Source: Pseudoxanthomonas helianthi
GTDB lineage: Bacteria > Pseudomonadota > Gammaproteobacteria > Xanthomonadales > Xanthomonadaceae
Reading direction: 5' to 3'
DNA length: 64,000 nt
Assembly: GCF_017939625.1 (NCBI RefSeq)
Contig: NZ_JAGKTC010000001.1
Location: 1,446,718-1,510,717, forward strand
The translations under genes were made by a program, and so were the position numbers. Under the pieces are notes generated by a model, which was given only the letters and a program-made list of their open reading frames with translations, was not told where the DNA came from and ran no database searches. Positions 1-64,000 of the stretch are shown in pieces (position 1 is the first letter of the stretch; every line of letters starts with the position of its first letter).

Positions 1-1
1 C

Positions 2-556
2 ACGCTGCAGCTTGGCGGCCTGGGTCGCAGCGGCATCGAAGCGATCACCCGCGATTACCGCGGCCGCTCGACGCCGGAAGGTGCCTTCGACGGCATTCTC
101 GCGCGGGAGTTCTTCGCCGATGGCCTGCTGGTCATCGACTATCCGGCGCAACGCCTGACCTTCAGCCGGACGAAATCGATTGCGTCCGACGACAGGAACG
201 CGCTTGCCTACCAGCGGGCGTTCCGCATTCCGCTTTCCATCGGTGCGCTGCAGGCCGTGGGCAACCTCGACACCGGCGCCAACGTCGCCTTGGTTCTGCC
301 CAAGGCACTCTATGACCGCCTGGATGCCGGTCCCCTGCGGGCGGCCGGACAGGGCCAGTTGGCCAATGGCGCGGTCGATACCTGGCGCACGACCGTGCAA
401 GGACCGATCCGCATCGGCAACATCGCCCTGTCGAGGGTCGAAGCGCGCGTATCGGAGCGGTATCCCGAACTGCTCGTCGGTGCCCATGCCCTGCAGCAAT
501 CCGTGCTGATCATCGATCAGCGATCCCGCCGCCTTGCCCTGTGCCCTCAGCATTGA
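2..556 (+). CDS. Retropepsin-like aspartyl protease, 5' truncated by window edge
   Basis: The reading frame is open from base 2 and ends at TGA 556, leaving about 184 residues. The left part (FDGILAREFF, then a VIDYPAQRLTF strand) looks like the end of a first retropepsin lobe. The right part carries NLDTGANVALVL near window residue 90, a D-T-G active-site turn followed by a hydrophobic strand, and ends soon after a second HALQQSVLIIDQRSRRL strand. Together this suggests a two-lobed aspartyl protease of the kind found as secreted or periplasmic proteins in this lineage. The first catalytic Asp and any signal peptide lie outside the window. Substrate unknown. I am fairly sure of the fold and less sure of activity, because only one DTG is visible. 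Confidence 0.65.
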   Translation, partial: TLQLGGLGRSGIEAITRDYRGRSTPEGAFDGILAREFFADGLLVIDYPAQRLTFSRTKSIASDDRNALAYQRAFRIPLSIGALQAVGNLDTGANVALVLPKALYDRLDAGPLRAAGQGQLANGAVDTWRTTVQGPIRIGNIALSRVEARVSERYPELLVGAHALQQSVLIIDQRSRRLALCPQH

Positions 557-712
557 GGGCCGCTCCCAACTTGACCGAGCCCGCGGACGGGCGGCCGATG
601 GGGGGCAAAGCGGCCCGCCTGCCCGTAGGGTAGACTGTGCCGCACTGCGGCAAGGGGTGCGGCCGCAACGGCTTTTGGAGTGGCACTCCGCCGTTTGCTA
701 AGGGGATGGCGC

Positions 713-1744
713 ATGAATCCGGAGCATGCGGCCTTGGCCTTGGGCCCGGGCCCCGCGCTTTCAATCGTGGACGGTGCACAGGGCGGCGGCCAGGGCGTGG
801 CCGTGCTGTCGGAGCAGGAGTGCGCGCTGTTCGCGCGTTGCGGCAGCGTCCGTTCGTTCCCCATGGGCGGCGAGATCTTCACTCGCGGCGTGCGCGGCGA
901 CAGCCTGTTCGTGGTGCTCGAGGGCGAGGTCGACCTGGACTTCGGCGACGACGTCCAGGGCAAGCGGCTGGGCCCGCGCGAATTCTTCGGCGAACTGGGC
1001 TTGCTGATCGACAGCCATGCGCGCAGCGCGGCGGCGATCGCGGCCAGCGATTGCAAACTGCTGGAACTGAAGGGTCGCGACCTGCAGACGCTGATCGACC
1101 ATGAGCCGGCGACCGTGTCGCGCTTCATGCATCGGGCGATCGTGCGGGTGGTGTCCAGCGAACAGGACCTGATCCGCCGCCTGCGCGGCCGCAACGCCGA
1201 ACTGCAGTCCGCGCTCGACGACCTGCGCGTCACCGCGCATCGGCTGAACCAGAGCGAAGAGCTCAACCGCACCGACGAACTGACTTCGCTGGCGAATCGC
1301 CGCGGCCTGAACGCGTTCCTCGAGCGGATGGCCAATGCGGACGGCCTGCACGGCTATGGCCTGATGCTGATCGACTGCGACCGCTTCAAGGCGGTCAACG
1401 ACGAATACGGCCACCTCATCGGCGACCGCGTGCTGCAGAGCGTGGCCAACATCCTGCGCTCGCTGCCCGGGGAAAACGACTTCGCCTGCCGCCTCGGCGG
1501 CGACGAGTTCTGCCTGGTCATGCATGCGGCGCCGGAAGAACTGCTGCGCTACGCCAACTACATCGTCAGCACCGCGCAGTCGTTGCGCATGACCCAGCAT
1601 TCGCCGCCGCTGATCACCACATTGAGCGTCGGCGCCTACCTGGTCGACCCGACCGGCGACTGGGACGACTGGTACGTCTGCGCCGATGCCGCGCTGTATC
1701 GTGCGAAGCGCGTGGGCGGCAATCGCGTCGAGTGGCAGGACTGA
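713..1744 (+). CDS. Cyclic nucleotide-binding domain plus GGDEF diguanylate cyclase
   Basis: A 343-residue cytoplasmic protein. Residues ~30-125 form a CRP-like cyclic-nucleotide-binding domain with a phosphate-binding-cassette-like stretch (FFGELGLLIDSHARSA). A short coiled linker follows, then a GGDEF domain with an intact GGDEF motif at residues 262-266, predicted to make c-di-GMP from two GTP. The usual inhibitory RxxD site is absent: the Arg position is Gly (GEND), so feedback inhibition by product is unlikely. I chose ATG 713 because AAGGGGA sits 7 nt upstream; an upstream GTG at 680 has no such support. The stop overlaps the next gene's start (TGATG), so the two are translationally coupled. 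The neighbour is itself a nucleotide-cyclase-domain protein, so this one may sense a cyclic nucleotide and answer with c-di-GMP (inference). Confidence 0.85.
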   Translation: MNPEHAALALGPGPALSIVDGAQGGGQGVAVLSEQECALFARCGSVRSFPMGGEIFTRGVRGDSLFVVLEGEVDLDFGDDVQGKRLGPREFFGELGLLIDSHARSAAAIAASDCKLLELKGRDLQTLIDHEPATVSRFMHRAIVRVVSSEQDLIRRLRGRNAELQSALDDLRVTAHRLNQSEELNRTDELTSLANRRGLNAFLERMANADGLHGYGLMLIDCDRFKAVNDEYGHLIGDRVLQSVANILRSLPGENDFACRLGGDEFCLVMHAAPEELLRYANYIVSTAQSLRMTQHSPPLITTLSVGAYLVDPTGDWDDWYVCADAALYRAKRVGGNRVEWQD

Positions 1745-4266
1745 TGGGCGCGGCGGACTCTGGCCGCCCTGTCGGCGAAGACGATGGCCCGCGGCTGCGC
1801 ACGCTGCTGCTGACCGACCTGGCCGGTTCCACCGAACTGGTGGAAAAAATGGGCGATGTCGCCGCGTCCGAACTGTTCCGCGAGCACGACAGCGCGGTAC
1901 TGGAATTGCAGCGGCGCTGGCGCGGCCGGCTGATCGACCGTTCCGACGGCTTGCTGTTGTTGTTCGAACGGCCGATCGATGGCCTCGGCTTCGCCTTGGA
2001 CTACGTCCACGCGCTGCGCGACCTGGGACAGTCGCGCGGCCTGCAGCTGCAGGCGCGCGCCGGCCTGCATGTCGGCGAAGTGCTGACCTGGAACAACAGC
2101 GATGCAGCGATCGAGGCCGGCGCCAAGCCGATGGAAGTCGAGGGCTTGGCCAAGCCGCTGGCCGCGCGGTTGATGCAACTGGCGCGGCCCGGGCAGATCC
2201 TGCTGTCGGCGGTGGCCGAGCCGTTGGCGCATCGCGCAGCGCGCGAACTGGGCGAACGCGGCGAGCACCTGCTGTGGAAGTCGTACGGGCGCTGGCGCTT
2301 CAAGGGCATGCCGCAGGCGCAGGAAATCCACGAAGTCGGCGAAGTCGGCATCGCGCCCTTGCGCGCGCCGGCCAGCAGCGGCAAGGCCTGGCGCGACATC
2401 CCGTTGTGGCGACGCCCCGCGGCATTGGCAACCGAAGCGCTGCTGCTGTGCGCCTTCGCCGTCGGCATCTGGTACCTGACCAAGCCGCAGCCGGCCATCG
2501 CCTTCAACGAACGCGACTGGGTGGTGGTCGGCGACCTGCGCAATCTCACCGGCGACGCGCGGCTGGACGAATCGCTGGAACAGGCCTTCCGCATCAGCCT
2601 GGAGCAGTCGCGCTACGTCAACCTGCTCAGCGACCTTAAGGTGCGCGAGACCCTGCAGCGCATGCAGCGTTCGGAAACCACGGCGGTGGACCGCAGCCTC
2701 GGCTCGGAAATCGCCCAACGCGACGGCGCGCGCGCGTTGCTGCTGCCCACCGTGGCCGAAGTCGGTGGCCGCCTGCGGGTCAGCGTGGAAGTGGTGGATC
2801 CACGCACCCAGACTACGGTGTACGCGCTGTCGGCGGACGGCAAGGGCATCGGTTCCGCGCTGGCGTCCATCGACAAGGTCAGCGGCCAGTTGCGCGAGCA
2901 GCTCGGCGAAGCATTGCAATCGGTCGAGAAGACGTCGGTGACGCTGCCGAATGTCGCTACGCCGAGTCTGGATGCGTTGAAGGCGTTTGCGGTGGCGCGC
3001 AAGGTGATGCTGACCAGCCGCGACCGTGAGCAGGCCATGGGTCTTTATCGGCGGGCCCTGCAGTTGGATCCGCAGTTCGCGTTGGTGCATGCGGACATGG
3101 CCGACGTGTATTCGTCGTACGGCGAAGTCGCCAAGGCCGGCGAAGAACGGCGCCTGGCGCTGTCGATTCCGCAACGGTTGTCGGCGCAGGAACGTGCGCG
3201 CATCGAATTGCTGCTTCAGCAATATGGCGCTCCGGGACCCTATTTCCGCAAGGCGGACGAATATCTGGCCCTGTATCCGGACGACTACCGGATAATTGGC
3301 CGCCTCGGCGACCTGCAGTGGCATCACCTCAACGACTTCCGCTTGGCCGAGGCCAGTCGCAGTCGCGCAATGAAGCCCCAGGCCGAGCGTCGCGAGGTCC
3401 ATCGATATGGGTTGGCGATCGCCCTGCTTGGCCAGGAACGCTATGACGAGGCGCTTACCCACTTCCGTGGCGCCAACCAAGGTGGATTCACCGGTTCCGG
3501 CGAAATGCATGCACGGGTGTACGACGCTCGTGGCCAGCATGCGGAAGCTGACAAGATATATTTCGCCAGCGGCGAAGGGCGTAATGGATGGAAGGGCGAA
3601 GCGGGTGTTGTGACCGAGATCGACCGCGGCCAATGGGCTGCAGCGACTGAGGCTGCTCGTACCTGGGAACAACAGGCAAACGCTGCCAACGACACGGCAG
3701 AGAGCCTGCGCGCGCGCGCGGCGATCGCCAGCTTGGCGGTGATGTCGGTGCGGCCGGACGCCTCTCGCGAAGTGGTTGCCTTGCGCGATGCCACCAGGGC
3801 CCGCGCGAAGGAAGTCGATGCGATCTATCCGCCGGCTTCCGCTGAACTTCGTTTGCTCGCCGGCCTGCTTGCGGCATACGGAAACGATGCGGCCATGGTG
3901 GCCGATGCCCTGCAAGGCGTACAGGGAAATTCCGCCGTGGGCGACTATCCAACGGTATTCCAGTTGCAGCAGGCAGTGTTGGCCGAACAAGAGCGTTTGG
4001 CCGGTAAGCCACAGGCGGCGGCCGCGCGACTGCGGCCCCTGGCGGCGAAGGATACGGCGTTGGTGGTCGTGCATTGGGCATTGATGCGTGCCGAACGCGA
4101 CGCTGGCAACGTCGAAGCCGCCAAAGGGCAGACGCACTGGCTTGCGACACATCGGGGGCGAGTCTTCGCGGAAAACACGACAACCGACGTGTTGCGGTTC
4201 TTCAATGTGGCGGTATCGGCGGAAGCATCGCGTGTCGAACGCACTACGGGAAGCGCCATCCGATAA
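1744..4266 (+). CDS. Class III nucleotide cyclase-domain / TPR membrane protein (peptide-modification-system cyclase family)
   Basis: An 840-residue protein. Residues ~18-190 form a class III cyclase domain with both metal-binding aspartates, D25 in TDLAGST and D68 in DRSDGLLLLF. The transition-state Asn of the usual V-N-x-A-x-R is not conserved (KPLAAR), so catalysis is uncertain. One membrane span lies at about residues 227-246 (LLLCAFAVGIWYL). A FlgO-like segment and TPR-type helical repeats fill the rest, on the far side of the membrane. The architecture, together with the 100-residue leader peptide gene and the SagB-like dehydrogenase beside it, matches what I know as the 'putative peptide modification system cyclase' group of Xanthomonas and Lysobacter. 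ATG 1744 overlaps the stop of the GGDEF gene; a GTG 12 nt upstream is an unlikely alternative. Confidence 0.8.
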   Translation: MGAADSGRPVGEDDGPRLRTLLLTDLAGSTELVEKMGDVAASELFREHDSAVLELQRRWRGRLIDRSDGLLLLFERPIDGLGFALDYVHALRDLGQSRGLQLQARAGLHVGEVLTWNNSDAAIEAGAKPMEVEGLAKPLAARLMQLARPGQILLSAVAEPLAHRAARELGERGEHLLWKSYGRWRFKGMPQAQEIHEVGEVGIAPLRAPASSGKAWRDIPLWRRPAALATEALLLCAFAVGIWYLTKPQPAIAFNERDWVVVGDLRNLTGDARLDESLEQAFRISLEQSRYVNLLSDLKVRETLQRMQRSETTAVDRSLGSEIAQRDGARALLLPTVAEVGGRLRVSVEVVDPRTQTTVYALSADGKGIGSALASIDKVSGQLREQLGEALQSVEKTSVTLPNVATPSLDALKAFAVARKVMLTSRDREQAMGLYRRALQLDPQFALVHADMADVYSSYGEVAKAGEERRLALSIPQRLSAQERARIELLLQQYGAPGPYFRKADEYLALYPDDYRIIGRLGDLQWHHLNDFRLAEASRSRAMKPQAERREVHRYGLAIALLGQERYDEALTHFRGANQGGFTGSGEMHARVYDARGQHAEADKIYFASGEGRNGWKGEAGVVTEIDRGQWAAATEAARTWEQQANAANDTAESLRARAAIASLAVMSVRPDASREVVALRDATRARAKEVDAIYPPASAELRLLAGLLAAYGNDAAMVADALQGVQGNSAVGDYPTVFQLQQAVLAEQERLAGKPQAAAARLRPLAAKDTALVVVHWALMRAERDAGNVEAAKGQTHWLATHRGRVFAENTTTDVLRFFNVAVSAEASRVERTTGSAIR

Positions 4267-4299
4267 AAAAGCCATGCCATCGTGCAGCGATGGCATGGC
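4265..4299 (-). terminator. Intrinsic terminator of the precursor-peptide gene
   Basis: A perfect 12-bp stem, GCCATGCCATCG (4271-4282) with CGATGGCATGGC (4288-4299), and a 5-nt loop. Read on the minus strand it is followed directly by six T (the A run 4265-4270). It lies 22 bp past the stop of the 100-residue peptide gene, a textbook rho-independent terminator. On the plus strand it has no U tract, so it serves the cyclase gene less well. Confidence 0.9.
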
Positions 4300-4320
4300 T
4301 GGAAGTTTGCGCCAGCGCGA

Positions 4321-4623
4321 TCAGTCGGCGCTGAACCCACGGGCGCAGTCGAAGTTGACGATGGAATTCAGCGTCTTCTCCAGCTTCGCCCGATCCCGCA
4401 CGATCTTGCCCTTCGGTGCGATCCGATCCGTCGCCTTCAGCTGCAGGCACGTGCCCGCCGAAGCGGCGTCCGCGCCGATCTTGTAGCCGACCTTGGCCAA
4501 GGCTGCGCCTGCGTCCTTCTTGAACAACCGGCGGAATTCGTTGTCGCTAGACAGCTTGTCCAGCAGTTTCTTGATGACGCTCGGATCCAGCGGGGCCGGT
4601 TTCGGCCCTTTCTTGGTTGCCAT
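4321..4623 (-). CDS. Putative modified (RiPP-like) peptide with nitrile-hydratase-type leader
   Basis: A 100-residue peptide. After a basic start (MATKKGPKPAPLD), residues ~15-48 resemble the nitrile-hydratase-alpha/Nif11-like leaders of ribosomal peptides: LLDKLSSDNEFRRLFKKD, then AGAALAKVGY. The C-terminal half has only two cysteines (C59, C93), several Thr/Ser and a basic middle, and no Gly-Gly cleavage site. It matches in layout the 'putative modified peptide' family that occurs beside a SagB-related dehydrogenase and a cyclase-TPR protein in Xanthomonas-like genomes. The start is supported by AGGGG six nt upstream (minus strand, 4630-4634). It has its own strong terminator, so it is a separate, probably highly expressed transcript. 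Modification and function of the product are unknown. Confidence 0.8.
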   Translation of the reverse strand: MATKKGPKPAPLDPSVIKKLLDKLSSDNEFRRLFKKDAGAALAKVGYKIGADAASAGTCLQLKATDRIAPKGKIVRDRAKLEKTLNSIVNFDCARGFSAD

Positions 4624-4722
4624 GGTTTTCCCCTAGTCGACGAATGTGACGACAATCGCAAAGTTAACCTTGCCAAGGCGTTGCCGGCAAGCCCAAGATC
4701 AGGTCTCTCAGGGGAGTAATGC
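4624..4722. promoter_or_regulatory. Divergent control region of precursor and dehydrogenase genes
   Basis: These 99 bp separate two divergent starts and must carry both promoters. Ribosome sites are clear on both sides: GGGG at 4630-4633 (minus) and GGGGAG at 4711-4716 (plus). No convincing -35/-10 pair or palindromic operator was recognised. Confidence 0.5.
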
Positions 4723-5940
4723 ATGCGGGTTCGACGTTGCGCGGTGCTGTGGTTGGAGCCGCGCGAAGTGGCGCATTTCGAGCTGGAGCGCCTGCTCGCC
4801 GGGGACACCGGGGTGGTGAGCCGGATGCAATGGTTCGCGCACGCGCCGCAACTGTCCGTGCCGGTGGAACTCGACCCCGATGATGTCTCCCTGCTGGGTG
4901 GCCTGAGCCCATCGGATTGGGTGTCGGCCACGCCGCTGCGCGAGGCGCATGGCGCTGCACGGATCCGTCGTCTGCTGCAGGCAGGCTTGCTGATTGGCAG
5001 CACCAAGCAATGGGCGACGCAACGCGAGACCGACGAACGCTTGCGCGGCCAGCATTGGCACGGCCTGGCCGCGACATGGCACGCCGCCTCGCGCTGGGAC
5101 GGCATCGATGCCGCCGGCGAGGTGGAGGAAGCCGGCCTGTTGACCGCCGAAGGCTTGCGCGAAGCTTATGGCGCGCCGCCGCCGATGCTGCACGAGCGCG
5201 GCGACGCAGATGCGCGCTTCGGCCTGCCGCGCGCAGCGCGAACGACATTGGACGACCTGCTCGACGCGCGCGCGACCTGCCGCAACTTCGATACCACGCG
5301 CCCGTTGCCGCTCGCGCAGCTGGCACAGGTGCTTGAGCGCGCCTTCGGCGCGCGTGGCCAGGTGCATGGCGCCGACGACTTCGACGTGCTGAAGAAGACC
5401 AGCCCCTCCGGCGGCGCGCTGCATCCCGCCGAGTGCTACCTGATCGCGCGCAAGGTCGAAGGACTTCCGCCAGGTCTTTATCACTATCGCCCCCTCGATC
5501 ACGCCTTGCAGCCGCTGCCCCTAGACGAACGCAGCATCCTTGCGGCAGCCGGTCGGCACGCCGACGCGCAGGGTATGGATGCGCTGGAATTCCTGTCGTG
5601 GATCGCCGTCGGCGGCCAGCAATGGTTCGCCGATGCGCCGGTGCTGTGCGTGCTGGCGCCGCGCTTCGTGCGCAATTTCTGGAAATACCGCAACCACCCC
5701 AAGGCGTACCGCGTCTGCATCCTCGACGTCGGCCATCTGTCGCAGACTTTGCTGCTGAGCGCGACCGAATTGGGGCTGGGCAGCTATATCACCGCCGCGA
5801 TCAACGAAGCCGATCTGGAGCGCGCATTCGGGTTGACCCATTGGAGCGAGGGACCGTTGGCCGTATGCGGGCTGGGTCTGCGTGCACCGACGATGCAGAC
5901 CTATGAACTCGATCCGAATCGCCGGGCTTGGCCACGCTGA
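4723..5940 (+). CDS. SagB-related FMN dehydrogenase (putative peptide maturation dehydrogenase)
   Basis: A 405-residue protein. Residues 1-170 are a lineage-specific N-terminal region. Residues ~180-400 are a nitroreductase/SagB-type FMN domain: ATCRNFDTTRPLPLAQL at the entry, SPSGGALHPAECY at residues 227-239 (the hallmark of SagB and thiazole/oxazole dehydrogenases), and a late helix GHLSQTLLLSATELGLG. In azoline systems such enzymes oxidise thiazoline or oxazoline rings, but no YcaO cyclodehydratase gene is present here, so the substrate chemistry is open. ATG 4723 is placed by GGGGAG six nt upstream. It is divergent from the 100-residue precursor gene. Assignment to the SagB superfamily is firm; action on the neighbouring peptide is inferred from gene context. 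Confidence 0.8.
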   Translation: MRVRRCAVLWLEPREVAHFELERLLAGDTGVVSRMQWFAHAPQLSVPVELDPDDVSLLGGLSPSDWVSATPLREAHGAARIRRLLQAGLLIGSTKQWATQRETDERLRGQHWHGLAATWHAASRWDGIDAAGEVEEAGLLTAEGLREAYGAPPPMLHERGDADARFGLPRAARTTLDDLLDARATCRNFDTTRPLPLAQLAQVLERAFGARGQVHGADDFDVLKKTSPSGGALHPAECYLIARKVEGLPPGLYHYRPLDHALQPLPLDERSILAAAGRHADAQGMDALEFLSWIAVGGQQWFADAPVLCVLAPRFVRNFWKYRNHPKAYRVCILDVGHLSQTLLLSATELGLGSYITAAINEADLERAFGLTHWSEGPLAVCGLGLRAPTMQTYELDPNRRAWPR

Positions 5941-6253
5941 AAGAATCCGGACTGCCTGCATGCTTGCTCGTCATCCCTGCGCAGGGGAGCACGATGGGGA
6001 GCCGTGGACTGAATCGCGTTCGCGACTGCCTGTTGTCCTCGCATTCTCAGAGCCAGGTGCGCTTGGCTGTTCTTGCTTCGGCCCTTGTAGAAGCCGGGCT
6101 TGTCTCGGCTGCTTTTACCCTTCGGCGTGGAGCAAAGGCGTGCCGACAAGCCCGGCACCTACAAGGCCTAAGGCAGCCGAGTGAACTCGGCTCTACAAAG
6201 ATGGAGCTATCGCGGCTATAGCGCCTATAGCGCTCCGACGGTGCTGGGGCTAC
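5941..6253. other. 313-bp gene-free stretch made mostly of repeats
   Basis: It lies between convergent genes (dehydrogenase and yifB). It contains a CATCCCTGCGCAGGGGA-like arm near 5974-5992, a nested inverted repeat (6049-6199) and a partial arm of the CGCGGCTATAGC family (6211-6232). I see no open frame with a ribosome site and no canonical terminator. Confidence 0.6.
6049..6199. repeat. Nested inverted-repeat element, copy 1
   Basis: The inner arms CTTGTAGAAGCCGGGCTTGT (from 6084) and ACAAGCCCGGCACCTACAAG (to about 6166) face each other. The right outer arm GCAGCCGAGTGAACTCGGCT and its flank run to 6199. The left outer arm is decayed (AGAGCCAGGTGCGCTTGGCT). The same plan, with an intact outer arm, occurs at 38044-38204, so this is one dispersed element seen twice. 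Confidence 0.8.
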
Positions 6254-7771
6254 TCACGCCGCGCGTTGGGTGCGCTCACCGCGTTCCAGTTTCCGGTACC
6301 CGATCGCCTCGGTGAGGTGCGCGGTGTCGATAGTGTCGCTGCCGACGAGGTCGGCAATGGTGCGGGCCACGCGCAGGATGCGGTGCATCGATCGGGCGGA
6401 CAGCTGCAGGCGTTCGATCGCGCGTTCCAGCAGTGCCTGATCTTTTTCGCGCAAGCGGCACCACTGCATCGTTTCCGATTGGCCGAGCTGTGCATTGGTC
6501 TTGCCGGCGCGCGCCAGCTGAACCATGCGGGCGCGTTCGACGCGGGCGCGAATGTCCGCGCTGCTCTCGCCAGCGGCCGCATCCGGGCGCAGTTCCTGCG
6601 GCGGCAGGCGCGGCACTTCGACATGCAGGTCGATGCGGTCGAGCAGCGGGCCGGAAATGCGCGCACGGTAGCGGCGGATCGCTTCCGGATTGCAGCGGCA
6701 GCGCCCACAGGGATCGCCGGCCCAGCCGCAGGGACAGGGGTTCATCGCGGCGACCAGCTGGAAGCGTGCAGGGAATTCAGAACTGCGCGCGGCGCGAGAG
6801 ACGGTGACGGTGCCGGATTCGAGCGGCTCGCGCAGCACTTCCAGTGCGCGGCGGTCCCATTCGGGCAATTCATCGAGGAACAGGACGCCGTTATGGGAAA
6901 GGCTGATCTCGCCCGGGCGCGGATCGGCGCCTCCGCCCACCAGCGCGACCGCGCTGGCGGTGTGGTGAGGTGAGCGATACGGCCGCTGGCGCCAGCGCGA
7001 AGGATCGAGCCCGCGCCCGCTGACCGAAGCGATCGCCGCGGTTTCCAGCGCCTCGGCTTCGCTGGCTTCCGGCAACAAGCCCGGCAAGCGCGAGGCAAGC
7101 AGGGTCTTGCCGCAACCGGGCGTGCCGACCAGCAGTATGTGGTGGTTGCCGGCGGCCGCGACCTCCAGGGCGCGGCGCGCCTGGGCCTGGCCGCGTACGT
7201 CGGCCATGTCGGGGAGCACGGACAATTGCGGCGGCGCGGCTTCGGCCGGCACCAGCGCCTTACTGCCGTTGAGCATCGCGCACACTTCCAGCAGGGTGCG
7301 TGCGGTGTAGGCCTCGACATCGCGCGCCAAGGCGGCTTCGGGGCCGTTGCCGGGCGGAACGATCAGCTTGCGCCCGGCCTTCGCGGCGGCCAGCGCGGCC
7401 GGCAGTACGCCGTCGACGGCGCGCAGTTCGCCGGTCAGGCCGAGTTCGCCGAGGAATTCGTATTCGCCCAGCGCGTTGCGGTCGATCTGTCCGCTGGCGG
7501 CGAGGATGCCCAGGGCGATGGGCAGGTCGAAGCGCCCGCCATCCTTGGGCAGGTCGGCCGGCGCCAGGTTGACCGTGATGCGGCGGGCCGGGAATTCGAA
7601 CTGCGCGCACAGGATCGCGGCGAAGATGCGGTCGCGGGATTCGCGTACCGCGGCTTCCGGCAGGCCGACCAGGTTGATTCGCGGCAACCCGCCGGACAGA
7701 TGGACTTCGACCCGTACCGGCGGCGCGGAAACGCCCGCCCGTGCACGGCTGTGCACCAGCGCCAAACCCAT
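6254..7771 (-). CDS. comM: YifB/ComM-family Mg-chelatase-like AAA+ ATPase
   Basis: A 505-residue protein of the usual family length. It has an N-terminal Lon-like/ChlI domain (residues ~1-175), Walker A GTPGCGKT at 216-223, Walker B (LFLDELPEW), and the cysteine-rich insert NPCPCGWAGDPCGRCRC before the sensor region typical of this family. ComM homologues act as hexameric branch-migration helicases that help integrate transformed DNA in naturally competent bacteria. The gene follows ubiK by 10 bp on the same strand and is probably in one transcript with it. With comF nearby it suggests, but does not prove, DNA-uptake capacity. Confidence 0.93.
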   Translation of the reverse strand: MGLALVHSRARAGVSAPPVRVEVHLSGGLPRINLVGLPEAAVRESRDRIFAAILCAQFEFPARRITVNLAPADLPKDGGRFDLPIALGILAASGQIDRNALGEYEFLGELGLTGELRAVDGVLPAALAAAKAGRKLIVPPGNGPEAALARDVEAYTARTLLEVCAMLNGSKALVPAEAAPPQLSVLPDMADVRGQAQARRALEVAAAGNHHILLVGTPGCGKTLLASRLPGLLPEASEAEALETAAIASVSGRGLDPSRWRQRPYRSPHHTASAVALVGGGADPRPGEISLSHNGVLFLDELPEWDRRALEVLREPLESGTVTVSRAARSSEFPARFQLVAAMNPCPCGWAGDPCGRCRCNPEAIRRYRARISGPLLDRIDLHVEVPRLPPQELRPDAAAGESSADIRARVERARMVQLARAGKTNAQLGQSETMQWCRLREKDQALLERAIERLQLSARSMHRILRVARTIADLVGSDTIDTAHLTEAIGYRKLERGERTQRAA

Positions 7772-7781
7772 GGCGGCGGCC

Positions 7782-8060
7782 TCAGTGCTGCTGCGGGCGC
7801 AGCGGCGGCGCGGACGACGGGGCGGCGGCTTCCAGCGCGGCTACCGCGCGATCCAGCGCGTCGAGCTTCTCACGGGTGCGCAGCAGCACGGCGCGCTGCA
7901 CGTCGAATTCCTCGCGGGTGACCAGGTCCAGCTTCGCCAGGCCGGACTGCAGGGCGCCCTTGAAGGTCTGTTGCAGTTCCTCGCGTCCCTCGCGCAGGCC
8001 CGGCGGCACTAGGTCGCTGAGGCGGCGGGCCAGTTCGTCGATGTGGTTCAGGTCGATCAT
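7782..8060 (-). CDS. ubiK: UbiK ubiquinone biosynthesis accessory factor
   Basis: A 92-residue protein of the YqiC/BMFP type: MIDLNHIDELARRLSDLVPP, then amphipathic helices and a C-terminal coiled coil (VLLRTREKLDALDRAVAALE) that trimerises in known members. UbiK helps the UbiJ-UbiB group act in ubiquinone synthesis at the membrane. I start at ATG 8060 because homologues begin MID-type and the upstream in-frame extension to 8141 is Pro/Arg-rich and lacks a ribosome site. It stands upstream of yifB and divergent from glnB. Confidence 0.88.
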   Translation of the reverse strand: MIDLNHIDELARRLSDLVPPGLREGREELQQTFKGALQSGLAKLDLVTREEFDVQRAVLLRTREKLDALDRAVAALEAAAPSSAPPLRPQQH

Positions 8061-8102
8061 GGCGGCTGTGTTCCGTTGGGTCCGATGACGAGACCAGCCT
8101 GA

Positions 8103-8576
<474 letters not shown>

Positions 8577-8632
8577 GAGAAGGGCAAAACGGATCGCGTC
8601 GGCCTTGCCACGCGGCGCTAGGGAGTAAGCGC

Positions 8633-9382
8633 ATGAAAATCGTCGCAAGCATGGTGGTTTTGCCGTTGCTATTTGCGACTTCGATAGCCACGCCGAATGG
8701 AACGGACGCGTCGAAGCCAGTCGTATTCCGCGCCGGTGCGCGCGTGGCCGTTGATGCGACGGGAAAACCAACTAGTGTGCAAGCGTCGGAGGATCTGCCT
8801 GATGCCGTCCGCGGTTATATCGAGCGTCGGATCGCAGGGTGGCGTTTCGACGTGCCGCAGCGGGAAGGCGTTCCTGTTGGTGGGGTCACATATGTGGTTC
8901 TCGGTGCGTGTGCGATGCCCGCGAAGGAAGGCTATCGGCTGGGCATGGACTTTAAGAGTAACGGGCCAGGCTTGCCGAAAGATTGGTTGACGCCGCCGCG
9001 GTATCCGCCCAATGCGGCCCGCGCGGGCAACGAAGCAAACATGGATGTTACCTATGCAGTGGAGTCCGATGGAAACGCGACTCTGGAAGAAATGAAGTTC
9101 AGGGGCGCTAGGCCCCCAGCGGCTCGGGATTTCGATGCTTCTGTTCGGGAGTGGATTGCACGATTGCGCTTCGAGCCGGAACAGGTCGCCGGCCAACCAG
9201 TTCGAACACGAACCACGGTTCCAGTGGATTTTTCACTTGGGAATGCAACGAATGGAAGGCGGTTGCGCAGAGCGGAGAAGGATGAAACGAAAGGGAAATC
9301 GCTCGAATGCGAAGCGGCCACAGGTTATGAGTATGACCAAGTGGTGCTCGATTCTCCATTCAAGTTGATCAACTCCAACTGA
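8633..9382 (+). CDS. Secreted TonB C-terminal-like protein, function unknown
   Basis: A 249-residue protein with a signal peptide (MKIVASMVVLPLLFATSIA). Residues ~120-205 resemble the TonB C-terminal fold: PPRYPPNAARAGNEANMDVTY, then FDASVREWIARLRFEPEQ. The proline-rich spacer and N-terminal membrane anchor of a true TonB are missing, so it is not an energy transducer by itself. A second weaker repeat of the same fold (residues ~35-90, VRGYIERRIAGWRFDVP) may be present. AT-rich codons are commoner here than in its neighbours, which may reflect recent acquisition. It stands alone, 56 bp after glnB with its own ribosome site (AGGGAG), and its role is unknown. Confidence 0.6.
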   Translation: MKIVASMVVLPLLFATSIATPNGTDASKPVVFRAGARVAVDATGKPTSVQASEDLPDAVRGYIERRIAGWRFDVPQREGVPVGGVTYVVLGACAMPAKEGYRLGMDFKSNGPGLPKDWLTPPRYPPNAARAGNEANMDVTYAVESDGNATLEEMKFRGARPPAARDFDASVREWIARLRFEPEQVAGQPVRTRTTVPVDFSLGNATNGRRLRRAEKDETKGKSLECEAATGYEYDQVVLDSPFKLINSN

Positions 9383-9542
9383 GTTTGCAAGGAAGGCGAA
9401 ACTGCCACGGCACACGCGCACAGACCCATGCGGGTTACACGGTGCGCAGCACCGTCCTTACTGCTGCGTTGAGCGTCGTGCTTGTACTCATCACCTCGTT
9501 CAATTGCCTGCGCGAGATGCTAGTCAGCGATTCGCACAGTGC

Positions 9543-9602
9543 CGGAGGTCGGGGTAACGCCCCGAACGTCTCCGCGTAAGTCGGGCATTACCCCCGACCT
9601 AC
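9543..9602. repeat. Palindromic repeat between TonB-like gene and comF
   Basis: Arms AGGTCGGGGTAACGCCC and GGGCATTACCCCCGACCT (about 9546-9562 and 9584-9601) face each other with mismatches. The remaining 160 bp between 9383 and 9542 hold no credible gene. Confidence 0.6.
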
Positions 9603-9609
9603 GGCAGAT

Positions 9610-10338
9610 TCATGGCACTCGCGCGCAAACCCATGCATCCACGCGCGCGACGCCCGCGCGCAACAGGACTTTCGCTGCCGCGTTGAGCGTCGCGCCGGTG
9701 GTCATCACGTCATCGATCAACACAACATGCGCTGGCAAAGCGACGCCGGCTCGCACGGCAAATGCATGGCGCAGATTGCGGTGCCGCGCTTCCGCATCGA
9801 GCTCCGATTGCGGCGCCGTGGGCCGGACGCGCAACAACGCATCGACAACCAGCGGAATACCCAGCTCGCGTGAAACGGGTTTCGCCAGCTCCAGCGCCTG
9901 GTCGTAGCCGCGTTTGCGCAGCCGCGAGGCGTGCAGCGGGATCGGAATGAGGGCCTGCGGACGCGGAACATCGGCCAACGATTCGCACAGCAGTTCGGCC
10001 ATCAACCTGCCGGCGGCCAAGTCGTGGTGGAACTTGAAGCGCGGAACAAGCCGGTCGAAGGGGAAGCCGTATACGCAAGCCGCATGCGCGTGGGTCAGCG
10101 CCGGCGGATGGCGCAGGCACTCCCCGCAGACTGGTTCCGACTGGGGCAACGGAAGCGCGCAGTGCGGGCAGGCGTGGCGGCTCCAGGGCAGGGCCTCGGC
10201 GCAGGCGTGGCACAGGTCGCGACCATCGGCACCGGATTCGCCGCACAGCAGGCAACGCGGGGGCAGCAACAGCCGGGCCAGCCGGCGCGGCCAGCCGTCA
10301 ACTTTTCCGGGGTGGGTTTGGTTGACAGGTCCGGACAT
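9610..10338 (-). CDS. comF: ComF-family phosphoribosyltransferase-like protein
   Basis: A 242-residue protein. The N-terminal zinc ribbon has four CxxC pairs (CLLCG, CHAC, CPHC, CGEC; residues ~30-75). The C-terminal half is a type I phosphoribosyltransferase fold with the PRPP loop [13 protein letters not shown]. ComF homologues are needed for DNA uptake in competent bacteria, probably with the PriA/DprA machinery; the enzymatic substrate is not known. It is divergent from bioB, and the two starts are close enough to share a promoter region of about 50 bp. Start at ATG 10338; the neighbouring alternative MPTRL start for bioB would overlap it. Confidence 0.88.
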
Positions 10339-10390
10339 GCCGACCAGACTGCCTGCCTTCCCGCCGGATGTCTGTCAGGAAACTCCGAAA

Positions 10391-11407
10391 ATGACGTTGT
10401 TGCGCCACGACTGGAAGCGCGAAGAGCTGCTCGCGCTGTTCGACCTGCCCTTCCCCGAACTGCTGCACCGCGCCGCCAGCACGCACCGTGAGCACTTCGA
10501 TCCGGCCGAGGTGCAGGTTTCCACGCTGCTGTCGGTGAAGACCGGCGGCTGCCCCGAGGATTGCGCGTATTGCCCGCAGGCGCAGCGCTACCACACCGGG
10601 GTCGAGGCGCAGAAGCTGATGGAACTGGATGCGGTGCTGGACAAGGCGCGCGCGGCCAAGGCCGCCGGCGCATCGCGCTTCTGCATGGGTGCAGCGTGGC
10701 GTTCGCCGAAGGATCGCGACATCCCGAAGGTCGCCGAAATGATCCGCGAGGTGAAGGCGCTCGGCCTGGAGACCTGCGCGACGCTCGGCATGCTCTCGAA
10801 CGGGCAGGCGCACGCGCTGCGCGATGCCGGCCTCGACTACTACAACCACAACCTGGACACCGCGCCGGAGTTCTACGGCGAGATCATCCATACCCGCGAA
10901 TACCAGGATCGCCTCGACACGCTGGAACACGTGCGCGACGCCGGCATGAAGACCTGTTGCGGCGGCATCGTCGGCATGGGCGAGTCGCGCGAACAGCGCG
11001 CCGGCCTGTTGCAGGCGCTGGCCAACCTGCCGGCGCACCCGGATTCGGTGCCGATCAACCGGCTGGTGCAGGTCGAAGGCACGCCGCTGCACGGCACCGC
11101 ACTGCTCGATCCGTTCGAGTTCGTGCGCACGATCGCCGTCGCCCGCATCGTGATGCCGAAGTCGATGGTGCGGCTGTCGGCCGGCCGCGAGTCAATGTCC
11201 GATGAGCTGCAGGCACTGTGCTTCGCGGCCGGCGCGAATTCGATCTTCTACGGCGAGAAGCTGCTGACCACCGGCAATCCGGATGTCGAGCGCGACCAGG
11301 CGCTGTTCGCGCGGCTGGGGCTGCGGCCGATGGCGGTGCAGGTGGATACGCATGGGCACGACCATGGCGGCACCGTGCATGCCGATATCGTCGAGGCGGC
11401 GGCCTGA
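10391..11407 (+). CDS. bioB: Biotin synthase
   Basis: A 338-residue radical-SAM enzyme that inserts sulfur into dethiobiotin. The SAM cluster cysteines are C54, C58 and C61 ([12 protein letters not shown]). Later motifs include [14 protein letters not shown] and the Arg of SAGRESM that binds the auxiliary cluster. I chose ATG 10391 (MTLLRHDW), giving the normal length; an in-frame ATG at 10337 would add [12 protein letters not shown] and overlap comF. The ribosome site is weak (CAGGAAA). It lies 413 bp upstream of the bioF-transporter-bioH-bioC block, so it may have its own promoter. bioA and bioD are not in the window. Confidence 0.95.
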
Positions 11408-11415
11408 TCCTGGGT

Positions 11416-11439
11416 CCTTCCCCCGCTTGCGGGGGAAGG
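11416..11439. repeat. CCTTCCCCCGC hairpin, REP-like
   Basis: A perfect 11-bp stem CCTTCCCCCGC/GCGGGGGAAGG with loop TT, followed by GTGCCGAAGGCGGATGGGGG. Related copies (CCTTCTCCC...GGGAGAAGG followed by TGGCGCG.AGCGCCGGATGAGGG) stand at 44011 and 46463. Confidence 0.8.
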
Positions 11440-11572
11440 TGCCGAAGGCGGATGGGGGCGAGCCCGAAGTCGATGGGACTCCTGTCGTGATGTTGGACAT
11501 GAAGCACGGAAAGGAGCGCATCGGCCTGCGATTCTGTGACTCGTGGGAGAAGCATTCCGCCCTGACGGGCGG

Positions 11573-11604
11573 GTTACTTTCTTTGCTTGTGCAAAGAAAG
11601 TAAC
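11573..11604. repeat. GTTACTTTCTTTGC hairpin
   Basis: A perfect 14-bp stem GTTACTTTCTTTGC/GCAAAGAAAGTAAC with loop TTGT. It is AT-rich in a GC-rich setting. I know this sequence type as a frequent intergenic repeat in Lysobacter and Stenotrophomonas relatives. No U tract follows, so it is not a standard terminator. Confidence 0.85.
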
Positions 11605-11820
11605 TAAAGAAAGCACACCCTGCCTCGCGCCCTTCGCGCTGCGCGCGAAGGTCCGCGGAGCCGGCGGGAATTTCCGGAAGCAACATCCTGTTGCTCCGGA
11701 AACGGCGCACATCCCTGTGCGCCGCCCCTGCGGGGTTTACCCACCGGCTCCGCCACTGCGGACGGAGCCCAAAGCGCAAAGACAGAAGCCAAAACCAACG
11801 CCAAAGCCAAAGAACCCAAC

Positions 11821-13017
11821 ATGTCCCGCCCCGACCTCCACCAACGCGTCCGCTTGCAGCGCGAACAGCGCATGGCGCAGGACCGCGTGCGGACGCGGCG
11901 GACGGTGACGCGGCGCGACGGCACCCGGGTCGAAATCGACGGCCGCTGGCTGGTCGAGTTCTGTGGCAACGATTACCTGGGCCTGGCGCAGCAGTTCGAA
12001 GTGGTCAACGCCCTGCAGGACACCGCCGCGCGCCATGGCGTCGGCGCGGGCGCTTCGCACTTGGTCAGCGGGCATCACGCCGCGCACGAGGCGCTGGAGC
12101 GGGAGGTCGCCGATTGGCTCGGCTATCCGCGCGGATTGCTGTTCGGCAGCGGATTCCTCGCCAACCTCGCCGTGCAACAGGCATTGCTGTCCGAAAGTGG
12201 CGACGTCTGCGTGCAGGACCGGCTCAACCACGCCAGCCTGATCGACGCGTCGCGGCTGGCCGGCTGCAGTTTGCGCCGCTATCCGCATGCCGATGCGGAG
12301 GGCGCGATCCGCCAGTTGCGCCTCGCAGCCGATGGCGCGGCAATGCTGGCCACCGACGGCGTTTTCAGCATGGACGGCGACGTGGCGCCGTTGCGCGACC
12401 TGGCCCTGGTGGCGCGCGCGCAGAAGGCACTGCTGTACGTCGACGATGCGCATGGCGTGGGCGTGTCCGGCCCGGAAGGGCGCGGCAGCGTCGCCGCCGC
12501 TGGCCTGGGTCCGGGCGAAGTGCCGCTGCAGCTGGCCACGTTGGGCAAGGCGCTGGGCGGTTACGGCGCCGTCGTGGTCGGCGACGAAGCGCTGGTCCGC
12601 CATCTGGCCGAAACCGCACGGCCCTACATCTACACCACCGCGTTGCCGCCGGCGTTGGCCGCGGCGACCACCGCCGCAGTGAAGCATGCGCGGCGCGACC
12701 AGTGGCGGCGCGACAAGTTGAACGAACTGATCGCGCGTTTCCGTCGCGGCGTGGCGCGGCACGGACTGGCGCCAATGGATTCGGATTCGCCGATCCAGCC
12801 CTTGCTGTGCGGCGACAACGCCACCGCCTTGGCGATGTCGGCGGCGCTGGAACGCGCCGGCTACCTGGTCACCGCGATCCGTCCGCCGACCGTGCCGGAC
12901 GGCAAGGCGCGGTTGCGCGTGACCCTGTCGGCGGCGCACGGACCGGCGCAGGTCGATGCGCTGGTCGAGGCGCTGGCGATGGCGCGCGACGCCATCCGCG
13001 ACGGGGCCGCGGCATGA
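11821..13017 (+). CDS. bioF: 8-amino-7-oxononanoate synthase
   Basis: A 398-residue PLP enzyme that condenses pimeloyl-ACP and L-alanine, the first ring-forming step of biotin synthesis. Visible landmarks: FCGNDYLGL (49-55), [16 protein letters not shown] (208-212), and the Schiff-base lysine K243 in [10 protein letters not shown]. It begins [10 protein letters not shown] at ATG 11821. Its stop overlaps the next start by ATGA, making it the first gene of a tightly coupled four-gene unit bioF-transporter-bioH-bioC. Confidence 0.95.
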
Positions 13018-14018
13018 CGGAAACGCAAGGGCGCCCGTCGCACCGGGCGTTGTTCGCGGTCGGAATCTCGCTGCTGGCGGCGTTGTTCTTCACCCTGACC
13101 TATGTGCTCAACCGCGCCAATGCCAGCGCCGACGCGCATTGGGCGTGGATCGCTTCGCTGCGTTACCTGATCACTTTGCCGTTGCTGTTGCCGCTGGTGT
13201 TGCGCGGAGGCGGGTTCGCGCCCGTGTGGCGCTCGATCCGCACCGCGCCGTGGCCCTGGCTGTTGTACGCCGGCATCGGGTTCTTCGTGTTCTATGCATC
13301 GCTGAGTTATGCCGCCGCCAGCGGGCCGTCGTGGCTGGTGGCGGGCAGTTTCCAGTTCACGGTCATCGCCGGGATGTTGTGCGCGCCCTTGCTGTATCGG
13401 GATGCGCGCCGGCGCATTCCATTGCCGGCGCTGGCCGCTGGCGGGGTCATCGTCGCCGGCGTACTGCTGATGCAGTTCGGCCATGCCCACGGCGCGCTCG
13501 ATCGCGCCGGCTGGATCGCATTGGGCTGCGTGCTGGTGTCGGCGGTGGCCTATCCGCTAGGCAACCGCCTGTTGCTGCTGCACCTGGAGCGTACCGGCGA
13601 ACGGCTCGACGCCACCCAGCGCGTGTTCGGCCTGACTTTGGCCAGCCAGCCGCTGTGGTGGGCGTTGGCGGCATTCGGCTGGACGCGAGCGGGTTGGCCG
13701 GAGGCGACGCAGGTCTGGCTCGCCGCAGGCGTCGCGCTCAGTGCCGGCGTCGTCGCCACGGTGCTGTTCTTCCGCGCCACCGGCATGGTGCGCGATCATG
13801 CGACGGCGCTGGCCGCGGCCGAGGCCATGCAGGCCGCGGAGCTGTTGTTCGCCACCTTGCTGGGCGTGGCGTTCCTGGGCGAATCGTGGCCCCGCGGCAT
13901 GGCCCTGTGGGGTGCATTGCTGGTGATCGGGGGCATCGGCCTGTTCGCCTGGGTCGCGTCGCGGCCGGTAGCGGATGCGCGCGAAACCGAAGTCCTGCGT
14001 ACGGAACACGGCACATGA
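13014..14018 (+). CDS. EmrE/EamA-type (DMT superfamily) transporter in the biotin operon
   Basis: A 334-residue protein with about ten hydrophobic segments, two EamA-like halves (residues ~15-150 and ~160-325) and a conserved [15 protein letters not shown] helix. It best fits the EmrE-like 'multidrug resistance efflux' family of the drug/metabolite superfamily. It overlaps bioF and bioH by ATGA at both ends, so it is made with biotin enzymes. A role in moving biotin, a precursor or a by-product is inference; no substrate can be read from sequence. Confidence 0.8.
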
Positions 14019-14785
14019 GCGGCTTGCATATCGAAACCGTCGGCCAGGGCCCGGCGCTGGTGCTGATCCACGGCTGGGCACTGCACGGTGGCGTGTTCGC
14101 GCCATTGGTGCAGCGGCTGTCGGATCGCTTCACCTTTCATCTGGTCGATCTGCCCGGTCATGGTTACAGCCGCGACGCCACGATGCCGCTGGCGCTGGAC
14201 GCGGTGGTCGACGAAGTCGCCGCGCGCACGCCGCCGGCCGTGTGGCTGGGCTGGTCGTTGGGCGGCCTGTTCGCGTTGAAGGCGGCCGCGATGCAGCCGC
14301 AGGTGCGCGGCCTGGCGATCATCGCGGCGACACCGCGCTTCGTCCGCGGCGAAGGCTGGCCGGATGCGGTCGAGGCCTCGGTGTTCGCGCAGTTCGGCAC
14401 GGAGCTGCAACAGGATTTCCGCGGCACGCTGGAACGTTTCCTCGCGCTGGACACGCTGGGCTCCGAACACGGCCGCGCCGAGCTGCGCAGCCTGCGCGAC
14501 GCGCTGGTCGCGCGCGGCGAACCGGCGCCGCGAGCATTGCAGGAAGGCCTGCGCCTGCTGGAGCGCAGCGACCTGCGCCATCTGCTGCCGGGCCTGGGCA
14601 TGCCGAGCTTGTGGATCGCGGGCGATCGCGATCGTCTGGTGCCCTCCGCGGGCATGCGCATGGCGGCGGAGCTGGCGCGCGGCGAATTCGTCGGCATCGC
14701 GCGGGGTGCGCATGCGCCGTTCATCGGGCACGCCGATTTCGTCGCGGAGAAGCTTGCCGGTTTCGTCGAAGGATTGGATGCATGA
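14015..14785 (+). CDS. bioH: Pimeloyl-ACP methyl ester carboxylesterase
   Basis: A 256-residue alpha/beta hydrolase of BioH length and order. The oxyanion strand VLIHGWALHG and nucleophile S81 in GWSLGG are both BioH-like. The Asp lies in IAGDRDRLVP and the His in ARGAHAPFIGH. BioH removes the methyl ester from pimeloyl-ACP methyl ester made by the BioC pathway. ATG 14015 overlaps the transporter stop and its own stop overlaps bioC, which strongly supports the assignment over a generic hydrolase. Confidence 0.93.
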   Translation: MSGLHIETVGQGPALVLIHGWALHGGVFAPLVQRLSDRFTFHLVDLPGHGYSRDATMPLALDAVVDEVAARTPPAVWLGWSLGGLFALKAAAMQPQVRGLAIIAATPRFVRGEGWPDAVEASVFAQFGTELQQDFRGTLERFLALDTLGSEHGRAELRSLRDALVARGEPAPRALQEGLRLLERSDLRHLLPGLGMPSLWIAGDRDRLVPSAGMRMAAELARGEFVGIARGAHAPFIGHADFVAEKLAGFVEGLDA

Positions 14786-15675
14786 GTTTCGTGTTCGACA
14801 GTCGCCACATCCGCCGCGCGTTCTCGCGCTCCGCCACCAGCTACGATGCGGCGGCGGCGTTGCAGCACGAGATCGAATCGCGCCTGCTCGAATCGCTGGA
14901 CTACCTCGAGGATCGCGTGCCGCAGGTCGTGCTGGATGTCGGCAGCGGCCCGGCGCGCGCTGCGGCGGCAATGCGCAAGCGCTGGCCGAAGGCGCAGGTG
15001 GTCGCCCTGGATATGGCCCTGCCGATGCTGCGGGAATCGCGCAAGCGCACGCCATGGTGGCAGCGCACCGTGGGCGCCGACTTCGCCCGCGTCTGCGCCG
15101 ATGCGCGTGCACTGCCGTTGGCGGAAAGCAGTGTCGACGTATTGTTCACCAACCTGTGCCTGCAGTGGGTCGAAGACCTGCCCGCTGCGTTCGCCGGCTT
15201 CCGCCGCGTGCTCAAGCCCGGTGGTCTGCTGCTGTGCTCCACTTTCGGCCCGGACACGCTGGTCGAATTGCGCGAGGCTTTCTCCGCGGCCGACGAGGCG
15301 CCGCACGTGAGTCCGTTCGCGTCGATCGCGCAATTCGGCGATGCCCTGATGGCGGCGGGCTTCCGCGATCCGGTGCTGGACCGCGATCTGTTCGTCCTCG
15401 ACTATCCCGACCTGCCGGCGCTGATGCGCGAACTGCGCGCGATGGGCGCGACCAACGCGCTGCGCACGCGCCGGCATACGCTGACCGGCCGCATGCGCTT
15501 CGCCGCGGCTGGCGCGGCTTACGAAAAGCTGCGCCGCGAGGCGGGATTGCCCGCGACCTGGGAAGCGATTTATGCCCATGCCTGGGCGCCGGAACCGGGC
15601 GCGCCGATCCGCATGGGCGGGCACGACGTCGCGTCGGTGCCGGTGTCGGCCATTCCGATCCGGCGCAAGGGTTAG
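14782..15675 (+). CDS. bioC: Malonyl-ACP O-methyltransferase
   Basis: A 297-residue SAM methyltransferase with motif I LDVGSGPARAA (from residue 51), ALDMALPMLR and LCLQWVEDLPAAF, the BioC-type post-motif. It methylates malonyl-ACP so that fatty-acid enzymes can build the pimelate chain. It starts by ATGA overlap with bioH. Its TAG stop overlaps by 4 bp the stop of the convergent glycosyltransferase gene, so there is no room for a terminator between them. Confidence 0.93.
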   Translation: MSFVFDSRHIRRAFSRSATSYDAAAALQHEIESRLLESLDYLEDRVPQVVLDVGSGPARAAAAMRKRWPKAQVVALDMALPMLRESRKRTPWWQRTVGADFARVCADARALPLAESSVDVLFTNLCLQWVEDLPAAFAGFRRVLKPGGLLLCSTFGPDTLVELREAFSAADEAPHVSPFASIAQFGDALMAAGFRDPVLDRDLFVLDYPDLPALMRELRAMGATNALRTRRHTLTGRMRFAAAGAAYEKLRREAGLPATWEAIYAHAWAPEPGAPIRMGGHDVASVPVSAIPIRRKG

Positions 15676-17219
15676 GAACGTGCAGGAATAACGGGCTTTC
15701 GCTCGCGGGTGCCAATTCCCGGTTCCTGCGCGGCGCGTTCCACCCGGAACAGCACGCGCCCCTCGTAGGGCGCGCCCAGGACTTCGACGCGGTAGCCCGA
15801 CGCCACCACCCGCGCCTGCACGCCCGGCCACGCCGCCTGCTTGCAAACCCAGACCACGCCGGGCTCGTGCTCGGCCAGTTCGCTGGCGAGGTCTTCGTCG
15901 TACTCGGGACTGAACTTCGGTTGAGGTTGCGGCAGCGGCGCCAGCGAAATCTTCTCGACTTCCGCGCCCAGTTCCAGATGCAGACCGTAGCGGGCCATGT
16001 CGTCGACGAACACGACTTCCTCGACCGGCCCGTCGCTGCGTTCGCGGATCGCCTGCGCCCAGGCGGCCGCGTCCTTGTGCGTGGGCCAATGCACCGCGCC
16101 GATGCGCAGGGCGAACACGACGGCCAACCACGCCAGCAGCCGCCATGCGCGCGGGAATCCCTTGCCTTCTTCGTTGCGTTGCCTCGCGACCAGCAATGCC
16201 AGCGGTGCGAACAGCGGCAACAGATACAGCGGCATCCGCGACTGGGCCAGGCAGAACACCAGCAGCGGCAATGCCAGCCACAGGACGAGGAACAAACGCG
16301 GTGCGTCCTGCGCGCGCGCGGCGGGTTCGCGCCACCAGCGCCGGAAATGTCCGGGCAGGCCTTTCGCGCTGCGCAGCAACGCACCGGTCCACGGCAGCGC
16401 ACCCAACAGCAAGGTCGGCAAGTAGACCGCCAGCCAGCCGTACCACTGGCCGTTGCGGCCGAATTCGTTGGTAGTGACCCGGTTGACCACTTCGTCGCCG
16501 ATGAAATAGCGGAACAGGCCCGGCGTATCCAGGATCACCGCGACGTACCACGGCAACGCCAGCAGCACGAACACCAGCAGGCCCGACCACTGGAACACAT
16601 GCCGCCGCGGTCCGGGCACCCACAGGTTGAAGGCCAGCAGCGCCAGCAACGGCACCAGCGCCGGCGGCCCCTTGGCGAGGAAGGCGAGGGCGAAGCCCAG
16701 CCACATCAGCACCAGCCACGCGCGCGGGCGGCGCGATGAACCGAAGCGCGCTTCGACGAACCCCCACATCGCCAGGGTTTCGCAGGCGGCCAGCACGTAG
16801 TCGGTGGTGATCATCTGCGCCGCGCCCACGGGCAGCAGCATCGTCGCGTAGACCAGCGCGGCCTGCACGGGACCGTCGCGGGATTCGGGCAACAGCCGGC
16901 GCGCCATCCGCCAAGCCAGCCACGTGCACAGCAGGTAGGCCAGCGCCGCCGGCAATCGCGCCGCCCAGGGTTCGCGGCCGAACGTCGCCACGCTGGCGGC
17001 GATGGCCCAGTAGGTCAGCGGTGGCTTGGTCCAGTGCCCGACCTCGTGGCTGCGCCTGGGATGGATCCAGTCGCCGGTGTCGAGCATGTTCATCGCCACG
17101 TTGGTGTAGCGGCCTTCGTCCGGGTCCCAGATGCCGCGCGTGCCCAGGAACGCGAACGCCAGCACGAGGGCCAGCAACGCGGTCGACACGATGGGAGGAA
17201 GGCGGGGAAGCGGGTTCAT
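15672..17219 (-). CDS. ArnT-like family 39 glycosyltransferase (membrane)
   Basis: A 515-residue polytopic protein with at least nine hydrophobic segments and a soluble C-terminal ~140 residues. The first periplasmic loop has WDPDEGRYTNVAMNM, the D-x-D/E acid motif of GT39/PMT-like enzymes that use a polyprenyl-phosphate sugar. ArnT-like proteins add sugars to lipid A or other envelope acceptors. There is no arn operon here, so the acceptor is unknown. ATG 17219 (MNPLPRLPP) opens right before the first membrane segment; the longer upstream frame to 17336 is unsupported. Confidence 0.82.
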   Translation of the reverse strand: MNPLPRLPPIVSTALLALVLAFAFLGTRGIWDPDEGRYTNVAMNMLDTGDWIHPRRSHEVGHWTKPPLTYWAIAASVATFGREPWAARLPAALAYLLCTWLAWRMARRLLPESRDGPVQAALVYATMLLPVGAAQMITTDYVLAACETLAMWGFVEARFGSSRRPRAWLVLMWLGFALAFLAKGPPALVPLLALLAFNLWVPGPRRHVFQWSGLLVFVLLALPWYVAVILDTPGLFRYFIGDEVVNRVTTNEFGRNGQWYGWLAVYLPTLLLGALPWTGALLRSAKGLPGHFRRWWREPAARAQDAPRLFLVLWLALPLLVFCLAQSRMPLYLLPLFAPLALLVARQRNEEGKGFPRAWRLLAWLAVVFALRIGAVHWPTHKDAAAWAQAIRERSDGPVEEVVFVDDMARYGLHLELGAEVEKISLAPLPQPQPKFSPEYDEDLASELAEHEPGVVWVCKQAAWPGVQARVVASGYRVEVLGAPYEGRVLFRVERAAQEPGIGTRERKPVIPARS

Positions 17220-17404
17220 GCGTCGTCCGGACGGGGGCGGCGAAGCAGGATGGCGGTTTGCGATGAAGCTTTTAGGACCGTGCGGGTTACGACGATGTCG
17301 GAATACCGTGCCCGATCCGCCTCGACATGCCACCACGGTCGGCCCGGGCGAGGCGGCGAGCGGGAACGGTTTCCTTCATCCGGGCGGCGGACAAGCCGAT
17401 CGCC

Positions 17405-18022
17405 TCAAGCCGATTCGACGAACAGGTCGCGATGGAAGAAATAGACTTCCTGCAGCAGGAATTTCCAGCGCGTGCTGAAGGTACGGAAACGCGTGGTCGG
17501 GGTCGGCGAGCCCAGCGCTTCGATGCCGGCCTCGCGGGACAGGCGCAACGCGCGCGCCATGTGCAGCGGGTCGCTGACCACGATGGCGCGGTGCAGCCCG
17601 TTGTTGCGCATCAGCGTCGCCGCCTGTTGCAGGTTCTGCCGGGTGGTGCGCGACACGCTTTCGATCAGGATCGCCTCTTCGGCCACGCCGTGGCGCAATG
17701 CGTAGCGGCGGCCGACCTGCGATTCGGAGAAACGCGCGCCGTGCCCGCCGTAGCCGCCGGTGAAGATCAGCCGCCCGGCCAGGCCGCGTTTGTACAGGTC
17801 GATGCCATGGCGCAGGCGTTCCTCGAACACCGGCGAAGGCCGCGCGTCGTAGGCCGCCGCGCCCAGCACGATGATCGCGTCGGCCGGCGCCGCCTGGTCC
17901 CGGTTGCCGACCCATACGATGTACGCGGCCACGCCGAGCAGCCACAGCAGCGCCAGCAACAGCAAGCGCCACAGCCAGCCGAGCGGGCCGCGGCGTTTCC
18001 TGCGACGGCCAGAAGCGTTCAC
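17405..18022 (-). CDS. YdcF/SanA-like DUF218 membrane protein
   Basis: A 205-residue protein. A basic head is followed by a membrane segment (residues ~14-34, WRLLLLALLWLLGVAAYIVW) and a DUF218 domain: ADAIIVLGAAAYDARPS, RLIFTGGYGG, ESVSRTTRQNLQQA and VVSDPLHMARA. Relatives act in envelope or vancomycin-sensitivity phenotypes (SanA) or in carrier-lipid metabolism (ElyC). It starts at GTG 18022, overlapping the dehydratase stop by GTGA, so the two are cotranslated. Exact substrate unknown. Confidence 0.8.
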   Translation of the reverse strand: MNASGRRRKRRGPLGWLWRLLLLALLWLLGVAAYIVWVGNRDQAAPADAIIVLGAAAYDARPSPVFEERLRHGIDLYKRGLAGRLIFTGGYGGHGARFSESQVGRRYALRHGVAEEAILIESVSRTTRQNLQQAATLMRNNGLHRAIVVSDPLHMARALRLSREAGIEALGSPTPTTRFRTFSTRWKFLLQEVYFFHRDLFVESA

Positions 18023-18975
18023 GCCGCGCTCCAGGGCAGCGCATCCAGGTCGACGTTGCCGCCGGACAGGACGATGCCCACGCGCAGTCCGGCGAAGATT
18101 TCGCGTCGTTGCAGCACCGCGGCCAGGGCGATCGCCGAAGAGGGCTCGACCACCTGCTTGGCGACCTGCCACAGCAGGCGCATCGCGGCGACGGTTTCGG
18201 CATCCTCGACCACGATGGGCTGCGCGTCGAAGCGGCGCAGCAGTTCGAAGTTCGGTTCGCCCAGCGTGCCGCGTAGGCCGTCGCAGATCGTGTCGGGGAC
18301 GAAATCGACGCGGCGTTCGCCCGCGGCCAGCGAACGCGCGGCATCGGCGGCGCCGGCCGGTTCGGCCAGGAAGATCCTGCAGCCCGGCGCCAGCGCGGCG
18401 GCGGCGATCGCCGTGCCGCTGGCCAGGCCGCCGCCGCCGACCGGCACCACCAGCGCGTCGAGCGCGCCGGTCGCGTTCAACAGCTCCAGCGTGGCGGTGC
18501 CTTGGCCGGCGATGACCCGCGCGTCGGTGTAGGGATGCACCAGTTCCGCGCCGGTGTCGGCCTGCACCTGCGCGCAGGTCGCTTCGCGCGCGGCGATGCC
18601 CGGCGCGCAGCGGTGCAGTACCGCGCCATAGCGCTGGATCGAGGCCAGTTTCGCCGCCACCGCGCCTTCGGGCACGACCACGTGGCAGGGAATGCCACGC
18701 GTGCGCGCCGCCAGCGCCAGCGCCGCGCCGTGATTGCCCGAGGAATGGGTCACCACTCCGCGCGCGGCGGTGGCTTCGTCCAGCGACCACACCGCGTTGC
18801 AGGCGCCGCGGAACTTGAACGCGCCGACCCGCTGCAGGTGTTCGGCCTTGAGATGCACGCGGGCGCCGGCGAGTTCGTCCAGCGAACGCGAAGTCAGGAC
18901 CGGGGTGGCGTGCGCATGCGGCGCGATCCGCGCGGCGGCGGCCAGCACGGCGTCGAAGTCGGGAAGCGGAAGCAT
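18019..18975 (-). CDS. PLP-dependent threonine/serine dehydratase
   Basis: A 318-residue fold-type II PLP enzyme. The Schiff-base lysine is K54 in GAFKFRGA; SSGNHGAALALAA binds the substrate carboxylate, and VGGGGLASG holds the phosphate. It deaminates threonine or serine to a 2-oxo acid. It lacks the C-terminal ACT-like regulatory domain of IlvA, so it is the short, catabolic or serine-racemase-like type. ATG 18975 gives normal length. It is followed by the coupled DUF218 gene. Confidence 0.88.
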   Translation of the reverse strand: MLPLPDFDAVLAAAARIAPHAHATPVLTSRSLDELAGARVHLKAEHLQRVGAFKFRGACNAVWSLDEATAARGVVTHSSGNHGAALALAARTRGIPCHVVVPEGAVAAKLASIQRYGAVLHRCAPGIAAREATCAQVQADTGAELVHPYTDARVIAGQGTATLELLNATGALDALVVPVGGGGLASGTAIAAAALAPGCRIFLAEPAGAADAARSLAAGERRVDFVPDTICDGLRGTLGEPNFELLRRFDAQPIVVEDAETVAAMRLLWQVAKQVVEPSSAIALAAVLQRREIFAGLRVGIVLSGGNVDLDALPWSAA

Positions 18976-19125
18976 GCGGCAAAGGTTAACCCATAGGCGT
19001 TGGCGTTCCGAAGCGGCGCGGCGACGGAACGCTGCGTCCGCACGCGCCACGGCGGGATTAAGCACGGATTCAATGCGCGGGGCCGAATCTGCGAGCATGC
19101 AGGATCGCCTGCGGGGGGTTACACC

Positions 19126-19662
19126 ATGAAATTCCGAGCATTCGCCGTTGCCGCCGTGGCCCTGGCCGCGTTGGGCGGCTGCGCCACCTACGACTACGCC
19201 GGAGGGAGTGCGCCGGGCGGCTATTACTCCGGCCGGCCGGAGGTCGACTACTACGGTGGCTACGGCTACCCGTACGGCTATGGCGGTTATGGCTATGGCT
19301 ATTACGGGTATCCCTATGGCGGCTATACCTATCCCTACAGCTACGGCAGCCGTTACCCGTACCGCTACTATCCCTATCATCCGCGCCCGCGGCCGAGACC
19401 CGACAACGGGGGCAGCCAACCGCAACCGCAACCGCCGGTCACGCGGCAGCCGGATGGCGACCGTCCGGCGTGGCGCGACCTGCAGCGCCTGCGCGAGCGA
19501 CGCGAAGCCCAGCGCCAGCAGATGCAGCCGATGCCACGCAGCTCCATGCCGCAGGCTGCGCCGCGGGTAATGCCCGCGCCGCGCCCGCAATCCGGCGACC
19601 AGGGCGGCGGACGCATGTCGCGGATGATCCAGCGTGCCCGCCAGGCCCAGCAGGAGCCCTGA
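19126..19662 (+). CDS. Tyr/Gly/Pro-rich lipoprotein
   Basis: A 178-residue protein with a lipoprotein signal (AVALAALGGC; lipobox LGGC with Cys at residue ~19). Residues ~20-90 are dominated by repeated GY, YG and PYG units; residues ~85-110 are Pro/Arg-rich, and the tail is Arg/Gln-rich with a predicted helix (LQRLRERREAQRQQ). No enzyme motif. Such low-complexity lipoproteins occur in many Xanthomonas relatives, and a surface or envelope role is only a guess. The start has a G-rich ribosome site (GGGGGG), seven nt upstream. Confidence 0.7.
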   Translation: MKFRAFAVAAVALAALGGCATYDYAGGSAPGGYYSGRPEVDYYGGYGYPYGYGGYGYGYYGYPYGGYTYPYSYGSRYPYRYYPYHPRPRPRPDNGGSQPQPQPPVTRQPDGDRPAWRDLQRLRERREAQRQQMQPMPRSSMPQAAPRVMPAPRPQSGDQGGGRMSRMIQRARQAQQEP

Positions 19663-19856
19663 TTCCGGGCCTACCCATTGGCCGCGTAAGGGTTGACCGA
19701 GTGCGTCGTTTTTTGACGTTGTCGGTTAAGTCGACGCTTGTCGGCGCCCGGCCGCGTGCCCCCGGATCCCCCCTGTTCCGGCCACCACCGGGCGTCGGCT
19801 TCTCCTTCCGCCAGTCGAAAAGGGAAGCCATGGCCACCTTGGCCGGGTCCGGGCAA

Positions 19857-19967
19857 TAAAAAAGGCCGGCAGTCCCCCGACTGCCGGCCCGGGCACCCAT
19901 CGCGCACAAGGCTGGCCCCCCTGTATCTGCCATCCCGCGCCCCTGGTCGCTTGCTGCGACGGGTACA
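19857..19967 (-). ncRNA. Candidate sigma-54-dependent small RNA (~110 nt)
   Basis: Predicted from promoter to terminator on the minus strand. After the expected start the RNA can form an outer stem (CCUGUA at 19969-19964 with UACAGG at 19925-19920) around a 5-bp hairpin GUCGC-AGCAA-GCGAC (19960-19946). A single-stranded G-rich stretch follows, then the terminator hairpin GGCCGGCAGUC/GACUGCCGGCC and six U. No gene on the minus strand lies upstream that would need this terminator. A frame starting at ATG 19933 exists but has no homology I recognise and runs through the terminator. The start coordinate is good to a few bases only. Confidence 0.6.
19858..19889 (-). terminator. Intrinsic terminator of the candidate sRNA
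   Basis: A perfect 11-bp stem GGCCGGCAGTC (19864-19874) / GACTGCCGGCC (19879-19889) with loop CCCC. On the minus strand it is followed by six T (19863-19858). There is no U tract on the plus strand, so it terminates leftward transcription. Confidence 0.88.
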
Positions 19968-19977
19968 GGAAGTATTC

Positions 19978-19994
19978 AGCAGGTTCCGTGCCAA
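19978..19994 (-). promoter_or_regulatory. Sigma-54 (RpoN) -24/-12 promoter
   Basis: The minus strand reads TTGGCACGGAACCTGCT. This matches TTGGCACG exactly and the -12 half in four of five bases, with the required 12-bp distance between GG and GC. The expected start is near 19967. The activator site is not recognised. Confidence 0.72.
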
Positions 19995-20039
19995 CTCCGC
20001 GCCCACCGCCGCCCGCAAGGCCGGTAAAATCAGCGGCTT

Positions 20040-21950
20040 ATGAAACCGGGCAACGATTTCCACCGCTACGACGTCATCGTGATCGGCGGCGGCCATGCCG
20101 GCACCGAGGCCGCGCTGGCGTCGGCGCGCGCCGGCGCGCGCACGCTGCTGCTGACCCACAACGTCGAAACGGTCGGTGCGATGAGCTGCAACCCGGCCAT
20201 CGGCGGCATCGGCAAGGGCCATCTGGTCAAGGAAATCGATGCCCTCGGCGGGGCGATGGCGCACGCGGCCGACCTGGCCGGCATCCAGTGGCGCACGCTC
20301 AACGCGTCGAAGGGCCCGGCGGTGCGCGCAACGCGTTGCCAGGCCGATCGCTCGCTGTATCGCGCCGCGATCCGGCGCATCGTCGAAGCGCAACCGAACC
20401 TGACGATCTTCCAGGCCGCGGTCGACGACCTGCTGATTCAAAACAACGCGTCCGATGGCGACGCCGTGCGTGGCGCGATCACCCAGACCGGCCTGCGTTT
20501 CGAAGCGCAAGCCGTGGTGCTGACCGCCGGCACCTTCCTCGCCGGCAAGATCCATGTCGGCGAAACCCAGTACGCCGCCGGGCGCATGGGCGATCCGCCG
20601 TCGGCGACGCTGGCCGCGAAACTGCGCGAGCGCCCGTTCGCGATCGATCGCCTGAAGACCGGCACGCCGCCGCGCATCGACGGCCGCACCCTCGACTACT
20701 CGGTGATGGACGAACAGCCCGGCGACGATCCGCTGCCGGTGATGTCGTTCGTCGGCGACGTGCGCGAGCATCCGCGCCAGGTGTCGTGCTGGATCACCCA
20801 CACCAGCGAGCGCACCCACGAGATCATCCGCGGAGCGCTGCATCGCTCGCCGCTGTATTCCGGGCAGATCGAAGGCATCGGCCCGCGTTACTGCCCGAGC
20901 ATCGAGGACAAGGTGGTGCGCTTCGCCGAAAAGGCCAGCCACCAGATCTTCGTCGAGCCGGAAGGCCTCGACGTCGTCGAGATCTACCCGAACGGCATTT
21001 CGACCTCGCTGCCGTTCGACGTGCAGCTGGAACTGGTGCGCAGCATCCGCGGCTTCGAGAACGCGCACATCACCCGTCCGGGCTACGCGATCGAATACGA
21101 TTTCTTCGATCCGCGCGGTTTGAAATCCTCACTGGAAACCAAGCTCGTCTCCGGTTTGTTCTTCGCCGGCCAGATCAACGGCACCACGGGATACGAAGAG
21201 GCCGCCGCGCAAGGCCTGCTCGCCGGCCTCAACGCCGCGCGCCACGTGCAGGGGCGGACCGCCTGGTCGCCGCGTCGCGACGAGGCCTACCTCGGCGTGC
21301 TGGTCGACGACCTGATCACCCACGGCACCAACGAGCCGTACCGCATGTTCACCAGCCGCGCCGAATACCGGCTGCAATTGCGCGAAGACAACGCCGACCT
21401 GCGCCTGACGCCGGTAGGCCGCGAACTCGGGCTGGTCGACGACGCGCGCTGGGCGAAGTTCGCCGCCAAGCGCGAAGCCGTCGAACGCGAGACGCAACGA
21501 CTGCGCGCGCTGTGGGCCACGCCGGGCAATGCGCTGGGTCGCGAAGTCGAGGCCACGCTCGGCGTCACGGTCAGCCGCGAAACCAACGTGCTGGACCTGA
21601 TCAAGCGGCCCGAGCTGGACTACGCCAAGGTGACGTCGGTGCCCGGCATCGGCCCGGCGGTGGACGACGCGAAGGTGGCCGAGCAGGTCGAAATCGGCGT
21701 GAAGTACGCCGGCTACCTCGACCGCCAGCGCGAGGAGATCGAGCGCCAGCAGCGCCACGAGGGCACGCCGATCCCCGACGGTTTCGACTACGCCGGCGTG
21801 CGAGGGTTGTCGGCCGAGGTGCAACAGAAGCTCGAGCGCGTGCGCCCGCAGACCATCGGCCAGGCGCAGCGCATTCCCGGCATGACGCCCGCGGCGATTT
21901 CGCTGTTGCTGGTGCACCTGGAACGGGCGCGGCGCAGCCGGGTGGCGTGA
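20040..21950 (+). CDS. mnmG: tRNA uridine-5-carboxymethylaminomethyl modification enzyme MnmG
   Basis: 636 residues, within the family range. An FAD Rossmann motif opens the protein ([17 protein letters not shown], residues 11-27), followed by the GidA signature [18 protein letters not shown] and a C-terminal MnmE-binding helical domain (ending LLVHLERAR). With MnmE it modifies the wobble uridine of several tRNAs. rsmG, its common partner, is not beside it. TAAAAT stands nine nt before the start and no ribosome site is visible, so the leader may be very short. Confidence 0.97.
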
Positions 21951-21967
21951 CGTCGCGTCGAAGCTGC

Positions 21968-21973
21968 GACAAT
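21968..21973 (+). promoter_or_regulatory. -10-like GACAAT five nt before the nucleotidyltransferase start
   Basis: CTGCGACAAT is followed by five nt and ATG 21979. The same ten bases at the same distance precede hemH. A start point would fall on or next to the A of ATG, suggesting a leaderless mRNA. No -35 was recognised. Confidence 0.4.
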
Positions 21974-21978
21974 CGGGT

Positions 21979-22788
21979 ATGGATATCCATCCGATAGCGC
22001 CCGAGAAGCGACAAGCCGTACTCGAATCACTGGCCCGGATCGAGGCCGAACACGACGTTCGCATCGTGTTCGCCTGTGAATCGGGCAGCCGTGGATGGGG
22101 CTTCTCCTCACCCGATAGTGACTACGATGCGCGCTTCGTCTATGTGCATCGCCAATCGTGGTACCTGACCGTCAATGAGCGTACCGGTCCCGGCCAGCCT
22201 CAGCGCGACGTGATCGAATTGCCGATAGACGATGAATTGGACGTCAGCGGCTGGGATTTGCGCAAAGCGTTGCGGTTGGTATCCAAGTCGAATCCGACGT
22301 TGCTGGAATGGCTGCGCTCGCCGATTGTGTACCGGTGCGACGAAACCATGAAGGCCGGATTGGAAAAACTGGCGGATGAATTCTATTCTCCGGTAGCCGC
22401 TTGGCATCATTACTTCAGCATGGCCAAGGGAAACTTCCGCGGATATTTGAAAGGCGATCGCGTGCGTACGAAGAAATACCTGTACGTATTGCGGCCCGTG
22501 CTCGCGTGTCGATGGATAGAGAACGAGCCCGACCCGCCGCCCATGGCCTTTGAGTTGCTGTTGGAGCGCTTGCTGCCATCAGGTGTGTTGCGCGATGCAA
22601 TCGATGCCCTCCTGGAAAAAAAGCGGGTCAGCAAGGAGGTTGGCGAGGGCCCTCGAATCGCCAGTATCAGCGACTATCTGGAAGCCGAAATCGAACGGAT
22701 GCAGCGATCGCCGCCGAAGCTTTCCTCCATTCGTGGCAATCCGGAAAATCTCGATGCGTTCTTCCGGCAGACTTTGGGGCAGACATGA
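21979..22788 (+). CDS. YcgL/RlaP-like nucleotidyltransferase
   Basis: A 269-residue protein of the polymerase-beta nucleotidyltransferase superfamily. The motif ESGSRGWGFSSPDSDYDARF (about residues 34-53) holds the G-S-x-x-x-G and D-x-D metal site; a later part (WLRSPIVYR and YFSMAKGNFRGYL) fits the YcgL-like family sometimes linked with RNA repair ligases. No RNA ligase gene is near. Base composition is somewhat lower in GC than mnmG. It overlaps the next gene by ATGA. Substrate (RNA end or small molecule) unknown. Confidence 0.78.
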   Translation: MDIHPIAPEKRQAVLESLARIEAEHDVRIVFACESGSRGWGFSSPDSDYDARFVYVHRQSWYLTVNERTGPGQPQRDVIELPIDDELDVSGWDLRKALRLVSKSNPTLLEWLRSPIVYRCDETMKAGLEKLADEFYSPVAAWHHYFSMAKGNFRGYLKGDRVRTKKYLYVLRPVLACRWIENEPDPPPMAFELLLERLLPSGVLRDAIDALLEKKRVSKEVGEGPRIASISDYLEAEIERMQRSPPKLSSIRGNPENLDAFFRQTLGQT

Positions 22789-24020
22789 GAGCACTACGGA
22801 TAGCGGCCGCCTGCCTTCTGCTGGCCTCCTGCGGGCAAACGGCGGTTCCGCATCAAAGGAAAGAAGAGGCAGGACTACGGGCAATTGTGTGGGAGCTCCC
22901 GGAGGCAACCTCTTCCGCGCAACCCGACCTGGTCGAAGTGCCCGACGCCCGCTCGTTGTTGTCGTGGATCGAAAGCCAAGACGACAGCCATGCATTGAAG
23001 CTTTCCGAATTCGACGGAAAAGCATGGAGCGCGCCGCGCACTGTCGCGCAGGGCGACGACTGGTTCGTCAATTGGGCCGACACGCCGCATGTCGCCGCCA
23101 GCGGAAACACCTTGTGGGCGCACTGGTTGCGCAAGTCAGGCGCTGGCGGCTATGCCTACGACGTGGTGCTTTCCCGATCGGACGACCAAGGCGCAAACTG
23201 GTCGACGCCGATTGCCGTGAACACCGACGGCAAGCCGGGCGAACACGGCTTCGTCTCGTTGTGGCCCGAAGCCGCGGGCGGTCTCGGCATCGCCTGGCTG
23301 GATGGACGCAATGCCGGCGGCGAAGGGCACGGTGGGCACGAAGGCCACGGTGGCGCGATGACCCTGCGCACGGCGACATTCGATGCCGCCGGCCAGCGCC
23401 TTTCCGAAAGCGAACTCGACGCCCGCACCTGCGATTGCTGCCAGACCGCGATGGCGCAGACTTCGCGCGGTCCACTGCTGGCATGGCGTGACCGCGATGA
23501 AGACGAGATCCGCGACATCGTGGTTGCCCGTCGCGACGGCACTGCCTGGACGCCCGCGCGCAAGGTGCACGACGATGGCTGGAAGATGCCGGCCTGCCCG
23601 GTCAACGGACCTGCCGTCGCCGCGCGCGGCGAACGCGCCTGGGTCGCGTGGTACACCGCCGCCAACGATGCGCCGCGCGTGCGTCTGGCGTTCTCCGCTG
23701 ATGCTGGCGACACGTTCGCCGCGCCGGTCGAAGTCGATGCCGGCCCAGCGGTGCAAGGGCGTGTCGCGGTCGCGGCCAGCGATGAGAGGGTGTGGCTGGC
23801 CTGGATACGCGAGGATGCACAGGGCCAATCGCTGCAGCTGGCACGCTTTACGCGGGATCTTTCCCAGGAGATGGCGCGCACGACCGTCGCCAGGTTGCAG
23901 GGCCGCGGCCGGGCCACCGGCTTCCCGCAACTGCTTGCGGATGGCGATGGCGCGCGACTGGTATGGGTCGACATCGTCGATGGCGCGCCGCGACTGCAGG
24001 GCGCGCGCATCGAACCCTGA
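22785..24020 (+). CDS. Sialidase-like beta-propeller lipoprotein with metal-type motifs
   Basis: A 411-residue lipoprotein (AACLLLASCGQ; lipobox Cys near residue 16). Repeated Asp-box-like turns (SRSDDQGANWS, SADAGDTF) mark a BNR/sialidase beta-propeller. Three features suggest metal binding: a His-rich loop GEGHGGHEGHGG (about residues 184-195), RTCDCCQTA, and KMPACPVNGP. The Arg triad of true sialidases cannot be confirmed, so activity on sialic acid is doubtful. It is translationally coupled to the nucleotidyltransferase, a pairing I cannot explain. It is convergent with the kinase gene, with only 9 bp between the stops. Confidence 0.7.
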   Translation: MRALRIAAACLLLASCGQTAVPHQRKEEAGLRAIVWELPEATSSAQPDLVEVPDARSLLSWIESQDDSHALKLSEFDGKAWSAPRTVAQGDDWFVNWADTPHVAASGNTLWAHWLRKSGAGGYAYDVVLSRSDDQGANWSTPIAVNTDGKPGEHGFVSLWPEAAGGLGIAWLDGRNAGGEGHGGHEGHGGAMTLRTATFDAAGQRLSESELDARTCDCCQTAMAQTSRGPLLAWRDRDEDEIRDIVVARRDGTAWTPARKVHDDGWKMPACPVNGPAVAARGERAWVAWYTAANDAPRVRLAFSADAGDTFAAPVEVDAGPAVQGRVAVAASDERVWLAWIREDAQGQSLQLARFTRDLSQEMARTTVARLQGRGRATGFPQLLADGDGARLVWVDIVDGAPRLQGARIEP

Positions 24021-24029
24021 GCGGAGGAA

Positions 24030-26705
24030 CTACGCCGTCTGCTGCCGCGCCAGCGCGAGTTCGCGGCGTGCGGCTTCCTGTCGCTGCGCATTGGGTTCGA
24101 TTTCCGAGTCGGCCGAGGTCACCGCGCGTTGCGCCAGGTTCTTGTCGGCAATCCCGGCAAGCCGCAAGGTTTCGGCCGCCATCGTCAGATAGGGCGAGCG
24201 CAGCGGGGTTTTCACGGAGTCCCAGGCACGAAGGACGGCATCGACCTGTGCGCGGAGCTGCTCGGGCGGCATCGATCTTGCCTGCGCGCGCAACACGCGC
24301 AGGCGCAAGCCGAGGGCGCGACGCAGATCGCCGTTATCCTGGCTGGACGGCGTGCCGATGATGGCGAGCGCTTCCTTCGCGAATTCAGCCGCTCCCGTCG
24401 TATCGCGCTGCGCCCAAGCCAGGTCGGACTGCGCGGTGAGCACGACCAGGCGCACGCCACGCGATTCGCGCTGCGTCATATCCGGCTGGAAGGTCGAAGC
24501 GTGTTGCAGCAGTGCGGCGGCGGCAGGCAGGTCGCCCTGCTCGCGCAGCAGGTCGGCGCGCATGGCTTGCAGCCATGGCAGGAAGAACGGCATCAACTCG
24601 GCTTCATTCGCACGCGCCTGGGCTTCCATCGAGGCGAGCAGGCGAATGGATTCGGGGCGACCTGCATTGGTCTGGCGTAGCGATTCGACCAGGGAAATGC
24701 CGGTGGCGATCTGGTCGTGCGGCGAGGGTTTCGATACCGCCTGCCAGCCGTTCAGGGATGCGCGGATCTGTTCCGCGGCTTCCGAGTAACGTCCCTGCAA
24801 GGCCAGCGCACGGCCAAGCGAGGACTGTGAAACGAGGCTGCGGGGATGCGCAGGGCCGTAACGGGCGACGGTGGCTTGCCGTGCTTGCCGTCTGCTTTCG
24901 ATGGCTTCGTCGGCGCGGCCAAGCTGGTCCAGCGCCCAGCCCTGCGAGCGCAACGTGCGCAGGCGCAGCTGCAGCATTTCCTCGTCCAGCGGTTGCGGCA
25001 GGCTGTCCAGCAAGCGCAGCAGCGGTGGGGCGAGTTGCATCATTTCTGGCAAGGCATGGCGTTTCTCGGCAGAGGTGAGTTGCGCATCCAGTTGCTGCGC
25101 CAGCAACCGTGGACGCGCTGCGCCCGCCTTCGCCACCAGCGGACGCAACTGCGCCAGCATCGCGCGTTCGCCGGCTTCGTCGCCGGCCGCGCCGATACGC
25201 AACAGGTGCAGCAGCAATTGAGCGCGTGCAGGATCGTCCAGCATGTCGCCATGCGTCCCCATCGCGCGAGTGGCGTCGACCAGGTCGCGGACGGTAGTTC
25301 CGGTGCCGCCATCCATTGCCAGCGAGCGCGCGAACATGCCATTCAGCAGTTCCTGCACGGCGATGGAGCTGTCCGCCTGCATCCGCACCAATTCGGTCTG
25401 GCGTTCGGCGAGGCGCTGCTGTTCCTGCGCACGTTGCGCTTCCTTGCGTGCGATGCCGGCCTGCCACAACGATATGCCAGTGCCCGCGAGCAACGCGATC
25501 ACGGCGACTGCGGCAGCGGCGGACGCCACTGCATGCCGGCGCAGGAAACGGCTCGCGCGGTAGCGGAAGCTCGGGGTCTGTGCGGCCACCGCACGCCCGT
25601 CCAGCCATGCAATCAGGTCCGCGCGCAATGCATCGACGCTGTCATAGCGCAGTTTCGGATCGTTCTCCAGGCAACGTTGCGCGATGGCGGTGAGGTCGCC
25701 GCGTAGTTGCGAGGCCAGTTGCGTCGGCGTGCTGTCGCGGCAGGCGGCGTCGGCGATGGAGGATTGCTTCGCCGCTTCCCACAGCGGTTGCGGATTGCCG
25801 TCCATGCGTACCAGGCGCGTGCGCAGCGGCGTGTCGCCGGTCAGGCCGTAGGGGTGCGAATGCGCCAGCAGGGCGTATAGCAGTACGCCGAGCTGATACA
25901 GGTCGGTGGCGGCGGAAATGGGCTCGCCATGCAATTGCTCGGGCGATGCGTATTCCGGGGTGAAGGCGCGTTCGCCCGTGCGGGTGTGGTCGGCGTCGTC
26001 CTCGTCTTCGATCAGTTTCGCGATGCCGAAGTCGAGCAGGTAAGCCTTGCCGTTGGCATCGACCAGGATGTTCGATGGCTTCAAGTCGCGGTGGACGATC
26101 AGTTGGCGATGCGCGAACGCCACCGCGTCCAGCACCTGCAGGAACAGGCGCACGCGGCCGCGCACATCCAGCGCGCGCGCATCGCACCAGCGGGTGATGC
26201 GTTCGCCCTGGATCAGCTCCATCGCGAAGTAGGGCGCTCCCTGGTCGTCGACGCCACCATCCAGCAGGGCCGCGATGTTCGGATGCCGCAACCGGGCGAG
26301 GATCTGCCGTTCGCGCAGGAATCGCTTGCGCAGCTCCGGTTGGTCCATGCCGATGCGGATCAGCTTGATCGCGGCCTGCTGCTGGAAATCGCCTGCCACG
26401 CGTTCGCCGCGGTACACCGCGCCCATGCCGCCGCTGCCGAGGATGCCGGTGACCCGCCAGGGGCCGATGCGTCGATCGATGAAGGCGGCTTCGTTGTCCT
26501 CCCTGCCCGCGGTCGCCGCCAGCAATGTCTCCGGGGAGCGTTCCAGGAGGCCGGCTTCCGCATCGGCGGCGAACAGGGCCGCGAGCTCGGCGTGCAGTGC
26601 GGGGTCCTGTATCGCCAGCGTATCGAGCAGCTGTTGCCGCTGCGCGGGTGGCAGTTCCACCCATTCATCGAACAATTCCAGCGCCCGCCTGGCACGATTG
26701 CTCAC
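24030..26705 (-). CDS. Ser/Thr protein kinase with TPR-like sensor region (module A)
   Basis: An 891-residue protein. Residues ~80-370 form a Hanks-type kinase: glycine loop GSGGMGAVYRG (90-100), lysine K114, HRDLKPSN (205-212) and D225-F-G. A membrane span follows at about 392-416. The remaining ~470 residues are helical repeats of TPR type, predicted outside the cytoplasm. It starts at GTG 26705, overlapping the ECF sigma stop by GTGA; the longer frame upstream is in another gene. The pairing matches PknS/EcfK of Xanthomonas and PknT/EcfP of Vibrio, where the kinase phosphorylates the sigma factor (known for those; inferred here). Confidence 0.88.
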   Translation of the reverse strand: MSNRARRALELFDEWVELPPAQRQQLLDTLAIQDPALHAELAALFAADAEAGLLERSPETLLAATAGREDNEAAFIDRRIGPWRVTGILGSGGMGAVYRGERVAGDFQQQAAIKLIRIGMDQPELRKRFLRERQILARLRHPNIAALLDGGVDDQGAPYFAMELIQGERITRWCDARALDVRGRVRLFLQVLDAVAFAHRQLIVHRDLKPSNILVDANGKAYLLDFGIAKLIEDEDDADHTRTGERAFTPEYASPEQLHGEPISAATDLYQLGVLLYALLAHSHPYGLTGDTPLRTRLVRMDGNPQPLWEAAKQSSIADAACRDSTPTQLASQLRGDLTAIAQRCLENDPKLRYDSVDALRADLIAWLDGRAVAAQTPSFRYRASRFLRRHAVASAAAAVAVIALLAGTGISLWQAGIARKEAQRAQEQQRLAERQTELVRMQADSSIAVQELLNGMFARSLAMDGGTGTTVRDLVDATRAMGTHGDMLDDPARAQLLLHLLRIGAAGDEAGERAMLAQLRPLVAKAGAARPRLLAQQLDAQLTSAEKRHALPEMMQLAPPLLRLLDSLPQPLDEEMLQLRLRTLRSQGWALDQLGRADEAIESRRQARQATVARYGPAHPRSLVSQSSLGRALALQGRYSEAAEQIRASLNGWQAVSKPSPHDQIATGISLVESLRQTNAGRPESIRLLASMEAQARANEAELMPFFLPWLQAMRADLLREQGDLPAAAALLQHASTFQPDMTQRESRGVRLVVLTAQSDLAWAQRDTTGAAEFAKEALAIIGTPSSQDNGDLRRALGLRLRVLRAQARSMPPEQLRAQVDAVLRAWDSVKTPLRSPYLTMAAETLRLAGIADKNLAQRAVTSADSEIEPNAQRQEAARRELALARQQTA

Positions 26706-27265
26706 GGCGTGGCCCCGGCCATGTCGCTGTACAGGAACGCGCGCGCCTTGCGCCAGTCGCGACGCACGGTGCGTTCGGTCACGTCCAGCGCGGCGGCGAT
26801 TTCGGTTTCGCTCATTCCCCCGAAATAGCGCCATTCGACGACCTGGGCCAGGCGGGGGTCGAGTTCTGCCAGCCGGTTCAGCGCGGCATCGAGGGCGAGC
26901 ACGTCGGCGTCGCTGACATCGGCCTGGGCCATGTCTTCGTTGAGGGTCACGCGGATATCGTGGCCGCCGCGTTTTTCTGCCAGCGCACGCCGGGCCTGAT
27001 CGACCACGATGCGACGCATCGCCAGTGCGGCAAGGGCGAAGTAATGCTCGCGATCGCGCACGTCGACATCGGCGCCGGCGAGTTTCAGCCAGGCTTCGTT
27101 GACCAGCATGGTCGTGCACAGCGTCTGCCGGCCGCCACGCCGGCGCAGCTGGTGGTGGGCGGCGATGCGCAGGCGCTCGTAGAGCAACGCATAGACGCGG
27201 TTGCCCGCGTCTTCGTCGCCACCGCGCGAGCGCGAGAGCAGCAGCGTGATCGATTCGGATTCCAT
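26702..27265 (-). CDS. ECF sigma factor, phospho-activated type (module A)
   Basis: 187 residues. Region 2 (residues ~20-100) and region 4 (ALDVTERTVRRDWRKARAFL) are clear. Region 2.2 reads TTMLVNEAW, with Thr51-Thr52 where most ECF sigmas carry acidic residues. This is the feature of the kinase-linked ECF43-type group, in which phosphothreonine supplies the missing charge. It lacks an anti-sigma gene; the coupled kinase is the likely partner. It is divergent from the first adhesin gene, and a promoter of its own regulon may lie between them. Confidence 0.88.
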   Translation of the reverse strand: MESESITLLLSRSRGGDEDAGNRVYALLYERLRIAAHHQLRRRGGRQTLCTTMLVNEAWLKLAGADVDVRDREHYFALAALAMRRIVVDQARRALAEKRGGHDIRVTLNEDMAQADVSDADVLALDAALNRLAELDPRLAQVVEWRYFGGMSETEIAAALDVTERTVRRDWRKARAFLYSDMAGATP

Positions 27266-27540
27266 CCATCCCCCTGGGTTTTCGGTGCCTAGGTTCGCCG
27301 AACGGGCGGCGGACGGGCAAGCCGATGTCCGGTCTGGATAACGGATTGCGAGTCAGAAAGCGGACCGGCGGCGGCACGGGCCGATGCCGCAGTCATCCAC
27401 CCGGCATGTACCGGGCGATGGCCGTGCCGCCGCCAGTCCCCTCGCAGGGCCGATGTCCTGTTTCGGCGCCACGTTGCGAGGGGGATAGGCAAGGCCGATT
27501 CGCGGCCGCCAACGCAGGGCCAGGAGCCCGGGAGAACTCC
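27266..27540. other. 275-bp divergent region between sigma A and adhesin 1
   Basis: It separates the sigma/kinase unit from the adhesin operon. It contains the 28-bp motif described separately (27326-27353), then G/C-rich leader sequence and a ribosome site GGAG at 27531-27534. An open frame from 27325 runs in phase with the adhesin but lacks a signal peptide, so I treat this stretch as untranslated. Confidence 0.6.
27326..27353 (+). promoter_or_regulatory. Promoter-like motif TGTCCGG-N14-TTGCGAGT before adhesin 1
   Basis: The ends TGTCCGG and TGCGAGT recur with exactly the same total length (28 bp) at 35677-35704, upstream of the third adhesin gene. In both cases the motif lies about 190-210 bp before the start codon. 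I infer an ECF-type -35/-10 pair recognised by one of the local sigma factors. Confidence 0.4.
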
Positions 27541-29484
27541 ATGCACCAGATCTTCAAATACAGCCCGCTCGCCATTGCCTTGTACGTGGCTTGCGCCTCC
27601 GGCGCCCACGCAGGTGACCTCTGCGATACCGCCGCTGCAGGCGAAAGCGGCTCCAGTTCGACCGCGACCGGCGTCAATGCTTTCGCCTGCGGACGGGAGA
27701 ACCAGGCCAGCGGGGAAGTCAGCACCGCCATCGGCGTGACCAATACCGCCAGTGGCGACGCTTCAACCGCGGTGGGCCGCTCGAACGTGGCCAGCGGTCT
27801 GCGCAGCAGCGCGATGGGCTATTCGAACGAGGCGCTGGGCGAAAACGCGAGCGCGCTTGGCCACAACAACCGCGCCGAAGGCATGCGCTCCGCAGCAATG
27901 GGTTACGCCAACGGGGCTGCGGGTGACTGGAGCAGTGCCTTCGGTACGGTCAACGCCGCTACCAGCGGTTACAGCAGCGCCATGGGTTACGGAAACATAG
28001 CCAGCGCGTTGCGGTCCAGTGCGTTTGGTTACAACAACTATGCAACCGGCGTGCAAGCGACGGCCATGGGGGCCGACAACAAGGCAGTGGGAGAGCAGGC
28101 CAATGCACTGGGCTACGCCAATTACGCCAACGGCTATCGCAGCATTGCGATCGGCGCCCAGAACAATGCGGATGATTACGGCGCGGTGGCAATGGGCAGC
28201 AACAACGAGGCTTCGGCCATGAACGCCATCGCCTTCGGCATCACTAACAGAGCCGTCGGTGAAGGCGGCCTCGCATTTGGCCGCGAAAGCATGGCTGCGG
28301 GCATGAATAGCGCGGCCTTTGGCCACAACAACGACGCCCTGGCCCTCTATAGCTCCGCATATGGCGTCAACAACATCGCCGGTGCCGACTACAGCAGCGC
28401 ATTCGGTCAGAGCAATACCGCAAGCGGCGTGCACAGCAGCGTCTTCGGTTCCGCGTCGCAGGCCGTGAACGAAGGCAGTACGGCCATCGGTTACCAGGCG
28501 ATTGCAGATCGCGATTTTGCGGTATCGGTCGGCAAGGCTGGCGGCGAGCACCAGATCATCCATCTGGCCGACGGTACCGAGGACTTCGACGCGGTGAACG
28601 TGCGTCAGTTGCGTTCGCTGGCCAACTGGTTCGGCGGCGGCGCCAGCTTCGTGGGTGGCGTGTTCACCGCACCGACCTTCGTGATCCAGGGTTCCAACTA
28701 CAGCACCGTCGGCGCTGCGTTCGCCGCGGTGGATTCCAGGCTGAGTGCCTTGACGGGTCTGGGCGGCGTGGCTGGTCCGGCCGGCGACAGCGCCTACCAG
28801 GTGGCGGTGGACAACGGCTACGCAGGTTCGGAAACCGAATGGCTGGCTTCGTTGAAAGGCGAAACCGGTCCGCAGGGTCCGGCAGGTGTGGACGGTGCAA
28901 CGGGTCCGATGGGTCCGGCCGGCGCCGATGGTGCCAGTGCGTACGAAGTGGCGGTGGCCAATGGCTTCCCCGGTACCGAAGAACAGTGGCTGGCCTCGCT
29001 GGGCGGTGGTAGTGGCGTCGAACAGGCTTATGTCGATGCCGGAGACGCGGCCACGCTGGCCTCCGCGAACGCGCATGCCGATGCCGGCGATGCGAAAACG
29101 CTGACGGAATCGAAGTCGTACGCCGACAGCAAATCCACGCAGACGCTGCAGTCGGCCAAGGCCTACACCGACCATAAGTTCGCTTCCTGGAATGACAGCT
29201 TCACCCAGTTCCAGCATGAAGTGGACCGCCGCTTCGCCCAGACCGACCGCCGCATCGACCGCATCGGTGCGATGGGCAGCGCGATGACCCACATGGCGGT
29301 GAACGCAGCCAATGGCAGCGGCGCCAAGGGCCGTATTGCCGTCGGCATTGGCACGCAAGGCAGCCAGGGCGCGGTGTCGATCGGTTACGGCAAGCGTATC
29401 GGCGACCGTGGTTCGTTCTCGCTGGGCGCGAGCTTCAGCAGCGGAGAGAACTCCGCCGGCGCCGGCTTCGGTTTCGACCTGTAA
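27541..29484 (+). CDS. YadA-type trimeric autotransporter adhesin 1
   Basis: 647 residues. Signal peptide MHQIFKYSPLAIALYVACAS. Residues ~40-330 are some 20 YadA-head repeats of about 14 residues with A-x-G turns (e.g. SSAMGYSNEALGENASA). The neck motif [19 protein letters not shown] follows. Residues ~441-468 are collagen-like G-x-y triplets (GETGPQGPAGVDGATGPMGP) between two copies of a SAYEVAVANGFPGTE-like unit. A coiled-coil stalk and a C-terminal YadA anchor (ending FGFDL) complete it. Trimers insert in the outer membrane and display the head. ATG 27541 follows GGAG; a longer in-frame start lacks a signal peptide. Confidence 0.9.
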   Translation: MHQIFKYSPLAIALYVACASGAHAGDLCDTAAAGESGSSSTATGVNAFACGRENQASGEVSTAIGVTNTASGDASTAVGRSNVASGLRSSAMGYSNEALGENASALGHNNRAEGMRSAAMGYANGAAGDWSSAFGTVNAATSGYSSAMGYGNIASALRSSAFGYNNYATGVQATAMGADNKAVGEQANALGYANYANGYRSIAIGAQNNADDYGAVAMGSNNEASAMNAIAFGITNRAVGEGGLAFGRESMAAGMNSAAFGHNNDALALYSSAYGVNNIAGADYSSAFGQSNTASGVHSSVFGSASQAVNEGSTAIGYQAIADRDFAVSVGKAGGEHQIIHLADGTEDFDAVNVRQLRSLANWFGGGASFVGGVFTAPTFVIQGSNYSTVGAAFAAVDSRLSALTGLGGVAGPAGDSAYQVAVDNGYAGSETEWLASLKGETGPQGPAGVDGATGPMGPAGADGASAYEVAVANGFPGTEEQWLASLGGGSGVEQAYVDAGDAATLASANAHADAGDAKTLTESKSYADSKSTQTLQSAKAYTDHKFASWNDSFTQFQHEVDRRFAQTDRRIDRIGAMGSAMTHMAVNAANGSGAKGRIAVGIGTQGSQGAVSIGYGKRIGDRGSFSLGASFSSGENSAGAGFGFDL

Positions 29485-29596
29485 CGCGCGGTTCCTCATT
29501 CGCCTTCTGCGCTCTTCCCCCGCGCAGGCGGCAAACGCACGCATCTAGTCACGCGCGCATGGCGCGGACACCCATTCCATAAACAAGGAAACCACC

Positions 29597-31657
29597 ATGA
29601 ATACCCACAACAAACGTCATCCAATGGTACTCGCGCTCTCGGTCCTGCTGCTCGCTCCCACCGTGGCGAGAGCCGCGGATGAGTTCGGCGGCTGTGCCAT
29701 TTCCTACAACGAGATCCTCGACTGGACCCAGGGCGGCTCCACCGCGAACGGCGGCAATGCTTCCTCCTGCGGAATCAACAACAAGGCGAACGGGACCAGA
29801 TCTTCCGCGTACGGGTACGGCAACACCTCCGACGGCGACTATTCCAGCGCGATGGGCTATCTCAACTACTCCAGCGGGATCGAGGGCAGTGCTTTCGGCT
29901 TCCGCAATCTAGCGATGGCCACGCATGCGTCGGCGTTCGGCTATTTCAACTCCGCATCCGGCCTCGACAGCGCCGCGATGGGCTACAACAACACCGCCGA
30001 GGCGGAAGTTGCAGCAGCGTTCGGCGTGCAGAATCGCGCGCGTGCCGCGGCCTCCAGTGCCATGGGTCGCTCCAACGATGCGATGGGCCTGCGCAGCAGC
30101 GCCTACGGCTATTCCAACGAGGCCCAGCAGGACAACGCCAGCGCGTTCGGCTTCGACAACATCGCCGGCGGACTGTACAGCGGTGCATTCGGCCACACGA
30201 ACGCCGCCACCGGCGCCAGCGCGATGGCCTTCGGCGCGAACAACGCGGCCAGCGCCGCCAGTGCGATGGCCTTCGGCTCGCTGAATACCGCCAGCGGCGA
30301 TGGCAGCGGCGCATTCGGCCGTTACAACACTGCACAAGGCGTCCGTAGCGTCGCGTTTGGCTACAGCAACGAAGCCCTTGCGGCCGAAAGCAGCGCGGTC
30401 GGCAACCAGAACGAGGCGAACAAGGAATACGCCAGCGCCGTCGGTTCTTCCAACCGGGCCGAAGGGGTGAGGAGCAGCGCGGTCGGCCATGCCAATACCG
30501 CCTCCAACGCGAACAGCAACGCCTTCGGCTACAACAACACCGCGGGGGGCAGCAACAGTAATGCGTTCGGTATCGGCAACATCGCGAGCGGGACGAACGC
30601 GGTGGCCGTTGGCCTGAACAACGCGGCCACGGCCCCGAACGCGATGGTTCTTGGCATCGGCAGCCTGGCCACTAACACCGGCAGCGTCGCCATCGGCTAC
30701 CAGTCCGTCGCGGATCGCGACTATGCGATCTCGGTCGGCAAGAGCGGCGGCGAGCACCAGATCATCCATCTGGCCGATGGCACCCAGGACACGGACGCGG
30801 TCAACCTGCGCCAGTTGAATGCGGCCATCGCCGGCGTGGCGGGCGGTGGCGGCGTGGCCGCCGATTTCACTCCGGTCGCCACCGCACTGGGCGGAGGAGC
30901 GTCGTGGAGTTCCGCCACCAACACGTTCACCGGCCCGAATTACGTATTGGGCGGCAGTTCGTTCGGCAACGTCGGCGATGCGCTGAGCTATCTGTATGGC
31001 CAGATCGGCAGCGGCGGTGGCGAACAAGGCCCCGCCGGTCCCGAAGGTCCGATGGGGCCGGCGGGTCCGGAAGGTCCGATGGGTCCGCAAGGCCCGCAGG
31101 GCGAACCCGGCCCGGCCGGCGCGGGCAGCGAACTGGCGGTGGAGTACGACGATGCCGGGAAGGCGACCGCGACGTTGAAGGGCGAGAACGGCACGCAGGT
31201 GAAGAATGTCGCCGATGGTGTTGATGCGATGGACGCGGTGAACGTTCAGCAGATGGAAGCCGGCGACGCGCAGACGCTGGCGACTTCGAAGACCTATACC
31301 GACACCAAGTCCACGCAGACGCTGGCCTCGGCCAATGCCTACACCGACAGCAAGTTCGCTTCGTGGAACGACAGCTTCACCCAGTTCCAGAACAACGTGG
31401 AGCAGCGTTTTGCCAAGACCGACGCGCGCATCGACCGCATGGGCGCCATGGGCGGCGCGATGTCGGCGGCGGCGATGAACACCGCCGGCCTGCCGGGGCA
31501 GAACCGGGTCGGCGTCGGCGTCGGTGTGCAGGGCGGCCGCTCCGCGATCGCCGTTGGCTACCAGCGCTTGGTGCGTCCGAATGCCAGCGTGTCGGTCAGC
31601 GGCGCGTTCTCGGACAATGAAAGCAGTGTATCGGCCGGTGCGGGCTTCAGTTGGTAA
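29597..31657 (+). CDS. YadA-type trimeric autotransporter adhesin 2
   Basis: 686 residues. Signal peptide [15 protein letters not shown]. Residues ~50-365 are YadA-head repeats (for example [20 protein letters not shown]). The neck motif [19 protein letters not shown] recurs. Residues ~475-510 are an unbroken collagen-like tract ([20 protein letters not shown]). The C-terminal anchor ends SAGAGFSW, with a terminal aromatic residue as expected of outer-membrane barrels. It lies 112 bp downstream of adhesin 1 without an obvious promoter, so is probably cotranscribed. It ends before a strong terminator (31678-31703). Confidence 0.9.
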
Positions 31658-31677
31658 ATGCAATGACGAAGGATGAG

Positions 31678-31703
31678 AACGGCGCGGGCCACCGCGCCGT
31701 TTT
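31678..31703 (+). terminator. Terminator of the adhesin 1-2 unit
   Basis: A 10-bp stem AACGGCGCGG/CCGCGCCGTT with loop GCCA, then TTTT. A nearly identical hairpin (loop GCAA) follows adhesin 3 at 38001-38026. Confidence 0.85.
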
Positions 31704-31717
31704 CGCGTCATCCGACC

Positions 31718-34324
31718 TCAATCCAGCGGGGGCTTCCCTTGTCGGACCCTCTCCAACAGTTCCTTCGCCTCCAGGTAGTCCGGATGGCTGGTCGAGTGCT
31801 TTCTGGCGATCAGTGCCAGGCACCGTTCGAGTTGATCTGCCGCTTCATCGAACCGGTGCGCGAACGCCAGTGTCTCGGCCAGCGTGAAATGTGCGGTGAC
31901 GTTCGTGTAGTCATCCGCTCCCACGATGCGCGACAGCTGTGCCAGGGCGTTGCGTTGGACATCTTCGGCCTCCCGCACCTTGCCTTCGCGCGCCAGGACA
32001 CGTCCCCATAAGCTGGCGGCAAGCCAGGTTTCCATGTTTTCCTCGCCAAGCGTCTCCCGCTTGAAGTCGAAGACGCGCCGGTAATCGCGTTCGGCAGCAT
32101 GGAATTCGCCCATGTCCAGATGGAACTCGGCGCGATTCACCAGCACCATGCTCAGAATGGTCGATCCATTGTCGGGCATGGCGGCTCCCGCCTGGGCAAA
32201 GAATGCACGTGCGGCATCGTTCTTTCCCTGCTGCCATTTCAGCACTGCATAATGTGTCAGCGCGACGGCCAGTCTGTCGCTCCTGTCGCCATAATGACGT
32301 CGCGTCAGCGCAATCGCGCGGGGCAACGTCTTTTCTGCTTCATCGAAATTCCGCAAGCGCCCGAGGGACATCCATCCCAGCGTGGTCAGTGGCGTGATCA
32401 ACCGTGCAGACTCCCGGCCTTCCGTGGCTTCGATGCGGGCAATGATGTTGCGGAGCCCGGCTTCGACTTCCTTGTCCTTGTTCGCCTGGATCAGCATCCT
32501 CACCTGCCGGGATAATGCATCGATCGTTTCCGGATGGTTCGGTCCCAACTCCCTGGTGAGATCGTCCACGGCGGCTCGACTGAAGGCGAAGGCCTGATCG
32601 CGTTCCTTCTGGTTGACCAGTACGGAACCGAGGATCACTTTCGCGCGCGCCGCTTCTATCGAATGCGGCTGCTTGTTTCGGGTCCAGATGTCCAGCGCAC
32701 GGCTGGCATGGTTCCTGGCTTCATCGTTGCGACCCAGCAGCTGTTCCGCGAACGCCAGCTTGCGCAGCGTAACCGCGGCTTGCGTGCTGTCATTGCCGTA
32801 CAGGGCGCTGCGTTCCTGCAGGGCGGTGGCCAGCGTCTGTTGCCCGCCCTGCAGGTCGCCGACGTTGGTCTGCAGTTCGCCGAGGTCGTCCATCAGTTCG
32901 CCATGCAGCGCCGGGTCGTTCACCAGCCGCGCATTCAAGGCGCGAACGCCTTCTCCGATGATCTTCGCAGGGGGCCGGTTCTCCGCCTTGCCGCGCGAAA
33001 GCGGATCCTGCTCGCGGAAGATCGATAGCACCAGATCCTTCACCTGCGCTGCGCGTTGCGCCTGCTGCTGCGCCTGTTGCGCCCGTTCGCGTGCGATGCC
33101 GGCCTGCCACAGCGCCAGTCCCAGTCCCGCCAGCAACGAAAGGCAGGCCACGGCGGCGGCGGCGGCGAACATCCGGTGCCGGCGCAGCCACAGCCGCACG
33201 ACATAGCTGCGCCCGCCCTGTCGCGCCAAAACAGGTTCGCGTCGTGCATGGCGATCCAGGTCTTCCTGCAGGGCCTGCACGGTGGCGTAGCGATCCTGCG
33301 GCAGGCGACGCAGGCAGCGAGCGACGACGGCATCCAGGTCTCCCTGCAATTCCTGCGCCGGTACCGCACCCGCGCCAACTTCGGTAGCGGCGCCGGACAT
33401 CGGCGGCGGGTCTTCGCGCAGCAGGCGGTCGATCGCGCGCGACAATGGCGTATCGCCGAACGACCATGGCAAGCGCCCGCCCAGTGTTTCGTACAACACC
33501 ACGCCCAGCGCGTAGATGTCGGTGGCGGTGGTGACCTGGCCGCCTTCGATCTGTTCCGGCGCGGCATGGTCGGGTGTGAATGCGGTGGTATGCGTCGGCA
33601 ACGGCGCGACGTTCGGGTCGATGAGCTTGGCGATGCCGAAATCCAGCAGCTTTACCTGCCCGGCATCGTTCACCAGGATATTCGACGGCTTCAGGTCGCG
33701 ATGGATGATCAGCGAGGCGTGCGCATGCGCCACCGCGGCGCAGACCTGATGGAACAGTTTCAGCCGTGCGGACAGCGGCAATCCGCGGCTATGGCAGTGT
33801 TCGGTGATGCTACGGCCTTCGATGAACTCCATCGCCATCCACGCACGTTCGCCATGCAAGCCGCCGTCCAGCAGGCGCGCGATGTTCGGGTGAGACAGCT
33901 GCGCAAGGATCCGGCGCTCTTCCTCGAAGCGTTGCGCATGCCGTGCGGCGTCGCCATGCAGCAGCTTGATCGCGGCCTGCTGGGCGAAGCCGCCATCGGC
34001 GCGTTGCGCCAGATACACCTCGCCCATGCCGCCGCGCCCGATCATGCGCACGATGCGCCACGCGCCGACGCGGGTGTCCGCCGCCAACGGCTGGATGCCG
34101 TCGGTGCCATCTACGCCCTGCGCCCGTACCTGGGGCATGTGGTCCAGCACCGAATCGCGTTCGGAAGCGGCCAGCATCGCTTCCAGTTCTGCGCGCAGCG
34201 CGGGTTCGTCGCGGCAATGTCGGTCCAGGAACCCGGCGCGGCGCTCCGCCGGCGATTCCAGCAGATCCGGGAACAAGCGCTCCAGTTTGGCCCAGTCGAT
34301 AGACGGATCGTTCTGCGCGGCCAT
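31718..34324 (-). CDS. Ser/Thr protein kinase with TPR-like sensor region (module B)
   Basis: 868 residues, same plan as the module A kinase. Glycine loop GRGGMGEVYLA (from residue 97), K120, HRDLKPSN (208-215), DFG 228-230, membrane span at 386-410 and a long TPR-like C-terminal part outside the cytoplasm. The N-terminal ~85 residues are helical and shared with the other kinase. It stands between adhesin 2 (convergent) and its sigma partner (divergent). I start at ATG 34324, giving MAAQNDPSIDW; a longer frame upstream is overlapped by the intergenic palindrome. Ligand of the outer domain unknown. Confidence 0.88.
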   Translation of the reverse strand: MAAQNDPSIDWAKLERLFPDLLESPAERRAGFLDRHCRDEPALRAELEAMLAASERDSVLDHMPQVRAQGVDGTDGIQPLAADTRVGAWRIVRMIGRGGMGEVYLAQRADGGFAQQAAIKLLHGDAARHAQRFEEERRILAQLSHPNIARLLDGGLHGERAWMAMEFIEGRSITEHCHSRGLPLSARLKLFHQVCAAVAHAHASLIIHRDLKPSNILVNDAGQVKLLDFGIAKLIDPNVAPLPTHTTAFTPDHAAPEQIEGGQVTTATDIYALGVVLYETLGGRLPWSFGDTPLSRAIDRLLREDPPPMSGAATEVGAGAVPAQELQGDLDAVVARCLRRLPQDRYATVQALQEDLDRHARREPVLARQGGRSYVVRLWLRRHRMFAAAAAVACLSLLAGLGLALWQAGIARERAQQAQQQAQRAAQVKDLVLSIFREQDPLSRGKAENRPPAKIIGEGVRALNARLVNDPALHGELMDDLGELQTNVGDLQGGQQTLATALQERSALYGNDSTQAAVTLRKLAFAEQLLGRNDEARNHASRALDIWTRNKQPHSIEAARAKVILGSVLVNQKERDQAFAFSRAAVDDLTRELGPNHPETIDALSRQVRMLIQANKDKEVEAGLRNIIARIEATEGRESARLITPLTTLGWMSLGRLRNFDEAEKTLPRAIALTRRHYGDRSDRLAVALTHYAVLKWQQGKNDAARAFFAQAGAAMPDNGSTILSMVLVNRAEFHLDMGEFHAAERDYRRVFDFKRETLGEENMETWLAASLWGRVLAREGKVREAEDVQRNALAQLSRIVGADDYTNVTAHFTLAETLAFAHRFDEAADQLERCLALIARKHSTSHPDYLEAKELLERVRQGKPPLD

Positions 34325-34348
34325 GCCTGTCCCCGGTCGGTCGATGCG

Positions 34349-34368
34349 GTCCGGCTTGCAAGCCGGAC
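34349..34368. promoter_or_regulatory. 20-bp perfect palindrome between kinase B and sigma B
   Basis: GTCCGGCTTGCAAGCCGGAC is a perfect palindrome in the 85-bp space between divergent starts (34324 and 34410). It is a candidate operator for a dimeric regulator, or an RNA hairpin. The half-site GTCCGG also occurs in the motif upstream of adhesins 1 and 3. Confidence 0.5.
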
Positions 34369-34409
34369 GCGGATGCCAGAATGTACCCCACGTCCGGGGG
34401 AGGATCGCC

Positions 34410-34994
34410 ATGGCAGAGAGCAGCGAAGAGACCGCGTCGCCCGACGAGGGCGCAGACCTGCTTGACGCCACCCATTCGCCGCAGGTGCTGGCCGCGGTGC
34501 ACGAACTGGTGCCGCTGCTGTACGAGGAACTGCACCGCACCGCGCGGCGCGAGCGCAAGCGCTTTTCCGTCGGCGACACCCTGGCGACCACCGTGCTGGT
34601 CAACGAGGTGTACATGCGCCTGGCCGCGTCGCCGGGCTTCGGCAACCGCAGCCATTTCCTCGCGGTGGCGGCCATCGCCATGCGCCGGATCCTGATCGAA
34701 TCCATCCGCGCGCAGGTCCGGGTCAAGCGTGGCGGCGAATTCCAGCGTGTCGGCTTCGAGCAGGCGCTGGACATCGAAATCGCCGACGACGAGAAGATCC
34801 TCGCCATCAACGACGCCTTGCAGGCGCTGGCGCAACGTTCGCCGCGGCTGGCCCAGATCGTCGAATGCCGTTTCTTCGCCGGCTACAGCGAACGCGAGAC
34901 GGCCGAGGCGCTGGATATCTCGGAACGTACCGTGCAGCGCGACTGGGCCACTGCCCGCGCCTGGCTGCAACGACAGGTGGAACAGGTTTTGTAA
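34410..34994 (+). CDS. ECF sigma factor, phospho-activated type (module B)
   Basis: 194 residues. The N-terminal 20 residues are acidic and variable. Region 2 carries TTVLVNEVYMRL with Thr60-Thr61 in place of acidic residues, and region 4 reads ALDISERTVQRDWATARAWL. It is the same type as the module A sigma (about half identical by eye), and it is divergent from its likely kinase rather than cotranscribed. ATG 34410 has a strong ribosome site (GGGGGAGGA). Confidence 0.87.
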   Translation: MAESSEETASPDEGADLLDATHSPQVLAAVHELVPLLYEELHRTARRERKRFSVGDTLATTVLVNEVYMRLAASPGFGNRSHFLAVAAIAMRRILIESIRAQVRVKRGGEFQRVGFEQALDIEIADDEKILAINDALQALAQRSPRLAQIVECRFFAGYSERETAEALDISERTVQRDWATARAWLQRQVEQVL

Positions 34995-35040
34995 GCCCTC
35001 CCCTTCAAGGGGAAGGTGGGTGGGGATAGGGTCGAATCGC

Positions 35041-35514
35041 TCAGCCGCGCAGCGCGCCGGCCTGCATGATTGCCGCGACGTGCCCGTACAGCTTGTTCCA
35101 GGCGGCGTGCGAGGCCACGTCGAAATCGTCGCCCAGGCGCAGGGCCAGCGCGCGCATCAGCGCCCGGCCCACGCATTCGTAATCCAACGGGATCACCGCG
35201 TAGCCGCGGTGCCGTTCGCCCAGCGCGGCCAGCGGGGCGATCAGCGCTTCGGGGGATTTGAGTTGCGATACCAGCATGGCCAGCATGTGCACCAGCTTGG
35301 CACGCTGTTCGGCCATCTCGCCGCGAAACATCGCGCGCAACAGCGGCGCGATGGAGAACAGCGAACTGTAGAAATCCCTGGCGAAGCCGTCGGCATCTTC
35401 GCCAACGCGGGCGAACTGGGAACGGATGATCCGGATTTCCTCCGCGGTCAGCCACGCATGGGCGATGACGGGTTCGGGTGGGGAATCGGTGGTGGCATGC
35501 AGCATGGCGTTCAT
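35041..35514 (-). CDS. Bacterial globin (single-domain hemoglobin / flavohemoglobin-like)
   Basis: 157 residues, single globin domain: LTAEEIRIIRSQFARVGEDADGF at helix A, AEQRAKLVHML, the proximal-His region ALGERHRGYAV, then YECVGRALMRAL. It resembles the globin half of flavohemoglobins and Vitreoscilla globin, without a reductase part. Roles may be oxygen or NO handling. It lies downstream of sigma B (convergent, 46 bp apart, with a CCCCTTcaAGGGG hairpin between) and divergent from adhesin 3. Link to the adhesins is only positional. Confidence 0.82.
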   Translation of the reverse strand: MNAMLHATTDSPPEPVIAHAWLTAEEIRIIRSQFARVGEDADGFARDFYSSLFSIAPLLRAMFRGEMAEQRAKLVHMLAMLVSQLKSPEALIAPLAALGERHRGYAVIPLDYECVGRALMRALALRLGDDFDVASHAAWNKLYGHVAAIMQAGALRG

Positions 35515-35912
35515 GGCGGGTTCCTGTCTCTGGTTCGGTGTCCTGAACCGTTAATCGTCAAAAGGGCGCCAATCCCGTCACGGTCCGTCGATAACCCGAA
35601 TGGCAGTACCGCCGATACGCGAAGTTCGCCAGTGGGCGGACAAAACCGGGGAAAACGGCGATAAAAGTGAAATCGCTGTCCGGAATCGGGTCCAGACTGC
35701 GAGTTGTCTTTTCTTTCCGCTTGCGACGCGGCGACGAACCCGCCGACCAAGGCGGCCAGCCCCCCGTTACGCAATCGGGGCGCGCAGGCGGACAAGCCCG
35801 CGAAAATTGAACTTTAAAAAGATTTGGCGGGTCCGGCGGAGAACCGTCGATTCCATGAGTGAACCCGGCGCGGAAACGCCGCCGGTACGAGACCACTCAC
35901 AGGAGAATCGAC
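35515..35912. other. 398-bp divergent region between globin and adhesin 3
   Basis: It contains the second copy of the 28-bp motif (35677-35704) and the adhesin ribosome site (AGGAGAA, 35901-35907). Base composition is lower in GC than nearby genes around 35640-35720. A frame in phase with adhesin 3 opens at 35859 but lacks a signal peptide; nothing else convincing. Confidence 0.6.
35677..35704 (+). promoter_or_regulatory. Promoter-like motif TGTCCGG-N14-CTGCGAGT before adhesin 3
   Basis: Same 28-bp layout as 27326-27353, with 7 of 7 bases at the left end and TGCGAGT at the right end. It lies 208 bp upstream of ATG 35913. Likely -35/-10 elements of an ECF-type promoter; inferred. Confidence 0.4.
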
Positions 35913-37979
35913 ATGAAACGTTCCACTGGCATGATTCGCAACAAACCGCGCTTTTCCGCTCTTGCGCTTGCCCTGTTGTCGATGGGTTCGCTGCCAGCCT
36001 TCGCGGACCAGACCGACATGGATTGCTACTACGATGACGGCCCCAGCAGGGACACCTGGTGCTATGGCTCGGTTGCCGGCTCATATGCGGTGGCTTTCGG
36101 CTACAGCGCATCCGCTTTGGGATATGGTTCGATCGCCTTCGGGAACGCGGCCTGGACGTCCCCCACGGCGATGTTCAGCTCGGCGGTCGGGCACCAAAGC
36201 CAAGCGGATGGCATAGCCGCCTCGGCGTTCGGCTATCTGTCGAGAGCCAACGGTGACGACGCGACCGCGCTGGGCAGCGCCTCCGTAGCGAATATATCCG
36301 CCACCGCGGTGGGTACTGGCGCGAAGGCTACCGCCATTCGAACCGTGGCATTGGGCTGGAACAGCGAAGCTACCGCCCTTCGCGCCATCGCCGTGGGCGA
36401 TAGCGCGAAGGCTACGGGCGAATCTTCCAATGCCTTCGGCAACAATGCGCTCGCGGGCTACTACCATGCGATTGCCCTGGGCTCCAGTTCCGAAGCGACG
36501 GGTTCTTCGTCGATTGCCTTGGGCACGCTGGCAAGAGCGACCAACGCGTGGACGATCGCCATCGGAGAAAACGCGCGTGCCACAGGAGGCAACGCGGTCG
36601 CTCACGGCACCAATGCGAGCGCAAGCGGTCTGGATTCGATCGCGGTGGGCACGGCTTCTACTGCGTCTGGCGAAGAAGCCAACGCTTTTGGCACCGGATC
36701 GAAAGCGACGGCACGCCAATCCATGGCATTCGGCAATGTGTCGGTTGCGTCCGGCGAATACGCCAGCGCATTCGGCTTCCAGTCGAAGGGAGCCGGCACC
36801 GGCTCGCTGGCGCTGGGCGCCTATGCCGTCGCGGCGCACGCCCAATCTACGGCCCTTGGCATGAGCGCGGTGACCACGCGCAACAGCCAGATCGCGCTGG
36901 GTACCCAGTTCGAGTCGCTCACCGTCGCCGGAATCGCCAACGGCAACAGCTACCAGACCGGCGCGTTGAAGATGGTCACCACCGATGCCGCAGGCAACTT
37001 CGGCGTAGCCGATTTCCCGGTCGGTGGCGTCATGCCCGACCTGTCGCCGTTCGCCGCGGCGTTTGGCGGCGGCGCCAGCTGGCTCGGCGGCAATTTCACG
37101 GCACCGACCTTCAGCATCCAGGGCGCGAACTACAACAACGTCGCCTCGGCCTTTGCTGCAGTGGATTCGAAGCTGACCGCGTTGGGCGGCCTGAACGGCA
37201 TTCCGGGTCCCGAAGGTCCCGCCGGCCCTGCGGGTCCGGAAGGCCCGACCGGTCCGACGGGTCCAGCCGGTGCGGAAGGCCCGATCGGTCCGACGGGCGC
37301 AACCGGTGCCGATGGCGCCAGCGCGTATGAAGTCGCTGTCGCCAACGGCTTCGTCGGCACCGAAACCGAATGGCTGGCCTCGCTGGGCGGCGGCAGCGGT
37401 GGCTACGACGCCGATGCGGTGCATTACGACGCGAGCCACGATACCGTGACCTTGAACGGCCAGGAAGGCACGCGTATCCGCAACCTCGCCGAAGGCGTCG
37501 AGCCGATGGATGCGGTGAACGTGCAGCAGATGCAGAACGCCGACGCGGCCACGCTTGCCTCGGCCAATGCCCATGCCGACGCCGGCGATGCGCAGACGCT
37601 GACCGAATCGAAGTCGTACACCGACACCCAGTCGACCCAGACGTTGAATTCGGCCAAGGCCTATGCCGACAGCAAGTTCGCCGGCTGGAACGACAGCTTT
37701 ACCCAGTTCCAGAAGGACGTGGACCAGCGCTTCGCTCGTACCGACAAGCGCATCGACCACATGGGCGCGATGAGCGGCGCGATGGCGGCGGCGGCGCTGA
37801 ACACCGCCGGCCTGCCCGGGCAGAACCGCGTCGGCGTGGGCTTCGGCATGCAGGGCGGCCGTTCGGCGGTCGCCGTCGGCTACCAGCGCCTAGTGCGCCC
37901 GAACGCCAGCGTGTCCATCAGCGGCGCGTTCTCGGGCAACGAGAACAGCATCTCGGCGGGTGCGGGTTTCAGCTGGTGA
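35913..37979 (+). CDS. YadA-type trimeric autotransporter adhesin 3
   Basis: 688 residues. The signal region is extended (MKRSTGMIRNKPRFSALALA then LLSMGSLPAFA). Residues ~50-340 are YadA-head repeats with frequent ATGE/ATA turns. It lacks the [12 protein letters not shown] neck of adhesins 1 and 2. Residues ~430-470 are collagen-like ([20 protein letters not shown]), then the SAYEVAVANGFVGTE unit shared with adhesin 1. The C-terminal stalk and anchor (ending SAGAGFSW) are nearly identical to adhesin 2. Ribosome site AGGAGAA. A terminator follows at 38001. Confidence 0.9.
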   Translation: MKRSTGMIRNKPRFSALALALLSMGSLPAFADQTDMDCYYDDGPSRDTWCYGSVAGSYAVAFGYSASALGYGSIAFGNAAWTSPTAMFSSAVGHQSQADGIAASAFGYLSRANGDDATALGSASVANISATAVGTGAKATAIRTVALGWNSEATALRAIAVGDSAKATGESSNAFGNNALAGYYHAIALGSSSEATGSSSIALGTLARATNAWTIAIGENARATGGNAVAHGTNASASGLDSIAVGTASTASGEEANAFGTGSKATARQSMAFGNVSVASGEYASAFGFQSKGAGTGSLALGAYAVAAHAQSTALGMSAVTTRNSQIALGTQFESLTVAGIANGNSYQTGALKMVTTDAAGNFGVADFPVGGVMPDLSPFAAAFGGGASWLGGNFTAPTFSIQGANYNNVASAFAAVDSKLTALGGLNGIPGPEGPAGPAGPEGPTGPTGPAGAEGPIGPTGATGADGASAYEVAVANGFVGTETEWLASLGGGSGGYDADAVHYDASHDTVTLNGQEGTRIRNLAEGVEPMDAVNVQQMQNADAATLASANAHADAGDAQTLTESKSYTDTQSTQTLNSAKAYADSKFAGWNDSFTQFQKDVDQRFARTDKRIDHMGAMSGAMAAAALNTAGLPGQNRVGVGFGMQGGRSAVAVGYQRLVRPNASVSISGAFSGNENSISAGAGFSW

Positions 37980-38000
37980 TCCGCGATATGCAGGCAACGA

Positions 38001-38026
38001 AACGGCGCGGGCAACCGCGCCGTTTT
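38001..38026 (+). terminator. Terminator of adhesin 3
   Basis: Stem AACGGCGCGG/CCGCGCCGTT, loop GCAA, then TTTT. It differs from the adhesin 2 terminator by one loop base, showing that the duplication that made these genes included the terminator. Confidence 0.85.
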
Positions 38027-38043
38027 CGCCGCGCACTCACCGC

Positions 38044-38204
38044 TTTGTAGAGCCGAGCTTGCTCGGCTGCTCATGCTTCTGCTCTTGTAGAAGCCGGGCT
38101 TGGCCCGGCTTGCCTTTCGCTTGTCGCCCGGAAGCCAAAGGGCGTGCCGGGACAAGCCCGCCACCCGCAAAGAAGAAGCAGCCGAGTGAACTCGGCTCCA
38201 CAAA
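38044..38204. repeat. Nested inverted-repeat element, copy 2
   Basis: Outer arms TTTGTAGAGCCGAGCTTGCT and AGTGAACTCGGCTCCACAAA surround inner arms CTTGTAGAAGCCGGGCTTGG and CGTGCCGGGACAAGCCCGCC. It is homologous to 6049-6199 in sequence and order. Confidence 0.85.
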
Positions 38205-38213
38205 TCGGAGCCG

Positions 38214-41200
38214 TCACTTTTCCTTGCGCCAGTTCACCGAACCGCGCGTTTCGATGGTGCTGGATTCGATTTCGACGTCGAAGCCCTTGCGCATCAGGTA
38301 TTTCAGGGTCAGCGCGGAACCGCTGCCGACCATCGATACGCCGTAGCTGACGTACAGCTTCGGCGACAGGTACTTGCCGACGCCGAACACCGCGCCGCCG
38401 AGCGTGCGCGATTCGAGTACGCCCGCGTCGTCCAGGCCGATCTTCGCGCCCAGCTGCGAAGCCAGCAGGCCAGCGCCCGCGGTCAGCGCCGACGATGCGG
38501 CGTTGATCTGTTGCGCTTCGGTGCCGCTGGCGGTGCTCAACGGACGGCCCAGCACCAGGTAGGCCAGCGCGTTCTGTTCGGAACTGGCCGGAATGCTCCA
38601 CACCTTCGCTTCCGGCTGGCTGGCGCGACCCATCACGTCGATGCCGGCGGTGACGTCGGCGCTGACCACTTCGCGCTCGGCGCGGATGCGGATGTTCGGA
38701 TCGGAGATCGGCGAATTGCTCCAGACCAGTTCGCCGCGGGTGATGTCGAGCTTCTGCCCGTAGGCGCGGTAGCGGCCGTCGACATCGAGGCGGCCGGTGG
38801 CGACCATCTCGCGGCCCGGGCGCGAACGCGCGCGCAAGGTACCGGTCAGCGTGCCCTCCAGGCCATAACCTTTCAGCTTCACCGCGTTGCCGAGGGTGAT
38901 CGCCAGGTCCAGGTCGAGGCGCGAACTGGGCGCGCGTTCGGGATCGGCCGGATCCAGCACCACGACGTCTTCGGACGCCGACACGCCGGCGTCGAGTTTG
39001 TCGATGTCGATGTCGGCGGTCGGCACGGAGACTTCGCCGCGCACCTGGATGGCCTTGTCGACGAAGCCGACCTGCAGGTTCGGCGAAGCCACCGCGCGCA
39101 GGTCGGCCGTGTCCGAAATCAGGAAGTCGTTGCCGCGCACGTTGAACTGCAACGGCGTGGTGTTGCTTTCCAGCCAGCTCAGCGAACCGTCGATGTTGAG
39201 CACGCCGCCGGTCGCGCTGCCGCCGGTCGAGGATTGCGACTTCAGCGCGCCGCGGATCGTCGCGCTGCCGTCGGCCAGCGCCGCCAGCGTCGCCTCGCCT
39301 TCGACCAAGGTGATGCCCAGCGCCGGCAGCTCGCCGGTGAACTCGGTCAGCTTCGCCTCGCCGCTCAATGCCGGCTTGCCGCGGGTGCCGGCCAGGCCGA
39401 TGTGCCCGGCGAGCACGCCGTCCGGGCGCACCAGGTCGGGCGAGAACAGTTCCATCCAGAACAGCCGCGAGTTGTGGAAGTAGATGTCGCCCTTCAGCGG
39501 CGCGTAGTCGTCCCAACCGGTCGCCATGCGCGCGTCGACGTAGCCGTCGCCCTTGAAGCCGGTGCCGAGCCGGCCGCTGATCGCCTGCGGCGTCGCTTCC
39601 ACGTCCAGGGTGAAGTTGTCGTAGCGGATCAGCTCGCCGCGCGTGTTAGCGCCCAGCTTGATGCCGCCGTCGAGCGAAGCCACGTGCACTTCGCCGCGCC
39701 ATGCCTTGCCGACTGGTTTGAAGTTGGCGTCCAGCTTCATCGCGCCGCGAAGTTGCAGCGGACGTCCCTTGCTCGGCGGCAGCCAGGGTTGGATCAGGGT
39801 CAGCGGCAACGAACCCGCGTGCGCGCTGGCCCCATTGCGCGGCCAGTCGGCCCGCACGCACAGCGCGCCACCGCCGCCTGCAAGGCAGCTTTGCGACAGC
39901 GTCCACGCATTGCCGTTCTGCGCGTAGCGTGCCGGCTGCTGCAGGATCCACGGCTCGCCCTTGACCGGGGCGATGCGCAACGCTTCCAGCGCGCCCTGCC
40001 AGTTGCCGTTGCGGCGCAGCGCGGTGCCGGACAGCGCGATCGCGCCCATCGCATTGCGCGCATCGCCGTCCAGGTGCAGGTTCTCCACCGCGCCGCGTGC
40101 GTCGAGGCGCAACGAATCCAGCAGCAGGCCGGCCTGCACGCCGCTGGCCTGCACGGCGAGCTGGCCGCCGGAACCTTGCCACGGCAGCCTGCCGTGCAGC
40201 TCAATGCTTTGCGCGGCGTAATCGGCCCACTTCAGGTCGCCGCCGGACAAATTGGCGTCGATGTTCGGCGCATCGCGCTTGCCGGTCAGCTTCAGCGTGC
40301 CGGCCAGATGGCCGGTCGCCTCGGGCAGCAGGTCGCTCAACTGCAACGGTTGCAACTTCGCGTCGATGTCGAGCGCGGCGCCGACCTTGCCCTTCGCGTC
40401 GACGCGGCTGCCGCCCAGGCGCAGCGCCACTTCGCCTTCGCCATCGTTGCCGTGCAGGGCGAACTTGCCGCGTCCGTCCAGCGCGCGGCCGCGCAGCGTG
40501 CCGGCGAGCTTCGGCACGTCGAGCGTGGCATCGAAGCCTTCGCCCTGGCCGGCAGCGGGATCGCGCATCGCGCCCTTGCTGCTGAAGTTGCCGGAGACGT
40601 TGCCGTTCCAGCCGGCGATGAAATAGCCCGGATCGAAACCGGCCAGCTTCGCGCCCACGTCCCAGCGCAGTTGCGGCGCCCAGCCGACGGTGCCGGTGGC
40701 GTCGAGCTTGCCGGTGGGCATCGTCGCCAGCAGTTTCTTCAACACGACCTGGCGGTCGTCGCCGCGACCGTCGAACTCGAGCTTCGCCCGTTGTCGGTCG
40801 CGCAGCAGCGTGGCCGCGCCGACCGCGGCCCAGTCCTTCAACTGACCGGCGACGCCGAAATCGCCGCTGCCGACGATCCGCGTCTTCGGATCGTCGCCCC
40901 AGCCCAGCCGGCGCGCGTTGATCGCGAACTTGAACTTCGGGTTCTCCGCGTCGCCGAAGTCGGCGGTGCCGCGCAGGCTGGCGTAACCGTCCAGCACGCG
41001 CAGCGCCAACGGCTCGACGGTCAGTACCTTGTCGTCGCTGATGCGCATCCGCGAAGGCTCGATCACCGCGACGAACTTGTCCTGTTCGATGCGGCCCTGC
41101 AGCGTCGCCGCGCCATTGACGCCGTCCGCGCGCAGATCGAAGGCCAGGGGCATCGGTTCCTTGACGACGCCGAGCAGGGCCAGGTCGAGCGATTCGGTGC

Positions 41201-42104
41201 GGCCGCGGAAGTGCCATTCCGGATTCTTTTCGCCGCGCACGGTCGCGGTGATCGTCACCGGTGCCGGCGCATGGCCGGCGACGGCGAGATCCATCTTCGC
41301 GCGATTGCCGCGCGCGACCAGGCCCAGCCGCGCCGGGGTACGTCCACTGGCAGCGGGGAACACGCCGGTGGCGACCAGCGACGTGCGGTACTGGCGGTTG
41401 GGCCGGTAGCTGCCGTCGATGCCGAAGCGGCCGCGGTCGCTGTCGACGCCGAGCTTGTCGGCGAGGAAGTAGCCATCGCCGACATCGATACCGCCCTGCG
41501 CATGGCGCACATCGACAAGAGGCTTGCCTTCCTGGCTGACCTTCAGGCCGTCGATCTTCAGCGCATCGGCCTGGATCGCCAGCGGCATTTCGATCTTCGG
41601 CAGCACGTCCGGCCATTTCGGCAGCTCGAACGGCTCGTCGCTCTTGGGCACGTCGAGCGTGGCGTTGCTCACTTCCAGTGCGTCCAGGCGCAGGCGCTTG
41701 CCCAGCAGCGGACGTAGGTCGGGATCCAGATAGACCCTTTGTGCGGTGAAGTGGATTTTCTCGTAGCGGAACTCGACGCCGTGCAGGGTCAGCGGCCCAG
41801 CCAGCGGCCCCTCGATGCGTTGCCAGGTGAAGCTGGACCCGGCCGGCAACCGCGCGACGATCTGCGCCAGCAACACGTCGCGGCCGGCGATGGTCTGCAG
41901 CAGCCAGTACAGCAGCACGCCGGTCAACACCAACAGCACGCCGGTGCCGATCGCGCTGCGGATCGCCAGCACGCGCATGCGCTTGCGCCGCTTCTCGCGC
42001 AACTCGGCGATGCGCGCTTCGCGCTCTTCCGGCGTCAGGTTGTCCGGCAGCCGGCGCCGCCACAACCTGCGGCCGAAGCGATCGCGGTCGGCGGGGAGGT
42101 TCAC
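38214..42104 (-). CDS. tamB: Translocation and assembly module protein TamB
   Basis: 1296 residues, the family length. An Arg-rich N-terminal cytoplasmic head (REARIAELREKRRKRMRVLA) is followed by one membrane span (residues ~45-70, GTGVLLVLTGVLLYWLLQTI). Next come about 1000 residues of AsmA-like beta-taco repeats and a C-terminal DUF490/TamB domain (LAYLVLGRPLST, GKYLSPKLYVSYG). It spans the periplasm with TamA and aids outer-membrane protein and lipid delivery. It starts at GTG 42104, overlapping the tamA stop by GTGA. The downstream neighbour is an autotransporter gene. Confidence 0.93.
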   Translation of the reverse strand: MNLPADRDRFGRRLWRRRLPDNLTPEEREARIAELREKRRKRMRVLAIRSAIGTGVLLVLTGVLLYWLLQTIAGRDVLLAQIVARLPAGSSFTWQRIEGPLAGPLTLHGVEFRYEKIHFTAQRVYLDPDLRPLLGKRLRLDALEVSNATLDVPKSDEPFELPKWPDVLPKIEMPLAIQADALKIDGLKVSQEGKPLVDVRHAQGGIDVGDGYFLADKLGVDSDRGRFGIDGSYRPNRQYRTSLVATGVFPAASGRTPARLGLVARGNRAKMDLAVAGHAPAPVTITATVRGEKNPEWHFRGRTESLDLALLGVVKEPMPLAFDLRADGVNGAATLQGRIEQDKFVAVIEPSRMRISDDKVLTVEPLALRVLDGYASLRGTADFGDAENPKFKFAINARRLGWGDDPKTRIVGSGDFGVAGQLKDWAAVGAATLLRDRQRAKLEFDGRGDDRQVVLKKLLATMPTGKLDATGTVGWAPQLRWDVGAKLAGFDPGYFIAGWNGNVSGNFSSKGAMRDPAAGQGEGFDATLDVPKLAGTLRGRALDGRGKFALHGNDGEGEVALRLGGSRVDAKGKVGAALDIDAKLQPLQLSDLLPEATGHLAGTLKLTGKRDAPNIDANLSGGDLKWADYAAQSIELHGRLPWQGSGGQLAVQASGVQAGLLLDSLRLDARGAVENLHLDGDARNAMGAIALSGTALRRNGNWQGALEALRIAPVKGEPWILQQPARYAQNGNAWTLSQSCLAGGGGALCVRADWPRNGASAHAGSLPLTLIQPWLPPSKGRPLQLRGAMKLDANFKPVGKAWRGEVHVASLDGGIKLGANTRGELIRYDNFTLDVEATPQAISGRLGTGFKGDGYVDARMATGWDDYAPLKGDIYFHNSRLFWMELFSPDLVRPDGVLAGHIGLAGTRGKPALSGEAKLTEFTGELPALGITLVEGEATLAALADGSATIRGALKSQSSTGGSATGGVLNIDGSLSWLESNTTPLQFNVRGNDFLISDTADLRAVASPNLQVGFVDKAIQVRGEVSVPTADIDIDKLDAGVSASEDVVVLDPADPERAPSSRLDLDLAITLGNAVKLKGYGLEGTLTGTLRARSRPGREMVATGRLDVDGRYRAYGQKLDITRGELVWSNSPISDPNIRIRAEREVVSADVTAGIDVMGRASQPEAKVWSIPASSEQNALAYLVLGRPLSTASGTEAQQINAASSALTAGAGLLASQLGAKIGLDDAGVLESRTLGGAVFGVGKYLSPKLYVSYGVSMVGSGSALTLKYLMRKGFDVEIESSTIETRGSVNWRKEK

Positions 42105-43945
42105 AGGTCGGCCCCGATGTTCAGATAAAGCTGCACGGACGAATCCGGATCGTTCAAGCCGCGCGCGATGTCCACGCGTACCGGTCCCACCGGCGAACGC
42201 CAGCGCAGGCCGATGCCCACGCCGGTCTTGAAGTCGGGCGTGTCGTCGAACGCGCTGCCGCTGTCGACGAACACTGCGCCGCCCCACGGGCTGTCGGGCA
42301 GGTAGTACTCGTATTCGACGCTGCCGGTCAGCACGTGCTTGGCGCCGAGCGCGAAACGGTTGCTCAGGCGCGGTCCGACTTCGCGATAGGCATAGCCGCG
42401 GATGCTGCGGTCGCCGCCGGCGAAGAAACGCAGGCTCGGCGGCAGGGACACCAGGTCGCTGGTCCAGGTCGTGCCGGCTTCGCCACGCACCAGCAGGCGC
42501 TGGTTGTCGCCGATGCCGTGGTACCAGCGCGCGATGAGGTGCAGCTGGGCGAAGCTGGTGTCGGAACCGGCACCGCCCGCGCCGGCGCGCAGCGACACGT
42601 TGCCGCTGAAGCCGCGGCGCGGGAACGCGCGATCGTCGACGCCGGAGTACTGGCCGCTGACTTCCGGATACAGCAAGGTGGAATAGTTGAAGTCGGGCAG
42701 GGTCTGGTCGTAGCGCCAGCGTTCGCGCAGTGCGTGGATCGACGCGATCGCCGTCCACTGGTCGTTCAACTGGCCGCTGCGGCTGCCGATCAGCTCGATG
42801 CGCCGGGTGTCGATGTAGTCGGTCTGTTCGTCATAGGCCTGGAAGGCGATGCCGTACCAGCCGTCCAGCCACTTGAACGCCGGAATGCGGTACAGCGTGG
42901 TCAGGCTCTTGCGCTTCTGCGCGTAGTCCAGCGCAATGCTGGCCTTGTGCCCGCGCCGATTGACGTAGCGGCGGTCCAGCCCGGCGCGGATACCGGGGCC
43001 GCTTTCGGTGCCGTAGCTGACGCCGAAGGTATAGACGTCGCGCTTGGCCAGTTCCAGGTTGACGTCGGTCGGCACGCGGCCGTCGACCGCTTCGTCGATG
43101 TTCGGCTGGATGTCGATGCTGCCGAAGTAGTCCAGCCCGACCAGCGACTGGCGCAGGCGGTCCAGTTTGCCCTGGTGGAAGTAGCTGCCTTCCTCCCAAT
43201 ACACCAGTCGTTCCAGCAGGCCGGGCTTGAAGTAGTCCTGGTGGAAGCGCGTCGGCCCCATGTCGTAGCGGATGCCGCTGATCCAGCTCAGGTCGATGTC
43301 GGCGGCACGGTCGGCGCGGGTCACCTCGACCTTGCGGTTGGTGAAGTCGGCATCGAAATAGCCGCGTTCGGCCAGCCGGCGCACGATCTTGGTCTTGCTG
43401 GCCTCGTAGGTGGTGTGGTCGAACACCTCGCCGGGCTGCGGACGGAATTCCTGCAGGTCTTCCTTCAGGTATTTGTCGCTGCCGCCTTCGCCCTCGATGG
43501 CGATGTGCGAGTTGCGCACGCGCACCGGTTCGCCCAGCTTCACGTGGAGGGTCACGGTCAGGTGGTCGGCCGGGCGTTGCTGGCGCGGTTGCGCGGCGTC
43601 GGCCGGCTCCGTCGCGGGGGCATCGGGCGAGGCTTCTTCCTGCACCCGGTTCGGGCGCGGCGCATCGACGGTGATTTCCGCGGCGTAGTAGCCGAACGGC
43701 TCCAGCGCTTCGCTGGCCTCGGGCACGGCTTCGGTCAGCAGGTATTCCAGCCGCGATTCGCCTACGCGCTTGCCCAGCGAGTCGCTCAGCGACAGCGCCA
43801 GTTCGATGTTCTCGATCATCAGCGCCTGGGTTGCGTCCTTCGGATCCAGCCCCTTGACCTGGACCTTGTCGATGATCGCCGCGGCCCACGTCGGGCAGGC
43901 GAAGATCAGCAGGGCGGCCGGAGCCAGACGGAGGACGGGTCGCAT
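42101..43945 (-). CDS. tamA: Translocation and assembly module protein TamA (Omp85 family)
   Basis: 614 residues. Signal peptide (APAALLIFACPTWAAA), then POTRA domains (residues ~25-275; EPFGYYAAEITVDAP, AERGYFDADFTNRKVEVT) and a 16-strand Omp85 barrel to the end. Within the barrel, GGDRSIRGYAYREVGPR is the conserved L6 loop with its (V/I)RGY-type motif. TamA with TamB assembles some autotransporters and other barrel proteins. A Pro/Ala/Asp-rich linker in the POTRA region (DAPATEPADAAQPRQQRPAD) is unusual. It is the first gene of the tamA-tamB unit. Confidence 0.92.
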   Translation of the reverse strand: MRPVLRLAPAALLIFACPTWAAAIIDKVQVKGLDPKDATQALMIENIELALSLSDSLGKRVGESRLEYLLTEAVPEASEALEPFGYYAAEITVDAPRPNRVQEEASPDAPATEPADAAQPRQQRPADHLTVTLHVKLGEPVRVRNSHIAIEGEGGSDKYLKEDLQEFRPQPGEVFDHTTYEASKTKIVRRLAERGYFDADFTNRKVEVTRADRAADIDLSWISGIRYDMGPTRFHQDYFKPGLLERLVYWEEGSYFHQGKLDRLRQSLVGLDYFGSIDIQPNIDEAVDGRVPTDVNLELAKRDVYTFGVSYGTESGPGIRAGLDRRYVNRRGHKASIALDYAQKRKSLTTLYRIPAFKWLDGWYGIAFQAYDEQTDYIDTRRIELIGSRSGQLNDQWTAIASIHALRERWRYDQTLPDFNYSTLLYPEVSGQYSGVDDRAFPRRGFSGNVSLRAGAGGAGSDTSFAQLHLIARWYHGIGDNQRLLVRGEAGTTWTSDLVSLPPSLRFFAGGDRSIRGYAYREVGPRLSNRFALGAKHVLTGSVEYEYYLPDSPWGGAVFVDSGSAFDDTPDFKTGVGIGLRWRSPVGPVRVDIARGLNDPDSSVQLYLNIGADL

Positions 43946-44008
43946 CGGCAGAGGATACCGGGCGCGGGCTGAATCGGGTTAACGCCGGATGATGTTTGTG
44001 TTTCCTTC

Positions 44009-44189
44009 TCCCACCCGGGAGAAGGTGGCGCGTAGCGCCGGATGAGGGCGGGAGGGTTACGGCTCATGGAGCCTGCGTCGCAAGCGCGTGCTCCGCCCTC
44101 ATCCGCCCCCGTATCAAGTACGGGGCGGGCTCTTCGGGCACCCTCAGCCGCTTGATGCGGCTTCGATCCCGGAGGGAGAAGGAAAAGCG
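44009..44189. repeat. REP-like block between tamA and glyS
   Basis: CCTTCTCCCACCCGGGAGAAGG (44011-44032), TGGCGCGTAGCGCCGGATGAGGG, and an inverted counterpart (CTCATCCGCCCCCG ... GGAGGGAGAAGG) fill the 244-bp space. No gene is visible. Confidence 0.75.
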
Positions 44190-46439
44190 TCAGTTCGACA
44201 AATGCTCGATCGCTGCCACCGCGCGGAAGCGATCGGCCAGTCGCTTGAGCAGCGCCAGGCGGTTGCCGCGCACGGCCGGGTCGTCGACGTTGACCATCAC
44301 GCCGTCGAAGAACGCGTCCACCTGCGGGCGCAGCTGGGCGAGGCGGTTCAGCACCTTGACGTAGTCGTGGTGGTGCAGGGCCTCGTCGGTATCGCCGAGC
44401 GCGGCGGCCACGGCTTCGCCGAGCGCGGCTTCGATCGGGTCGGTGAGCAGGTCGTGGTCGATGGCGTCGGGGATGGCGATGTCGGCCTTCTTCAGGATGT
44501 TGCCGATGCGCTTGTTGGCGGCGGCGAGCGCTTCGGCTTCGGGCAATGCGGCGAACTGGCCGATGGCGTCGAGGCGGGTGTCGAAGTCGTACAGCGAGGC
44601 GGGCTTCAGTTCGGCGACGGCGTTGAAATGCGTCGCCGGGACGCCCTTGTCGGCGTAGTAGCCGCGCAGGCGGTCGAGGATGAAGTCGTATATTTCCCCG
44701 GGGACCGCAGGGCCATAGGTCTGGTTAACGCTCTGAAAGCGGTCAACCTTCACACCTTCTTCGGCTGCCTTCTTTCCCGTCGTTAGCTTCTTCTCAAGCT
44801 CGACCCGGCCGATTGCGTCGAATGCGCCCTGATAAGCCACATCTAGCAAGCCATCTTGCCGGATTACGGCGACAACGCTCCGCTGTCCTACTGGAATATC
44901 TTTTGGATCAAGTAAGTTGTGTCTTGTCGAATGCAATAGCTTGAGATCAAACCCGCTTTCGATGATGGTCCGCGCAAGGCCGAGCGCATTGCGCCGCAGC
45001 GCGAACGGGTCCTTGTTGCCTGTCGGCTTCAGGCCCGCCGCAAAGCCGCCCGCGAGCGTGTCGAGGCGTTCGGCAATGGCGAGCACCTTGCCCAGCGGCG
45101 AGAGCGCGATGTCATCACCCGCGAACCTCGGCTGGTAAGCCTCGTCGATCGCCAGCGCAATTTCCTTCGATTCGCCAGCGGCGATGGCGTAGTGGCGACC
45201 CGCGATGCCCTGCAGTTCCGGGAATTCGTTGACCATCCGCGACTGCAGGTCGTTCTTGGCCAGTTCCGCCGCGCGATGCGCCTGCGCCGGATCGACGCCG
45301 ACTTCCCTGGCGATGGTCTCGGCCAATGCCGCCACGCGTTGCACCTTGTCGGCGACGCTGCCCAGCTTGGCCTGGTAAGTCACCGTCTTCAGGCCTTCGC
45401 CCATCGAGGCGAGGCCTTGCTTCAAATCCTCGTCGAAGAAGAACTTGGCGTCGGCGAAGCGCGGGCGGATCACCCGCTCGTAGCCCTTGCGTACCTCGGC
45501 TACGTCCTTCGACTCGATGTTGGCGACACCGATGAAGTGCTCCGTCAACTTGCCGTCGCGCAGCACCGGGAAGAACTTCTGGTTGATCTCCATCGTCTCG
45601 ATCAGCGCTTCTTGCGGCACGGCGAGGAAGTCCGGCTCGAAGCTGCACGGCACCGCGGTCGGCCACTCGGTCAGGCACACCACCTGCTCGAGGTTGTCGT
45701 CGCTGATCCGCGCGTCGCCGCCCGCCTGCTTCGCCGCGGCCTCGACCTCGCGCACGATGCGCGTGCGGCGCTCGTCCGGGTCCGCCAGCACGCGCGCGGC
45801 GCGCAGCGCGTCCAGGTAATCGCCCGGCTGGTTGATCCACACCGGCTTGTTGCTTTCGAAGCGATGGCCGCGGCTCATGCGGTCGGCCTTGGCGCCGAGG
45901 ATTTCGGTGTCGACCACGTTGTTGCCGAACAGCAGCACCAGCCAGTGCACCGGGCGGGCGAAGGCGTGCTCGCGCGCACCCCAGCGCATCGGCTTGGGGA
46001 TCGGCATCGCCGCGATGGCCTCGCGCAGGATTTCCGGCAGCAACTCGGTGGTCCTCGCGCCGGCCTTGACCGAACGATGGACGAAGCGCTCGCCCTTGTT
46101 GTCGGCCAGCTTCTCCAGCTGGGTCCACTCGACGCCGGCCTTGGCCGCGAAGCCCTTCAACGCGGGCGTCGGTTCGCCGTTCGCGTCCAGCGCGATGTTG
46201 AGGTAGGGACCCAGCACTTCCGAAGCTTGCTCCGGTTGCTCGGCGGCGACGCGCGGCAACAACACGGCCAAGCGGCGTGGCGTGTACAGCGGCTTGGCGC
46301 CGTCGTGTTCGCAGGCGATGCCGCGCTTTTCCAGCGCCGCGATCACGCCATCGAACAGCGCCTGCGCCAGTCCCGGCAGCGCCTTGACCGGCAGTTCCTC
46401 GGTACCCAGTTCGATCAGCAGGGGAAGTTGTTGGCTCAT
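44190..46439 (-). CDS. glyS: Glycyl-tRNA synthetase beta subunit, with atypical insert
   Basis: 749 residues; homologues have about 690-700. The N-terminal start [20 protein letters not shown] and the C-terminal anticodon-binding part ([20 protein letters not shown]) are normal. The beta subunit pairs with GlyQ to charge tRNA-Gly. Residues ~497-575 (44715-44950) are an extra segment with rare AT-rich codons (AGA, TTA, CTA, ATT, AAA) unlike the rest of the gene, and explain the extra length. The reading frame is intact. It lies downstream of the GST gene in the glyQ-GST-glyS order. Confidence 0.95.
44715..44950 (-). other. AT-rich foreign-looking insert in glyS
   Basis: G+C falls to about 42% in 44881-44940 and 55-60% across the adjacent 180 bp, against nearly 70% outside. 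Codons read CTA TTG CAT TCG ACA AGA, then TTA CTT GAT CCA AAA GAT ATT. The segment replaces or extends the short loop before the [11 protein letters not shown] helix. It stays in frame. No mobile-element ends were recognised. Confidence 0.7.
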
Positions 46440-46630
46440 GTCATCAAACCTTGCTTGCAGTTCCCTTCTCCCTCCGGGAAAAGGTGGCGCGAAGCGCCGG
46501 AAATCGAAGCCGCTTCAGGCGGCGGGGTTCGGCGGAACAGGGCGGGTGAACGTTGCAGGATGTATCGGCATTCGTGCATCGCGTCTGCGCCGTACCCTCA
46601 CCCCAACCCCTCTCCCGAGGAAGAGGGGCT
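46440..46630. repeat. REP-like sequences between glyS and GST
   Basis: CCCTTCTCCCTCCGGGAAAAGG (46463-46484) is followed by TGGCGCGAAGCGCCGGA, as at 44011. A second short hairpin, CCCCTCTCCCGAGGAAGAGGGG, ends at 46627. No gene. Confidence 0.7.
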
Positions 46631-47262
46631 TCAACTCGGATTCGGGGCATCGAAAGGCAGGTAGAAGCGCGCGAACAACGGCAGCGCTTCGTAGCGGGAG
46701 ACGCGCGCCTGCAGCGCCGGGAACGGTGCCAGGTCGAAGGGCACGGCGTCGCGCAGGTAGGTGACCACGCAGGCGAGGGTGATGTCGGCCTGGGTGATCG
46801 CGTCGCCGACCAGCCAGTCGCGACCTTCGCGCGCGGCGCAGGCGGCGTCGAGTTCGGCCAGCGAGGCTTCGGCTTGGCTGCGGCAGCGCTGCAGCCACGG
46901 CGCGTGGTGCTTTTCTGCGGGGCGGAAGATGCGTTCGTAGACCAGCTGGATACCCTTGTCGAGCGCGCCGACGGCCAGCGCGACCAGCTTTTGCGCATCG
47001 CGTCGTTCCTTGCCGGACGCGGGCAGCAGTGCCCGCTGCGGGCCGGCCATCTGGTCGAGGTGGTCGAGGATGATTGCCGACTCGGTCAGCGCTTCGCCGT
47101 CGTCCAGCACCAGCACCGGCACGCGGCCCTGCGGATGGAACTGGCGGATCAGCGCCGCGTCCTTGCCCACCGACCAGTTGCGGTGTTCGAAATCGAAGCC
47201 GAGCTGCGCGGCGCTGATCGCCACGCGGCGCACGTACGGCGAATCGAACATGCCGACCAGGA

Positions 47263-47266
<4 letters not shown>
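46631..47266 (-). CDS. Glutathione S-transferase family protein
   Basis: 211 residues. A thioredoxin-like N-terminal domain ([19 protein letters not shown]; catalytic-type SPY at ~9-11; [20 protein letters not shown] with the cis-Pro and the glutathione-binding ES pair) and an all-helical C-terminal domain ([19 protein letters not shown]). It may conjugate or reduce glutathione disulfides; the substrate is unknown. It starts by ATGA overlap with glyQ and so is translated with the glycyl-tRNA synthetase genes, a placement kept in several Xanthomonas relatives as far as I know. Confidence 0.85.
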
Positions 47267-48210
<944 letters not shown>

Positions 48211-48279
48211 CGCGTGATCGTGCACTGCGGAAAAGCGGGCTAGTATACGGGCGAACCCCTGCCGACCCATGTTTTTCCC

Positions 48280-49032
48280 GTGAATCGCGCCGCCAAGACC
48301 CGCCGCTTCGACAAGCCTTTCCTGATCGTCGAAACCGGTCAGCCGGTGGCCGCGATGAAGCGCTACGGTGGCTTCCCCCACTGGATCCGGGTCGCGGCGG
48401 GACTGGAGCCCGACGAGGCGGTGGTGGTGAACGTCGAAGCCGGCGATCCGCTGCCGCGGCGCGAGGGTTTCGCCGGGGTCATCGTCACCGGTTCGGCGGC
48501 GATGGTCACCGATCGCCACGACTGGAGCGAACGCAGCGCCGAGTGGCTGCGCGACGCCGCCCACGAGGGCATGTCGCTGCTCGGCATCTGCTACGGCCAC
48601 CAGCTGCTGGCCCACGCGCTGGGCGGCGAAGTCGATTACAACCCGGCCGGGCGCGAGTCCGGCACCGTGCACATCGACCTGCATCCGCAGGCCGGCGACG
48701 ATCCGCTGTTCGCCGCCTTGCCCAGCCGTTTCCTCGCCCACGCCACCCACGTGCAGACCGTGGCCAAGCCGCCGCGGGATGCCACCGTGCTGGCGAAATC
48801 CGAACAGGACGCCTGCCACGCCTTCCGCTGGCGGGACCGGGCCTGGGGCGTGCAATTCCACCCGGAGTTCGCCACCCACCACATGCGCGGGTACGTGCAT
48901 GCCCGCGCCGACCACCTGCGCAGCGAGGGCCGCTGCCCGCGCTCGATTTCCCGCGAGGTGACGGCGGCGCCGCAGGCGCGCAAACTATTGCGGCGCTTCG
49001 TGCGCCACGCGCGTGGCCTGCACGCGCGCTGA
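48280..49032 (+). CDS. Class I glutamine amidotransferase
   Basis: 250 residues. The catalytic triad is visible: C104 in [16 protein letters not shown]194 and E196 in GVQFHPEF. The size fits free-standing GMP-synthase-like amidotransferases (YfeJ-like) that use glutamine as nitrogen source for an unidentified acceptor. It starts at GTG 48280. It is divergent from glyQ with 69 bp between, and followed 25 bp later by a membrane protein on the same strand. Confidence 0.88.
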
Positions 49033-49057
49033 GCCCCCGACCTCCCCCGACATTCCG

Positions 49058-49942
49058 ATGACCCCGATCAACAAGCTGCCGGCCAGTGCCGGCGCGCAAT
49101 GGCTGCTGGACGCATTCGCCCTGCTGCGGCGGGCGCCGTGGGGATTGGGCCGGCTGGGCGTGACCTGGGGGGCGCTGACCCTGCTCGCGCTGGCCGGCGG
49201 CGCACTGCATCCGACCCTCGGCCTGGCATTGCAGCTCGGACTGTCGCTGCTGGGTCCGTTCCTGTTCGCCGGCCTGCTGTGGGCGGTGCGCGAAGTCGAA
49301 GGCGGCCGGCCGGTGCAGCCGGGCGTGCTGTTCCATGAGGTGCGCGGCGAACATGCGCCGGCGTTGCTGGCCACGTTGCTGCCGCAGTTGGCCGTGGGCG
49401 TCGGTCTGGCCCTGCTGTTCCTCGCCCTGGTCGGCACCGACGGCATGCAGCAGATGTTCGATGTCGCCGCGAAGATCCAGGCCGCCCAGGCCGCGGGCCA
49501 GCAGCCCGATCCCGCGTTGGTGCAGAGCTTGCCGGTAGGCCGCGTGCTGTTGTGCCTGCTGCTGGCGTTGGCCGCGGTGCCGGTGGTGGTGTTCCTGATC
49601 TTCGTCGCGGTGCCGCAGGTGGTGTTCTCCGGCAGCCATGGACTGGCGGCCATGCGCACCAGCCTGCGCGCGTGCCTGCACAACCTGCCCGCACTCGTGG
49701 TGTTCCTGCTGTTGCTGTTCGTCACCTTGCTGGCGCTGACCGTCGGCGTGCAGATCGTGGCGATGGTGCTGCAGTTGCTGATCGGCACGGCGACGGCGGT
49801 ATTCGTCGCCAACCTGCTGATGATGGCGGTGCTGATGCCGCTGTTCGCCGGCGTGACCTATTTCGCGTGGAAACAGATGTTCGGCGCGCCCGAGCAGGCC
49901 GTGGCAGCGCCGACGTTGCCGCCGGATCGGATCGAAGTCTGA
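49058..49942 (+). CDS. BPSS1780-like membrane protein
   Basis: 294 residues with six or seven hydrophobic segments. The start MTPINKLPASAGAQWLLDAF, followed by ALLRRAPWGLGRLG, has the AG.GW.W.. pattern of the BPSS1780 family. Family function is unknown. ATG 49058 lies after a CCGA-rich leader; a possible GTG/ATG at 49013 would overlap the amidotransferase. Cotranscription with the amidotransferase is likely from the spacing. Confidence 0.75.
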   Translation: MTPINKLPASAGAQWLLDAFALLRRAPWGLGRLGVTWGALTLLALAGGALHPTLGLALQLGLSLLGPFLFAGLLWAVREVEGGRPVQPGVLFHEVRGEHAPALLATLLPQLAVGVGLALLFLALVGTDGMQQMFDVAAKIQAAQAAGQQPDPALVQSLPVGRVLLCLLLALAAVPVVVFLIFVAVPQVVFSGSHGLAAMRTSLRACLHNLPALVVFLLLLFVTLLALTVGVQIVAMVLQLLIGTATAVFVANLLMMAVLMPLFAGVTYFAWKQMFGAPEQAVAAPTLPPDRIEV

Positions 49943-49945
49943 GGA

Positions 49946-50034
49946 GGGTGGGCCAGGGCCCACCTACGTCGCTGCTGGAGTCTCGCCGTCCCACCGGATC
50001 AAGGCGCAGGAGCGCACCGACGGGCGCTCCTACG
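49946..50034. repeat. Palindromes between membrane protein and tatC
   Basis: GGTGGGCCAGGGCCCACC (about 49948-49965) and AGGAGCGCACCGACGGGCGCTCCT (50009-50032) are inverted repeats of the families seen elsewhere in the window. The space separates convergent genes. Confidence 0.65.
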
Positions 50035-50040
50035 CTGCGT

Positions 50041-50796
50041 TCAAGCTTCCGCTTCCCGCTTCGGCGCCATCCACTTCGACGCCAGGATGCCGGCCTCGTA
50101 CAGCAGGCACATCGGCAGGGCCAGCATCAGCTGCGAGACCACGTCGGGCGGGGTGATCACCGCGGCGAGGATGAACACGCCGACGATGGCGTAGCCACGC
50201 GATTCGGCCAGCTGCTTCGGCGTGACCCAGCCGAGCAGGGTCAGGATCACCAGTGCCACCGGCAGCTCGAAGCTGGCGCCGAAGGCGAGGAAGATCACCA
50301 GCACGAAATCGAGGTATTTGCCGGGGTCCGGCGCGATGGTGACGATGTCCGGGGTGAACGCGGTCAGCGCATGGAAGACCGCCGGCAGCACCAGGAAGTA
50401 GGCGAAGGCGCAGCCGGCGTAGAACAGCGTCACCGCGGAGACCAGCAGCGGCAGCGCCAGCTTCTTTTCACGCTGGTACAGGCCCGGGGCGACGAAGGCC
50501 CAAGCCTGGTACAGCAGCCACGGCGCGGCCAGGAACAGCGCGCCGAAGAAGGCGAGCTTGACTGGGGCGAAGAAGCCCGAGGTCGGGTCGCTGGCGATCA
50601 GTTGTGTGGCCTGGGTCGCAGGCAGCTGCCGCAGCATCGGCAGGGCCAGGTGCGAATACAGCGTCTTGGCGAACGGCAGCAGGGCCAGCAGCGCGACGCC
50701 CACGCCAAGCAGGCCGCGGACCAGCCGCGCGCGCAGTTCGATCAGGTGTTCGATCAGCGTCGCTTCGGCCTCGGGATCGGGCGTGGCGCGGTTCAT
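50041..50796 (-). CDS. tatC: Twin-arginine translocase subunit TatC
   Basis: 251 residues with six membrane segments. N-terminal EAEATLIEHLIELRARLVRG and the loop APDPGKYLDFVLVIFLAFGASFELPV with the conserved F-x-x-E-x-P pattern are typical. TatC recognises twin-Arg signal peptides and recruits TatA. ATG 50796 overlaps the tatB stop (ATGA). Confidence 0.96.
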   Translation of the reverse strand: MNRATPDPEAEATLIEHLIELRARLVRGLLGVGVALLALLPFAKTLYSHLALPMLRQLPATQATQLIASDPTSGFFAPVKLAFFGALFLAAPWLLYQAWAFVAPGLYQREKKLALPLLVSAVTLFYAGCAFAYFLVLPAVFHALTAFTPDIVTIAPDPGKYLDFVLVIFLAFGASFELPVALVILTLLGWVTPKQLAESRGYAIVGVFILAAVITPPDVVSQLMLALPMCLLYEAGILASKWMAPKREAEA

Positions 50797-51245
50797 CGGC
50801 GCTGTTCCGGATTGCCGAACAGGTCGGATTGCGGATGGTCTTCCGCAGGCGTCTCCGGCTCATCCGGCCCGGCCTGCGTTTCGGCGGCGGGCTCGTCGAC
50901 CGGCGGCTCCGGCGCTTCGTCGGACGGGGGCGGTTCCTTCCTGTTCGACAGGTCCTCGTCGATTTCGGCGCGCACCTGCTCGAATTCGTGCTTTACCGCA
51001 TCGCCGCCGGCGCGGATCGACTGCTCGGTTTCGTGCATCGTCTGCCGGGCGGCGTCGAGGTTGCGCTTCAGTTCGTCCGCGGCCAGTTCGCGCTCGAGTT
51101 CATCCTTCACCGAATGCCATTGCGCGCGCGCGCGGCGCACCCACAGGCCGGCGAAGCGCGCCGCCTTGGGCAGGCGCTCGGGACCCAGCACGACCAGTGC
51201 CACCACGGCGATGACCAGCAGTTCGGTGAAGCCGATGTCGAACAT
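50793..51245 (-). CDS. tatB: Sec-independent translocase subunit TatB
   Basis: 150 residues. One N-terminal membrane helix (MFDIGFTELLVIAVVALVVL) is followed by the GPERLP hinge, an amphipathic helix and a long Pro/Glu-rich tail that is variable in the family. It forms the receptor complex with TatC. The gap to tatA is 21 bp. Confidence 0.95.
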   Translation of the reverse strand: MFDIGFTELLVIAVVALVVLGPERLPKAARFAGLWVRRARAQWHSVKDELERELAADELKRNLDAARQTMHETEQSIRAGGDAVKHEFEQVRAEIDEDLSNRKEPPPSDEAPEPPVDEPAAETQAGPDEPETPAEDHPQSDLFGNPEQRR

Positions 51246-51266
51246 GGCGGACCGTTGCCGCCGCGC

Positions 51267-51491
51267 TCAGTGCGCGTCGCGGTCGTGTTCCTTTTCGCGG
51301 GATTGGCTGGAGGCGTTGTCGCGCGACTTGTCGTCGAGCTGGGCCGGCTTGTCGTCGCCCTTCATGCCTTCCTTGAAGCCCCTGACCGCCTCACCGAGGT
51401 CCTTCCCGGCGCCGCGCAGGCGCTTGGTGCCGAAAATCAGCAGCACGACCACCAGCACGATGATCCAATGCCAGATGCTCAAACCGCCCAT
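51267..51491 (-). CDS. tatA: Sec-independent translocase subunit TatA
   Basis: 74 residues. [20 protein letters not shown] is the membrane helix, [20 protein letters not shown] the amphipathic helix, and the acidic/His tail (KEHDRDAH) follows. It forms the pore. I chose ATG 51491, where relatives begin, with GCAGG seven nt upstream; ATG 51506 would add MAGND and lacks a ribosome site. Confidence 0.92.
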
Positions 51492-51590
51492 GTCGTTGCC
51501 TGCCATGAAGTGAGGGAAGACATGCAGGATAACGCAGTGGCGCCTGCGAGGTCAGCGGTGCTCGCTGAATAGCGGCGTGGAGATCGTCCG

Positions 51591-51656
51591 GTGGGAACGG
51601 CTATGGCCGCGATTGGTCCCCAATGAATGACTTATCGCGGCTATAGCCGCTCCCAC
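51591..51656. repeat. CGCGGCTATAGCCGC inverted repeat, copy a
   Basis: Arms GTGGGAACGGCTATGGCCGC (51591-51610, running on to 51613) and CGGCTATAGCCGCTCCCAC (51638-51656, from 51634) face each other. Same family as 56101-56169. Confidence 0.85.
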
Positions 51657-51671
51657 GAAGGCTGCTGCCGA

Positions 51672-52529
51672 TCAGGGCGTGGTCAGCGGCGCGGTGGTGA
51701 CGGCGCTGTCTTCGACCGGCTGGAAACCCTGCGTCTGGGCTTCGGTCGAGGTGTTCGGCGCCGCCTGCGCAGGAGCCGGACTGGCGACCGGTGCGCCGGC
51801 GGTGACTACCGGGCGCGGCGCATTGGCCGGCGCACCGCGCGCGGTGCGAGCCGCTGCGGTGGATTCCTCCAGCTGGTCGCGGAAGGCGACGACGTCGGCC
51901 GAGGGCGCGCCGGCGCGATTCTCGAAGATCGCCCGCGGCGTGGCGTTGGCGCCATAGGCGGCGGTATCGGCCGCGTCGTCGATCTGCAGCGCCGCACCGT
52001 CGAGGGCGACGCCGGCGAACAGGCCGCGGGCGCGCGACCACGACCAGATTTCCGCCTTCAGTTGGCCATCGGTGGCGGCGGCGGCATTGCGGCCGACCGG
52101 ACCGGCGGCCACGCCGGCATCGGCGCCGAGGGTGAACTTGCCGTTGACGATCGAGTCCAGGCTGCGGTCGTTGCGGAACACCAGCACCACGTCGGACGAC
52201 TGCACGCCGGCCTGGAAGCCGATGCTGCCGCCGGTCAACTTGACGAACACCGGCTGCGACCAGGTGCCGTCGGGGTTCTTCACCGACATCAGGCCATGGC
52301 CGCGGCGTCCGCCGATGACCAGCCCGGCCTTGATCGTGTCCGGAATGACCACGATGGCGCGGCCTTCGTCGAGCAGCTTGTCGGGGATGCCGTTCTCGGG
52401 AATCTTCTGGATTTCCTGCAGCACGCGCACGGCGTTGCGGGCGCGGGCGTCTTCCTGTTCTCCGGCCTGGGCCGCAAAGGCGGCGCCGAGCGCGGCCGAC
52501 AGCAGGAGGGTGCGAGGCAGGCGCTTCAT
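51672..52529 (-). CDS. Secreted SYLF (YSC84-like) lipid-binding domain protein
   Basis: 285 residues. Signal peptide (MKRLPRTLLLSAALGAAFAA). A SYLF domain fills residues ~30-210: IPDKLLDEGRAIVVIPDTIK, SVKNPDGTWSQPVFVKLTGG, SIGFQAGVQSSDVVLVF and GADAGVAAGPVGR. A low-complexity Ala/Pro/Thr tail follows. SYLF domains bind phosphoinositides in eukaryotes; bacterial roles at the envelope are unclear. The start MKRLPRTL at 52529 gives a clean signal peptide; the frame is open to 52619. Confidence 0.85.
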   Translation of the reverse strand: MKRLPRTLLLSAALGAAFAAQAGEQEDARARNAVRVLQEIQKIPENGIPDKLLDEGRAIVVIPDTIKAGLVIGGRRGHGLMSVKNPDGTWSQPVFVKLTGGSIGFQAGVQSSDVVLVFRNDRSLDSIVNGKFTLGADAGVAAGPVGRNAAAATDGQLKAEIWSWSRARGLFAGVALDGAALQIDDAADTAAYGANATPRAIFENRAGAPSADVVAFRDQLEESTAAARTARGAPANAPRPVVTAGAPVASPAPAQAAPNTSTEAQTQGFQPVEDSAVTTAPLTTP

Positions 52530-52628
52530 GACAGGCTCCGGATGTGTTTCTGCAAAAAGGCTATGCAAGTGTCTGATAAATGAGTGTGAATGGGTGAATG
52601 GCGGCTGAGTCAAAGCCATGGTGCCCTC

Positions 52629-52701
52629 TGTAGGAGCACCCCTTCAGGGCGCGACCGAAGCAGCGCCGCGGGACACGGTCGCCCCCTGAAGGACGCTCCT
52701 A
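52629..52701. repeat. TGTAGGAGC-type inverted repeat upstream of hemH
   Basis: Arms TGTAGGAGCACCCCTTCAGG and CCCTGAAGGACGCTCCTA face each other (imperfect), with cores GCGCGACC and GGTCGC. It belongs to the same class as 54575-54673. It separates the divergent SYLF and hemH genes. Confidence 0.8.
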
Positions 52702-52730
52702 ACGCAGGCCAGGACCGATGCGGCGTCTGC

Positions 52731-52736
52731 GACAAT
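52731..52736 (+). promoter_or_regulatory. -10-like GACAAT five nt before hemH
   Basis: CTGCGACAAT, then five nt and ATG 52742; identical in sequence and spacing to the region before the 21979 gene. It predicts a transcript starting at or next to the initiation codon. No Shine-Dalgarno sequence is present. Confidence 0.4.
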
Positions 52737-52741
52737 GACGC

Positions 52742-53692
52742 ATGCCCCACGCACCCGATACCGCCTTGCTGGTGGTCAATCTAGGCACGCCCGAGGCACC
52801 CACGCCGGAAGCGGTACGGCGTTACCTGGGCGAATTCCTCGGCGACCCGCGCGTGGTCGCGTTGCCGCGCTGGCTGTGGAAGCCATTGCTGCGCGGCGTG
52901 ATCCTGCCGCGGCGCGGGGCGCAATCGGCGGAGAAGTACGCGCAGGTCTGGCTGCCGGAAGGCTCGCCGCTGGCGGTGTACACGCAGCGGCTGGCCCAAG
53001 CCATGCAGGTGAGGCTGCCGGACTGGCGTGTCATGCATGCGATGCGCTACGGCGAGCCGGCGCTGGCGGACATCCTGCGCGATCTGCGTGGGGCCGGCAT
53101 GCGCCGCGTCGTCGTATTGCCGCTGTATCCGCAGTATTCGACCACCACCACGGCCTCCGTCGCCGACGTGGTCGAACGCGAAGCGCGCGACCTGCCCATC
53201 GCCTTCATCGAGGACTATTCCGACGACGCCGGTTGGGTCGGCGCGATCGCCGCGTCGATCCGCGATTGGCGCGCCGCCAACGGCGCAGGCGAACACCTGC
53301 TGTTCTCGTTCCACGGCCTGCCGCAACGCCTGGCCGACCGCGGCGATCCGTATCCGCGGCGCTGCGAAACCAGTGCGCGGCGCATCGCCGAAGCGCTGGG
53401 GTTGGGCGAGGACCAGTGGACGCTGGCCTACCAGTCGCGCTTCGGCCGCGCGCGCTGGCTGGAGCCGGCCACGCCCGACGTGCTGGCGAACCTGGCCGCA
53501 CGCGGCGTGCGCAAGGTCGACGTGGCCTGCCCGGGCTTCGCCGTCGATTGCCTGGAAACCTTGGAGGAAGTCGCGCTGCGCTATGCCGAGGATTTCGCTG
53601 CGCAAGGCGGCGAACTGCGTTACATCCCCTGCCTCAACGCGGCGGACGCGCACGCCGATGCGCTGGCCGCGCTGGCGCAGGCGCGCGCATGA
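52742..53692 (+). CDS. hemH: Ferrochelatase
   Basis: 316 residues. N-terminal [20 protein letters not shown] and catalytic-face motifs [12 protein letters not shown] (His of SFHGLP) and [14 protein letters not shown] are typical. It inserts ferrous iron into protoporphyrin IX at the membrane to make heme. The ATG at 52742 has no ribosome site (see the -10-like element). It is coupled by ATGA to the next gene. Confidence 0.96.
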
Positions 53693-54579
53693 GGCTGCGC
53701 GAATTCGCCATCGACGCGGCGCTCGGCCGGCTGACGGGCCTGCGTGGCGGCGTTGAAGGCGGAATGCAGGTCATCGCCCTGCATGGCTGGCTCGACAACG
53801 CCGCCAGCTTCGTGCCGCTGGCCGCGCACCTGCCGGACAGCCTGGATTTCTTCGCCCTCGACCTGCCCGGGCACGGCCGCAGCGCGCATCTCGGTCCGGG
53901 CGCCGAATACACCTCGGCGGTGGCAATCAACGCGGTGCTGGACGCGGCGGATGCGCTGGGTTGGGAGCGCTTCGCCCTGCTCGGTCATTCGATGGGCGCC
54001 GGCATCGCCAGCCTGGCCGCGGTCGCCGCACCCGAACGCGTCACGCGGCTGGTGGCGATCGAGGCGTTGGGCGCGTTGTCGGAAACCGTCGAGCGCACCG
54101 CCGCACGGATGCGCGAAGCCATCGCCGCCGCGCGCGCCTTGCCGGGCAAGAACCTGCGCGTGTTCGCCAACCTCGAGGCGCCGGTGCGCGCACGCATGCA
54201 GGCCAACCAGTTGAGCGAAGCGGCCGCGCGCCTGCTGGTCGAGCGCGGGGTGCGCGAAGCCGAAGGCGGCTTCGTCTGGAGCACCGACCCGCGCCTGACC
54301 CTGCCGACGCTGATGCGCTTGAGCGAAGCGCAGATCGACGAGGTGGTCGACCACATCGCCTGTCCGACGCACGTGGTCTACGCCGATCCGCCGCAGAGCT
54401 ATTTCCCCGAACCCTTGCGCAGCCGTCGGGCGGCGCGCCTGCCGGACGGGGCGTTGTCCGTCATCTCCGGCACCCATCACCTGCACATGGAAGATCCCGC
54501 CGCGGTCGCGGCGGCGATCGGCGGTTTCCTCATGGATGGCCGCCGACTGACGACGATTCACCCTGCCAGCGGATTGTAG
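53689..54579 (+). CDS. Alpha/beta hydrolase coupled to hemH
   Basis: 296 residues. An alpha/beta fold: [14 protein letters not shown] oxyanion region, nucleophile Ser in [11 protein letters not shown], and a late His in [10 protein letters not shown]. It resembles serine esterases of unknown substrate. ATG 53689 overlaps hemH by ATGA. Its TAG stop lies inside a palindromic repeat arm (TGTAGGAGC), suggesting that the repeat replaced the original 3' end. Confidence 0.85.
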
Positions 54580-54673
54580 GAGCGCACTTCAGTGCGCGAC
54601 CGGCAAAACGAAGCTGCGTGGAAAATTCCGCAAGCCGCGCACATTCGGTCGCGCACTGAAGTGCGCTCCTACA
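54575..54673. repeat. TGTAGGAGCGC inverted repeat supplying both gene ends
   Basis: Perfect 27-bp arms: TGTAGGAGCGCACTTCAGTG (54575-54594) continuing GCGCGACC to 54601, and the complement at 54647-54673. Both the plus-strand hydrolase (TAG 54577-54579) and the minus-strand lipoprotein (TAG 54671-54669) end inside the arms. Confidence 0.9.
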
Positions 54674-55103
54674 GGCTGCGTTGCGGATCGCGCAGCTGCA
54701 CGGTGACCATGCTGTCGTTGCCTCCGCGGTGCGGCGCGAACGACAGCGATACCTCGCGCCTGCCCTTGCGGTACACCCGCATCGCATTGCCGGTGGCATG
54801 GCGGATCTCGGCCGAAGACTGCCAGCCCTGCGCGGGCATGCGCTGCCCGGCTTCGGCGAACAGCTCCGGCACCGGTTCCGGCGTGGCCAGCGTCGCCACC
54901 AGCAGCGTGCCGAGATCGGACACGCTGTTGACCCGGTACGTTGCGGGCAGGGGGATGTCGGCGGGGAAATCGGCCGGCAACTGCAGGCTGGTCTCGGGTT
55001 GCGAGGGACGTTCCGCCTGCGGCGGCGCGTCGCCGCGACAGCCTGCCGCCGACGTGGCCAGCAGGCACGACAGGATGAAGCAAGCCTTGGATGACAGGCG
55101 CAT
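54669..55103 (-). CDS. Small putative lipoprotein, unknown function
   Basis: 144 residues. Signal region MRLSSKACFILSCLLATS then AAGC, a weak lipobox. The mature part has a short alpha/beta pattern (FPADIPLPATYRVNSVSDLG; MPAQGWQSSAEIRH; VSLSFAPHRGGNDSMVTVQL) with no catalytic motif. I start at ATG 55103; the upstream open frame to 55241 is basic and lacks a signal. Product unknown. Confidence 0.65.
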   Translation of the reverse strand: MRLSSKACFILSCLLATSAAGCRGDAPPQAERPSQPETSLQLPADFPADIPLPATYRVNSVSDLGTLLVATLATPEPVPELFAEAGQRMPAQGWQSSAEIRHATGNAMRVYRKGRREVSLSFAPHRGGNDSMVTVQLRDPQRSL

Positions 55104-55274
55104 GCCCGGTGCTCCGGGACCGTCTACCCGTCGGTCCTTTGCCTCGACAACGCTGAACGGTGATTCCGCCGGCCAAAGCGCGCGGGCTGGCCTTCGGCGT
55201 CGATCGTATTGCGTGAAACTTCGAGCGCTGGCGCGGATCAACGCGCTGCAGCGCGCCAGGCAGAGCCAGTCCCC

Positions 55275-56078
55275 TCAGCCCGCCAGGGCACGCAAACTGG
55301 CTTTCAGACGCCGGCCTTCCGCATGGAAATACTCGCGTTCGTCCCGCCACGCCGGGAAGCGCGCTTCCACCTCCCGCCAGAAAGCGCGCGAGTGGTCGGG
55401 ATGGATCAGGTGGCACAACTCGTGCACCAGCACGTACTCGAACGCCGACGGCCGGCCCAGCACCAGCGACAGGTCCAGCGCGACCGAACCGTCCGGGCTC
55501 AACGAGCCCCACAGCGACGACATCGCCTTCAGCCGGATCCGCGCTGGCGCGCGCGGCAGGCCGGGCAGGTAGCGCGGCAGCCAGCGGCCGACGTCGGCGC
55601 GCGCCTCGGCTTCGTAGAACTCGCGCACCGCGCGGTGCAGTGCGACGTCGCCTGCGCGCGCGGCGACCTGGAAGTGCAGAGCCTGCCCCGGACCCGATCC
55701 GGGGTCGGCTTCGCGCTGCAGGCGGGTGTAGCGGCCGGCGTGCCAGTGCAGCGGCACGCTTTCGCCGCGCAGCGGCAGCGCGGCGGTTTCGTCGCGGAGC
55801 AATTGCGGAATGGCGTCGGCGTGGTGGAAGCGCGCCAGTTGCGCGAGCAGCCAGTCGCGGTGTTCGTGCAGGAAGCGTTCGCCGGCGACCAGGCTGGCGC
55901 GTGGCGGCAGGGTCAGGCGCGCGCCGCGCTCGTCCACGCTCAGCTTGATCCGCCGTGCGCGCGGATCGCGCACGCGCTGCACGTCGAGGGCGGAACCGTC
56001 GTCCAGGGCGAGGCTCACCACGTCGCGTTCGACGGTGCGCGGGCGCGGGCCAAGCAGGCGATGCAACAGGCGGGGCAT
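55275..56078 (-). CDS. YgjP-like (DUF45) M48-type metallopeptidase
   Basis: 267 residues. HELCHLIHPDH (HExxH with a third ligand region after it) in VLVHELCHLIHPDHSRAFW, preceded by MSSLWGSLSPDGSVALDLSL, defines the YgjP/DUF45 family. Related bacterial members are predicted zinc peptidases with unknown targets. The N-terminal part has the usual beta-rich lead (RIKLSVDERGARLTLPP). A long antisense open frame overlaps it and is rejected. Confidence 0.87.
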   Translation of the reverse strand: MPRLLHRLLGPRPRTVERDVVSLALDDGSALDVQRVRDPRARRIKLSVDERGARLTLPPRASLVAGERFLHEHRDWLLAQLARFHHADAIPQLLRDETAALPLRGESVPLHWHAGRYTRLQREADPGSGPGQALHFQVAARAGDVALHRAVREFYEAEARADVGRWLPRYLPGLPRAPARIRLKAMSSLWGSLSPDGSVALDLSLVLGRPSAFEYVLVHELCHLIHPDHSRAFWREVEARFPAWRDEREYFHAEGRRLKASLRALAG

Positions 56079-56100
56079 GGAGAAATGGTACTGGCGCGAC

Positions 56101-56169
56101 GTGGGAGCGGCTATAGCCGCGATGCTTTTGATTTCATGCGGTCTTCATCGCGGCCATAGCCGCTCGCAC
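56101..56169. repeat. CGCGGCTATAGCCGC inverted repeat, copy b
   Basis: Arms GTGGGAGCGGCTATAGCCGC (from 56101, to GAT at 56123) and GGCCATAGCCGCTCGCAC (to 56169, from 56147). Same family as 51591-51656 and related to 58190-58271. Confidence 0.85.
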
Positions 56170-56178
56170 AAGCGGCGG

Positions 56179-57084
56179 TCAGCTTTCGGCCTTGCTCAGC
56201 TTCAACGCCTGTTCCAGCACCGCGAACAGGCGCTTCACTTCGCCGCTCATCAGCGCGAAGCGCGCGTCGAGCTCGGCGCGCAAGTCGTCGCGTTCAGTAT
56301 TCTCCAGCTGGTCCACCGCGCCTTCGAGGAACTTCAGCTTGCGTACCACCAGGTCTTCGCCGAGCACGAAAGAAACGTGGTCGTCGAGGGTCAGCGCCAG
56401 CCGGGTGACCTGCTTGCCGGCTTCCAGGTGCTTGGCGATTTCGTCGCTCTGCAGCTCCTGGTTTTGGCACTTGACCACGGCGCCGCCGTCCATCGCGTCC
56501 TTCAGTTCGCATTCCTCGCCCAGGGCCAGCCCGTCGGGCAGCGGCTCGCCGGCGATCCAGCCGGTCAGTACGTTGCGCGGCGCGACTTCGGCATTCAGCG
56601 GCAGCGCCGGGAAACTGCCCAGCGCGTGGCGGATTTCGGAAGCGACCGCTTCTGCATTCTTGCGCGAGGAGGTATCGACGGCGAGGACGCCGTGCTCCAG
56701 GTCGAGCAGCGCATCGGTGCGCGACGGCTTGACGAAGGCGCGCGGCAACAGCTCGTGCAGCAGGTCTTCCTTGATCCGCTTGCGCGTGCGCCCGCCGGGC
56801 TTGCGGCCTTCCTTCTCCTCGATCTCGGCCAGCTTCTTCGCCAGCAGGTCGTTGACCACCGCCGCCGGCAGGATCTTGTCCTCGCCGCCAAGGGTCAGCC
56901 AGATCGCGTCGCCGACGCGGTGCGACAGCGCCGGTTCGTCCCGGCCGAAGGGCGAGACGAAACCGCGCGAGGCCAGGTCGAGCGGACCGACCGGTTTCAG
57001 CGCGGCTTCGGGCAGCAGCTCGTCGAGTTGGGAGAAGTCGAGGGAGGTAGGGAAGCGGAACAGCGTGAGGTTGCGGAAGAACAT
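56179..57084 (-). CDS. rdgC: Recombination-associated protein RdgC
   Basis: 301 residues, family length. MFFRNLTLFRFP opens it; the ring-forming DNA-binding motifs and the acidic C-terminal part (LFAVLEQALKLSKAES) fit. RdgC binds DNA nonspecifically as a ring and restrains RecA. The start is ATG 57084. It is followed by palindromic repeat sequence. Confidence 0.95.
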   Translation of the reverse strand: MFFRNLTLFRFPTSLDFSQLDELLPEAALKPVGPLDLASRGFVSPFGRDEPALSHRVGDAIWLTLGGEDKILPAAVVNDLLAKKLAEIEEKEGRKPGGRTRKRIKEDLLHELLPRAFVKPSRTDALLDLEHGVLAVDTSSRKNAEAVASEIRHALGSFPALPLNAEVAPRNVLTGWIAGEPLPDGLALGEECELKDAMDGGAVVKCQNQELQSDEIAKHLEAGKQVTRLALTLDDHVSFVLGEDLVVRKLKFLEGAVDQLENTERDDLRAELDARFALMSGEVKRLFAVLEQALKLSKAES

Positions 57085-57131
57085 TCAGTAGCCGGAATTC
57101 TTAGTTCGGAATGGGGGAGGGGATTTTTTCA

Positions 57132-57230
57132 TCATCCCGGCGAAAGCCGGGACCCAGCCTTTGCTTTCGTCATTGCCATCCACGAGCGAAAGCAACGGCA
57201 AAAGCTGGGTCCCGGCTTTCGCCGGGATGA
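57132..57230. repeat. TCATCCCGGCGAAAGCCGGGA inverted repeat
   Basis: 27-bp perfect arms TCATCCCGGCGAAAGCCGGG (57132-57151, on to CCCAGC at 57158) and the complement at 57204-57230, with further inner pairing (TTGCTTTCGT / GCGAAAGCAA). Gene-free space between rdgC and ttcA. Confidence 0.9.
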
Positions 57231-57252
57231 CGACGGAAAGAATGTCGCGGCA

Positions 57253-58164
57253 TCAGGCGTCGCTGTCGTCCGACGTGCCAGGCGCCTCGCCCGAAAGCCA
57301 CGCATGCGCATCGGCCTGCGCGGCGCCATCGCGATGGCCGAGCGAGAGGAAATCGAACAGCTTCGGGTCGGCCAGTTGCGAAGGCCGCACGTCGGCCAGC
57401 GCCCGCGCGATCTGCTCGACCCGGCCGGGATGGTCCTTTTCCCACTGCTTCAGCATCAGCCCGACCTGCTTGCGCTGCAGGTTCTCCTGGCTGCCGCACA
57501 GGTTGCAGGGAATGATCGGGAAGGCCCTGGCCTCGGCGTACTCGACGATGTCGCTTTCGCGCACGTAGGCCAGCGGACGGATCACCACGTGCTTGCCGTC
57601 GTCGCTGAGCAGCTTGGGCGGCATGCCGCTGAGCTTGGCATGGTGGAACAGGTTCATGAAGAACGTCGCCGCCATGTCGTCGCGATGGTGGCCCAGCGCG
57701 ATCTTGGTGAAGCCGTGCGCCTCGGCATACGAATACAGCGCGCCGCGGCGCAGGCGCGAACACAGCGAGCACATGGTCTTGCCTTCCGGCACCACGCGCG
57801 TCACCACCGAGTAGGTGTCCTGCTCGATGATGTGGAAATCCACGCCGATCGACTTCAGGTATTCGGGCAGCACGTGCTCGGGAAAGCCCGGCTGCTTCTG
57901 GTCCAGGTTGACCGCGACCAGCTGGAATTCGACCGGCGCCTTCTTCTGCAACTGCAGCAGCACGTCGAGCAGGGTGTAGCTGTCCTTGCCGCCGGACAGG
58001 CAGACCATCACCTTGTCGCCGGCCTCGATCATGCCGTAGTCGGCGATGGCCTGGCCGACCTGGCGGCGCAGGCGCTTGGCCAGCTTGGCGTGCTCGCGCC
58101 CGGCGCGGCGCGGATCGCGCGGCGTCGGGTCGGGCAGGATCTGCGGCAGCGTGGCGGCGTTCAT
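57253..58164 (-). CDS. ttcA: tRNA 2-thiocytidine(32) synthetase TtcA
   Basis: 303 residues. The PP-loop SGGKDS at 57-62 activates the tRNA base with ATP. Two CxxC pairs, the first CSLC with C132 and C135 and the second in [10 protein letters not shown], bind the Fe-S cluster. It thiolates cytidine 32 of some tRNAs. Start ATG 58164 opens [10 protein letters not shown]. The gene ends next to the 57132-57230 repeat. Confidence 0.95.
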
Positions 58165-58189
58165 GGGCCGCGCATTGTACCCAGAGCCC

Positions 58190-58271
58190 GTGGGAGCGGC
58201 CTTGGCCGCGAATGCTTTTCGACGACCACCGGGATTCCCATAGAAGCATTCGCGACCAAGGTCGCTCCCAC
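58190..58271. repeat. GTGGGAGCGGCCTTGGCCGC inverted repeat
   Basis: Arms GTGGGAGCGGCCTTGGCCGC plus GAATGCTT (58190-58217) and a complementary arm ending GACCAAGGTCGCTCCCAC (58254-58271). It stands in the space upstream of ttcA and the small 58322 gene. Confidence 0.82.
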
Positions 58272-58321
58272 GGCCGCCTCCGCCGGCCCTTCGGCTCGGT
58301 TATGCTCGCTGCGTGGAACCG

Positions 58322-58519
58322 ATGAGCCCCTCCGAGATCGCGATGCGCGTGGCCGAGTTGAAGCTCGAGCACCGCCAGCTGGACGTGGAAATCGACCGCC
58401 TGGTCGCCGACATCCAGGCCGACGAGCTGGCGGTGAAGCGCATGAAGAAGCGCAAGCTGTGGCTGAAGGACTGCATCGCCCGGCTGGAGAGCTCGCTGAT
58501 CCCCGACGAACCTGCGTAG
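58322..58519 (+). CDS. Small coiled-coil YdcH/DUF465-like protein
   Basis: 65 residues, largely one helix with basic and acidic stripes (LEHRQLDVEIDRLVADIQAD; AVKRMKKRKLWLKDCIARLE), the short pattern of the DUF465/YdcH family. Function unknown. ATG 58322 is one choice; GTG 58313 in the same frame sits six nt after TATGCT and could give a leaderless product with three extra residues. Too short for a confident family call without alignment. Confidence 0.7.
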   Translation: MSPSEIAMRVAELKLEHRQLDVEIDRLVADIQADELAVKRMKKRKLWLKDCIARLESSLIPDEPA

Positions 58520-58614
58520 GGCGCGGGCGGGCCCAGGCCCGCCATCGATCGCGCCGATTGCGCGGGATCGGCATCGACACAGGATGCGGGAAGGCGGGCC
58601 AGGGCCCGCCCTGC
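58520..58614. repeat. GGCGGGCC inverted repeat between DUF465 gene and plsB
   Basis: Arms GGGCGGGCCCAGGCCCGCC (about 58525-58543) and GGCGGGCCAGGGCCCGCCCT (58593-58612). It lies between convergent genes; no gene is present. Confidence 0.75.
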
Positions 58615-61251
58615 CTATTCCGGCGTCTCTTCCGCTTCCGGCTTCGCCGCTTCGGGACTGACCCGCTCGATGGTGTGCTGCAGTTCGCGGCCGAGGATGA
58701 TCTTGGCGTCGTTGGCCCAGGCCTCCAGGCGATGGTCGAACAGCAGCTTGCTGCGTTCGTCCGGCCACACCAGGCGCAGTTCGCGCAGTTTCTGGATGAA
58801 TCCGCGGAACAGGGTCTTGTCGAAGAATTCCGGCGCGGCCGGTGCGTACAGCAGGCTCAGGCGTTGCGCGGCCTGCTGGCACAGGCTTTCCAGCTCGCCC
58901 GCGCCGAGCGTGCCGGGGCCGTTCTTCACCAGCACGCTGATCGCGATGTAGTAGCGCTCGAACGCCTGCTGCAGCGAATGGCCGATCGCGCGCAGGCGGA
59001 ACACCTCGTCGGTCTGCCCGGCGTTGCGGGCGAGGATGCCGCCGTCGTCGTCGCTGACCTGCTGCAGCAGGCCTTCGCGGACGAACACGTCGATGGTGCG
59101 GCCGAGGCGCTCGGCGAACTCGTCCTCGGTCCACGGCAGGAACAGCTCGGCCTGCAGGAACGGGTACACCTGCCGGCCCAGCGAGACCACCCGCGGCCGC
59201 GCCATGCGCCGGTTGCGCTGGAAGCAGCAGGCGATCCACGACGAGGCGGTGAACAGGTGCAGCACGTTGTTGCGGAAGTAGCTCAGCAGCACCGCGGTGT
59301 CTTCGTCGACCACGTCGATCACGTCGCCCAGCGGGTGGGCGATGCGGCGCAGCACGTTGATCTCCAGGCCGTGGGCGATGATCCGCTCGGGCGAGTGCGG
59401 GGTGACGGTGATGCGGTCGGAATACGGCAGCTCGGCCAGCACCTTCTTGCCCAGTTCGATCTGCGCGACCAGGTCGGCTTCGCTCATCGCGTGCTTGGGC
59501 GTCGACAACAGGGCCAGCGCCAGCAGGTTGATCGGGTTGACGTCGGCGGCGGCGTTGATGCGCGTGTTGATCTTCAGCGCCAGCGCATCGATGGTGTCGG
59601 ACAGCCACTTCGGCTTGTCGTCCTCGGACAACGGCTGGCCGTTCCAGTCCGGCGCGTGCGTGGCCAGCATGTCGTTGAGCAGGATGGTCTCGCCGAAGTT
59701 CACCACCACCTGGCCGAAGTTCTGCTTCAGCACCTTGGGGATGCCCCACAGCAATTGCCAGATCGATTCCTTCTCCTTGGGCCGGCCGCTGAGCTCGTCC
59801 AGGTAGCTCTTGCCTTCCATCAGCTTCTCGTAGCCGATGTACACCGGCTGGAACAGCACCGGCTTGTTCGGCTGGCGCAGCCACGCACGCACGGTCATCG
59901 ACAGCGCGCCGCCCTTCGGCGGCAGCAGCCGGCCGGTGCGCGAGCGTCCACCTTCGATGAAGTACTCGATCGAATAGCCCCCGGCGACCAGCTGGGCCAT
60001 GTATTCGGAGAACACCGCCGAATACAGCGCGTTGCCGCGGAAACTGCGCCGGGCGAAGAACGCGCCGCCCTTGCGCAGCAGGGTGCCGACCACCGGCAGG
60101 TTGAGGTTGACGCCGGCGAAGATGTGCGGCGGCACGATGCCGCGTTCGTACAGCAGGTACGACAGCAGCAGGTAGTCCATGTGGCTGCGGTGGCTGGGCA
60201 CGTAGATCACTTCGTGGCCCGGCGCGACTTCCTTCAGCTTGTCCAGGTGGTGGACCAGCACCCCGGCGTAGATGCGGTTCCACACGTGGCTGAGCAGGAA
60301 GCTGGCCGAGCGCACCACCGGGTTGGAATAGTCGGCGGCGATTTCCCAGGCATAGGCATGGGCCTTCTTCCACGCGTCCTCGGGCTTGCTCTTGTCGCGC
60401 CGCGCCTGCTCGACGATGGCTTCGCGCACCGGTTCGGAAGCCAGCACCTGGTCGACCAGCACGCGCCGCGTCGACAGGTCGGGTCCGATCACCGCCTCGC
60501 GGATGCGATTGAAGTGGGTGCGCAGCACGCGCGACAGCTTGCGCACGGTGCGTTCCGGTTCCAGCCCTTCTTCGACGCTTTCGCGCAGCGATACCGGCGC
60601 GGAGAAGCGCACGATGGTGTCGCGGCCGTTGAGCAGGATCGCCAGCAATCGGCGGAAGCGGCCGACGATGGCCCAGTTCTCGGAGAACAGCACCGAGAAC
60701 CAGCCGCTGGCCTTGTCGGGCGAGCGGCCGACGAAGATCGACACCGGCACCAGCTGCACGTCCAGCGTCGGGTCGGCGCGGTGCGCCTGCAACAGCCGGG
60801 CCAGCGATTCGGAATGCGATTTCTTGGTCGGCTGGGGTTCGCCGGTGACCCCGGACAGGCTGCTGGACATCAGCTGGGCCAGGGTCTGGTTGCGCCGCGA
60901 CAGCGCCACATAAGCGCGCTTGCGCCCCAGCGGGTCGCCGGGCAGCGGGGTCAGCGGCGAGGGCAGGCCGGCTTCGCGGCAGGCCTTCTCCAGGATCAGG
61001 GCGTTGGACAGGCCGTAGTCTTCCAGCACGTAGCAGACTGGGCGTTCGTCGATCAGCTCGGCTGGGGCGCCCGGTTCGACGCTCAGGCCCAGCCACGGCT
61101 CGGCGAGGCGGCCCATCAGGCGCGTCCACAACGGCGGCTTGCCCGGGCGCACCCGGCGCGGTTCGGGCCGGAGCGGAGCGGGGGGCGTGGGGGAGTCGGC
61201 CGGCGTGGGTTCCGGCAACGGCAGGGGATTCTGTTCGGGCATCGCCGGCAT
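58615..61251 (-). CDS. plsB: Glycerol-3-phosphate 1-O-acyltransferase PlsB
   Basis: 878 residues, normal for membrane-bound PlsB. The acyltransferase H(X)4D motif is SHRSHMDYLLLSY. The next blocks (GAFFARRSFRGNALYSAVF; YFIEGGRSRTGRLL; LFQPVYIGYEKLMEG) follow in order. It adds the first acyl chain to glycerol-3-phosphate in phospholipid synthesis. Start ATG 61251 (MPAMPEQ); ATG 61242 is possible. The Pro-rich N-terminal 50 residues vary in the family. Confidence 0.96.
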   Translation of the reverse strand: MPAMPEQNPLPLPEPTPADSPTPPAPLRPEPRRVRPGKPPLWTRLMGRLAEPWLGLSVEPGAPAELIDERPVCYVLEDYGLSNALILEKACREAGLPSPLTPLPGDPLGRKRAYVALSRRNQTLAQLMSSSLSGVTGEPQPTKKSHSESLARLLQAHRADPTLDVQLVPVSIFVGRSPDKASGWFSVLFSENWAIVGRFRRLLAILLNGRDTIVRFSAPVSLRESVEEGLEPERTVRKLSRVLRTHFNRIREAVIGPDLSTRRVLVDQVLASEPVREAIVEQARRDKSKPEDAWKKAHAYAWEIAADYSNPVVRSASFLLSHVWNRIYAGVLVHHLDKLKEVAPGHEVIYVPSHRSHMDYLLLSYLLYERGIVPPHIFAGVNLNLPVVGTLLRKGGAFFARRSFRGNALYSAVFSEYMAQLVAGGYSIEYFIEGGRSRTGRLLPPKGGALSMTVRAWLRQPNKPVLFQPVYIGYEKLMEGKSYLDELSGRPKEKESIWQLLWGIPKVLKQNFGQVVVNFGETILLNDMLATHAPDWNGQPLSEDDKPKWLSDTIDALALKINTRINAAADVNPINLLALALLSTPKHAMSEADLVAQIELGKKVLAELPYSDRITVTPHSPERIIAHGLEINVLRRIAHPLGDVIDVVDEDTAVLLSYFRNNVLHLFTASSWIACCFQRNRRMARPRVVSLGRQVYPFLQAELFLPWTEDEFAERLGRTIDVFVREGLLQQVSDDDGGILARNAGQTDEVFRLRAIGHSLQQAFERYYIAISVLVKNGPGTLGAGELESLCQQAAQRLSLLYAPAAPEFFDKTLFRGFIQKLRELRLVWPDERSKLLFDHRLEAWANDAKIILGRELQHTIERVSPEAAKPEAEETPE

Positions 61252-61323
61252 TATGGCCTACGCCCCGCGATGCCCGGCAACGGTATCAGGCCTGCTGAGA
61301 CGCGAAACGCGCGTGTGGGCGGC

Positions 61324-61509
61324 TCAGGACGGCTTGCGGATGCGCTTCGCACTGCGCCAGCAGAAATGCGCGCCGACCGCGCAGACCAACAGCTTGAGCA
61401 GCAGCGCAGCGGTGAAGCCGTTGGCCTGGAACGACAGGTACGACTCCAGCCCGTAGAACACCGCCACGATGGCGCCGGCGATGGCGAAAAGGATGGCGAT
61501 GAAATTCAC
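61324..61509 (-). CDS. Small membrane protein, two predicted spans
   Basis: 61 residues. Two hydrophobic segments (IAILFAIAGAIVAVFYGLES and TAALLLKLLVCAVGAHFCW) and a basic end. I start at GTG 61509 with GGAG six nt upstream; an ATG at 61566 would place 19 polar residues before the first span. No family was recognised. It lies 72 bp upstream of plsB on the same strand. Confidence 0.6.
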   Translation of the reverse strand: MNFIAILFAIAGAIVAVFYGLESYLSFQANGFTAALLLKLLVCAVGAHFCWRSAKRIRKPS

Positions 61510-61538
61510 GGCTACTCCAGCATGGTCGGAAGCGATAC

Positions 61539-61613
61539 GTAGGGTGGGCACGCTTTTCGTGCCCACCTAACCTCGGGACCCGAAGGTGGGCACGAAAAGC
61601 GTGCCCACCCTAC
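61539..61613. repeat. GTAGGGTGGGCACG inverted repeat
   Basis: Perfect 30-bp arms: 61539-61568 (GTAGGGTGGGCACGCTTTTC and on) and 61584-61613. The 15-bp spacer is CCTCGGGACC-rich. Located between the small membrane protein and a lipoprotein gene. Confidence 0.9.
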
Positions 61614-61616
61614 GGG

Positions 61617-62522
61617 TCATGGCTTCGGCGTCGGGTTTTCGGTGGCTTCAGGGGTGATTTCCGGCGACGTTTCCATCGCTGCCATCTTGTCCGCCTCGGC
61701 CAGGTAACCGGCCAGATACCAACGTCCATCACGCCGCTGCAGATGCACGACGGTATCGATCTCGGCATCCGCCAGCGGGTAGTGCAGGCGCACGGTGGCC
61801 TGGTCGCCCTTCTGCTCCACCAGGCCGGTGCGCAGGTCGGCCAGGCTGCGATCGATGTCGAGCCCGTAGCTGGCGATGCCGGTCTTCACCTGGGCGAAGA
61901 ACGGCCCCAGCCGTTGCAGGCTGCCGAGCATCCCGGCTTCGTTCAATGCGGCTTCGCTGGTCAGCCCGGTCCTGCGCGCGGCCGCGCACAGTGGGGGAAT
62001 GGCCGCGTGCGCGCGTTTCGGGTCGCCCAGCGGCGCGTCCTCGGCCCACGCGCCCAGCGCGGCGATCAACTGCGGGTAATGCCGGCGTTCGTCTTCGCTG
62101 TAATCGCCCTGTTGTTGCACGTACTTGGCGCCGAACAGACCCAGCGAACGCGCCGCGTCGCGCAGGTCCCGGTTCTGGTTGGCGAACTGGCGGTCGAAGC
62201 CACGCCGCAGCTTCTGTTCCGCGCCCGGCGCCGACAGCGCCTGCAGCATCGGCAGCAACTGGTTGTCGAGCGGCAGCTCGGTCAGCGGCCAGCGCGTACG
62301 GCCTTCGCGCCATGCAGTTTCCATCCTGGCCAGGTCGGCTGGCGGCAGCGCATCGCGGGCGAAACCGGCCAGGTCGTTGTCGTGCACGCGCTTGGCCAGC
62401 TGGCGCACGGCGGTCGCTGGCTCGGTGGCCGCGCCTTCCAATTCCACAGGCGCGCGCGGCTTGCAGCCGGGCAGGGCCAGCAGCGCGCTGAGCAGCAGGA
62501 TGGCGAAAGCCCGTGGATGCAT
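61617..62522 (-). CDS. Putative lipoprotein of unknown function
   Basis: 301 residues. Lipoprotein signal MHPRAFAILLLSALLALPGC (lipobox LPGC, Cys20). The mature part is mostly helical with one basic/acidic domain (ARMETAWREGRTRWPLTELP; KGDQATVRLHYPLADAEID) that ends in a beta-rich block like NTF2-like or DUF-type folds. No active-site motif is visible. ATG 62522 is chosen over an earlier in-frame start because the signal peptide begins here. It is followed by the 61539 repeat. Confidence 0.75.
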   Translation of the reverse strand: MHPRAFAILLLSALLALPGCKPRAPVELEGAATEPATAVRQLAKRVHDNDLAGFARDALPPADLARMETAWREGRTRWPLTELPLDNQLLPMLQALSAPGAEQKLRRGFDRQFANQNRDLRDAARSLGLFGAKYVQQQGDYSEDERRHYPQLIAALGAWAEDAPLGDPKRAHAAIPPLCAAARRTGLTSEAALNEAGMLGSLQRLGPFFAQVKTGIASYGLDIDRSLADLRTGLVEQKGDQATVRLHYPLADAEIDTVVHLQRRDGRWYLAGYLAEADKMAAMETSPEITPEATENPTPKP

Positions 62523-62615
62523 GGCGACCCCCCAAGTCCGCGGCATCTTGGCGTCTGCGGTTACGGACCGGCAAGTCCGGCCGTCACGGATAGGAAACCG
62601 CGATAAATCCCCGGA

Positions 62616-62650
62616 CAAAAAAAGAGACCGCAAGCCGGAGCCGGGTCTCT
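62616..62650 (-). terminator. Intrinsic terminator downstream of pyrF
   Basis: Stem AGAGACC (62623-62629) / GGTCTCT (62644-62650) with an inner GC-rich loop, followed on the minus strand by a run of eight T (62623-62616). It stands 127 bp beyond the pyrF stop. Confidence 0.8.
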
Positions 62651-62776
62651 CAAACCGGCCGAAGCCGGAGGACGTTGTGTTGTGGCGCATTTCCGGCCAA
62701 GGCCGGACGGGCACAGCCTAATCGCTGACCCAAGCTAATGCAATACCTGAACTATCTTTCTGTAACCTATTGATTG

Positions 62777-63493
62777 TTATCGAAGTGCGCCCGAAATCTC
62801 GGTTTGAATCGCCTCCGCCGCGGCGCGCGGATCGGCGGCTTGGCGGACCGGGCGGCCGACCACGATGGCGTCGGCGCCGTTGGCGAAGGCTTCGGCCACG
62901 CCGACGGTGCGCTTCTGGTCGTCCAGCGCCGGGCCGGGGCGGATGCCGGGGCAGACGATGGCGAAGCCGGGGCCGGTCGCGGTCCTGATCAACCCGGCTT
63001 CCTGGCCGGAAGCGATCACGCCGTCGATGCCGCTGGCCTGCGCGGCGCGCGCGCGTTGCACGACGATGTCGGCCGGTTCGCCGTCGATGCCCATCGATTT
63101 GAGGTCGCCTCCGTCCATCGAAGTCAGCACGGTGACTGCCAGCAGGCGGAGATCGCCGCTGCGGGCTTCGGCCGCGGCCTGCATCATCGGCGCGTGCCAG
63201 CCGTGGATGGTGGCGAAGGTCACCGGCCAGCGCGACAGGCCGCGCACCACGCCGGCGATGGTCGCGGGAATGTCGAAGAACTTCAGGTCGACGAATACCT
63301 TCTTGTCGCGGCGGGCCAGTTCGTCCAGCACGCGGAAGTAATCGCCGCTGGCCAGCAGTTCCATGCCGATCTTGTAGAACTGCACCGCGTCGCCCAGTCG
63401 GTCGACCCAGGCCAGCGCCTCGGCGCCGGAGGGTTCGTCCAGGGCGACGATCAGGCGTTCGCGTTCGCCCAGCTGCACAGGTGCCCGGCTCAC
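62777..63493 (-). CDS. pyrF: Orotidine 5'-phosphate decarboxylase
   Basis: 238 residues. The catalytic D-x-K-x-x-D is D69-L-K71-x-x-D74 ([11 protein letters not shown]). Other active-site blocks are [12 protein letters not shown] and PGIRPGP. It decarboxylates OMP to UMP, the last step of pyrimidine synthesis. It starts at GTG 63493, overlapping the previous gene's stop by GTGA, so it is translated with that phosphatase. Confidence 0.95.
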
Positions 63494-64000
63494 GGAGCCA
63501 CATCCAGCGCGTCGCGCTTGGCCTGCCGGCGCGCTTCGCGCGGCTGGCGCCATTCGTTGTTGAACAGCGCGGGCTCCCACGAACCATAGGTCGGGTTGGG
63601 CAGCATCCACCAGCGCTCGCCGAACCAGCCGGCGTACTGGTCGTGCAACTGCGCGCGGCCCTCGGGCGTGTTGGCGACGATCTGGGCGAAGTCGCCGAGC
63701 TGGTCGCCGAATTGCATCAGCACGCGGTACTTGCGTCCGGCCAGCTGGCGGCGGCAGTTTTTCTCGCTGCCGTCCTGCTCGCAGCCTTCGACGAAGGTGC
63801 CCAGGCCCAGGAACACGCTGTCGTCCGCCACCGGCAGGCCGACGGCCTTGAGGTTGGCCAGGGTGGCGTCCTTCAGGTGCTCGGCGCGGTTGGAGATGTA
63901 CAGGAGGGTGATGCCCTTGGCGGTGGCGGCCTTGGCGAAATCGACCACGCCCGGCACCGGCTTCGCCTTCTTCTCCGAAACCCATTGGTCCCAGGTCGCT
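63490..64000 (-). CDS. e(P4)/class C acid phosphatase-like HAD protein, truncated by window edge
   Basis: Only the C-terminal ~169 residues are in the window; the frame stays open to the edge. [20 protein letters not shown], then [15 protein letters not shown] (a strand then S/T-N-R, the second HAD motif), and GEKxx-type ends resemble 5'-nucleotidase/acid phosphatase lipoproteins such as e(P4). The N-terminal DxDET motif and lipobox would lie outside. Its stop overlaps the pyrF start by GTGA, so periplasmic nucleotide release and UMP synthesis may be coordinated (inference). Confidence 0.75.

What the first reader, a model, noticed from the sequence alone, without database searches (positions are those of the whole stretch)
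713..5940. Putative RiPP-like system: CNB-GGDEF, cyclase-TPR, nitrile-hydratase-type precursor and SagB-like dehydrogenase
The four genes are arranged around a 100-residue peptide with a leader-like N-terminus. I know the peptide, the cyclase-TPR protein and the SagB-related dehydrogenase as a described but functionally unassigned trio in Xanthomonas-like genomes. Here a cyclic-nucleotide-binding GGDEF protein is also coupled (TGATG overlap) to the cyclase. No YcaO, LanM or transporter gene is present, so the modification chemistry is unknown. The precursor has its own promoter region and a perfect terminator.
Basis: partly seen in the sequence, partly recalled or inferred. Interest (0 to 1): 0.85.

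Follow-up and report, generated by a model that had tools for sequence, protein, structure and literature searches.

The report
Swappable peptide-sensing cyclic-GMP receptor cassette
In a Lysobacter-like bacterium and its relatives, a small peptide, the enzyme thought to modify it and the outer half of a cyclic-GMP-making membrane protein are exchanged between species as one block while the inner signalling half stays fixed, which looks like a bacterial communication system with many "languages".

Summary
The "cyclase" is a nucleotide cyclase: CNB-GGDEF and cyclase-TPR are orthologs of XC_0249/XC_0250, a proven cGMP to c-di-GMP relay of Xanthomonas (PMC3770947). My searches found no paper joining that relay to the peptide and dehydrogenase. 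Of 297 family genomes, 179 have all three TIGR genes, 7 only some.

New here: receptor half, peptide and dehydrogenase form an allelic cassette. Between L035 and L036 the DNA is 93-100% identical from DGC to the end of the cyclase domain, 39-65% across TM/TPR, peptide and dehydrogenase, then 95-98% again. TPR and peptide classes coincide in three genera; flanking DNA rejects several classes as clades, not all. The window shows the pattern too. L066 is a counter-example.

Best reading: a pherotype-like, peptide-sensing guanylate cyclase. Modification, export and ligand binding are inferred. No YcaO gene was found. Both structure models failed.

The parts
713..1744 (+). CNB-GGDEF diguanylate cyclase, ortholog of XC_0249 (constant output module)
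   Evidence: Pfam cNMP_binding 56.3 bits and GGDEF 123 bits; best PDB match 5h5o_A 130.7 bits; 4 of 5 cGMP-site residues of XC_0249 (F77, E94, H102, E150; N145 is S149 here)
1744..2415 (+). class III guanylate cyclase domain of the cyclase-TPR protein (residues 1-224), constant part
   Evidence: TIGR04510; D38, D68, L70, A147, L154, A158 match the six tested residues of XC_0250
2416..4266 (+). receptor half of the cyclase-TPR protein (residues 225-840): one TM helix, then a region with TPRs predicted to be periplasmic; 5' part of the allelic cassette
   Evidence: TPR matches below the Pfam cut-offs; hydrophobic 19-mer of mean KD 1.6 or more in 99 of 101 relatives and more K/R before than after it in 100 of 101; identity drop at about residue 225 in different-class pairs
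4270..4300 (-). intrinsic-terminator-like hairpin after the peptide gene
   Evidence: 13 pairs, loop 5, T run
4321..4623 (-). 100-residue NHLP-related peptide (TIGR04509); candidate signal precursor; part of the cassette
   Evidence: TIGR04509 56.6 bits; profile of 62 relatives finds nitrile hydratase alpha at E 6e-4 for the whole chain, best domain only 0.096
4624..4722 (.). divergent intergenic region between peptide and dehydrogenase; holds a CRP/Clp-like palindrome, 9 of 10 bases
   Evidence: such a site (8 or more of 10) in 8 of 40 loci against 1.3 expected, L002 and L071 being one genome; a lead only
4723..5217 (+). N-terminal domain of the SagB-like dehydrogenase (residues 1-165), proposed peptide-recognition part; in the cassette
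   Evidence: TIGR04511 over residues 3-398; no PDB match before residue 162 of the profile; diverges with TPR and peptide in L043 v L140 while the rest is kept
5218..5940 (+). SagB/nitroreductase catalytic domain of the dehydrogenase (residues 166-405) with Lys321-Tyr322 (5683-5688); in the cassette in most exchanges
   Evidence: Pfam Nitroreductase 84 bits; matches CyaGox, BmdC, McbC; K321 and Y322 in 97 of 99 relatives, gaps in the other 2

Best explanation
A pherotype-like peptide signalling locus with a receptor guanylate cyclase. The ~100-residue peptide is bound through its NHLP-like N half by the SagB-like dehydrogenase and oxidised in a way still unknown; a product of its C-terminal part reaches the periplasm and is sensed by the TPR ectodomain of the membrane-bound cyclase. 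The cytosolic cyclase domain then makes cGMP, which activates the CNB-GGDEF protein to make c-di-GMP (biofilm and other outputs). Receptor half, peptide and dehydrogenase are an allelic specificity cassette, exchanged as a unit between species, while cyclase domain and DGC stay constant. Shown here: conserved locus, co-occurrence, allelic exchange and its edges. Shown by others on the Xanthomonas orthologs: cGMP synthesis, cGMP binding, stimulated c-di-GMP synthesis. Inferred: modification, export, ligand binding, allele-specific activation.
For: Relay: XC_0250 makes cGMP, XC_0249 binds it and then makes more c-di-GMP (PMC3770947); orthology by residues. Unit: 42 of 42 loci syntenic; 179 of 297 genomes with all three genes, 7 with some, 111 with none. 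Cassette: L035 v L036 DNA 93-100%, then 39-65%, then 95-98%; TPR, peptide and dehydrogenase classes agree in 196 of 211 close pairs; TPR and peptide partitions identical in three genera; classes rejected as clades on flanking DNA; same class shared across genera (the window itself). Specificity: peptide C half follows the TPR part (partial r 0.454) but not the cyclase domain (0.006) of the same protein; L098 v L142 keep cyclase domain and the first 40 peptide residues at 100% but differ in TPR and peptide C end. Orphan receptor halves without a cyclase domain in L126 and L127, starting at the cassette edge.
Against: No exporter in the block, no signal peptide or double-Gly site seen in the peptide; modification never observed. 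The Cys found in at least 90% of 62 relatives is missing in two of the g17 classes. The peptide's N half also follows the TPR part (0.381). L066 has a TPR 57-74% identical to those of the window's class but a peptide C half of 18-25%; in all, 13 of 99 pairs with TPR at 50% or more have peptide C halves under 40%. 15 of 211 close pairs are discordant, 10 of them in g45. One g7 class is not rejected as a clade and two g29 classes are clades. L70 and L154 of the cyclase vary in relatives (80 of 99 each). The cyclase domain alone restored biofilm in the published mutant, so the ectodomain is not needed for activity as such.
Confidence: 0.55

Rival explanations
1. Output, not input: the relay senses something else with its ectodomain and controls production of a polymorphic bacteriocin-like RiPP; the cassette diversifies through competition between strains.
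For: Precursor-like peptide with a SagB-like enzyme; extra peptide copies beside some dehydrogenases; CRP/Clp-like site in the divergent promoter of 8 of 40 loci including the window.
Against: Does not explain why the receptor half belongs to the same allelic unit. The CRP/Clp-like site is absent from most loci. No immunity or transport gene lies in the cassette: only receptor half, peptide and dehydrogenase fall between its edges.
Confidence: 0.2
2. Intracellular regulator: peptide and dehydrogenase form a flavin-dependent (redox) sensor complex in the cytosol, the peptide is not secreted, and it binds the cyclase directly.
For: No exporter in the block and no leader cleavage motif seen; peptide under purifying selection within classes; a Cys in at least 90% of peptides and C186 in 91 of 99 dehydrogenases.
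Against: The partner that changes with the peptide is the part of the cyclase predicted to lie outside, not its cytosolic cyclase domain.
Confidence: 0.15
3. Linkage only: exchange is driven by pressure on one member (for example the exposed ectodomain), and the other genes are passengers because recombination ends fall in conserved flanks.
For: The genes are adjacent, so joint exchange needs no interaction; L066 combines the window's TPR class with another peptide.
Against: TPR, peptide and dehydrogenase all drop to the same deep class boundaries. Some exchanges spare part of the dehydrogenase: in L043 v L140 it is 92-100% identical from about residue 176, while TPR (25-57%) and peptide differ.
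Confidence: 0.1

Closest known systems
XC_0249/XC_0250 cGMP to c-di-GMP pathway of Xanthomonas campestris (PMC3770947; parts 1-2 of 4 and a term search seen)
   Same: The first two genes are its orthologs: catalytic, cGMP-site and GGDEF residues kept
   Different: The paper's main text does not mention XC_0248, XC_0251 or an operon; peptide, dehydrogenase and allelic exchange are not described there in what I saw
NCBIfam trio TIGR04509 / TIGR04510 / TIGR04511
   Same: Window proteins score over all three cut-offs
   Different: The family names call the cyclase part of a 'peptide modification system'; evidence here makes it the signal receptor and output enzyme
ComQXPA (Bacillus) and, from memory, agr pherotype systems
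   Same: Peptide, modifying enzyme and sensor half of the receptor vary together while the cytosolic output half is conserved; ComP shows a variable ComX-binding N-terminal domain and a conserved cytoplasmic domain (PMC4008528, passages)
   Different: Receptor is a guanylate cyclase, not a histidine kinase; output is cGMP then c-di-GMP; NHLP-like peptide with a SagB-like dehydrogenase; Gram-negative; pheromone activity not shown
Os1348-Os1351 cluster of Pseudomonas sp. Os17 (PMC7726476, passages)
   Same: NHLP-clan small protein (weak match of the window peptide to NF038399, 25.1 bits, under the cut-off 40) and SagB-type dehydrogenase; no sagC or sagD homologs were found in that genome
   Different: Has an acetyltransferase and a putative peptidase and no cyclase-TPR receptor
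Thiazole/oxazole-modified microcins with NHLP leaders (PMC2887384, passages)
   Same: NHLP-related leader; dehydrogenase related to CyaGox and McbC
   Different: No YcaO-type cyclodehydratase in the genome

Membership tests
TIGR04509/04510/04511 trio | Each protein over the curated score | tested here: met
   56.6/34, 918.8/400, 502.7/240 bits
XC_0249/XC_0250 relay | Cyclase residues D41, D71, L73, A150, L157, A161 | tested here: met
   6 of 6 in the window, shift -3; in relatives L70 and L154 vary
XC_0249/XC_0250 relay | cGMP-site residues F73, E90, H98, N145, E146 | tested here: inconclusive
   4 of 5 in the window, N145 is Ser; F, E, H, E in 94 of 94 relatives, N in 81
XC_0249/XC_0250 relay | cGMP synthesis and cGMP-stimulated c-di-GMP synthesis | not testable with these tools
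   Shown for the orthologs in PMC3770947
Azole-forming (TOMM) RiPP | YcaO cyclodehydratase | tested here: not met
   0 matches in the whole genome
Azole-forming (TOMM) RiPP | SagB-type dehydrogenase with Lys-Tyr pair (its catalytic role is recalled) | tested here: met
   TIGR03605 104.2 bits, cut-off 78.4; K321-Y322 aligned with WKY of CyaGox
RiPP | Peptide post-translationally modified and matured | not testable with these tools
   Needs mass spectrometry
NHLP-type precursor | Similarity to nitrile hydratase alpha in the N part | tested here: inconclusive
   Profile hit E 6e-4 for the whole chain, best domain 0.096; over the TIGR04509 cut-off
Pherotype quorum sensing (ComQXPA, agr) | Signal precursor, modifying enzyme and receptor encoded together | tested here: met
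   42 of 42 loci, on the assumption that these are their roles
Pherotype quorum sensing (ComQXPA, agr) | Sensor half and peptide vary together, output half constant | tested here: met
   exceptions L066 and g45
Pherotype quorum sensing (ComQXPA, agr) | Secreted peptide activates the matched receptor only | not testable with these tools
   Needs activation assays; no exporter linked, two C39-peptidase proteins unlinked

The most novel reading that the evidence does not exclude
Bacteria have receptor guanylate cyclases that sense a modified peptide: the Lysobacter-Xanthomonas family runs a peptide-pheromone system whose 'languages' (53 receptor classes at 50% identity in 99 loci) are swapped within and across genera as a three-part cassette, with cGMP feeding c-di-GMP as the common output.
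Probability: 0.5. Interest if true: 0.95.

Novelty: new variant of a known kind. Interest (0 to 1): 0.85.

Why it matters
In the parts of PMC3770947 that I read, no input signal of the Xanthomonas cGMP pathway is named. This work points to a candidate ligand source (the neighbouring peptide), a candidate maturation enzyme and the receptor domain, and it finds natural allele pairs that make a clean test of specificity. If true, it adds a peptide pheromone system coupled to cGMP and c-di-GMP to Gram-negative bacteria and explains why three protein families of unknown function nearly always occur together.

Tried and rejected
Both useless; no fold search was run. Clustering of neighbour ORFs was swamped by shadow ORFs and replaced by a GC3 filter on 12 loci; the neighbours scanned were housekeeping genes, not a fifth member. 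CRP/Clp site: in a minority only. PADLOC: only weak matches of the CNB protein to TIR effectors, best 33.8 bits. Classic azole RiPP: rejected for lack of YcaO. DGC as an obligate member: rejected, since trios without it exist.

Rows dropped: L109 from the 211-pair count and the g17 partition, because its dehydrogenase is split; L002 (same genome as L071) and L102 (cyclase in pieces) from the 99-locus set; L071, L095, L069, L102 and loci lacking one of the four genes from the 52-locus Mantel test; L104 and L109 from the downstream tree, in which L112 is a very long, probably non-homologous branch. Loci were chosen by me from listed hits, at first from top-scoring ones, not at random. In g7 and g29 all 15 and 16 genomes listed with a cyclase over the cut-off were used; in g17 13 (12 in the trees, L152 later). 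The count of genomes with all three genes was read by eye against the lists; it fits the tally of 184.

Full report
What is there. Cyclase-TPR, peptide and dehydrogenase are members of TIGR04510, TIGR04509 and TIGR04511 over the curated cut-offs. The only named relative found by the one scan of genome contigs is Lysobacter sp. CFH 32150, with 80% identity in the peptide; the window's genome lies in the same family as genomes that carry near-copies of the Xanthomonas proteins discussed next.

The first two genes are a known relay. PMC3770947 (parts 1 and 2 of 4 read; a term search) reports that XC_0250, a class III cyclase domain joined to a TPR region, makes cGMP, and that XC_0249, a CNB-GGDEF protein, binds cGMP and then makes more c-di-GMP. 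The best PDB match of the window's first protein is 5h5o_A. It carries all seven residues that the paper names at one constant offset, so it is XC_0249 or a near copy (the paper's own deposit is 4KG1). Two loci of genus g17 (L035, L036) are 93.7% identical to it over 126 residues and carry the six tested XC_0250 residues at the exact positions, so I call g17 Xanthomonas-like. The window has all six, shifted by three, and four of five cGMP-site residues. Across 99 loci D38 and D68 of the cyclase are in 97 (gaps in 2), but L70 and L154 in only 80 each; in 94 of 94 DGCs the F, E, H, E of the cGMP site and GGDEF are kept.

Peptide and dehydrogenase belong to that relay. In the 42 first-batch loci (41 genomes, 24 genera) the order is always DGC, cyclase, peptide on the other strand, dehydrogenase; only L069 has the dehydrogenase reversed, as do L121, L122 and L152-L154 among the later loci. 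In the same 297 genomes of the family, TIGR04510 is over the cut-off in 183, TIGR04511 in 181 and TIGR04509 in 184. Cyclase and dehydrogenase occur together in 179 of the 185 genomes that have either. Reading the peptide list against these, 179 have all three, seven have some and 111 none. Outside the family, 30 of 97 genomes of a sister family have the dehydrogenase over the cut-off; in a sample of the class 5 of 369 do, all in the same order. The trio is the core: of 19 second-batch loci with a cyclase, four show no DGC near it (L083, L086, L089, L096) and a fifth (L087) is cut off upstream. In L083 the cyclase domain itself looks degenerate.

The cassette. L035 and L036 have a DGC 97% and a cyclase domain 100% identical, yet TPR (44, 25, 26% in thirds), peptide (54 and 31% in halves) and dehydrogenase (42 and 52%) are far apart. 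At the DNA level, in 300-base windows, identity is 93-100% from the DGC to the end of the cyclase domain, 39-65% through the cassette, and 95-98% in the 1.9 kb after the dehydrogenase. L103 v L108 and L128 v L135 show the same shape. Averaged over 127 different-class pairs of g17 and g7, protein identity is 91-99% (one block 74%) up to about residue 225 and then falls, at the TM helix. In g17, g7 and g29 the classes by TPR and by peptide C half are identical (4, 6 and 9 classes in 11, 15 and 16 loci, for TPR thresholds of 45-55%); the dehydrogenase classes agree except that they merge two in g29. Of 211 within-genus pairs with DGC at 85% or more, 196 agree in all three; of the 15 exceptions 10 lie in g45.

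The cassette has its own history. On a tree of DGC plus cyclase-domain DNA, L103 (class B) pairs with L108 (D), L105 (B) with L109 (D) and L035 (A) with L036 (B), all starred; class B as a clade is rejected with p 2e-59, class D with 3e-16. The downstream flank (10 rows) gives the L035/L036 and L103/L108 pairs again and rejects class B with p 7e-42. In g7 three of four testable classes are rejected (4.5e-6, 0.0055, 1.2e-5) and one is not (0.205); in g29 one is rejected (5e-107) and two are clades already. Within class D mean synonymous divergence is 0.53 in DGC and in the cyclase domain but 1.32 in TPR and 1.06 in the dehydrogenase (g7: 0.27 and 0.20 against 0.89 and 0.89; g29 weaker, 0.37 and 0.54 against 0.75 and 0.56), so the cassettes appear older than the backbone that carries them. 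One class, with a short peptide and reversed dehydrogenase, is found in g17, g7, g4 and g31: L152 (g17) against L121 (g7) is TPR 47, peptide 54, dehydrogenase 51%, while against L035 of its own genus it is 22, 16 and 32% although DGC is 94%. The window shows the same: to its four genus-mates with the locus DGC is 63-66%, TPR 24-26, peptide C half 14-17, dehydrogenase 51-52; to L071 of another genus DGC is 61% but TPR 70, peptide 71, dehydrogenase 81.

Who recognises whom. With DGC distances as a stand-in for species distance (52 loci), the peptide's C half follows the TPR part (partial r 0.454, 0 of 300 permutations as high) and the dehydrogenase (0.35), but not the cyclase domain (0.006) or the TM-near part (0.016) of the same protein; the peptide's N half also follows TPR (0.381), so the split is not clean. 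Two natural exchanges cut the cassette. In L098 v L142 the first 40 aligned peptide residues and the cyclase domain are 100% identical and the dehydrogenase 90 and 97% in its two parts, while TPR (about 35-55%) and the peptide's C end differ. In L043 v L140 the dehydrogenase is 92-100% identical from about residue 176 on, but 44-80% before it, with TPR (25-57%) and peptide changed. This fits a leader read by the dehydrogenase's N-terminal domain and a C-terminal part read by the receptor. L066 is a counter-example (TPR 74% to L071, peptide C half 22%), and 13 of 99 pairs with TPR at 50% or more have peptide C halves under 40%, five of them with L066. The class counts and flank trees are firmer than the Mantel test, which has a rough control and a fast-evolving TPR part.

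The chemistry stays open. The dehydrogenase keeps the WKY of CyaGox, but there is no YcaO gene in the genome. One Cys of the peptide is in at least 90% of 62 relatives yet missing in g17 classes B and C. Export is open too: no linked transporter, two unlinked C39-peptidase proteins. The structure models were useless.

Literature. Searches listed no paper that I could see linking the cGMP relay to the peptide or dehydrogenase, or describing allelic exchange at this locus; XC_0248 and XC_0251 occur in no held paper. Listings were capped and only open-licence papers are held, so this is not proof of absence. The nearest described pattern is ComQXPA, where the N-terminal, ComX-binding part of ComP is variable and its cytoplasmic part conserved (PMC4008528, passages).

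Noticed in passing
L126 8240-10357 +, L127 8651-10588 + (also L145, L146): A second cyclase-like ORF after the dehydrogenase lacks the cyclase domain (profile positions 205/208-808 of 808); it is 48-52% identical to receptor halves of another class of the same genus: an orphan or displaced receptor.
   Followed up: partly
L083: Five peptide ORFs beside one dehydrogenase, no DGC in the 16 kb, and a cyclase domain that looks degenerate.
   Followed up: partly
L086, L087: Arrays of peptide ORFs (eight hits in L086) and several dehydrogenase hits around cyclase-TPR genes.
   Followed up: no
L109/L148 and G231:C6:586872-601494: In this genome the dehydrogenase is in two pieces (profile 1-102 and 100-380) about 13.5 kb apart; what lies between was not examined.
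   Followed up: partly
G175:C59: A genome of g17 with a peptide hit but only dehydrogenase fragments and no cyclase over the cut-off: a decaying locus or an assembly gap.
   Followed up: no
window 4645-4660: CRP/Clp-like palindrome, 9 of 10 bases, between peptide and dehydrogenase; 8 or more of 10 in 8 of 40 loci, 1.3 expected from shuffles.
   Followed up: partly
upstream of the locus in L035 and L083; window 2-556: L035 has malate synthase and isocitrate lyase upstream and L083 isocitrate lyase; the window has an aspartyl-protease-like gene there (also for L035).
   Followed up: no
L066: TPR part of the window's class (65% to the window) with a different peptide (22%) and dehydrogenase (53%): a possible recombinant.
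   Followed up: no
L121, L122, L152-L154, L069: Peptides of only about 75-85 residues ending shortly after the helix, mostly in a ...VF(C)R-like end, with the dehydrogenase on the peptide's strand.
   Followed up: partly
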